Origin: Gammaproteobacteria bacterium
GTDB lineage: Bacteria; Pseudomonadota; Gammaproteobacteria; Enterobacterales; Alteromonadaceae
NCBI GenBank assembly: GCA_002401725.1
Contig: NVTW01000007.1
Coordinates: 46,093-87,886, forward strand
Direction: 5' to 3'
DNA: 41,794 nt
Numbering within the stretch: position 1 is the stretch's first letter; every line of letters starts with the position of its first letter. The notes under the pieces are model-generated. The model searched no databases, had not been told where the DNA came from, and saw only the letters and a list, made by a program, of their open reading frames with translations. Shown here piece after piece: positions 1 through 41,794 of the stretch. Position numbers and translations under genes: made by a program.

Positions 1-1
1 G

Positions 2-301
2 ATGGATATTGCGCTTAACGACGTTTCAGCAATTAAGTTATCGCCAGCCTTATTAGCACTTGATGAACAAGGTAATATTGGCGTTAAGTCGGTAGTAAAC
101 GGTAAAGTAGTTTTTACGCCAATAAATATTGTCAAAACGCAGCCTGATGGGATTTGGCTGACAGGTTTTGGTGACAGTGCCGATATTATTGTGCTTGGTC
201 AAGGTTTTGTTCGTGATGGTGATCCTGTTGAAGCGATCAACACTGATACTATTGGCAAAGTAAACACTAAAGCTCAGCGTAAATCAGGGTTGGGTGAATA
301 A
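2..301 (+). CDS. RND efflux periplasmic adaptor (HlyD/MexE-type membrane fusion protein), C-terminal fragment truncated by window start
   Basis: Open at the 5' edge; adaptor C-terminal style sequence (GIWLTGF...IIVLGQGFVRDGDPVEA); stop 2 nt before the RND permease start. Confidence 0.8.
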   Translation: MDIALNDVSAIKLSPALLALDEQGNIGVKSVVNGKVVFTPINIVKTQPDGIWLTGFGDSADIIVLGQGFVRDGDPVEAINTDTIGKVNTKAQRKSGLGE

Positions 302-303
302 AT

Positions 304-3300
304 ATGTTAGCACTGATTGATGCTGCTTTAACCCGAACTCGTTCGGTGTTGATGATTTTTGTACTGTTACTTATTTCAGGCGCTATTACTTACGCCAATA
401 TTGCTAAAGAAGCTAACCCTGATATAACCATTCCGATTATTTATGTTTCGATGATCCATGACGGTATTTCACCTGAAGATGCGGAACGTATGTTAGTGCG
501 GCCGATGGAAAAAGAATTAAAATCTATCGCGGGTATAAAAGAAATGCGCGCCAGTGCTGGCGAAGGTCATGCATCGGTAACATTAGAGTTTGTTGCTGGG
601 CTCGATCCTAAAAAAGCGCTCTCTGATGTGCGTGATAAAGTTACCCTAGCCAAAGCTAAACTTCCGTCAGAAACAGAAGAGCCAGAAGTACATGAAGTTA
701 CCATGGCAAACCAAAATCCAGCCATTACCGTTATTTTGTCAGGGCCGGTGAGTGAACGTGGCTTATTAACCATTGCTCGTACGCTTAAAGATAAAATAGA
801 AGGCATGCATCAAGTGCTGGAAGTTGATATTGGCGGCGATCGCGAAGACATGGTTGAAATTTTGGTTGACCCGTTACTGATGGAAAGTTATGGCCTTAAT
901 CAAGGTGATATTTATAATTTAGTTGAACGTAATAACCGCTTAGTACCGGCAGGTACTTTAGATACCGGCAAAGGACGTTTTGCCATAAAAGTACCCTCGG
1001 TTTTTGAAACCATTCAAGACTTATTAGACTTGCCGATTAAAGTAGATGGTGAACGCGTGATCACCTTTGCTGATGTATCGACTGTGCGCCGTGCTTATAA
1101 AGATCCAACCACTTTTGCACGTTTAAATGGCGAGCGCTCTATCTCATTAGAAGTAAAAAAACGTTCCGGTGAAAACATTATTGAAACCGTTAATCAAGTT
1201 AAAGCACTGGTTAACGAAGCAAAACTAAAATGGCCAAATCAAATATTAATTGACTATGTTGGCGATCAATCTAAAAACGTAAAAGAAACCCTTTCAGATT
1301 TACAAAACAATGTTTTATCTGCCATTTTAATGGTGGTTATTGTCATTATTGCCGCACTGGGTTCGCGTTCTGCAATGTTAGTGGGCTTTGCCATTCCAGG
1401 GGCATTTTTAACCGGAATATTAGCAATTGCTTTAGCGGGCTTAACGGTCAATATTGTTGTGCTTTTTGGTTTGATCATGGCGGTGGGAATGCTGGTTGAT
1501 GGGGCAATAGTTGTCACCGAATTTGCTGATCGTGAAATGACTGAAGGTGTAGATAAAAAAAGTGCTTATGCGCGAGCAGCAAGGCGTATGGCATGGCCAA
1601 TTATTTCATCAACAGCCACAACATTAGCGGCGTTTGCACCCTTAATGTTTTGGCCAGGAATGATGGGTGAGTTTATGAAATACTTACCCTTTACTTTAAT
1701 CGCCGTATTGTCTGCTTCTTTAGTGATGGCGTTGGTGTTTGTACCGGTATTGGGCGGTTTATTTGGTAAACCTAGAGCTATTAGTAAAAAAGAGCGGCAA
1801 CAAATTGAACAAGCTGAAAGTGGTGATTTAAGCAAACTTACCGGATTTACTGGTAAATATGTGCGTTTGTTAATGCGTGCAATTAATCATCCCTGGAAAA
1901 TTTTAGCCGGCACTATTGCGGGTGCCATAATAGTGATGTTTTTGTATGCAAATTCTGGTTTAGGAACGATATTTTTCCCTAAAGTTGAACCACCCAGTGC
2001 CTCGATGATAGTACGTTCTCCTGGTGATTTATCGGTGCGTGAAAAAGACACTATTATGCGTCAAATTGAACAACGTATTTTACCGATGAAAGAAATAGAA
2101 AGTTTATATACCTTAGCAGGTGGGCGCGATCAATTAGGTACGTTTCAAGTGAACTTTGTTAATTGGCAATATCGTCGTCCTGCCGATGATATTATTGCTG
2201 AAATTCATCAACGTACCAATGATATTGTTGGTGTAGAAATTGAAGTAAGAAAAAATGAAGGTGGACCACAAGGCGGCAAGGCGTTAAAAGTAGAATTAAG
2301 TTCGCGCTATCCACAATTATTACAAAGCAGCTTAAAAAAATTGAAAACCGCTTTAGTTAATAATGGTAATTTTACTAACATTAACGACACTGGAGCGAAG
2401 CCGGGCATTGAATGGCAGCTTAAAATAAATCGTAAATTGGCTGCTACTTATGGGGCTGATGCCGCGTTAGTTGGATCGTCAGTTCAAATGATCACTAATG
2501 GATTGAAATTAGGTGAATATCGCCCTGACGATGTTGATGACGAACTTGATATTCGTGTGCGTTTTCCTGAGGAAAAGCGTGATATAAATCGTTTAGACTC
2601 TTTGCGGGTTAAAACTAAATCAGGCTTAGTGCCAGTGAGTAGTTTTGTTACCCGTAAAGCGGCGAATAAAGTTGATACCATTACCCGCGTAGACGGTAAA
2701 AGAGTGGTGAAGCTAGCGGCTGATTTAATTCCAGGTGCGCAACTTTATAACGAATTACCTAAACTTAAAAAACAATTGGCGAGTTTAAATATTGATCCGC
2801 GAGTACACATTGAAATTAAAGGACAGAATCAAGATCAACAAGAATCGCAACAGTTTTTAGTCAAAGCATTCGGTATTGCTCTATTTGTTATGGCGATTAT
2901 TTTAGTGACGCAATTCAATAGTTTTTACCAAGCATTTTTAATCTTAAGTGCAGTAATATTCTCTACTGTGGGGGTGTTTTTAGCGCTGATGATAGTGCAA
3001 CGACCTTTTGGCATTGTCATGGGTGGTATTGGTGTGATCTCACTTGCGGGGATCGTCGTTAATAATAATATTGTGCTGATAGATACTTATAATGTGTTAA
3101 GAAAAGAAGGCTATAGTGTGGTCGACGCTGTGTTACGCACCGGTGCCCAACGTTTACGTCCGGTAATGTTAACCACAATAACCACCATATTGGGCTTAAT
3201 GCCGATGGTACTACAAGTTAATCTAGACTTTATTAATCGCACCGTTGTTTTTGGTGCACCGTCTACACAATGGTGGGCGCAACTTGCTACAGCTGTCGCT

Positions 3301-3432
3301 GGCGGTTTAGCGTTTGCTACCGTGCTAACACTAGTATTAACGCCGTGTTTATTAGTGTTACGTGATAAGCGTAAAGAGCGCAAAAGTAAACTTGAAGCGG
3401 TAAATTCAGTAAGAATTAAGTCAGTAGCTTAA
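304..3432 (+). CDS. RND family efflux permease (AcrB/MexF-like, HAE-type)
   Basis: 1042 aa; two large periplasmic loops and RND-type TM blocks (GFAIPGAFLTGILAIALAGLTVNIVVLFGLIMAVGMLVDGAIVVTE); adjacent adaptor. Confidence 0.95.
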   Translation: MLALIDAALTRTRSVLMIFVLLLISGAITYANIAKEANPDITIPIIYVSMIHDGISPEDAERMLVRPMEKELKSIAGIKEMRASAGEGHASVTLEFVAGLDPKKALSDVRDKVTLAKAKLPSETEEPEVHEVTMANQNPAITVILSGPVSERGLLTIARTLKDKIEGMHQVLEVDIGGDREDMVEILVDPLLMESYGLNQGDIYNLVERNNRLVPAGTLDTGKGRFAIKVPSVFETIQDLLDLPIKVDGERVITFADVSTVRRAYKDPTTFARLNGERSISLEVKKRSGENIIETVNQVKALVNEAKLKWPNQILIDYVGDQSKNVKETLSDLQNNVLSAILMVVIVIIAALGSRSAMLVGFAIPGAFLTGILAIALAGLTVNIVVLFGLIMAVGMLVDGAIVVTEFADREMTEGVDKKSAYARAARRMAWPIISSTATTLAAFAPLMFWPGMMGEFMKYLPFTLIAVLSASLVMALVFVPVLGGLFGKPRAISKKERQQIEQAESGDLSKLTGFTGKYVRLLMRAINHPWKILAGTIAGAIIVMFLYANSGLGTIFFPKVEPPSASMIVRSPGDLSVREKDTIMRQIEQRILPMKEIESLYTLAGGRDQLGTFQVNFVNWQYRRPADDIIAEIHQRTNDIVGVEIEVRKNEGGPQGGKALKVELSSRYPQLLQSSLKKLKTALVNNGNFTNINDTGAKPGIEWQLKINRKLAATYGADAALVGSSVQMITNGLKLGEYRPDDVDDELDIRVRFPEEKRDINRLDSLRVKTKSGLVPVSSFVTRKAANKVDTITRVDGKRVVKLAADLIPGAQLYNELPKLKKQLASLNIDPRVHIEIKGQNQDQQESQQFLVKAFGIALFVMAIILVTQFNSFYQAFLILSAVIFSTVGVFLALMIVQRPFGIVMGGIGVISLAGIVVNNNIVLIDTYNVLRKEGYSVVDAVLRTGAQRLRPVMLTTITTILGLMPMVLQVNLDFINRTVVFGAPSTQWWAQLATAVAGGLAFATVLTLVLTPCLLVLRDKRKERKSKLEAVNSVRIKSVA

Positions 3433-3446
3433 AAATATTTAATTAA

Positions 3447-3480
3447 GGCTCTTTGATTTAGGTTAAAGAGCCTTTTTTTT
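3447..3480 (+). terminator. Rho-independent terminator after RND operon
   Basis: ggctcttt-N10-aaagagcc stem followed by an 8-T run. Confidence 0.85.
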
Positions 3481-3568
3481 ACGGCGAATATGGTTGAATG
3501 TATTTACGCTAAGCGTGATACTAATGAAGTATTTCTGTTAATAATAATTACAAAATTAAGGTTGATTT

Positions 3569-4975
3569 ATGCGTTTACTTTCTCGCAATTTTCTTGTTGC
3601 AATAATAACAATAAGTAGCTTTTCGCTGAATACTGTATTGGCAAAAACACTCAATGATGAACAATTAAAAACCATTGAACAGCTAAAACAAGCAACATTA
3701 CATTCAGATCTTTCTTATCAAATTTTAGAATCTTTAACCACTGAAGTGGGTAATCGCCGTTTAGGTACTCAAGGTGACAAAAAAGCAATCAAGTGGGCGG
3801 TTGCTAAAATGAAAGCGCTAGGTTTTGATAAGGTCTGGACCGAAGAAGTGGAGTCGCCACAATGGTTACGTGGCGATATTGAAGCACAAATTATCACCCC
3901 CTATACTCACGACATGGCAGCGATAGGTTTAGGTGGCACCGTTGGTACGCCTCAAAACGGTATTAAAGCACTAGTAGTTGAATTTAAAACCTTAGCTGAT
4001 TTAAAAGCCGCTAAAAAAGGTAGTTTAAAAGGTAAAATAGCCTTTGTGTCTTATCGTATGAAAGCAGCCATTGATGGTAGTGGTTATGGTCCAGCGGTGG
4101 CAACGCGCGGTAGTGGTGCCTCAATTGCCGCTGAAAAAGGAGCTGTTGCTTTGATTATGCGCTCTGTTGGTACCGATAATAACCGTATCGCTCATACTGG
4201 CATGATGCGTTACAAAAAAGATATCAAAAAAATTCCTGCTGCGGCGTTATCAAATCCTGATGCCGATGTATTAGTTAATACCTTAAAACGTGGTAAACCA
4301 GTAGCGTTTTATTTAAAAATAACCGCACAACATAATGCCAATAAAATGATCAAATCAGCCAGTGTTATTGGCGAAATAACCGGCAGTGAAATGCCTGATG
4401 AAATAGTTGCATTAGGGGCTCACCTTGATAGTTGGGATGTTGGCACTGGCGCGATGGATGACGGTATGGGTATTGGCATTGTTTTGGCAACCGCTGCGCA
4501 AATAGCTAAATTACCACAACGTCCAAAGCGTACTATTCGCGTTATTTTATATGCCGGTGAAGAAGTGGGTTTTTACGGTACACGTAAATATATGGAATTA
4601 CATAAAAATGAAGTTGCCAAGCACGTTATTGGTGCTGAGTGGGATTTTGGTTTAGGAAAAATTTATCAAATTAAAGCGGGTGTTGGTGCGCGTTCATTGA
4701 ACAGTATTCACGATTTAGCGCAAATATTAACGCCATTAGGTGTGGCAATGTCAGATAAAAATGATGCGATTGCGCAATCTGATATGAGCTTATTAAGCAA
4801 AGCGGGAATGCCCAGCGTGAGTTTTGCTGCTAATGGTATGCGTTATTTTGACTATCACCATACTGCTAACGATACCTTAGATAAAATCAACCCTGACGAT
4901 TATAAACAAAACACCGCAGTTTATACGGTATTCGCTTATTTTGCCGCGCAAGCCAATGTGGATTTTAGGCAGTAA
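3569..4975 (+). CDS. M28 family metallopeptidase (PA-domain aminopeptidase, secreted)
   Basis: Signal peptide; VALGAHLDSWDVGTGAMDDGMGIG, GEEVGFYGTR and FDYHHTANDTLDKI motifs of M28 peptidases. Confidence 0.92.
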   Translation: MRLLSRNFLVAIITISSFSLNTVLAKTLNDEQLKTIEQLKQATLHSDLSYQILESLTTEVGNRRLGTQGDKKAIKWAVAKMKALGFDKVWTEEVESPQWLRGDIEAQIITPYTHDMAAIGLGGTVGTPQNGIKALVVEFKTLADLKAAKKGSLKGKIAFVSYRMKAAIDGSGYGPAVATRGSGASIAAEKGAVALIMRSVGTDNNRIAHTGMMRYKKDIKKIPAAALSNPDADVLVNTLKRGKPVAFYLKITAQHNANKMIKSASVIGEITGSEMPDEIVALGAHLDSWDVGTGAMDDGMGIGIVLATAAQIAKLPQRPKRTIRVILYAGEEVGFYGTRKYMELHKNEVAKHVIGAEWDFGLGKIYQIKAGVGARSLNSIHDLAQILTPLGVAMSDKNDAIAQSDMSLLSKAGMPSVSFAANGMRYFDYHHTANDTLDKINPDDYKQNTAVYTVFAYFAAQANVDFRQ

Positions 4976-5026
4976 TATTGACAAAGCATGGAGCATGTTG
5001 TTTTGGATCTTTGTAAAAAGATATGA

Positions 5027-5060
5027 GATCTCCGATTAAAAGACCTCGAAGATGACGGTT
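5027..5060 (+). repeat. Dispersed hairpin repeat unit (family A, copy 1)
   Basis: gatctccgattaaaagacctcgaagatgacggtt; 34 nt, 26/34 identical to 11536..11569; atctccga/tcgaagat arms around a TTAAAAGAC loop. Confidence 0.6.
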
Positions 5061-5227
5061 AAAATGAATATCTGAGTTATCTGCACAAGTATTCCAACCC
5101 ATGTGCGGTAAACGTAAGTTTTAATTCAAGGCAATTAAATAAAAAATAACAGGTTATTGGTTTCTATAAGCTGTTTTTATTGATCATCTGTCTATTCAAG
5201 GCTATAACAAAGCAATAGAGTTTAGTT

Positions 5228-6715
5228 TTGGAACAATTTATCAAATACAATAGCGTTAAAATTGTCTTACTTACAATGTTCTTTGTTCATTGCCAAGTTT
5301 TTGCCCAAGCGCAAATTACCGTTGGTGCAGAGCAACGGATTGATTTTACTTCTGCCGATGGTAAAGGGGTTTATTTTGAGTTATTAAAAAAGATTTATCC
5401 CGATAAACATATCAACTTTAAAATTCAATCATTAAATCAATCAATTGAAGATTTCCAGCAACAAAAACTAGATATTATAGTCGGTGTTGATAAATATGAA
5501 TTAACCAATGCTTTGTTTCCGCAATGGTATTTAGATACTGAATATCCAGTGCTGGCCTTTTATCAAAAACAGTACACCACAATCAATTACCAATCTGATT
5601 TGATTAACCTTAAACCATCGTGGCCCGATTGGTATAAATTTACTAAATTTATACCAAGTAAAAAAAATCCTCTAGTGGTTACTTCGTTACAAGCAGGCTT
5701 TCAAGCATTAGCACAACAAAAAGCAGATGTGTTTATCGAGTACGCTCATAATTTACCTGCTAATGTTGGTGATAAGATAGCATCGGTAGAAATTTTACCA
5801 TCACAACATATTTATGTGGCATTTCAGCATAATCAATTTGGTCGTAAATTAGCACAACGCTTTGATCAGCAAATGGAAAGTCTACGTAAAAAAGGAGAAT
5901 TATCTAAACTTTTTGGTCGAGAATATCAACACTCTGAATTAGCTAATTATATAACCAATAAAAAGAAAATGGTTATTTATACCAATTCAGTGAGCTTACT
6001 TAATAATGTACCTACGCAAAATAAAGCCGACGAAGGACAATCGTTACGTTTTATTTTTAATTTGCTCAATGGTTATCAAATAACATTTAAATCGTTTAAA
6101 AATATTGATCAAATGTACCAGCATAAAAATCAAATTAATGCTTGTTTTACTGATTTAATTAAAACACCGAAGCGAGATAAATTATTCGTCGCTAGCAAAG
6201 CCTTGTCTTTATTTTTAGGCTTTAAATTATACAGTGAACAGCCTTTAACCATAAAAGAACCAATCGATTTAGCGTTATTATTGAAAAGTGATCATCAATA
6301 TAGGTTGGGAACCGTAAGTGGTCGCAGTTATGGTCGATATTTAGATGATTTACTTAATACAGTAAGTGATGATCAATTACTGCAAAGCCCCGTGGATATT
6401 AAAACCTTATTTAAACAGTTCAATAAAAAGCGTTTTAATTTATTAATAGAATACCCACCGTTAAAAGCGATAAATTGGGAACAACAAAAAAAATCTCTAT
6501 ATAGTTATCAAATAAAGGGCGCAGAAAAGTTTATTTTAGGGCATGTTATGTGTGCCAAATCACCGCTAGGGGTAAAATTCAACAAAGATTTTAATTTGAT
6601 ATTAGAAAAATTTTATCACACCAGTTATTTCTTTAACGCCCAATATCAACGGGTATTGCCTGAAAATAAAACTAAATTTATTCAATATTTTAATGAGATT
6701 TTTTACCCGCATTAA
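5228..6715 (+). CDS. Periplasmic solute-binding-like protein with two tandem SBP_bac_3-like domains (TTG start)
   Basis: Signal peptide; two successive PBP-like halves (about 27-235 and 245-490), the second with LGTVSGRSYGRYLDDLL. Confidence 0.65.
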   Translation: MEQFIKYNSVKIVLLTMFFVHCQVFAQAQITVGAEQRIDFTSADGKGVYFELLKKIYPDKHINFKIQSLNQSIEDFQQQKLDIIVGVDKYELTNALFPQWYLDTEYPVLAFYQKQYTTINYQSDLINLKPSWPDWYKFTKFIPSKKNPLVVTSLQAGFQALAQQKADVFIEYAHNLPANVGDKIASVEILPSQHIYVAFQHNQFGRKLAQRFDQQMESLRKKGELSKLFGREYQHSELANYITNKKKMVIYTNSVSLLNNVPTQNKADEGQSLRFIFNLLNGYQITFKSFKNIDQMYQHKNQINACFTDLIKTPKRDKLFVASKALSLFLGFKLYSEQPLTIKEPIDLALLLKSDHQYRLGTVSGRSYGRYLDDLLNTVSDDQLLQSPVDIKTLFKQFNKKRFNLLIEYPPLKAINWEQQKKSLYSYQIKGAEKFILGHVMCAKSPLGVKFNKDFNLILEKFYHTSYFFNAQYQRVLPENKTKFIQYFNEIFYPH

Positions 6716-6719
6716 ATCT

Positions 6720-6754
6720 GGTTAGTGTTAATTTTCTTCTATGTTACACTAACC
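6720..6754. promoter_or_regulatory. Inverted repeat upstream of zur-like gene; possible operator
   Basis: Perfect 9-bp arms ggttagtgt...acactaacc; overlaps atgttacactaaccat, a weak Zur-box-like dyad, 34 bp before the preferred ATG. Confidence 0.4.
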
Positions 6755-6787
6755 ATCATTATCTCTTGTTATATATTCTTATTATCC

Positions 6788-7222
6788 ATGTCTGCACAAA
6801 AACTACTTAACCAAGCTCAACAAGTTTGCTCAAAACGCGGCGTTCGCTTTACTCCTTTGAGAGAGCATGTATTCGTGTTGTTGGCGAATCAGCAAGGTGC
6901 TGTGGGAGCATACGAATTATTAGATCAATTAAAAAAATCTGATGCTAGCGCAAAGCCGGCCACTATTTATCGTGCTTTAGATTTTTTAAGTAAACAGGGT
7001 TTTGTCCATAAAATTGAATCAATTAATGCGTTTGTGATGTGTCACCACTTTGGTGAGTGTAATCATCCAGTACAATTATTAATCTGCGATCAATGTGGTT
7101 ATGTTGAAGAAAGCCAATCGAATGATTTAGAAAACACCATTCAAGCTATGGCAAAAGTTAGTGGTTTTCAAATAACTCATCAAATTGTTGAAGCACATGG
7201 TTGTTGTGCAAACTGCCAATAA
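6788..7222 (+). CDS. zur: Fur-family transcriptional regulator, Zur-like
   Basis: From internal ATG: MSAQKLLNQAQQVCSKRGVRFTPLREHVF...AKPATIYRALDFLSKQGFVHKIES...CHHF...CDQCG...EAHGCCANC, strongly Zur-like; ORF-track start at 6725 is probably too early. Confidence 0.88.
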   Translation: MSAQKLLNQAQQVCSKRGVRFTPLREHVFVLLANQQGAVGAYELLDQLKKSDASAKPATIYRALDFLSKQGFVHKIESINAFVMCHHFGECNHPVQLLICDQCGYVEESQSNDLENTIQAMAKVSGFQITHQIVEAHGCCANCQ

Positions 7223-7397
7223 AGACCTCTTTTTTATGTAAACTGCACTCAAGGTTACCGTGATTAGCCGTAAAATACCGACCATTAATCGCTTGTTCAT
7301 TAACCCTGTTGAACAAAATATGCTATAAACTGCGTTCGCGGAATCCTCTATAAACAATAAATTCGCGCCATTTACTAACTCAAATTTCAGGAATACT

Positions 7398-9764
7398 ATG
7401 AAATATTCACTTCGCTCTGCATTTGTGGCATTCAGCTTGGTTGTTGCTAACCATGTAATGGCAGGTAATGTGCAATTTAACGATAAATTTCGTCAATTAG
7501 ATGAATTGCTACCAACCGCCAATACCTATCGAACTGCTTCGGGTGCGCCGGGTCATAAATACTGGCAACAAAAAGTTAATTATAAAATTAACATAACCCT
7601 AGATGACAAAACACAAACCCTAACCGGTAGTGAGACTATGCATTATCAAAACAATTCTCCTGATAGTTTGCGTTATTTATGGTTGCAATTAGATCAAAAT
7701 ATTAAAAATGGTCAGTCTGATACTAATTTAACGAGAACGGCTCCACGCAAAGATAAAATGTCGTTTGAACGTTTTCGTGGCATGATTGATGCGCCCAAAT
7801 TTGATGGTGGTTTTAATATCACTAAATTAACCGACAGCCGTGGTAATGCGCTGCATTATGTGATTAATAATACCATGATGCGGGTTGATTTAGCGAAACC
7901 ATTAAAGTCAGGTGAAAGCATTAAATTGAATATTAACTGGCATTATCACCTGCATGAACAAAAAGTATTAGGTGGTCGTTCAGGCTATGAATATTTCAAA
8001 AAGGACGATAATTATCTTTATGAAATTGCTGCTTTTTATCCTCGCGCTGCGGCATATTACGATGTTATGGGTTGGCAAAATAAACAGTTTTTAGGAAATG
8101 GAGAATTCACTTTAGAATTTGGTGATTATGATGTCAGCATAACGGTTCCTGCTGATCATATTGTTGGTGCTACCGGTATTTTGCAAAACCCTAAAAAAGT
8201 ATTGACTAACCAACAACGGAATCGTTTGGCTCAGGCTAAAACAGCGAAAAAGCCAGTGATCATTGTCAGCGAAGAAGAAGCGATTGCCAAAGAAAAACTA
8301 CGCAGTAAAAAAACCAAAACTTGGCGTTTTAAGGCGAAAAATATTCGTGATTTCGCCTGGGCATCAAGTCGTAAATTTATTTGGGATGCACAAGGCTACA
8401 AAGCAGGTGGTACTAACACGGTAGCGATGTCTTATTACCCGAAAGAAGGTAATCCATTATGGGAAAAATATTCTACTGAAACTATTATTCATACCCTAAA
8501 ACAATATAATAAATATACCTTAGATTATCCTTATCCGGTGGCTATTTCAGTCAATGGACCTGTGGGTGGCATGGAATATCCAATGATTTGTTTCAATGGT
8601 CCTCGTCCAACATTGAATAAAAAAACCGGTGAAAAAACTTATTCTCGCCGTACTAAATACGGGTTAGTAGGGGTAATTATTCATGAAGTAGGTCATAACT
8701 ACTTTCCGATGATCGTTAACTCAGATGAACGTCAGTGGACGTGGATGGATGAAGGGCTAAATACCTTCGTACAGTTTTTAACTGAGCAAGCATGGGAAGA
8801 AAACTACCCATCACGCCGTGGTCATGCAACTAACATTACTAGTTACATGAAAAGCACCAATCAAGTACCCATTATGACTAACTCAGAGTCTATTTTGCAA
8901 TTTGGTAACAACGCTTACGGTAAACCTGCAACCGCATTAAATATTCTACGTGAAGTAGTGATGGGTCGTGAATTATTTGATTTTGCTTTTAGAGAATACG
9001 CCCAACGGTGGAAATTCAAACGCCCAACACCCGCTGACTTATTTCGTACGATGGAAGATGCATCAGGCGTTGATTTAGACTGGTTTTGGCGTGGTTGGTT
9101 TTACACGACCGATCATGTCGATATTGCGCTAACTAATGTGCATTTGTATCGTCCTAACAGCCAAAATCCCGATACGGAAGAAGCATGGGAACGTGCCTTA
9201 GACAACGAAAAGCCAACGTTTATTACCAAGCTTAGAAATAAAGGGATGACCCGTCGTGTTGAAGAAAACCCTGAGTTGTTAGATTTTTACAACGAACATG
9301 ATAAATTTACCGCCACCAACAAAGATCGTAATAAATATAATGCTAGCCAGAAGAAATTGAAACAATGGCAAAAAGATTTATTAGTGAACAAAAACAACTT
9401 TTATATTGTTGATTTTGAAAACAAAGGCGGCTTAGTAATGCCTATTTTATTAGATATTACTTATACCGATGACAGTGTTGAGCATATTAATATTCCTGCT
9501 GAAATTTGGCGTAAAAACACTAAAAAAGTCTCAAAATTATTTATTCGTGAAAAAGAGATCAAAGCCATCGCGTTAGATCCTAAATGGGAAACGGCAGATA
9601 CCAATATCAATAATAACTATTGGCCAGCTCGCATGATTAAATCACGTTTTGAATTATATAAAGACAAGAAAAAACATGACATGATGCGCGATTATAATGT
9701 CAAACTTAAATCAGCTAAAGAATTAGCCGAAGATGAAGATGACAGTAAAGATAAGTTGCATTAA
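7398..9764 (+). CDS. M1 family metallopeptidase (aminopeptidase N-like), secreted
   Basis: Signal peptide; GGMEYP exopeptidase-type motif and HEVGHNYFPMIVNSDERQWTWMDEGLNTF zinc site (HExxH-18-E). Confidence 0.93.
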   Translation: MKYSLRSAFVAFSLVVANHVMAGNVQFNDKFRQLDELLPTANTYRTASGAPGHKYWQQKVNYKINITLDDKTQTLTGSETMHYQNNSPDSLRYLWLQLDQNIKNGQSDTNLTRTAPRKDKMSFERFRGMIDAPKFDGGFNITKLTDSRGNALHYVINNTMMRVDLAKPLKSGESIKLNINWHYHLHEQKVLGGRSGYEYFKKDDNYLYEIAAFYPRAAAYYDVMGWQNKQFLGNGEFTLEFGDYDVSITVPADHIVGATGILQNPKKVLTNQQRNRLAQAKTAKKPVIIVSEEEAIAKEKLRSKKTKTWRFKAKNIRDFAWASSRKFIWDAQGYKAGGTNTVAMSYYPKEGNPLWEKYSTETIIHTLKQYNKYTLDYPYPVAISVNGPVGGMEYPMICFNGPRPTLNKKTGEKTYSRRTKYGLVGVIIHEVGHNYFPMIVNSDERQWTWMDEGLNTFVQFLTEQAWEENYPSRRGHATNITSYMKSTNQVPIMTNSESILQFGNNAYGKPATALNILREVVMGRELFDFAFREYAQRWKFKRPTPADLFRTMEDASGVDLDWFWRGWFYTTDHVDIALTNVHLYRPNSQNPDTEEAWERALDNEKPTFITKLRNKGMTRRVEENPELLDFYNEHDKFTATNKDRNKYNASQKKLKQWQKDLLVNKNNFYIVDFENKGGLVMPILLDITYTDDSVEHINIPAEIWRKNTKKVSKLFIREKEIKAIALDPKWETADTNINNNYWPARMIKSRFELYKDKKKHDMMRDYNVKLKSAKELAEDEDDSKDKLH

Positions 9765-9811
9765 TGTTAACTTTGGTTAATAAAGTAGTTTGATGGTAGG
9801 TGAAATTTAAT

Positions 9812-10324
9812 ATGCGTAAATTTTTATCTCCATCAATGCTACTTGTTACGTTACTTGTTACGTTATTTGGGTCGATAGCTCCGTTGTCGGCTCATCGTTT
9901 CTTTTTTGGTATTACCGATATCAATGTTAACCACAAAACTAAACACATTGAAATTATTCATCAATTTACCCTTCATGATGTTGAAAATTTAATTGCACAG
10001 CAACAACAGGTTAACTTTTCACCAGAACACCCCCAATATGAACAATTAATTCGCCAATATTTTGAAAAACACTTTAAAATTCAAAATAATAGTACTAGTA
10101 TTAAACTTGATTGGATTGGCTTAGAGTTAGTTCGTGATAAATTATTTATCTATCAAGAAGCTAAATATCCAAATTTTTTGATTGGTTTAGTGGTAAAAAA
10201 CGGTTTACTCACTAATACTTACGCTAAACAAGTAAATACTGTGAATTTTCAAGATAATGACATCCGAGGTAGTTTAACATTCGGTAAATCACAGCAAGTT
10301 GCTAAAATAATAGCTAATCATTAG
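9812..10324 (+). CDS. DUF6702-like protein
   Basis: Signal peptide-like N-terminus then AHRFFFGITDINVNHKTKHIEIIHQFTLHDVE, typical of DUF6702; follows M1 peptidase by 47 nt; ORF track uses an alternative GTG at 9800. Confidence 0.75.
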   Translation: MRKFLSPSMLLVTLLVTLFGSIAPLSAHRFFFGITDINVNHKTKHIEIIHQFTLHDVENLIAQQQQVNFSPEHPQYEQLIRQYFEKHFKIQNNSTSIKLDWIGLELVRDKLFIYQEAKYPNFLIGLVVKNGLLTNTYAKQVNTVNFQDNDIRGSLTFGKSQQVAKIIANH

Positions 10325-10400
10325 CGCATATTGAGTTGCATTTCTTATAATCGCATGCAAAATCAATGCACTAATAAACAACTAAGGCTTGGAAGTCTAT

Positions 10401-10862
10401 ATGAATGTAGAGTTTATTAATCCATTTTTAACATCAATGCTTAATGTTATGACCACGATGGCGCAAGTTGATCTAATACCAGAAAAACCTATTTTAAAAA
10501 AAGGGGTTGTTGCCAAAGGTGATGTCTCGGGGCTTATCGGTATGGTGAGTGCTGAAGCTAAAGGGTCACTATCTATTACTTTTGAAGCTAGTTTAGCATT
10601 AGGTGCTATGCACAATATGTTTGGTGAAAGCCCTGATGAAATTAATGATGAAATAACTGATCTTGTTGGTGAAATCACCAACATGGTTACAGGTGGCGCT
10701 AAGCGTTTACTTAGTGAGAAAGGTATCGAATTTGATATGGCAACACCTATGGTTGTATCAGGACCGGGTCATACCATTAACCATAAGGCTGAAGGACCCA
10801 TTGTGATGATCCCATTAAATTCACCTTTAGGTAAGGCTTATATTGAATTTAGCTTTGACTAA
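10401..10862 (+). CDS. CheX-like chemotaxis phosphatase-family protein
   Basis: MNVEFINPFLTSMLNVMTTMAQV...GLIGMVSAEAKGSLSITF...INDEITDLVGEITNMVTGGAKRLL, typical stand-alone CheX; ATG at 10401 preferred over TTG at 10389. Confidence 0.82.
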   Translation: MNVEFINPFLTSMLNVMTTMAQVDLIPEKPILKKGVVAKGDVSGLIGMVSAEAKGSLSITFEASLALGAMHNMFGESPDEINDEITDLVGEITNMVTGGAKRLLSEKGIEFDMATPMVVSGPGHTINHKAEGPIVMIPLNSPLGKAYIEFSFD

Positions 10863-10897
10863 GCTTTTGTTTAACCAACGTCTATTTAATAAAAATC

Positions 10898-10925
10898 AAT
10901 AAGCTGCTACTTTAAGCAGCTTATT
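10898..10925. terminator. Hairpin between convergent cheX-like and folA genes, likely terminator
   Basis: aataagctgct/agcagcttatt perfect 11-bp stem between convergent genes; no long T-run. Confidence 0.6.
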
Positions 10926-10934
10926 CCTGCGTGC

Positions 10935-11426
10935 TTATATTCGCGAGTAGACGCAAAACTCTAAATCATATACATTTTTGTCATCCGCTAAATATTTTTC
11001 GCTACTTATTTTTTGCCACTCATTGTCAACATTGTATGCTGGAAATTTAGTATCGCCATTAATGTCGGCATCAATATGAGTAACATAAAGGCGATCAGCT
11101 TTATCTAAACAATGCTGGTAAATAGTACCACCGCCAATAACCATCACCTCTTCAATTCCATTAACTAAAGCAAGTGCTTCATCAACAGAGCTAACCACAT
11201 CAATTTTTTCAGCACTATAGTTTTTATTCCGAGAAATAATAATATTACGCCGCCCCGGTAGCGGAAAACCAATTGATTCAAAGGTTTTTCGTCCCATGAT
11301 CACCGGTTTACCTAACGTTACGCGCTTAAAGTAAGCTAAATCAGCAGGCAAATGCCACGGCATAGTATTATCTTTACCAATAATATTGTTGTGGGCGGTA
11401 GCGACGATTAGTGAGAGTGTGGTCAT
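10935..11426 (-). CDS. folA: Dihydrofolate reductase
   Basis: MTTLSLIVATAHNNIIGKDNTMPWHLPADLAYFKRVTLGKPVIMGRKTFESIG, classic DHFR. Confidence 0.97.
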   Translation of the reverse strand: MTTLSLIVATAHNNIIGKDNTMPWHLPADLAYFKRVTLGKPVIMGRKTFESIGFPLPGRRNIIISRNKNYSAEKIDVVSSVDEALALVNGIEEVMVIGGGTIYQHCLDKADRLYVTHIDADINGDTKFPAYNVDNEWQKISSEKYLADDKNVYDLEFCVYSRI

Positions 11427-11509
11427 AAAAACTTATTTTAATCGATAATAAAAAATAGAGTATAAAACAAAACATGACTATGCAGAACACTCAGGTGTTT
11501 ATTATAATT

Positions 11510-11569
11510 GTCATCTTCGAGAGGTTTTAATCGAAGATTCCCGCTTAAAAGACTGCGGGAATGACGGTT
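11510..11569. repeat. Inverted pair of family A hairpin repeat units (copies 2 and 3)
   Basis: atcttcga...tcgaagat (11513-11520/11531-11538) and attcccgc...gcgggaat (11537-11544/11555-11562); whole element bounded by gtcat...atgac. Confidence 0.7.
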
Positions 11570-11679
11570 CTGAGCCAAGTGTCTAGGCATGAAACAAAAT
11601 AGCCATGCAATGCATGACTACGTTTAAAAATAGTTCATTAAGTAACAAGGGTTTACTGACGATATTCAACTTCTACATC

Positions 11680-12834
<1,155 letters not shown>

Positions 12835-12927
12835 TTAAACCTAACAAAAATAATTGCTTATTAATTATACGCTAAAATTTAGAAAAACAATTAGTTTAAT
12901 CGTTTTAACTAATTAACAAAATAGGGT

Positions 12928-12958
12928 AAAAAAAAACCCTGCTTTTCAGCAGGGTTTT
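12928..12958 (-). terminator. Rho-independent terminator after rplU-rpmA
   Basis: aaaaccctgct-tttc-agcagggtttt stem with A-run on its left side (U-run on minus transcript). Confidence 0.88.
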
Positions 12959-12976
12959 CATAAAGAATATAAATTC

Positions 12977-13234
12977 TTATTCTGCAACGATACTAACAAA
13001 TTTACGGCTTTTAGGGCCTTTAATATCGAATTGAACCTTGCCATCGCTTAATGCAAACAAAGTATGATCTTTACCAATACCCATGTTTGTACCCGCGTGA
13101 AATTTAGTACCACGTTGACGAACAATAATGTTGCCTGCTAATACAGATTCGCCGCCAAAGCGTTTAACGCCTAAACGTTTACTTTCTGAATCACGACCAT
13201 TTCGTGTACTACCTGCAGCTTTCTTATGTGCCAT
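12977..13234 (-). CDS. rpmA: 50S ribosomal protein L27
   Basis: [31 protein letters not shown]. Confidence 0.99.
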
Positions 13235-13250
13235 TTTAAAGCGCTCCTAA

Positions 13251-13562
13251 TTAGCCGTTAATACCAGTAATCTTCACTTCAGTGAACCATTGACGATGGC
13301 CCGCTTGTTTGCGTGAATGTTTACGACGTTTGAATTTTACAATTTTAACTTTATCAGCGCGACCTTGTGTTACCACTTCAGCCACAACTTTTCCACCTTT
13401 AACATAAGGGGCACCAACGTTGATGTTATCACCGTCAGCAATCATTAAAACATTATCGAACTCAACTGATGCGCCTACTTCAAGCTCAAGCTTTTCAAGA
13501 CGTACCGTTTGTCCTTCAGAAACACGATGCTGTTTACCACCGCTCTGGAATACCGCGTACAT
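13251..13562 (-). CDS. rplU: 50S ribosomal protein L21
   Basis: [29 protein letters not shown] at 13562 preferred over ORF-track start 13583. Confidence 0.98.
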
Positions 13563-13796
13563 AGCTACTCCGTACTGCGTCACTTAGCTTCATTGAAGTT
13601 TTGTATGACGCTTTAAATTTAAAAATATAGGGCGCGAATTCTACGCGAAGAAAATAATAATCGCAAGTTAAATTAACAACCTTTTATACTTTTTTAGTTA
13701 TTCTTTTATTCTCTTTAATACAGAGCTAGTTTCACACTTTTTTTCGTGTAAACTCAACAACAAATTTGATCCTAAATATTAGCTAAGTTTTACTCG

Positions 13797-14768
13797 ATGG
13801 AATTTAAAAATATACAAGCATTAACGCATGATGACATGAAGCAAGTTAATGATTTGATCTACCAACAATTACAATCAGATGTGGCGCTTATTAACCAGTT
13901 AGGCGTTTATATTGTTAATTCTGGCGGCAAGCGTATGCGCCCAATGTTAACGGTGTTGGTAGCGCAAGCATTAAATTTTCAAAGTAGCGAACATCATAGT
14001 ATCGCTGCAATAATTGAATTTATTCATACGGCAACCTTGTTACATGACGATGTTGTTGATGAATCTAATATGCGTCGTGGTAAAGAAACGGCTAATGCGC
14101 TGTTTGGTAATAGTGCGAGTGTGTTAGTCGGCGATTTTCTCTATACCCGCTCTTTTCAAATGATGGTAAAGCTTAACAATATGCGGGTAATGGATATACT
14201 CTCTGAAACCACCAATATTGTTGCTGAAGGTGAAGTGCTGCAATTAATGAATTGCAATGATGCTGACACCACCGAAGCGAGCTATATGCAGGTAATTTAC
14301 TGTAAAACAGCTAAACTATTTGAAGCAGCTACGCGCTTACCTGCGGTACTTGCTAATAAAGACGCTGAGCTGGAAAATGCTTTAGCCGATTATGGAAAAT
14401 ATTTAGGTACCGCTTTTCAGTTAGTTGACGACATTATGGATTACACCGCAGATGCTAAAGAAATGGGCAAAAATGTCGGTGATGATCTTGCTGAAGGCAA
14501 ACCCACACTACCTTTGCTCTATGCAATGAAACACGGTAATGAGGAACAAGCAAAACTTATTCGTGAAGCTATTGAACTTGGTAATGGTATGGAACACCTC
14601 GACGATATTTTAACCGTGATGGAGCAAACCGGCTCGTTAGTTTACACCCAAAAACAAGCCGAGATTGAAGCAGATAAAGCAATACAATGTTTAGTAATAC
14701 TACCAGAAAGTGACGCTAAACAAGCGTTAATTAGTTTGGCGCATATTGCGGCGAACCGATCAGCCTAG
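13797..14768 (+). CDS. ispB: Polyprenyl (octaprenyl) diphosphate synthase
   Basis: GGKRMRPML, LLHDDVVDESNMRRG and FQLVDDIMDYT Asp-rich motifs; divergent from rplU-rpmA as is usual in Gammaproteobacteria. Confidence 0.95.
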   Translation: MEFKNIQALTHDDMKQVNDLIYQQLQSDVALINQLGVYIVNSGGKRMRPMLTVLVAQALNFQSSEHHSIAAIIEFIHTATLLHDDVVDESNMRRGKETANALFGNSASVLVGDFLYTRSFQMMVKLNNMRVMDILSETTNIVAEGEVLQLMNCNDADTTEASYMQVIYCKTAKLFEAATRLPAVLANKDAELENALADYGKYLGTAFQLVDDIMDYTADAKEMGKNVGDDLAEGKPTLPLLYAMKHGNEEQAKLIREAIELGNGMEHLDDILTVMEQTGSLVYTQKQAEIEADKAIQCLVILPESDAKQALISLAHIAANRSA

Positions 14769-14809
14769 CTTTTATTAGCAGCCATTTAAAAACACAGTAA
14801 ATAGACGAT

Positions 14810-15211
14810 ATGAGTGAACAAAATAGTTATTTAAACAATCCATTACATGGTGTTGGTTTAGCGCAAGTATTAACTGAATTAGTTGAACACTATGGCTTTG
14901 AAATTTTACATGCCTACTTAGGGCTTAATTGTTTCAAAACTAAGCCTAGCATTGCGTCAAGTGTTAAGTTTTTGAAAAAAACCGATTGGGCAAGAGAAAA
15001 ACTTGAAAGCTTTTATTTGTACCAATATAAGAACTTACCGAAAGCCGATGATATACAATTTGAATTGCCACCGCGCGAAAGAATAGTGCCGAAACATCAA
15101 ACACCAAAAAAGCCTGCAGAACTTAGTTTTGAAGATGCTGAGCGTCTGCGTCAAAAGAAAGCGGAAAAAACCAGAGCGCGCAATGCCAATATCAATGATC
15201 CTTGGGGCTAA
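14810..15211 (+). CDS. VF530/DUF2132 family small protein
   Basis: [64 protein letters not shown]530 family signature. Confidence 0.85.
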
Positions 15212-15218
15212 TAAAAGC

Positions 15219-15244
15219 AAAAACCGATCAATTGATCGGTTTTT
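15219..15244. terminator. Palindromic terminator, possibly bidirectional (mdh is convergent)
   Basis: aaaaaccgatca-at-tgatcggttttt near-perfect palindrome with A/T runs on both sides. Confidence 0.85.
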
Positions 15245-15337
15245 AATTACGCAATTAAAAAATTATAGATGTCGAGACAAATATCAATCTACAATTAAAT
15301 TTTGAGCAATTTAAGCACGGAATTTTATTAACAGTTA

Positions 15338-16273
15338 TTAACCGTTAATAAAATCAACACCTTCTTTAATATCAGCTTTTAACGTATCAAGCATGTCGTT
15401 TTTGGCTTTTTCTTCAAACGGGCTTAATTCGCCGTAAGCTAAGTATTCTTCAACACCATTTTTGCCTAAACGTACTGGTTGGGCAAAAAAATCAGCATCG
15501 CCAGTGTTACCTTGCACATAAGCATAGTCAACAACGTCTTCACCTTGCATGGCTTTAACTAGCGACATACAAAAACGTGCAGCTGCAGCGCCCATAGACA
15601 AAGTTGCACTACCGCCACCGGCTTTAGCATTAACCACTTCAGTTCCCGCATTTTGAATACGAGGCGTTAACGCAGCAACTTCTTCATCAGTAAAGCTAGT
15701 GCCTTTAATTTGTGAAAGTAAGGGTAAAATTGTAGTTCCTGAGTGACCGCCAATAACCGGCACTTTCACATCAGCTACATTTAAGCCTTTTAATTCAGCC
15801 ACAAACGCTTCACTACGAATAACATCTAAGGTAGTAATACCGAAAACGCGATTTGCTTCAAATGTACCTGCTTTTTTGAATACTTCAGCAACAATGGGCA
15901 CAGTACCGTTTACTGGGTTAGTAATAATACCCACTAATGCTTTTGGGCAATTAGCGACAATGCCTTCAGCCAATGTTTTGATAATACCAGCATTAACAGC
16001 AAATAAATCAGCTCTGTCCATACCAGGTTTGCGTGGCATTCCTGCTGGAATTAATACAATATCGGCACCTGTTAAAGCATCGCCTAAGGCATCAGCACCA
16101 AAACCAGCAACTTTAACATCAGTCGGGATGTGTGATAAATCTACGGCAACACCCGGAACAACAGGCGCTACGTCATAAAGCGATAACTCTGAACCGGCGG
16201 GTAATTGAGTTTTTAATAGTAAAGATAATGCTTGGCCAATACCGCCAGCCGCACCTAAAACAGCAACTTTCAT
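15338..16273 (-). CDS. mdh: Malate dehydrogenase
   Basis: [38 protein letters not shown]...[15 protein letters not shown] at 16273 preferred over ORF-track start 16312. Confidence 0.98.
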
Positions 16274-16386
16274 GTGATGTCTCCGAATGTTTAAATGATA
16301 ATTTAATTTCATATAAAATTAAATTTGAGTATTTACGTAATTTTCGCCGCAAAAGATATAGCAAATGCCGCAATAATTCAATGCTT

Positions 16387-16440
16387 ATACTCATTCTACT
16401 TGAATATGCATAAACTCGCATCTTCAAGAAGAATGAGTAT
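16387..16440. repeat. Long imperfect hairpin repeat in mdh-argR intergenic region (family B)
   Basis: 23-bp arms atactcattctacttgaatatgc / gcatcttcaagaagaatgagtat (2 mismatches), 8-nt spacer. Confidence 0.75.
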
Positions 16441-16484
16441 AGTTAGTCTATTATAGCGCGCTAATTTACCCTATAATAGTGTAA

Positions 16485-16554
16485 TACCAATTCTACTAGT
16501 TTAGAAATTCGACATTAGTAGTATAGACATAAAAAACAGATACTAAGAAATTGG
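16485..16554. repeat. Possible short MITE-like element with imperfect termini
   Basis: ataccaattctactagt ... actaagaaattgg imperfect terminal inverted repeats; inner ctacta/tagtag dyad. Confidence 0.35.
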
Positions 16555-16576
16555 CAAGTAAGGTTAAAAATAAATT

Positions 16577-17050
16577 ATGACCGCACCGCAAAAACAAGAA
16601 GCATTAGTTCATGCATTTAAAGAATTATTAAAACAAGAACAATTTGGTTCACAAAGCGATATTGTTGATGCATTAAAAGCACAAGGTTTTGACAATATCA
16701 GCCAGTCAAAAGTGTCACGCATGTTAAGCAAGTATGGTGCAGTGCGTACTCGTAATGCTCGTCAAGAAATGGTCTATTGTTTACCTGCCGAATTAGGTAT
16801 GCCAACCGCAAAAAGCCCTCTTAAACAATTAGTCCTTGATATTGAACATAATGAAGTGATGATCATTATTCGTACTAGCCCCGGCGCGGCACAATTAATA
16901 GCACGTTTACTGGATAGTTTAAGTAAAACCGATGGCGTATTAGGTACTATTGCCGGCGATGATACTATTTTTATTGCCCCTGCTGATATCAAACAAATTA
17001 AGCATACTATTGCTAATTTAAAAGAGTTATTTCTTAAAAATATTGGTTAG
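16577..17050 (+). CDS. argR: Arginine repressor
   Basis: [57 protein letters not shown]; divergent from mdh. Confidence 0.97.
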
Positions 17051-17080
17051 TTTACGTTGTAAAGGAAATAGCGTTAACCA

Positions 17081-18007
17081 TTAAGTTAACGCTAAACCGG
17101 CTAAAAAATTTAAACTAGGGGCAAAAAATGCGGCACCTGTTTCGGCTTGAGTAAATTCTAGTAGATGATCATAATTACCATCATCATCACCAAAAATCAT
17201 ACTGCGCAGTATTAATTCAAAGTTTTTTGGCGTATTACAATAAGAAACAAAAAATAGCCCCTGCATTTTCATTTCACCATAAGGCATACTTTGTCTTAAT
17301 ATTTCAATGATATTACCGTCTTCGTCTTTTAAATTAGCGCGTTTGGTGTGCGCGGTAGGCAGTTTTTTGTCATCATCAAATTCAATATTTTCAAATTTAG
17401 TGCGACCAAAAATTTCTTCTTGAGAATCTTGCTCTATCGCATTCCATAAATTCAAATTATGACGGTAGCGTTGAATATGCAAATAACTGCCACCGGCAAA
17501 ATTATTGTCATCCTGCTGATTTATTAAGGCAATTTCGCGACGATGAAAGCCTTTCGGGTTTTCAGTGCCGTCGACAAAACCGGTTAGATCTCGTCCGTCT
17601 AAATAACGAAAACCATGTACTTGCTCGACGAGTTCCACACTATCACCTAATAATTGGCACACTTTATCGCTAACAATGTAATTAACATCAGCACGATCGC
17701 TACGTATTTCAATATATAAATCATAAGAACTTGCTGGTGCTATTCTATCGTCACAGGTTATGGCTGGAAAAGGCGCTAAATGTTTTGGTTTGCCTTCAGG
17801 ACAAAACTCATCCCAGTAATTAGCACCAATGGCAATAACGCCCGATAAATTAGCTTCGGAGTACTGATCGGCATAATCATCCAATAACGCAGGTAAGCGT
17901 GATAATGCTTGGCGGATAAAGGAATTTTTATCATCTAAGGCATTAAATAATAAATAATAGCCGTGTAAGCTAGGTTCAGCGCAAATACCAAATTGTTCTC
18001 GTGCCAT
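17081..18007 (-). CDS. DyP-type heme peroxidase (YfeX-like)
   Basis: GRDLTGFVDGTENPKG (GxxDG motif), RQSMPYGEMKMQGLFFVSYC. Confidence 0.94.
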   Translation of the reverse strand: MAREQFGICAEPSLHGYYLLFNALDDKNSFIRQALSRLPALLDDYADQYSEANLSGVIAIGANYWDEFCPEGKPKHLAPFPAITCDDRIAPASSYDLYIEIRSDRADVNYIVSDKVCQLLGDSVELVEQVHGFRYLDGRDLTGFVDGTENPKGFHRREIALINQQDDNNFAGGSYLHIQRYRHNLNLWNAIEQDSQEEIFGRTKFENIEFDDDKKLPTAHTKRANLKDEDGNIIEILRQSMPYGEMKMQGLFFVSYCNTPKNFELILRSMIFGDDDGNYDHLLEFTQAETGAAFFAPSLNFLAGLALT

Positions 18008-18049
18008 GAATTACTCTGTAAACTTGTTGATTATTCATTAATTTTACAC

Positions 18050-18078
18050 AAAAAAAGCAGCTTTGCGCTGCTTTTTTT
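18050..18078. terminator. Terminator downstream of amt (minus strand)
   Basis: aaaaaagcagc-tttgc-gctgcttttttt stem with A/T tracts on both sides. Confidence 0.85.
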
Positions 18079-18098
18079 ATAATTTATCAATTTAATAA

Positions 18099-19334
18099 TT
18101 AACGAACAAACTCAGGGTAAGCCTCTATGCCACAGTCTGACATATCAACACCGTTATATTCCTCTTCTTCGCTAACACGAATGCCCATGGTTTTCTTTAA
18201 AATGGCCCAAACAATAAAGCTGGCAACAAATACCCAACCAAAGATAACAGCTGCACCGTATAACTGCGAACTAAAGTGAGTTTCAATATTTGTAAATGGC
18301 ACTACCATTACACCGAACAAACCGACTACACCGTGAACCGATAAAGCACCGACAGGATCATCAATTTTTATTTTATCAAAGCCGATTATCGACAGAATTA
18401 CAATGACGCCTGCAACGGCGCCAATTAATGTGGCAGCCAATGGTGATGGTGATAACGGATCAGCAGTAATTGCAACTAAGCCCGCTAATGCACCATTTAA
18501 AATCATCGTTAAATCAGCTTTACCCCAGACAATTTTATTAAATAATAATGCAGCGACTGCACCTGCGGCGGCTGAAGCATTGGTGTTTAAGAATATTTTA
18601 CCTACAGCGGTAGCATTAGCAGCATCAGAGAGCATTAATTGTGAACCACCGTTAAAGCCAAACCAACCCATCCATAAAATGAACGTACCTAACGTTGCCA
18701 TGGGCATATTAGCACCAGGAATAGGATGAACTTCGCCATTTTTACCGTATTTACCCTGACGAGCACCCAGCAATAATACGCCTGCTAACGCGGCGGCTGC
18801 ACCGGCTAAATGGACAATACCCGAACCAGCAAAATCACTAAAACCTGCTTTAGATAAAAAACCGCCGCCCCAAGTCCAATAACCTTCTAACGGGTAAATA
18901 AAACCAGTTAACACTACTGAAAATGCTAAAAATGCCCATAATTTCATCCGTTCAACCACGGCACCAGAAACAATCGACATTGCTGTTGCCACAAACACTA
19001 CTTGGAAAAAGAAATCAGACTCTAAAGAATGATCGGCATCACTTGCTTGGCTGCCAATTAATCCGGCAATGCTTGGGATAATACCGCCGGCGGTATTATC
19101 AACATACATAATGTTATAACCCACTAATAAAAATACCACGCAGGCTATTGCATAAAGGGCAATATTTTTGGTGAGTATTTCAGTGGTATTTTTAGAACGC
19201 ACTAAACCGGCTTCTAACATCGCAAAGCCTGCTGCCATCCACATCACCAATGCGCCAGAAATTAAAAAATAAAAGGTATCTAAGGCGAACCGTAATTCGG
19301 TTACTGAACTTGATACTTTTGCTAAATCTTCCAT
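18099..19334 (-). CDS. amt: Ammonium transporter
   Basis: Amt/Rh family: FAMLEAGLVRSKNTTEIL, DFAGSGIVHLAGAAAALAG, LGTFILWMGWFGFNGGS; downstream of P-II. Confidence 0.97.
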   Translation of the reverse strand: MEDLAKVSSSVTELRFALDTFYFLISGALVMWMAAGFAMLEAGLVRSKNTTEILTKNIALYAIACVVFLLVGYNIMYVDNTAGGIIPSIAGLIGSQASDADHSLESDFFFQVVFVATAMSIVSGAVVERMKLWAFLAFSVVLTGFIYPLEGYWTWGGGFLSKAGFSDFAGSGIVHLAGAAAALAGVLLLGARQGKYGKNGEVHPIPGANMPMATLGTFILWMGWFGFNGGSQLMLSDAANATAVGKIFLNTNASAAAGAVAALLFNKIVWGKADLTMILNGALAGLVAITADPLSPSPLAATLIGAVAGVIVILSIIGFDKIKIDDPVGALSVHGVVGLFGVMVVPFTNIETHFSSQLYGAAVIFGWVFVASFIVWAILKKTMGIRVSEEEEYNGVDMSDCGIEAYPEFVR

Positions 19335-19351
19335 CTTACACCTCTTTAAAA

Positions 19352-19708
<357 letters not shown>

Positions 19709-19724
19709 TTATTGTGTATTGTTA

Positions 19725-19740
19725 TTCAAAGCTTGTGCCA
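19725..19740 (-). promoter_or_regulatory. Sigma54 (RpoN) promoter for glnK-amt
   Basis: Minus strand TGGCACAAGCTTTGAA matches TGGCAC-N5-TTGCW except A for C at the -12 GC; 35 bp upstream of glnK ATG. Confidence 0.75.
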
Positions 19741-19801
19741 TTAAAAAATAGCTAATATTTACATGTAATTAGAGAGATTAATGTTTAATGTTTGATTTTT
19801 A

Positions 19802-19818
19802 TGCACCAGTTTTGTGCA
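19802..19818. promoter_or_regulatory. NtrC binding site (enhancer)
   Basis: TGCACCAGTTTTGTGCA, 17 bp, near-match to the NtrC consensus TGCACCA-N3-TGGTGCA; about 97 bp upstream of the predicted sigma54 start. Confidence 0.78.
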
Positions 19819-20001
19819 TTGTTAATTAAGGTTAGCAACTTAGTAGTGCAATAGTTGATTAGTTCAGATGTGTTCGAAAATTATACTGATAAGTAAAAAT
19901 TACTACTTTTTAGTGCTATTAATGTAAAAAAAGCTTAATAAAGCAGCGTTTTAATAGTAAGTTAAGGGGATAAAGAGTATTCACTTAAAGGAATGTAAAC
20001 C

Positions 20002-21786
20002 TTGAAAAAAACTGATACCTCTACCTACAAGCATTTTTTAAAAGTAGTTGACTGCCAACAAGCTTGTCCAGCACATACTCCGGTTCCTGAATATATCCGT
20101 TTAATTGCGGAAAAACGTTATACCGATGCTTATATGCTCAATTGGGAATCAAATGTATTTCCCGGCATATTAGGCCGTGTTTGCGATAGGCCGTGCGAGC
20201 CAGCATGTCGACGCTCTCGTGTTGAAGATCAGCCAGTGGCTATTTGTCGACTAAAAAGAGTTGCTGCTGATAACAAGGAAGACATCAGTGCCTATTTACC
20301 AGTAGTACCCACGACAAAAAATGGTAAACGCATTGCTTTGATCGGCGCAGGCCCCGCTTCTTTAACCGTAGCCAGAGATTTATTACCCTTGGGGTATGAG
20401 GTGGTGTTGTTTGAACGCGACAGTAAAGCGGGCGGTATGATGCGTAGCCAAATACCTGCATTTCGTTTACCTGAAACGGTGTTAGATGAAGAGCTTAACT
20501 ACATTATTAATATGGGGCTTGAATGTCATTTTGGTGAAGAAATTGCCAGTTTAGATCAGTTATTACAGAGTAATTTTGATGCGATTTTTGTCGGTACTGG
20601 TGCACCCAATGGGCGTTGGTTAAAAATACCGGGTCATGAGCAAGTGGGCGAGCAGGTAGAAACGGGCATTAATTGGTTATCTAATGTCACCTTTGCACAC
20701 ATCGACTCAGCGCCTAAACGAGTAGTGGTGTTAGGTGGCGGTAATACCGCGATGGATTGCTGCCGTACCGCAAAAAGATTAGGTGCCGTTGACGTTAAAG
20801 TACTGGTGCGCTCAAACTTTGAAGCAATGAAAGCTTCCCCTTGGGAAAAAGCCGATGCGGCTGCAGAGGGTATTGAAATAATGCCTAATTACACGCCGTT
20901 AGAGTATGTTTTTAAAGATGAAAAATTTATTGGGGTGAAATTTGAAAAAGTTAAATCTGTTTATGATAAATCAGGACGCCGTAGTTTAAAAGCTACCGGT
21001 AAAACATTGCTAGTCGAGTGTGATTTAGTGTTGGTTGCGGTTGGTCAAGATACTGCATTTCCGTGGATTGAACGCGATATCGGGCTTAAATTTAATGAAT
21101 GGCAGCAACCTGTCGTTAATGAAACCTCATTACAATCGAGTGTAGATAATGTATTTTTTGGTGGTGATGCTGCCTTTGGTCCTAAAAATATTATAACGGC
21201 AGTTGCTAATGGTCATCAAGCGGCTATTTCGATGGATTTGTTTTGCAGTAATAAAGATGCGTTGAGTGATCGTCCTGACACACAGTTTAATTTAGTCAGT
21301 CAAAAAATGGGCATTCATGAATGGAGTTATCAAAGTGGTATTGATCACCAAAAACGCAATTTAGTTCCACATATCGATTGGGAGCAAGCAGTAAAAGAAT
21401 TGAGCACAGAAGTTGAATTAGGTTTTGATGAAAAACTCGCCCTTGAAGAAGCTCACCGTTGTTTAAATTGTGATGTTCATACGGTGTTCACCGAAAGCAC
21501 TTGTATAGAATGCTCGGCTTGTGAAGATGTTTGTCCGATGGATTGCATAAACTTTGTCGATGCTACTGAAAACTCAACTAAAAGTGATTTAGTGCAGCAA
21601 TTTCATGTGCAAGATATTAATGATGACCAAGATTTATTGGTTTCAGATAAATTAAGAACAGGGCAAATAATGGTAAAAGATGAAGACGTTTGCCTACATT
21701 GCGGGCTTTGTGCGGAGCGCTGCCCAACAGGGGCTTGGGATATGAAAAAACTAGTGATAGAAAATATTGGAGCAACGATAAAATGA
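20002..21786 (+). CDS. GltD-like FAD/NAD(P) oxidoreductase with C-terminal 2x[4Fe-4S] ferredoxin domain (TTG start)
   Basis: N-terminal cysteine cluster CQQACPAHTPVPEYIRL...CDRPCEPACRR, two Rossmann motifs (GAGPASLTVARDL, GGGNTAMDCCRTAKRLGA), C-terminal CIECSACEDVCPMDC and CLHCGLCAERCPTGA. Confidence 0.9.
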   Translation: MKKTDTSTYKHFLKVVDCQQACPAHTPVPEYIRLIAEKRYTDAYMLNWESNVFPGILGRVCDRPCEPACRRSRVEDQPVAICRLKRVAADNKEDISAYLPVVPTTKNGKRIALIGAGPASLTVARDLLPLGYEVVLFERDSKAGGMMRSQIPAFRLPETVLDEELNYIINMGLECHFGEEIASLDQLLQSNFDAIFVGTGAPNGRWLKIPGHEQVGEQVETGINWLSNVTFAHIDSAPKRVVVLGGGNTAMDCCRTAKRLGAVDVKVLVRSNFEAMKASPWEKADAAAEGIEIMPNYTPLEYVFKDEKFIGVKFEKVKSVYDKSGRRSLKATGKTLLVECDLVLVAVGQDTAFPWIERDIGLKFNEWQQPVVNETSLQSSVDNVFFGGDAAFGPKNIITAVANGHQAAISMDLFCSNKDALSDRPDTQFNLVSQKMGIHEWSYQSGIDHQKRNLVPHIDWEQAVKELSTEVELGFDEKLALEEAHRCLNCDVHTVFTESTCIECSACEDVCPMDCINFVDATENSTKSDLVQQFHVQDINDDQDLLVSDKLRTGQIMVKDEDVCLHCGLCAERCPTGAWDMKKLVIENIGATIK

Positions 21787-23657
21787 ACAAGCATAACGAG
21801 AAATTACTCCACAATAAACCGCTAGCTCCAGCTTGCCAAGCCACTAATGAATTTGTTGTTCGTTTCGCCAACACTAATGGTACCGGCTCAGCCAGTGCTA
21901 ATAATATGTTTGCCAAAGCCATTTTACGCATGGGTATTCCGGTAAGTGCAAAAAATATTTTTCCGTCAAACATTCAAGGTATGCCAACTTGGTACGAAGT
22001 ACGTATTTCGGAAAAAAACTATCTTGGCCGTCGTGGTGGCGATTCAGAATTAGTTGTCGCGATGAACTCGCAAAGTATTGACGATGATATTTTAAGTGTA
22101 AAAACAGGCGGTTACTTACTTTATGATTCAAGCCGCAGTTTAAACGAAAAACAAATTCGTGACGACATTCATTATTTGGGCATTCCTATTTCGGCGATTT
22201 GTTTAAAAGAGTATTCAAATCCTCGGCAACGACAATTATTTAAAAATGTCATTTATGTAGGAGCTTTAGCTGCATTACTCAATATGGATTTCACCATCTT
22301 AAAAGGTTTGGTGCGCGATCAATTTAAAGGGAAGGAAAAGCTTATTACACCAAATATTTACGCCCTTGAGTTAGGATATCAGTACGCAAACCAACAGTTT
22401 ATTTGTCCCTTGCCAATTAAAGTAGAAGCGCGTGATTTATTGAATAATCGTATCATGGTTGATGGCAATACCGGTTCAGGCCTTGGCGCAGTATATGGCG
22501 GAGCTACTGTAGTTGGCTGGTATCCGATAACACCATCAACGTCAGTAGTAGAAAAGTTTGCTAGTTATTGCAACCGCTTACGTATTGATCCGGCTACAGG
22601 TAAAAAGAATTATGCGATAGTGCAGGCAGAAGATGAGCTTGCTGCAATTGGTATGGCCATTGGCGGCGGCTGGAATGGCGCACGTGCTTTTACCGCAACC
22701 AGTGGTCCAGGTGTTTCATTAATGGCTGAATTTTTAGGTTTGGCTTATTTTACTGAAATACCGGTAGTGTTGGTTGATGTACAAAGAGCAGGACCGTCAA
22801 CGGGCATGCCGACACGTACACAACAATCAGATGTACTTTGCTGTGCTTATGCTTCGCATGGCGATACCAAGCAAATATTGCTGTTTCCAGAAAACCCCAC
22901 AGAGTGTTTTGAATTAACTGCACAAGCTTTTGATTTAGCAGATCAATTTCAAACACCGGTGATCATAATGAGCGATTTAGATTTGGGTATGAATGATCAT
23001 TTAACCCCTGAGTTTGCTTGGGATGATAAAAATAAATATCAGTTAGGTAAAGTATTATCAGCACAACAGCTTGATGAATTAGAAGTCTATGGTCGTTATT
23101 TAGATACCGATGGTGATGGGGTTTGTTATCGCACTTTACCAGGTACTCACCCAGATAAAGGTGCCTATTTTAATCGTGGCACGTCACGGAATCACTTTGC
23201 TGGTTACACTGAAAAATCTGCTGAATATGTAGATAACATGGATCGCTTAACCAAAAAATTTATTACGGCCAGTCAATTTGTGCCTAAACCAGTAATCAAA
23301 CAAGGTAAAAAAGTCGCCAAAATTGGACTGATTTATTATGGCACTACCAGTCATGCTATTACTGAAACCATTGATCATTTAAAAGATCACGGTTTATCGG
23401 CAGATACTTTGCGTATTAAAGCTTTTCCTTTTAATGAACAGCTTGAACAATTTATTGATGCTCATCAACAAGTGTTTTTGATTGAGCAAAACCGTGATGC
23501 GCAGATGAAAAGTATTATTGTTAATGAATGCCAGATAGATCCTAATAAGATCAATGCAGTACTACACTTTAATGGTTTACCGATCACCAGTCGCTTTATT
23601 GAACAACAAATTTTAGCTTGTTTAGCAACTCAATCTGCAAATAAACAAGCCAGTTAA
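21783..23657 (+). CDS. 2-oxoacid:acceptor oxidoreductase, fused gamma-alpha subunit (KorA-like)
   Basis: Gamma domain (GTGSASANNMFAKAILRMGIPVSAKNIFPSNIQGMPTWYEVRISEKNYLGRRG) then GWYPITPSTSVVEKF...QAEDELAAIGMAIGGGWNGARAFTATSGPGVSLMAEFLGLAYFTEIPVV; ATGA overlap with the upstream gene. Confidence 0.93.
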   Translation: MNKHNEKLLHNKPLAPACQATNEFVVRFANTNGTGSASANNMFAKAILRMGIPVSAKNIFPSNIQGMPTWYEVRISEKNYLGRRGGDSELVVAMNSQSIDDDILSVKTGGYLLYDSSRSLNEKQIRDDIHYLGIPISAICLKEYSNPRQRQLFKNVIYVGALAALLNMDFTILKGLVRDQFKGKEKLITPNIYALELGYQYANQQFICPLPIKVEARDLLNNRIMVDGNTGSGLGAVYGGATVVGWYPITPSTSVVEKFASYCNRLRIDPATGKKNYAIVQAEDELAAIGMAIGGGWNGARAFTATSGPGVSLMAEFLGLAYFTEIPVVLVDVQRAGPSTGMPTRTQQSDVLCCAYASHGDTKQILLFPENPTECFELTAQAFDLADQFQTPVIIMSDLDLGMNDHLTPEFAWDDKNKYQLGKVLSAQQLDELEVYGRYLDTDGDGVCYRTLPGTHPDKGAYFNRGTSRNHFAGYTEKSAEYVDNMDRLTKKFITASQFVPKPVIKQGKKVAKIGLIYYGTTSHAITETIDHLKDHGLSADTLRIKAFPFNEQLEQFIDAHQQVFLIEQNRDAQMKSIIVNECQIDPNKINAVLHFNGLPITSRFIEQQILACLATQSANKQAS

Positions 23658-23682
23658 CTAAGCAGGAAGAAGAGTAAATATT

Positions 23683-24735
23683 ATGAGTTTTGTAAAATCT
23701 AAATTTCATCATCCGCGCTTAAAAGTTAACGATTTAGGCTTAACCTATCGTGATTATGAAGGTGCTTTATCAACCTTATGTGCGGGGTGTGGACATGACG
23801 CTATTACCTCGGCATTGATCCAAGCGTGTTATGAATTATCAATCTCCCCGCATAAAGTGGCGAAAATGTCGGGTATAGGTTGTTCGTCAAAGGCACCTAA
23901 TTATTTTATGAATAAAGCGCACGGTTTTAATTCTGTTCATGGGCGTATGCCCTCAGTTACTACTGGCGCAAATATGGCCAACCAAGACTTACTTTATTTA
24001 GCGATGTCGGGAGATGGTGATAGTGCCTCAATTGGTTTTGGCCAGTTTGCTCACGTAGTGCGTCGCCAACTTAATATGGTTTATATTGTCGCTAATAATG
24101 GTGTTTATGGTTTAACCAAAGGACAATTAGCGGCAACGGCAGACAAAGGCGTAAAAAACAAAGCAGGTGAATTAAGTCTATTTAAAGATATCGATTTATG
24201 CATAATGGCATTACAACTGGGTGCTAGTTTTGTCGCCCGTAGTTTTTCAGGTGATAAAAAACAATTAATTCCTCTGTTAAAAGCTGCGATGAGTCATCAA
24301 GGTTTTGCTTTTATTGATATTATTTCACCTTGCGTTACTTTTAATAATCATCCCGATTCAACGCGTTCTTATGATTATGTGCATGATCATATTACTACTG
24401 GCGCAGTGGCTGATTTTGTTCCTATTAAAACTGACATTACCACTGATTGTAATGAAGGTGATTGCGAAGATATTTGCTTACACGATGGTTCAATTATGCG
24501 TATTCACAAACTTGATAAAAATTATGATACCCATAATGCCAGTAATGCCATTATTGATATTGAAGCACATAAGAAAAAAGGTGAAATATTAACCGGTTTA
24601 CTGCATTTAAAACCAACAGTGAGTCATTTTCATGAAATCAACAATACTTGTGATATACCTTTAAATCGACTTGAACAAGAAGTGTTATGCCCTGGTTCTC
24701 GTATTTTAGCGGGTATTAATGATAGTTTTAGGTAA
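23683..24735 (+). CDS. 2-oxoacid:acceptor oxidoreductase, TPP-binding beta subunit (KorB-like)
   Basis: LCAGCGHDAITSALIQAC, GIGCSSKAPNYF, HGRMPSVTTGANMAN, GDGDSASIGFGQFAH, NNGVYGLTKGQ. Confidence 0.94.
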   Translation: MSFVKSKFHHPRLKVNDLGLTYRDYEGALSTLCAGCGHDAITSALIQACYELSISPHKVAKMSGIGCSSKAPNYFMNKAHGFNSVHGRMPSVTTGANMANQDLLYLAMSGDGDSASIGFGQFAHVVRRQLNMVYIVANNGVYGLTKGQLAATADKGVKNKAGELSLFKDIDLCIMALQLGASFVARSFSGDKKQLIPLLKAAMSHQGFAFIDIISPCVTFNNHPDSTRSYDYVHDHITTGAVADFVPIKTDITTDCNEGDCEDICLHDGSIMRIHKLDKNYDTHNASNAIIDIEAHKKKGEILTGLLHLKPTVSHFHEINNTCDIPLNRLEQEVLCPGSRILAGINDSFR

Positions 24736-24776
24736 AGTTTTAGATGATTTTATAATAGATATAATTATTAAATAAT

Positions 24777-24801
24777 AAAAGCAGATCATCGATCCGCTTT
24801 T
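24777..24801 (+). terminator. Hairpin after KorB-like gene, likely terminator
   Basis: aaaagc-a-gatc-atc-gatc-c-gctttt imperfect stem with flanking A/T. Confidence 0.6.
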
Positions 24802-24814
24802 GCATTTAATACGA

Positions 24815-25489
24815 TTACTTAGTGTTTTGTAACCTAGCTATTAGTGATCTGCGAGAAAGTATTCCTAACCCTAAAACAAAAATGATCAATGTACTAGGTT
24901 CTGGTACTGCCGCTGTTTTACTCTGATCAATAATACTACCGCTAGCATTTAAGGCAATAAAATCTGAAGCCGCTAATCCTTGCGATTGAAAAAATTCACC
25001 TGTGCTGTTAGCATTAATTGCATTACCACTTGGCTGTGATCGTATTAACCAAAAGAAATTAACGTACAAGTCATTACCAAATAGCGAAGAAAATGATCCC
25101 AATGCCGTTGTGACTATATCTCCACCCCATAACTGTAATATATTGTTACCACTATCCCAACTTTGCGCACTAAATTGTGATGCTGTCCATACCCCTATTC
25201 TGGTGGTAGATGCCCAAGTAGTTCCTGTACTGCTATTTGAAACCCCAAACGCATAAATAGCGAAATTTTGATCTGCCGTTAAAATACTGAGTTGATATTC
25301 TATTTCTCCACCTAGTGTAGCAACTTCGGTAATATCAACTATATTATTTACACCATTAAGAAGCACATTTGAGGTGATCAGTATTGCATTGCTATTAAAG
25401 CTAATAGTAAAAAGTAATAGTAAAATTGCTGAAATTTTCACGTTTAAAAATTTTTTCATCGTTATTTTTGTCATTGTCATTTTTGTCAT
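24815..25489 (-). CDS. PEP-CTERM sorting domain-containing protein (predicted exosortase substrate)
   Basis: Signal peptide; C-terminal VPEPSTLIIFVLGLGILSRRSLIARLQ = PEP motif, TM segment, basic tail. Confidence 0.88.
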   Translation of the reverse strand: MTKMTMTKITMKKFLNVKISAILLLLFTISFNSNAILITSNVLLNGVNNIVDITEVATLGGEIEYQLSILTADQNFAIYAFGVSNSSTGTTWASTTRIGVWTASQFSAQSWDSGNNILQLWGGDIVTTALGSFSSLFGNDLYVNFFWLIRSQPSGNAINANSTGEFFQSQGLAASDFIALNASGSIIDQSKTAAVPEPSTLIIFVLGLGILSRRSLIARLQNTK

Positions 25490-25703
25490 TGTGTTAGTAC
25501 CCTAAGATTCATGGATAGAGAAACTCTATTGAGCATAAATTGTACCGATAGTTGTTTTTTCTTGTTTTTCATGCGCTTAGGTTTCTTGAATATTTATCAA
25601 TAAGGTAAAGTGTAAAAAATATCGACAGTAAAAGTAGCTGTGAACAATATGGTATGGTTCTGAGGTATCCCATTAAAGGAAGTGAATTATAAAAAACAGA
25701 CAA

Positions 25704-25737
25704 AAAATGCCGTTTATTTAAAATTAAACGGCATTTT
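25704..25737 (-). terminator. Terminator downstream of MCP gene
   Basis: aaaatgccgttta/taaacggcatttt perfect 13-bp stem. Confidence 0.85.
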
Positions 25738-25768
25738 AGTGTTTAAGGGAAGTATAAAAGAGAGCGTG

Positions 25769-27787
25769 TTAAACAATAAATTCTTGTACAGATTGTTGTA
25801 ACTCTTCTGCTAATTTAGCTACTTCACCACTGGATGCTGCGGTTTGTTGTGCGCCGGCAGTGGTTTGTTCAGCAATGGCAACAATTGATTCTAAATTTTC
25901 ACTAATTTCATGGGCAACCACACTTTGTTCGTTAGCTGCAGAGGCAACTTGCGAGCTTTTATCAAAGGCTTGATGAACTGCCTCTGTAATTGTTTCCAGT
26001 GCTCGCACTGCTGCATCTGCTTGTGTTACACACTCTATTGCTTGATCTTTACCTTTATTCATTACCGCAACAGCCTCTCCCGAGCCAGTTTGCAGTACTT
26101 CAATCATGTTGTTAATTTCTTGGGTAGATTCTTGAGTTCTACTCGCTAAGGTTCTTACTTCATCAGCCACCACCGCAAAACCACGACCATGTTCACCAGC
26201 ACGAGCTGCTTCAATAGCCGCGTTTAGTGCTAAGAGGTTAGTTTGGTCGGCAATACCACGAATTACATCTAAGATACCGCCAATGGAAGCACTGTCTTGT
26301 TGTAATTTATTAATAACCTGTGCAGCTGATTCAACTTCATTCGCCAGTAGTTCAATGGTTTGTTTGTTTTGTAATGAAATGTTTTTAACATGCTGTGCTT
26401 CCTCATCAGCATGTTTAATTTCGCCCAATGCGTCATTAACACTCGATAACATCCCTTGAGCAGTACTGCTCATTTCGGTAGTTGCGGTAGCTGCTTGTTC
26501 AACTTGGTTACGTTGTTCTTCAATTGCTGTGGTACTTTGTGCGGTAACGGCAGAGGTTTCTTCTGCAGCAGCGGCTAATTGGGTGGAACGACTAATAACA
26601 CCTTGGATCAGATTTCTCAGACTCTCTATTACTCTATTGAGGTTTTTAGCGAGTTCAGCAAATTCATCACGACCACTTTCATCAAGATTTTTAGATAAAT
26701 CACCCGAAGCAACAATATTAAGCATATTATTAACATCGGCTAACGGTTTAGTAATGCTGCGTAAAGTAAAGGTGGCAATAACAACGGCTGCGATAATTGA
26801 AAAAATAGCAATGCCAATCGTTTGATTATTACTATCTGATACTGATTCTGCCACCATTTCACTAGCGTGTTTAGTTTTACTGTCGGCAAGTTCTACCTGC
26901 TTGTTTAACAGCTTAGTGACTTTTTCTATGTCTCTTTCTGAATCGACTAAGTTTTTCTCTGCTGCAACATTCGCCTCTAGTTGGGTTTTTTTATGAAATA
27001 AAATACCTTCGCTTGCTGAAAGTAGGGCTTTAACTTCGGCAAAGGCGCTGGTTAAATCATCGGCTATATCGTTTACACCATTACTTTTTAGCTCATTAAG
27101 TTCATCATTTACACCATTTTCTAATTCAGTTAACGAAAATGACATTTCTTTTTCGATTAATTTGCTGGTTTGTAACGAAGTAACATCTTTATATTCCATT
27201 GCTGAGGCAACTAAGCTGTTAAATTGTGTTTCCATAGATTCACCTAAACTAATAGCACGTTGCAATTTAGTTTCAGCGAGATCGTGATCGGCTAAATCTA
27301 ATAGTAGCGTTACCGCATCATCAGCTTTTTCTTCTAACGTACTTACTTTTTCGGTGAGTACATCAAGTTGTTCAATACTAATTTTTCGGTTGTCAAAAAC
27401 GTCAAGTGAATGAGTAATAAAGGCATCACTTTGTTGTTGTACTTTGGTGAGTTCCTGTTCTACTTTTCTATTGTTTTTATCCACTGTTTTTAATTTTTTT
27501 AATTCTTTGATGAACCTATTCTTGCGCTCAAGGAAAATTTGTTTGTTTTCTGTTAAAGGAGGGGTTGTTGTTTGATAAAAGCCTTTTAAAATTAAATTGC
27601 CCATTTGCGTGAGCTCTAGCGATAAATTGTTACTTCCTTTTAACATTGGTATGGCGAGCTTGCTTACTTCGGTTGTAGAGTTATTTATTGTACTCAAATT
27701 CATTAACGAAGAAACACTACTCACTATTAACAGGATGCTGATAATCGCAAAGCCGCCAATAATTTTCATTGCCACAGTTAAATTCAT
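25769..27787 (-). CDS. Methyl-accepting chemotaxis protein
   Basis: Two TM segments, long helical periplasmic domain, HAMP, signalling hairpin [57 protein letters not shown] start preferred over 27799. Confidence 0.96.
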
Positions 27788-28071
27788 ATAGTCCACCACT
27801 TGCGGGTTAAAATTAAATTAAACATTCAGAAATAAATTATTTTATTTCCATTTTATTTTTATTCTTAATATATCTAGTATATCGGTAAAACGCTAAAATA
27901 TTTAGTTCGCTATGTTGTTAATAGCTGTGTTGTTAATACATGGCTAATTTTAGTTGAAAATAATATAAGCGCACTTAATCATTATAACAAGCAATTTTAG
28001 TTTTACACTATTTGTATAACGCTTTATAGCAATTCTATTGTTTTTATTTACTGATCGGATGAGTTTAATGC

Positions 28072-28887
28072 TTATGATGGCGTGTGAGCGGGTTCAATAA
28101 AGAGTGTTTTGTCATGCCAACGTAATAGGGTGAGATGATTTCCCCACACACAACCGGTATCAAGTGCGAATACCTTTTTATTGCTGGTGTTACCCATTAA
28201 ACTTGCCCAGTGACCAAAAACCCAGTGGTGTTTTTTGACCACAGGCGATAATTCATACCAAGGTTTTAAATGCGGTTCTACATTGTCAGGTGAAAATTTA
28301 TGATCAAATTCAAGGCTTAAATCAGTAAAACAAAAGCGCATGCGAGTAAAAGCATTAATAGTATAACGAAACTTTTCAATCTCTGATTGTACATTATGCC
28401 AATTATTAGGCAGTTCGCCGTACATTTGCTTAAGCCAATAATCGCGCTTGGAACCCCTTAATTTTTTTTCTGCAAAGCGGGCTTGGGTTATGGCGTCTGC
28501 AATGCTCCATTGTGGAGAAATGCCAGCATGGCTTAGATAGGCTTCTTCGTTGGGTAATTTTATTAATAAAGGTTGTTGCGCTAACCAAGTTAATAATTCT
28601 GTGCAATCATGGGCTGATAATATAGCGGCAAGTTTGTCTGCTGGTTTTGGTTTTTTAATGCCCGCATGAATAGATAATAAATGTAAATCGTGATTGCCAA
28701 GCACCATTTTGGCGCTATTTTTCAATGATTTTACAAAACGTAACGTTGCTAACGAATCTTCGCCACGAGCAACAATATCACCTGCAAGATATAAGGTGTC
28801 GGTAGCGGAGCTAAAATTAACTTGTTTAAGTAAGGCTTTAAGCTCACTCAAGCAACCTTGCACATCGCCAACAAAATAATCTGCCAT
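28072..28887 (-). CDS. apaH: Symmetrical bis(5'-nucleosyl)-tetraphosphatase
   Basis: MADYFVGDVQGCLSELKALL...GNHDLHLL...FGHWASLMG; follows rsmA by 4 nt. Confidence 0.97.
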   Translation of the reverse strand: MADYFVGDVQGCLSELKALLKQVNFSSATDTLYLAGDIVARGEDSLATLRFVKSLKNSAKMVLGNHDLHLLSIHAGIKKPKPADKLAAILSAHDCTELLTWLAQQPLLIKLPNEEAYLSHAGISPQWSIADAITQARFAEKKLRGSKRDYWLKQMYGELPNNWHNVQSEIEKFRYTINAFTRMRFCFTDLSLEFDHKFSPDNVEPHLKPWYELSPVVKKHHWVFGHWASLMGNTSNKKVFALDTGCVWGNHLTLLRWHDKTLFIEPAHTPS

Positions 28888-28891
28888 AAAA

Positions 28892-29728
28892 TTAATCCGG
28901 TAAGTGATTGCTTAGTTTGTTTGCTGTTTCTTGTGCAGTTAAAAAATTGGCAATGTCAATATAATCATCAAGCGTTAAATTATCAGGGCGAATACCGTTA
29001 TCTATCCCTATTGTTGCTAAGTCCTCTACCGTGAGTAATTTTTTAAAGCTATTGCGAATGGTTTTTCGGCGTTGATTAAATGCCGCCAAACACACTTTGT
29101 TGAGCATACTAATGTCTTTCACTGGATGCTTAATATTTTTATGTGGTATTAAGCGTACTATGGCTGAGTCTACCTTCGGTGCTGGTTTAAATGCTTCTGG
29201 GCCAATTTCCATCACTGGAATTACCTGACATTGATATTGGGTCATAATTGACAAACGCCCGTATGATTTACAATTAGGCGCCGATGCCATACGTTCAACA
29301 ACTTCTTTTTGCAGCATAAAATGCATATCTTTTACTTGCTGATTAAAAGTTAGCAGGTGAAAAATAAGTGGTGTCGAAATGTTATAGGGTAAGTTACCAA
29401 AAATACGTAATGGATTTTCGTCTGTCGCCAGTTCAGCAAAATTAAACTTAAGCGCATCAGTTTCATAAATAGTTAAATGTGGTGCTAAAAATGGATGATG
29501 ACGTAAGCGATGGGCTAAGTCTCGATCTAATTCTATCACTGAAAGTTTGCCCGCACGTTCAATCACAGGTTCAGTTAATGCGCCTAACCCAGGGCCAATT
29601 TCAACTAAGTTTTCACCGGGATCAGGATTAATTGCATCTACAATTTTACTAATTATGGCATCATCGTGGAGAAAATTTTGTCCAAAACGTTTTTTTGCCT
29701 GATGCCCTAAATGAGAGCCTTTACTCAT
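28892..29728 (-). CDS. rsmA: 16S rRNA dimethyladenosine transferase RsmA (KsgA)
   Basis: [52 protein letters not shown]. Confidence 0.98.
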
Positions 29729-29738
29729 AAAATACTCA

Positions 29739-30740
29739 TTATTTTGAAATGTTTGCTAATTCAATGGCGGTTTTTATAGCTTCGATAAAGCTACCTTTGT
29801 CCGCTTGATTCTTTCCGGCAAGATCTAGTGCTGTGCCGTGATCTACTGAGGTGCGAATATAAGGTAAGCCTAAAGTGATATTTACTGAAGCGCCAAAACC
29901 TTTATATTTTAATACCGGTAAACCTTGATCATGGTACATGGTTAAGATGGCATCAGCCTTATTGAGGTATTTTTCTTGAAAAATAGTATCGGCTGGTAAA
30001 GGACCAATTAAGTTCATGCCCTCTTGACGTAATTCGTCAAGAGCTGGGATCATGGTGTCTATTTCTTCTTTACCTAAATGGCCATCTTCTCCTGCATGGG
30101 GATTAATGCCACACACATAAATAGTGGGAGATTTGATACCGAATTTTTCAATTAAATCTTGATACAAAATACGCGTTACTTTTTGTAAGCGTACTTTAGT
30201 AATAGCTTTTGACACATAGGCAAGAGGAATATGAGTGGTAACTAACGCAACGCGTAAACCTTTGGTCGCTAACATCATTACCACGTCAGAGCAATTGGCT
30301 TGATGGGCAAAATATTCGGTATGGCCACTAAATGCAATGCCTGCTTGGTTAATTAACCCTTTATGTACAGGGCCGGTAACTATGGCAGCAAACTCGCCAG
30401 ACATGTTTTTTTCACCGGCAATTTTTAAAGTTTCTAAAACATAACCGCCATTATTTACATTTAATTCGCCAGCAACACAAGGTTCATTCAATGCTTGTGG
30501 CAGTATAGTTAAACTGCCAGCTTGCTGACTTTTTGCTGGCTTATCTTTATTATAAGCAATTAATATTAAAGGTAAATTTAATTGTTTGGCGCGCTCAGTT
30601 AATAATTCAGCTGAGGCGACCACCACTAATTCAACTGGCCAGCTTTGCTGGGCAATGGCAATAACTAAATCGGGGCCAATGCCAGCAGGCTCGCCAGGTG
30701 TAATTGCTATTCTTTTTACAGTATCCGCAGAGTTGTGCAT
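29739..30740 (-). CDS. pdxA: 4-hydroxythreonine-4-phosphate dehydrogenase
   Basis: [51 protein letters not shown]. Confidence 0.98.
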
Positions 30741-30742
30741 TA

Positions 30743-32041
30743 TTAGTTATCTTGCCCTAAAATTTCAATGTGCGCTTCGTCGCGTGTTTCTTTCATCCAA
30801 CGGTAGTTTTCGGTAGTGAATTTACGGCGATAGAGCATTTGATAAGCACGTTTTTGATCCATTTGTTGCGTGGCATCTAGCATCCGTCGACCTTCTAATT
30901 GAGCAATATGCCAGCCAAATGATGATTTAAATGGTTCGCTATATTCGTCAATTTTTAATTTTGCCAGAGCATCTTTAAAAGCAGGATCGTAATTGTTGGG
31001 ATCTGTCCAACCAAGCTCACCACCTTTTACCGAGGTTGGGCCTTCTGAGTATTCCTTGGCTAAATCAGCAAATTTGGCTTTACCTGCTTTAATGTCGTCT
31101 AAAAAGCCCTGTAGTTTTGCTTTTGCTTTGGCGTCACTTAAAATAATGGTGGGTTTTATTAAAATATGACGAGCATTAACTTCTTCAATTTCAACTACTT
31201 TTTTGCCACGTATGTCGATTACTTTAACTATGCTGTAACCTAAGCCCGTTCTTATTGGGCCAAGGATAGTGTCTTTTGCTTTACCATCAACTAATTCTGC
31301 GAATAATGTTGGCATTTCATTAATCGTTTTCCAACCAAAATCACCTCCTTTTAGTGCGTTAGCATCACTAGATGAGGCAATGGCAATTTTTGCAAAATTA
31401 GAGCCATTTTTTAATAACTCAATAACTTTATCAGCACGAGTTTTAGCATCAACAATATCTTTTTGTGTTGGATCAGCAGGAAATACAATTAAGATGTGAC
31501 CAAGGTGATATTCAGTATTCATATTGGTTTGTTTTTTCATCACTTCAAGTAAATTTTTTATTTCTTGTGGAGGAATATAAATACGACGACTCAGCGAAGC
31601 TCGACGAACTTCACCTGAAATTATTTCACCACGAATATTTTCACGATATTTTTCATAATCAAGACCATCGTCAACTATGGTTTGGCGAAATTGTTCAATA
31701 GTTAAGTTGTTTTCTTTTGCCATATTGGTAATGGTTTCATCGAGTTGTGCATCACTTACTTGCACTCCCATGCGTTCACCCAATTGTAATAGTAAACTGT
31801 CGTTAATGAGTTTATCAGTTGCTTGAACACGTAATGCTTTGTCAGAGGGTAAGCTTTGGTTTTCTTTTTTTGCTTTAATTTTCACTGTTTTGACCAAGTC
31901 ATTAATTTCAGACTCAAGCACTACGCCGTTATTTACCACCACAGCAACACGGTCAAGAGGAACTTCTTTAGCTATAAGTGAGCTTGATAATAGCAAAGAG
32001 CTGGTGATAATTAAGTTTAAAAATAAGGTTGTTTTTTTCAT
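30743..32041 (-). CDS. surA: Periplasmic peptidyl-prolyl isomerase/chaperone SurA
   Basis: Signal peptide, SurA N-domain and two parvulin domains; lptD-surA-pdxA context. Confidence 0.97.
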
Positions 32042-32054
32042 TTAGTTTTCTTTA

Positions 32055-34343
32055 TCAATTATTGAGAAAATAAGGTTTTTTATAACCAAATATACTCGAG
32101 TTAAACATGTCTTCAATGCCAACTGAAGATTGTTGACCACCTAAACCTTTGATCACGAATTGTACCACAAAGCCTGAATCAAATTCATTATGGGTTTTGT
32201 TAAGCAAAAGCTGGTCATTTATTTTAGAATTAATATTACGATGATATGCCAAGCGAATTGCCCAACAGCAACTTTCGTACTGAATACCAGCATAACTTTC
32301 AATGTTACGTTTATTCACTAAATCTTGAGTTAAGCGGCCAACAAATTGCCAATCTTTGTTGATGGCACCGCTGGTTAGTAATGATATTTGTTCAATTTTA
32401 TTGCCTGATACATTGCGTGTATAGCGATGACTCAGTTGCAGTAAATGATTTTGGGCATATTGATAATCAAATTTTGTCGCACTTTTAGTGGTAAAACCTT
32501 GCCTAGTATCGTATTGAATATTGCCACTTAACTCTAATTTTTTACTCATTTGGTAGAACACGTCGCCCGCTAAAACAGATTGGTTAGTTTTAATCGTTTG
32601 GGTATCGTTAAAAGCGGTATTGCTGTTATTTAAATATAATATTTTACCTATACTTACTCGTAAAATTTCTTGATTGGAACTGGTTAACACCCGACTAGTT
32701 AAGCCCCATGAAAATTGATTCGCTTGCGCTATTCTGTCTAAACCACTGAAGCGTCGTTCACGAAATAGGCCGTTATAATCGTCTTGTAAAGCGGTGGTAT
32801 CGTATATACCTATATTGCTTTGATTTTTATTAGGAATATATAAATATTGTATTTGTGGTTCTAAAGTTTGCGATAAATTGTTACCAAAATATTTTATTGG
32901 ACGATCTAGATTTAAACCGCCATGTATGCGTACTTTAGGTAAGGTACGGCTAACATTTTTAGCCAAAATTGAGGTGTTGCTAATACGCTCTTGTTGGTAA
33001 TAAGTTTGTAATAATTTCAATTCAGAATTTAAAAACCAACCTGGATGCATTATTGGTAAGGTAAAGCCCGCTTCAACATGAAAACGATTGGCGCTTGGTT
33101 GGCTTTTATCAGGTGTTTCAAAGCGACTTAATTCAGAATACAACTCAAAATTAGTATTTAAAAGCGTTAAAGGATTAAAACTAGAAAATTCAATTTGTGG
33201 CACAGTGCGATAACTTTGTACGTGGTTACCAAGTACTTCAAAATCTTGTAATTTTATCGTTGCTCTCCAGTTTTCACTAAAGTAAGACAACTCGCCAATT
33301 TGATAAAGGTAAGCATCGTTTGAGCTATAGTGTTCACTTTCAAGATCAACTAAATAGTTATCGTCACTTATGGTGGTGTAATCAGTGTACAAACGATAGT
33401 TGTTCGAAAAAGTACCAATATGCTGAATTCGGGCTAAATAACGCGCATCACTATTATTTACATTGAGATCTTTGTTTAAATATTCAAGGTTAACTGATCC
33501 TGATTGCAAACCCGATAAATAACGAAATTCGGTTAACAGCTGTAAACCACGCTTAGACATATAACGAGGTGTTATGGTGGCATCTATATTTGGAGCGATG
33601 TTCCAATAATAGGGCGTTTCAATTTTAAAACCAGAACGATTAGATGAACCTAATTTAGGATATAAAAAGCCTGATTTTCGTTGATCTGTTACCGGAAATG
33701 AAAAATAAGGAATATAAAATACCGGTACACCAAAAAATTTTAATTTGGCATTATATGCTTCGCCGCGATTTTTACGCGTTGAAATATAAATTTTACTGGC
33801 TTCGAGTAACCAATCAGGTTGTGCTGATTGGCAGGTGGTAAAAGATGAGTTTTTTAAAGTTAAATCCCCCTGTTTACTGATAGATAGTTCACCTGCCTTA
33901 CCATGAGCTGGATTGTTAGCCAGTTGATAAGCAGACTTTTTTAATATGGTTGCTTGGTGTTCTTTATTGGCACTAATGGATTGTGAAAATACATCAATAT
34001 TATTCGCTTGAAAATGAATGTTACCTTGCGCGTTAAAGCTTTCTTGCAGACGATTAAATTCTAATTGTTCGGCACTAATGCGTTGTTCTTTGCTAACCAT
34101 AACCACACCACCAGAAAATGTGGCAATAATGTTTTTATCTATGTTTGAATATTTGCTGACTATGGTGATGGCATTTTTGTCAGTTATTTCTTGGTTTAAG
34201 GTTATTTTTTCATAAGCGGTGATCGGGCAAGTAGCGTTGACATCAATTAAATTTTCAGCGATTGATTGTTCGGCAAATGCTTGGCGGGAAACAACACTTA
34301 ACAGTAAAATAAAAAGAGTGAAAAATTTAAGGTGAAAATGCAT
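32055..34343 (-). CDS. lptD: LPS-assembly protein LptD
   Basis: 762 aa; signal peptide, OstA domain, C-terminal beta-barrel (KSGFLYPKLGSSNRSGFKIETPYYWNIAPNIDATITPRYMSKRGLQL). Confidence 0.96.
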   Translation of the reverse strand: MHFHLKFFTLFILLLSVVSRQAFAEQSIAENLIDVNATCPITAYEKITLNQEITDKNAITIVSKYSNIDKNIIATFSGGVVMVSKEQRISAEQLEFNRLQESFNAQGNIHFQANNIDVFSQSISANKEHQATILKKSAYQLANNPAHGKAGELSISKQGDLTLKNSSFTTCQSAQPDWLLEASKIYISTRKNRGEAYNAKLKFFGVPVFYIPYFSFPVTDQRKSGFLYPKLGSSNRSGFKIETPYYWNIAPNIDATITPRYMSKRGLQLLTEFRYLSGLQSGSVNLEYLNKDLNVNNSDARYLARIQHIGTFSNNYRLYTDYTTISDDNYLVDLESEHYSSNDAYLYQIGELSYFSENWRATIKLQDFEVLGNHVQSYRTVPQIEFSSFNPLTLLNTNFELYSELSRFETPDKSQPSANRFHVEAGFTLPIMHPGWFLNSELKLLQTYYQQERISNTSILAKNVSRTLPKVRIHGGLNLDRPIKYFGNNLSQTLEPQIQYLYIPNKNQSNIGIYDTTALQDDYNGLFRERRFSGLDRIAQANQFSWGLTSRVLTSSNQEILRVSIGKILYLNNSNTAFNDTQTIKTNQSVLAGDVFYQMSKKLELSGNIQYDTRQGFTTKSATKFDYQYAQNHLLQLSHRYTRNVSGNKIEQISLLTSGAINKDWQFVGRLTQDLVNKRNIESYAGIQYESCCWAIRLAYHRNINSKINDQLLLNKTHNEFDSGFVVQFVIKGLGGQQSSVGIEDMFNSSIFGYKKPYFLNN

Positions 34344-34621
34344 TTACTGTCCGAAAAATAACTAAATATTAGCGTTTAGTTTTTAGAGAAAATTAGGTGA
34401 AAATTAAAACTTATTAATATTGCGCTAATAATATAGCAATTTTCATCTACTCGCTAATTGGTTATATTAATAATCACCTATTTTTACAATTCCAGTGTTT
34501 ATTTGTGTACATTTATGCTGAAATCGCGCTTTTTATCGCAGACTTTCTGCTAAAGTGAGACCTTAAAAATAAAATAAGTTCAATCTTCTGTTTTAAATAT
34601 CAACATTGGTTAAAAATAAAT

Positions 34622-35440
34622 ATGCGCATTTGGGGTAAAGTTTTAGGGTTTTTATTTGGTTTTATGCTCAGTAAAACCATTATTGGCGCTTTGTTAGGTT
34701 TGTGGTTAGGACACAAATTTGATCGCGGTATTGGCATGGATTTTAGTAATTTGTCAGGGAATGATCTCGATGATGATGCTCGCCAAGCAGCTTTTTTTTA
34801 TACCACTTTTTCGGTTATGGGTTACGTTGCCAAAGCTAATGGTCATATCAGTCAAGATGAAATTGCCTTTGCACAAGCTACCATGGATAAACTTGGGCTA
34901 AACGCGCAATTAAAGCAACAAGCGCAAGATGCCTTTCGTGAAGGCAAAATGGCAGGTTTTCCTTTAAAAGATCGTTTAAAAACCTTTAAACGTAACTGTG
35001 GCAATCGTCACGATTTACTCTTAATGTTTTTAGAAATTCAAATACAATTGGCGTTTTCGGATGGTAATTTAGATAGTGATGAGCGCCAAGCATTGCACAC
35101 TATTGCACAAACATTAGGTTTTTCTAGTCGAGATCTTGATAAGTTGCTGGAAATGATCATTGCCGGCGCGCAATTTAATCAACAATCAGCACATGGTGGC
35201 TTTAACCAAGCTACGTCGTCAATACAATTAGCTAATGCTTACAAAGTATTAGGTGTTGATGAAAATGTATCTGCAAGCGAGCTTAAAAAGGCTCATCGTA
35301 AATTAATGTCACAACATCACCCTGATAAATTAGTATCAAAAGGTTTGCCGCCTGAAATGATGGAAATGGCAAAACAAAAAACTCAAGATATTCAAGCGGC
35401 TTATGATTTAATTAACACCTTCAATAAAAAAGCGAGTTAA
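34622..35440 (+). CDS. djlA: Co-chaperone DjlA (membrane-anchored J-domain protein)
   Basis: N-terminal TM, TerB-like core, C-terminal J domain (AYKVLGVDENVSASELKKAHRKLMSQHHPDKL); divergent from lptD. Confidence 0.96.
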   Translation: MRIWGKVLGFLFGFMLSKTIIGALLGLWLGHKFDRGIGMDFSNLSGNDLDDDARQAAFFYTTFSVMGYVAKANGHISQDEIAFAQATMDKLGLNAQLKQQAQDAFREGKMAGFPLKDRLKTFKRNCGNRHDLLLMFLEIQIQLAFSDGNLDSDERQALHTIAQTLGFSSRDLDKLLEMIIAGAQFNQQSAHGGFNQATSSIQLANAYKVLGVDENVSASELKKAHRKLMSQHHPDKLVSKGLPPEMMEMAKQKTQDIQAAYDLINTFNKKAS

Positions 35441-35460
35441 TTTTTATTAACTCGCTTTTT
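35426..35460. terminator. Hairpin terminator overlapping djlA stop codon, between convergent genes
   Basis: aaaaagcgagttaa...ttaactcgcttttt long perfect stem with A/T runs on both sides. Confidence 0.85.
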
Positions 35461-35480
35461 AGCGGTTGCTATTTGGAAAT

Positions 35481-35957
35481 TTATAAAATGGTTAAATCGT
35501 TAATGTTTTCTATATTTAACTGTGTTTGTATATATAGATCATGCTGTTGCCCAGGTAAGCAAATCATTTTAGCTCGACAATAATATTTAGGCTCGGCTAC
35601 GCCTTTTACTTTGATGGTTACTCCTTCAAAGTCAGCGATATTTTTCATCTTGTATTTGCTTTTTACTTGCGCTACCACTTGGGTGGCAAGATAAACATTT
35701 AAGCTGTTTGATGAGTTATTACTCTTGCCTGAACTTAATATCCAAATCCCGGTTTCATTTTGATTATTAGCATCGAATGTTGTGGTACTTCTAACTGTAA
35801 ATTCAGTAATTACCGATGAGTGCATTTTTTTTAATGAACGGTCGGTAATTTGTTTTACCGTTTTAGGTTTAAATTCAACGGTAGATGAACAAGCACTTAA
35901 TGTCGCGATTAAAATGGCGAAAAGTACTTTTGAATTAATAAGTGATTTAGTAAACAT
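35481..35957 (-). CDS. Hypothetical lipoprotein
   Basis: Signal peptide with lipobox LSAC (ILIATLSAC|SSTVEFKP); no family recognised. Confidence 0.65.
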   Translation of the reverse strand: MFTKSLINSKVLFAILIATLSACSSTVEFKPKTVKQITDRSLKKMHSSVITEFTVRSTTTFDANNQNETGIWILSSGKSNNSSNSLNVYLATQVVAQVKSKYKMKNIADFEGVTIKVKGVAEPKYYCRAKMICLPGQQHDLYIQTQLNIENINDLTIL

Positions 35958-36050
35958 TATTGGGTATTCCTTGTGGTGTTAGATGTTTTTTAAAAGCTAT
36001 GTTCCCGTAAATTGTTGCTAGTCAAATAAATAGTCGCAAATACAATGTTT

Positions 36051-36102
36051 TGTAGGTCGGCATTTATGCCGTCAATATTGATGGGCTGAAGCCCAACCTA
36101 CA
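36051..36102. repeat. Short palindromic three-hairpin element (REP/MITE-like)
   Basis: Terminal tgtaggt/acctaca; internal cggcat-tt-atgccg and gggc-tgaa-gccc hairpins; intergenic. Confidence 0.8.
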
Positions 36103-36291
36103 CAGGTTTTACGCGATAATTATTAGTTGAACAACAATCAAGTACAACATAGCCTTTTTAAATTGAATTAATAAATTGATAGTTAGATTAAAAACGATCG
36201 CAAAGAATTTTACTAATTTTATAACGGAATTTAACGGAATTCGCAGGAATATACCAATTTGATTCAGTGGAGTTGCTACTTTTGAGTGATT

Positions 36292-37221
36292 TCACCAACC
36301 GAGATGTTTTATCCACGCTTTAACTGCTTTGAGTAGCTCTTCATTAGGGTAATTGCCACTGGTGAAATTATCTAATTTTTGTTGACGATAATATACTTTT
36401 AATTGTTTTTTAGCTTCTATGGCACTTAGTGGTGCGATTTTTTGTACGTATAAATTATCAGCCCCTAAATATAAATCTAAAATCGGTACGTCAATATTGG
36501 CTAATGAATTTATAAAGTTTTGGTTGTCTTTTTCAGTCAGTAAGTGACCACTTAAAATTACCAGTATATCGGGTTGTTTACTTTCAGCCTGTTGGTAAGA
36601 ATTTACCAAAATAGCGGCATTACTGCTCTCGGCGATCAATAAAAAAATGCCGGGATAATTAGCTGCTTTTTCCATTACTTTGTTCATCACTGCACTGAGA
36701 TTATCTTGGTATGTGGCTAAAACTTCTTTATTTTCGTCTGCTTGAGCGCGAGGATCTATTTTTTTAGAGGGGTAGTTTGTTGGCTTTTCAGGTGATTGAA
36801 CGGTAATGGTTGTCCAACCTAAATCAGGCAATGTTTTGCGAAAATAATTAAGTGCTGGCGAAGATACCGCCGATTGCTGCCAATTAGGCAATAAAATTGC
36901 CACCCCTTTTGCATTGCTAGTGGTTTGTTCTTGAATAAGAGTAATAAAATCTTTACTGCCATTAAGCAGTGTGGTGACGTTTTCTGTTTTTAGAAAATGT
37001 TTAATATCATCTTTAAATTGTTGATGCTGATTTACAGGTAAGGGTATTTTTAACGCTTTTTCTGTACTTTTATTTGTATTTTTTTTGTCAGTGGCTGTCG
37101 CGTTTTTTTCGCTAGGTTTTTTACTCGCTTTTTCGGTTGTTATTGCTGTTTTTTCTTGTGCGTAGCTAAGGTGGTGATAATTGCTAAATAACAAGATTAA
37201 AATTACTAAAAATATACGCAC
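36292..37221 (-). CDS. DUF3530 family protein (predicted alpha/beta-hydrolase-like, secreted)
   Basis: Signal peptide, low-complexity Lys/Thr-rich linker, GVAILLPNWQQSAVSSPALNYFRKTLPDLGWTTITVQSPEKP. Confidence 0.75.
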   Translation of the reverse strand: MRIFLVILILLFSNYHHLSYAQEKTAITTEKASKKPSEKNATATDKKNTNKSTEKALKIPLPVNQHQQFKDDIKHFLKTENVTTLLNGSKDFITLIQEQTTSNAKGVAILLPNWQQSAVSSPALNYFRKTLPDLGWTTITVQSPEKPTNYPSKKIDPRAQADENKEVLATYQDNLSAVMNKVMEKAANYPGIFLLIAESSNAAILVNSYQQAESKQPDILVILSGHLLTEKDNQNFINSLANIDVPILDLYLGADNLYVQKIAPLSAIEAKKQLKVYYRQQKLDNFTSGNYPNEELLKAVKAWIKHLGW

Positions 37222-37334
37222 TTGTTTACCTTATTATTCAATTTTTTGCTAATAATACTCAGTTATCGGAATAATTACACTTTTCTTGAACCGATAACGA
37301 ATAGATTTGTTATCAATGTAAAACAACAAGCAGA

Positions 37335-38003
37335 TTAATTAAATGGGCACTCACTGGTAAATATTAATTCTTTTTCACTAACCGGATGAAATACAGTCAA
37401 CATTTGCGCATGTAATTGTAAACGTGGACTCACCGTGAGTGCTTTATCATGTGCATATAAACGATCGCCTAAAATAGGGTGACCTAATGCTAACATGTGT
37501 ACGCGTAGTTGATGTGAACGCCCAGTGATGGGGGTTAGTTCAACTAAGGTGCTATTTTCACTACGCTCAGTAACTCGATATAATGTTTGCGATTTTTTGC
37601 CATGTTCATGATCAACTTTTTGTTTGGGGCGGTTCGGCCAATCACAAATTAGCGGTAAATTTATATCACCAGCCTCTTCTGCTACTAAACCATAAACCCG
37701 AGCAATATATAATTTTTTAGTGACTCTTTGTTCAAACTGGCGACTAATATGCACATGAGCAGGCTTGTTTAGTGCCATTATTACGATGCCCGAGGTTGCC
37801 ATATCTAAGCGATGCACAATAGTGGCACTGGGTAATACTTTATTCACGCGTGTTTGTAGGCAATCTTTATGCTCAGGCAAACGCCCTGGAACCGTTAATA
37901 AGCCACTACTTTTATTTAAAACCACAATATCATCATCCTGAAAAATAATGTCTAAATAAGGTGTCATTGGCGGTTGATAAATAAAATCTGGGTTTGCTGC
38001 CAT
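37335..38003 (-). CDS. rluA: RluA family pseudouridine synthase
   Basis: VLNKSSGLLTVPGR, IVHRLDMATSGIVIMALNK, PITGRSHQLRVHMLALGHPILGD. Confidence 0.93.
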   Translation of the reverse strand: MAANPDFIYQPPMTPYLDIIFQDDDIVVLNKSSGLLTVPGRLPEHKDCLQTRVNKVLPSATIVHRLDMATSGIVIMALNKPAHVHISRQFEQRVTKKLYIARVYGLVAEEAGDINLPLICDWPNRPKQKVDHEHGKKSQTLYRVTERSENSTLVELTPITGRSHQLRVHMLALGHPILGDRLYAHDKALTVSPRLQLHAQMLTVFHPVSEKELIFTSECPFN

Positions 38004-38027
38004 AATTTTCCTATGCTTAATGGTTTT

Positions 38028-40994
38028 TTAATGTGTTACTACAATTAATCGCACTGCTTCAAATTTTAGTTGTGCATTGTCAATATAATGTGTCAACTCT
38101 TGTTGCTGAGTGCTAATAAAATCAATTTCTTCTTGGCGAACACTGGGGTTAATTGCGGCAAGTGCAATTAAGCGTTGCTGTTCATCATTTAAATTTTGTT
38201 TCATGGTAGCTAAAGCTTTGCTTTGAATGCTGGTCACTTTATTGTTGGCGTGTGCTTCAGCTTTTGTTACCAGTGGCGCTATTTGTGGGCTCAGTGCTTT
38301 AGTTAATTGTAACGCCATTTGCTTTTTCACTGGTGCGACTTGGCTGTCTAATACGTTTTCACTAATTTTACTTTCTAAATCGTTACCACTGGCATCAATT
38401 AATACACGCACTGGCGTAGTGGGTAAGTAGCGCCCTAGTTGTAACTTACTTGGCGCCATAGCTTCAAAAGTATATAAACATTCTAGAAAGAAAGTACCCA
38501 CCGGTAGGGCGGGATTTTTCAATAAGCCAATACTGGCATTACCCATTTCTTCACTTAAAATCAGTTCAATTGACTCACGCACCATCGGATGATCCCAAGT
38601 CAATAATTGATAATTTTCGCAAGCAAGTGCCGTATCGCGATCAAAGGTTATGGTGGTGCCGTCTTCGGGTAAGCACGGAAAATTAGCGCTAAGCATATGC
38701 TCTGTTGAGTTAAGAGCTATGCCGTTATCCGCTTTGTCGTCTTGAGCAATACCAAATACATCAAACACTTGAAACATAAATTGTGGTAGATGAATTTGCT
38801 GGTCTTGCCTTGCTATTTCGTCAACAAGTGCGTTGGCGCGACCTTGCCCCGATGAATGAATTTCTAATAATTTATCACGACCATTTTCTAAATCAGCTTT
38901 GATGGTTAGATGTTTTTGTTTACTGTCGTTAATAAACTGTTGTGCTTGCTCGCTGTTTTCTTGCCCTTGCAGTGCTAAAAACATTAACTCGCGCCCATAA
39001 CTTTCAAAGACACTTCTGCCGGTTATACAAGTATGTTCAAAAGCGTTTAAACTGTGCTGATACCAATTAAACAACAAGGCTTGTGCTGAATTGTCAAAAT
39101 AAGGCACGTGTAAATTAATAATTTCTTTTTGGCCAATGCGATCAAGGCGACCAATGCGTTGTTCCAGTAAATCAGGATTTGCTGGTAAATCAAATAACAC
39201 TAAATGATGGGCAAATTGAAAATTGCGACCTTCGCTACCAATTTCAGAGCACAGTAAAATTTGTGCGCTGTCTTCACCTTGGGCAAAGTAAGCGGCAGCT
39301 TTATCACGTTCGAAAATACTTAAACCCTCATGAAATACTGCGGCGCGTATGCCTTCTTTAACCCGTAAAGCTGTTTCTAAATCAATCGCGGTTTGTGCAT
39401 GGGCGCAAATAACTAAAAGTTTTTCTTTGCCATGATTATTATCTACGGCACTTTTATTGAGTGTTTGTAATAATTCAATTAAATAATCAATGCGGGGATC
39501 AAAATCAGTCCATGGAGTTAAGTGACTATCGAGTGAAAATAATATTTCAGGCGTAAATAAAAACTTTGCGCGTTTCGATTGTGCGAGTAGATCAATATCG
39601 TTGCTATTAATAAAATCATTAATTTGTGCTTGATAAAGCTCAGGTAATACTAACTTTGTGGCGTGTAATTTTCTTGCAGGGAAACCTTTAATGGTATTAC
39701 GACTATTTCTAAATAAAATGCGGCCAGTGCCGTGTCGATCTAATAATTGTTTAAGCAGTTGTTGACCCGCAATATTAGTAGTACCATTTTCGACTGCATT
39801 ATCAGCATTCATGGCATAATTATTAAAAGCGCTTATTAGTGCACTGATCTCACTTTCTTTTAATAATTTGGTCAGAGTTTGTTGTTGGGTGTTATTTAAA
39901 ATATCTCCGGTGATAATGGCATTTGCGGCATCGGCAACTTGTTGATAATTGCTTTCTTCATCAATAAATTTTTGGTAGTTAAAAAAACGATCATCGTCGA
40001 GTAATTTCAACCGTGCAAAATGGCCTTCATGGCCCAATTGGTCTGGGGTTGCAGTAAGTAATAATACCCCAGGTATTTTTTGTGCTAGTTGTTCAACACA
40101 TTGATATTCTTTACTAATATTGTCTACTTGCCAAGCTAAATGATGGGCTTCATCAACCACCATCAAATCCCAACTTTCGTCTAATAGTGCCTTATACCAC
40201 TGTGGGTTTTTAGTGATAAAGTCTAAATTCACCAGTACTAACTGTTCACTTGAAAAGGGGTTGATTTGCTCATTTTCGCCACTGGACTCAACGCAACGAT
40301 CATTGTCAAAAATGCTAAAGTGTAAGTTAAAACGGCGCAGCATTTCCACTAACCATTGATGCATTAACGGCTCAGGCACAATAATTAATACCCGTTGCGC
40401 GCGTCCAGTAACTAATTGTTGATGTATAATTAAACCCGCTTCAATGGTTTTTCCTAAACCTACTTCATCGGCAAGTAAAACTCGTGGTGCAAAACGTTGG
40501 CCTACTTCTTCGGCAATATAAAGTTGATGAGGAATTAAACTAACACGTCCACCGGTTAATCCCGTAAGCGAAGATTGTTGTTGAATAAATTGGTGTTTGA
40601 TGGTGTCACGGCGTAGACGAAACCAGTCTAAACGATCGGTTTGACCATTCATTAAACGATCGTGCGGATTGTTAAATTTAATAAAATGATCAACCATCAC
40701 TTCTTTTAAAGAAGATTCTTCGCCAGTATCGGTACGCATACCTAAATAAGTAATTAAGCCGTTAACTTCATTTAATGATGATACTTTTAAATGCCAACCT
40801 TCATGGCTAGGAATGGTATCGCCATGGTTAAATTTTATGCGAGTTAATGGTGCGTCTTTAATGGCATATTTACGCGAGTCACCGGTAGCGGTATATAAAA
40901 TGGTAACAAAGCGCGCTTCAACCATTATTACCGTACCTAAACCTTGGGCTGATTCACCGTCACTGATCCAACGTTGACCCGGACAAAATAGCAT
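38028..40994 (-). CDS. rapA: RNA polymerase-associated ATPase RapA (HepA)
   Basis: MLFCPGQRWISDGESAQGLGTV, SWI2/SNF2 motifs LLADEVGLGKTIEAGLI, VDEAHHL, RIGRLDRIGQ; ATG at 40994 preferred over 41006. Confidence 0.97.
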   Translation of the reverse strand: MLFCPGQRWISDGESAQGLGTVIMVEARFVTILYTATGDSRKYAIKDAPLTRIKFNHGDTIPSHEGWHLKVSSLNEVNGLITYLGMRTDTGEESSLKEVMVDHFIKFNNPHDRLMNGQTDRLDWFRLRRDTIKHQFIQQQSSLTGLTGGRVSLIPHQLYIAEEVGQRFAPRVLLADEVGLGKTIEAGLIIHQQLVTGRAQRVLIIVPEPLMHQWLVEMLRRFNLHFSIFDNDRCVESSGENEQINPFSSEQLVLVNLDFITKNPQWYKALLDESWDLMVVDEAHHLAWQVDNISKEYQCVEQLAQKIPGVLLLTATPDQLGHEGHFARLKLLDDDRFFNYQKFIDEESNYQQVADAANAIITGDILNNTQQQTLTKLLKESEISALISAFNNYAMNADNAVENGTTNIAGQQLLKQLLDRHGTGRILFRNSRNTIKGFPARKLHATKLVLPELYQAQINDFINSNDIDLLAQSKRAKFLFTPEILFSLDSHLTPWTDFDPRIDYLIELLQTLNKSAVDNNHGKEKLLVICAHAQTAIDLETALRVKEGIRAAVFHEGLSIFERDKAAAYFAQGEDSAQILLCSEIGSEGRNFQFAHHLVLFDLPANPDLLEQRIGRLDRIGQKEIINLHVPYFDNSAQALLFNWYQHSLNAFEHTCITGRSVFESYGRELMFLALQGQENSEQAQQFINDSKQKHLTIKADLENGRDKLLEIHSSGQGRANALVDEIARQDQQIHLPQFMFQVFDVFGIAQDDKADNGIALNSTEHMLSANFPCLPEDGTTITFDRDTALACENYQLLTWDHPMVRESIELILSEEMGNASIGLLKNPALPVGTFFLECLYTFEAMAPSKLQLGRYLPTTPVRVLIDASGNDLESKISENVLDSQVAPVKKQMALQLTKALSPQIAPLVTKAEAHANNKVTSIQSKALATMKQNLNDEQQRLIALAAINPSVRQEEIDFISTQQQELTHYIDNAQLKFEAVRLIVVTH

Positions 40995-41264
40995 AAAAAT
41001 CTCCAAAAAATGATCACAACAAATTTATTACCAAAAGCTAAAGTAAAAAATGATTAGTTTTTAAAAATAGCGGATAAATAAAGCGGGCGTTATGTTAACG
41101 CTAACCCAAGATTAATCATAGCTTGCTTAGTTAAAAAAACCTTAATATAGAGACTTTTCTTGCTTGTCAGCGGTCTTATTAAATGCCATGCTAAGATCGT
41201 ACGGTTTAGCAATGTTGGATGCTGAACAGTAGATTTTCTTTTCATTGATGCTGGAGAAGCCCTT

Positions 41265-41794
41265 ATGAGTAGAGAAAAAAGTCAAGCCAATGTAACGTCT
41301 GTCGACGAACACATTATATATATCCTCGATACCAATATTTTACTCCACGAACCTTTTGCTTTTTTATCCTTTCAAGAACATGATGTTGTTGTGCCTATGA
41401 CAGTGTTAGAAGAGCTTGATTCAATTAAAGACCGCCGTAAAGATGTTAGCCGTGATGCCCGCGTGGCGATCAGAGCATTAGAAGAAGTTTTAAAAGATGC
41501 CAGCCCAGAAGAAATTTTAGCAGGTGTACCTCTATCGGGAAGTGGCGAACAAAAACCCACAGGTAGGCTTTCAATTTTTAATGATTACACCTTAAAACAA
41601 ACCGCCCACATTTTATCTTTTAATGAAAATGATAACCGCATTATTAATGCAGCACTGCATATTCAACACCAAAAATCTCCCGAAAAAGTCGTTTTAGTCA
41701 CTAAAGATATTAATATGCGCCTTAAAGCCAAAGGGGCAGGGCTAAATAATGTTGAAGATTACCGTACTGATCAATTAGTTGATGATATTAAATT
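41265..41794 (+). CDS. PhoH-like protein with N-terminal PIN domain, truncated by window end
   Basis: Manual translation from ATG 41265: MSREKSQANVTSVDEHIIYILDTNILLHEPFAFLSFQEHDVVVPMTVLEELDSIKDRRKDVSRDARVAIRALEE...; PIN-domain motif; open to window end and absent from the ORF track. Confidence 0.85.
   Translation, partial: MSREKSQANVTSVDEHIIYILDTNILLHEPFAFLSFQEHDVVVPMTVLEELDSIKDRRKDVSRDARVAIRALEEVLKDASPEEILAGVPLSGSGEQKPTGRLSIFNDYTLKQTAHILSFNENDNRIINAALHIQHQKSPEKVVLVTKDINMRLKAKGAGLNNVEDYRTDQLVDDIK

Follow-up and report, generated by a model that had tools for sequence, protein, structure and literature searches.

The stretch of DNA analysed here, a window of 41,794 nucleotides from a gammaproteobacterium of the family Alteromonadaceae, carries a tight three-gene operon on the plus strand (positions 20002 to 24735), whose open reading frames encode in turn a flavoprotein, a fused gamma-alpha subunit of a 2-oxoacid:acceptor oxidoreductase, and a TPP-binding beta subunit. 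The flavoprotein (gamma) gene (20002 to 21786; 594 amino acids, 66.0 kDa) begins with a TTG codon that is kept in the nine aligned loci having glnK upstream, and its product is composed, from the N to the C terminus, of a GltD-type [4Fe-4S] domain, an FAD/NAD(P) domain, and a 2[4Fe-4S] ferredoxin domain (Pfam Fer4_20, Pyr_redox_2, and Fer4_7, each over cut-off). The fused gamma-alpha gene (21783 to 23657; 624 amino acids, 69.0 kDa) starts at the ATG at 21783, which forms an ATGA overlap with the flavoprotein stop codon at 21784 to 21786; it matches POR and POR_N over cut-off and reaches 554.5 bits against TIGR03710, above the curated cut-off of 482.75. The beta gene (23683 to 24735; 350 amino acids, 38.1 kDa; PF02775) matches TPP_enzyme_C over cut-off and scores 202.5 bits against TIGR02177 (PorB_KorB), below the curated cut-off of 261.9, as a homologous but diverged member would. 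Downstream, a terminator-like hairpin of 11 pairs (24777 to 24801), its T tail scored on the minus strand, separates beta from the converging next gene. An earlier note on this DNA had described three same-strand genes, with the fused subunit coupled to the first gene and followed by a TPP beta subunit, and the open reading frames and family matches agree with that description exactly.

The same note had called the flavoprotein GltD-like with two C-terminal [4Fe-4S] motifs, and both the Pfam domains and the cysteines confirm this. The two CxxCxxCxxxCP motifs (C501/504/507/511 and C564/567/570/574) are invariant in an alignment of 130 relatives. Equally invariant in this alignment is an N-terminal GltD-type cluster site, made up of C18, C22, C61, C65, and C69 together with C487 and C490, which the note had overlooked. 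All seven ligand cysteines of NfnL and GltD are present, and the RCLxC half is shifted behind the FAD domain, as it is in NfnABC and StnABC but not in NfnL, where it lies before that domain. The NADP site retains R270-S271 and K277, and an acidic residue is absent at the expected 2'-phosphate site. A Foldseek search with the predicted flavoprotein model returned NfnABC, StnABC, NfnL, GltD, and DPD (9bov, 9n5u, and 8oh5, followed by NfnI, GltD, and DPD). The AlphaFold model is good over the FAD/NAD core and unreliable over the C-terminal third (pLDDT mostly 25 to 50), and the poor C-terminal domain makes it of no use as a guide to the subunit interface. The window flavoprotein shares its fold, FAD/NADPH site, and seven cluster cysteines with NfnL, NfnABC, StnABC, and GltD, yet differs from them in having a ferredoxin domain of its own at the C terminus and KorAB as its partner. 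An NfnS-like partner ([2Fe-2S] plus a second flavin) is absent from the operon and from the annotated genes of the window. Identities of 55 to 85% are kept over hundreds of genomes, which excludes chance.

The alpha and beta subunits have the core, cofactors, and active-site motifs of the two-subunit KorAB/OGOR enzymes, among them those of Magnetococcus marinus (6n2n) and Sulfolobus tokodaii (OFOR, 5b46/5b48). The closest solved relatives of beta are 6n2n_B and 5b48_B, and all four of its cluster cysteines (C33, C36, C67, and C217) are invariant. Each protomer is thereby predicted to hold a single FAD and a single TPP besides five cluster sites. In alpha, the YPITP motif (247 to 251), R335, and T340 are conserved. 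The S. tokodaii OFOR residues that hold the substrate carboxylate, Arg344alpha and Thr256alpha, correspond to R335 and T250, and Lys49beta and Leu123beta, which affect its use of 2-oxoglutarate (PMC5020499), correspond to K70 and L144; these four positions are invariant across 67 to 69 sequences. The position of Asp468alpha, on which S. tokodaii OFOR also depends for 2-oxoglutarate, is occupied by T or S in the module, within a conserved RG(T/S)(S/T)(R/H/K), so the two pockets differ. Taken together, the pocket residues are mostly compatible with 2-oxoglutarate, which is not proof of substrate.

One alternative is an enzyme of the same build, a 2-oxoacid:NAD(P)+ oxidoreductase, acting on a branched-chain or aryl 2-oxoacid or on pyruvate. 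The T/S, followed by S/T and R/H/K, at the Asp468alpha position is unlike the solved OFORs and would fit such a change, whereas the invariance of the Lys49beta and Leu123beta equivalents speaks for 2-oxoglutarate. The alternative also gains from the lack of neighbours that would fix the substrate: a gene-neighbour comparison, made as a source of substrate clues, found no conserved metabolic neighbours of the module outside the window's family. On balance, with the evidence from relatives and carriers given below, we consider another substrate unlikely.

The arrangement itself is neither rare nor new, nor is it peculiar to this organism; it is the architecture of a characterised enzyme and belongs to a widespread family, found here and there among many bacteria that respire. 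That enzyme, KGOR, was reportedly purified from Azoarcus (Aromatoleum) evansii by Ebenau-Jehle, Boll and Fuchs in 2003 (J Bacteriol 185:6119), and is said to have subunits of 63, 62, and 37 kDa, to contain FAD, TPP, and FeS, to be specific for 2-oxoglutarate, and to use NADP+ and not NAD+; the same authors reportedly noted similar open reading frames in Bradyrhizobium. The window operon likewise has three subunits, one of them a GltD-like flavoprotein, with masses (66, 69, and 38 kDa) within gel error of those reported for KGOR; its alpha is heavier than the reported value, as is the 622-amino-acid homologue of A. aromaticum EbN1. Because architecture and subunit masses match, we place the window operon with an already known kind of enzyme and estimate at roughly 85% the probability that it encodes a three-subunit 2-oxoglutarate:NADP+ oxidoreductase of the A. 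evansii KGOR kind. The link in sequence runs through the congener A. aromaticum EbN1, whose operon (WP_011255089/88/87) is 57 to 58% identical to the window's module, and through Bradyrhizobium; A. evansii itself is matched by description. Some differences from KGOR are apparent. The A. evansii enzyme is said to carry about 12 Fe per protomer in three clusters, fewer than the five predicted here; the window's host is of another lineage, in whose genome a search did not find benzoyl-CoA reductase of the PF06050 type; and the window operon lies beside glnK-amtB, not in a catabolic cluster. A published phylogeny places the KGOR flavoprotein, for which the 2003 work is cited, among the GltD/NfnB homologues (PMC10134865). 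The module is nonetheless under-recognised: widespread as it is, library models and record annotations give its parts generic names only.

By homology, the three products would form a complex that takes 2-oxoglutarate as its substrate, prefers NADP+ to NAD+, and works in the oxidative direction. In such a complex, TPP at the alpha/beta interface would decarboxylate 2-oxoglutarate, and transfer to CoA would yield succinyl-CoA and CO2. Electrons would exit singly through the beta [4Fe-4S] cluster to the two clusters of the flavoprotein ferredoxin domain, then pass to the GltD-type cluster pair and on to FAD, from which a hydride would reduce NADP+. This bacterium also has the usual 2-oxoglutarate dehydrogenase, and the enzyme would work alongside it, drawing NADPH (or low-potential electrons) from the oxidation of 2-oxoglutarate. 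The earlier note had traced the same wiring, from a 2-oxoacid through TPP, the beta cluster, and the built-in ferredoxin to FAD and NAD(P), with 2-oxoglutarate as a guess; that mechanism appears essentially right, and wiring and substrate together are the best-supported reading. Its statement that electrons flow this way "instead of a free ferredoxin" goes beyond what is established, since the A. evansii enzyme could reportedly deliver electrons to ferredoxin in addition to NADP+.

Genome searches found the flavoprotein in 19 of 150 genomes of the family, 12 of 198 of the order, and 25 of 399 of the phylum, and the module in about 6% of sampled Pseudomonadota genomes as well as in some Bacteroidota and Kiritimatiellota. 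Across GTDB genomes, the flavoprotein occurs in at least 587 candidate stretches, with carriers including Bradyrhizobium, Phenylobacterium, Spongiibacter, Zhongshania, Halioglobus, SAR86, Saprospirales, and Pontiellaceae, and it is also plasmid-borne in Variovorax and A. aromaticum EbN1. The complete operon was found in Bradyrhizobium, SAR86, and some Bacteroidota as well as on the EbN1 plasmid, a conjugative one (L134, NC_006824), where it comes after two acyl-CoA dehydrogenase genes and one for a CBS-domain protein.

At all loci with enough flank except one, alpha directly follows the flavoprotein, and beta follows alpha; locus L062 ends at the flavoprotein, so its flank is not visible. The exception, L075 (9362 bases; flavoprotein 61% identical), has room downstream, where unrelated reading frames were found and alpha and beta were not. 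A search of 299 genomes with alpha yielded a close homologue (51 to 100% identity, E<1e-215) in 16 genomes, all 16 of them flavoprotein-positive; every remaining alpha was at most 36% identical. The co-occurrence of flavoprotein and KorAB in relatives, which the earlier note had set as a test of its idea, thus speaks for that idea, every close KorA being accompanied by the flavoprotein. In a quick tree, the module alphas, with those of Aromatoleum EbN1 and Bradyrhizobium among them, group as a single clade (SH-aLRT 100), and KorAs without the flavoprotein fall outside it, deeply separate. The presence of these two enzymes in the clade argues against another substrate, given the 2-oxoglutarate specificity reported for KGOR.

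The ferredoxin-dependent two-subunit KorABs, a kind to which that of Thauera aromatica also belongs, have no flavoprotein, unlike the window operon, and KorAs of this sort are at most about one third identical to the module alpha among the 299 genomes searched. The flavoprotein might still be an independent NADPH:acceptor oxidoreductase that only shares a transcript with an ordinary KorAB dependent on ferredoxin, as its core is a general NADPH-dependent module, the three-subunit complex is a prediction, and L075 has a flavoprotein with no adjacent alpha. Co-inheritance and a gene order kept across phyla, the deep separation of the module KorA clade, and the ATGA coupling of the flavoprotein and alpha genes all oppose this explanation, which we regard as very improbable.

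To the known enzyme our analysis adds two observations: the retention of 2-oxoglutarate dehydrogenase and absence of nitrogenase and type-I benzoyl-CoA reductase in nearly all carriers and, in the window's family, divergence from glnK-amtB with conserved NtrC- and sigma-54-like elements in the gap. As to the first, we examined which related functions the carriers encode. The window's genome has an intact sucA, and sucA is over cut-off in 46 of 49 carriers, with a 47th copy split between two contigs, and in 14 of 17 named carriers. Replacement of 2-oxoglutarate dehydrogenase by the module is therefore rejected for the window's genome and for nearly all carriers, since sucA is kept. A complete sucA was not found in the SAR86 carrier (a partial genome of 1.1 Mb) or in two Pontiellaceae carriers, where such replacement is possible. 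The near-universal retention of the dehydrogenase bears on the substrate too, because such cells have no evident need of another route from 2-oxoglutarate; the SAR86 and Pontiellaceae carriers weigh on the side of 2-oxoglutarate.

A different role, in which the enzyme chiefly supplies free ferredoxin, from 2-oxoglutarate or NADPH, to nitrogenase or benzoyl-CoA reductase, has reportedly been suggested for the Bradyrhizobium enzyme. It has also been proposed for A. evansii, and the proposal is repeated in PMC8163825. Among the 49 carriers, nifH was over cut-off in 3 and PF06050 (benzoyl-CoA reductase type) in 1, and neither was found in the window's genome. With nearly all carriers keeping 2-oxoglutarate dehydrogenase and lacking both nitrogenase and type-I benzoyl-CoA reductase, the roles proposed earlier, in nitrogen fixation and in type-I benzoyl-CoA reduction, fail for most carriers. 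The sole PF06050 carrier, moreover, has a different KorAB without the flavoprotein (about 30% identical; L139, 8722 to 11381) a few kilobases from its reductase genes, and the NADP-type module on another contig of the same genome, so one genome can hold separate paralogues of the ferredoxin type and the NADP type. We accordingly give very little weight to a chiefly ferredoxin-supplying function. The module is nevertheless open to misreading as a ferredoxin enzyme. In SAR86, a group that ranks among the most abundant in the ocean, a 2-oxoglutarate:ferredoxin oxidoreductase has been interpreted as pointing to reduced ferredoxin for the reduction of aromatic rings (PMC11582366). A SAR86 single-cell genome in our set contains the full module (L070, 9001 to 13663), which is of the NADP type; if this is the same gene, it would be a source of NADPH instead.

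Upstream, the operon diverges from glnK (19352 to 19690, minus strand; P-II protein, PF00543) and amtB (18099 to 19334, minus strand; ammonium transporter, PF00909), both context outside the enzyme, across an intergenic region of about 310 bp (19691 to 20001). This arrangement is found in the window's genus and in several other genera of the family. The intergenic region contains an NtrC-like palindrome, TGCACCAGTTTTGTGCA (19802 to 19818), with one mismatch to TGCACYN5GGTGCA; two half-sites (GCAC...G-GC) recur at the same position in the nine aligned loci, one half being weak in some. A sigma-54-like -24/-12 element, TGGCACAAGCTTTGAA (19725 to 19740, minus strand), points towards glnK, and the same element is present in 7 of the 9 loci. 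A pattern search found no sigma-54 or sigma-70 promoter facing the operon, so that its control by NtrC is conjectural. These features suggest a tie of the enzyme to nitrogen status. Most carriers combine the module with an intact 2-oxoglutarate dehydrogenase, and in the window's family it adjoins glnK-amtB, from which comes a testable idea on the control of the 2-oxoglutarate node by redox and nitrogen. A bolder joint reading, which we hold to be unlikely, is that the NfnL-like flavin of the enzyme bifurcates, so that 2-oxoglutarate oxidation would reduce both NADP+ and free ferredoxin, and that in marine Gammaproteobacteria the enzyme would be an NtrC-controlled valve, burning 2-oxoglutarate, the nitrogen-status signal read by GlnK, to provide NADPH for ammonium assimilation.

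Several minor observations accompany these results. A second GGTGC half-site lies closer to the operon in the glnK-operon gap, and a DyP-type peroxidase gene (17081 to 18007) adjoins amtB and is kept in the genus. The flavoprotein gene of locus L023 (genome G043) is interrupted by a TAG or frameshift in the assembly used and is either a pseudogene or a sequencing error, and the two flavoprotein copies in genome G003 (C16 and C51) share their neighbouring genes, which suggests redundancy in the assembly. Finally, loci L146 and L147 hold a diverged flavoprotein-KorA-KorB set (about 32, 28, and 37% identical, respectively) in which the first C-terminal cluster motif of the flavoprotein lacks one cysteine (CIYCRACIEVAP); this set may represent another kind of 2-oxoacid oxidoreductase linked to NAD(P).
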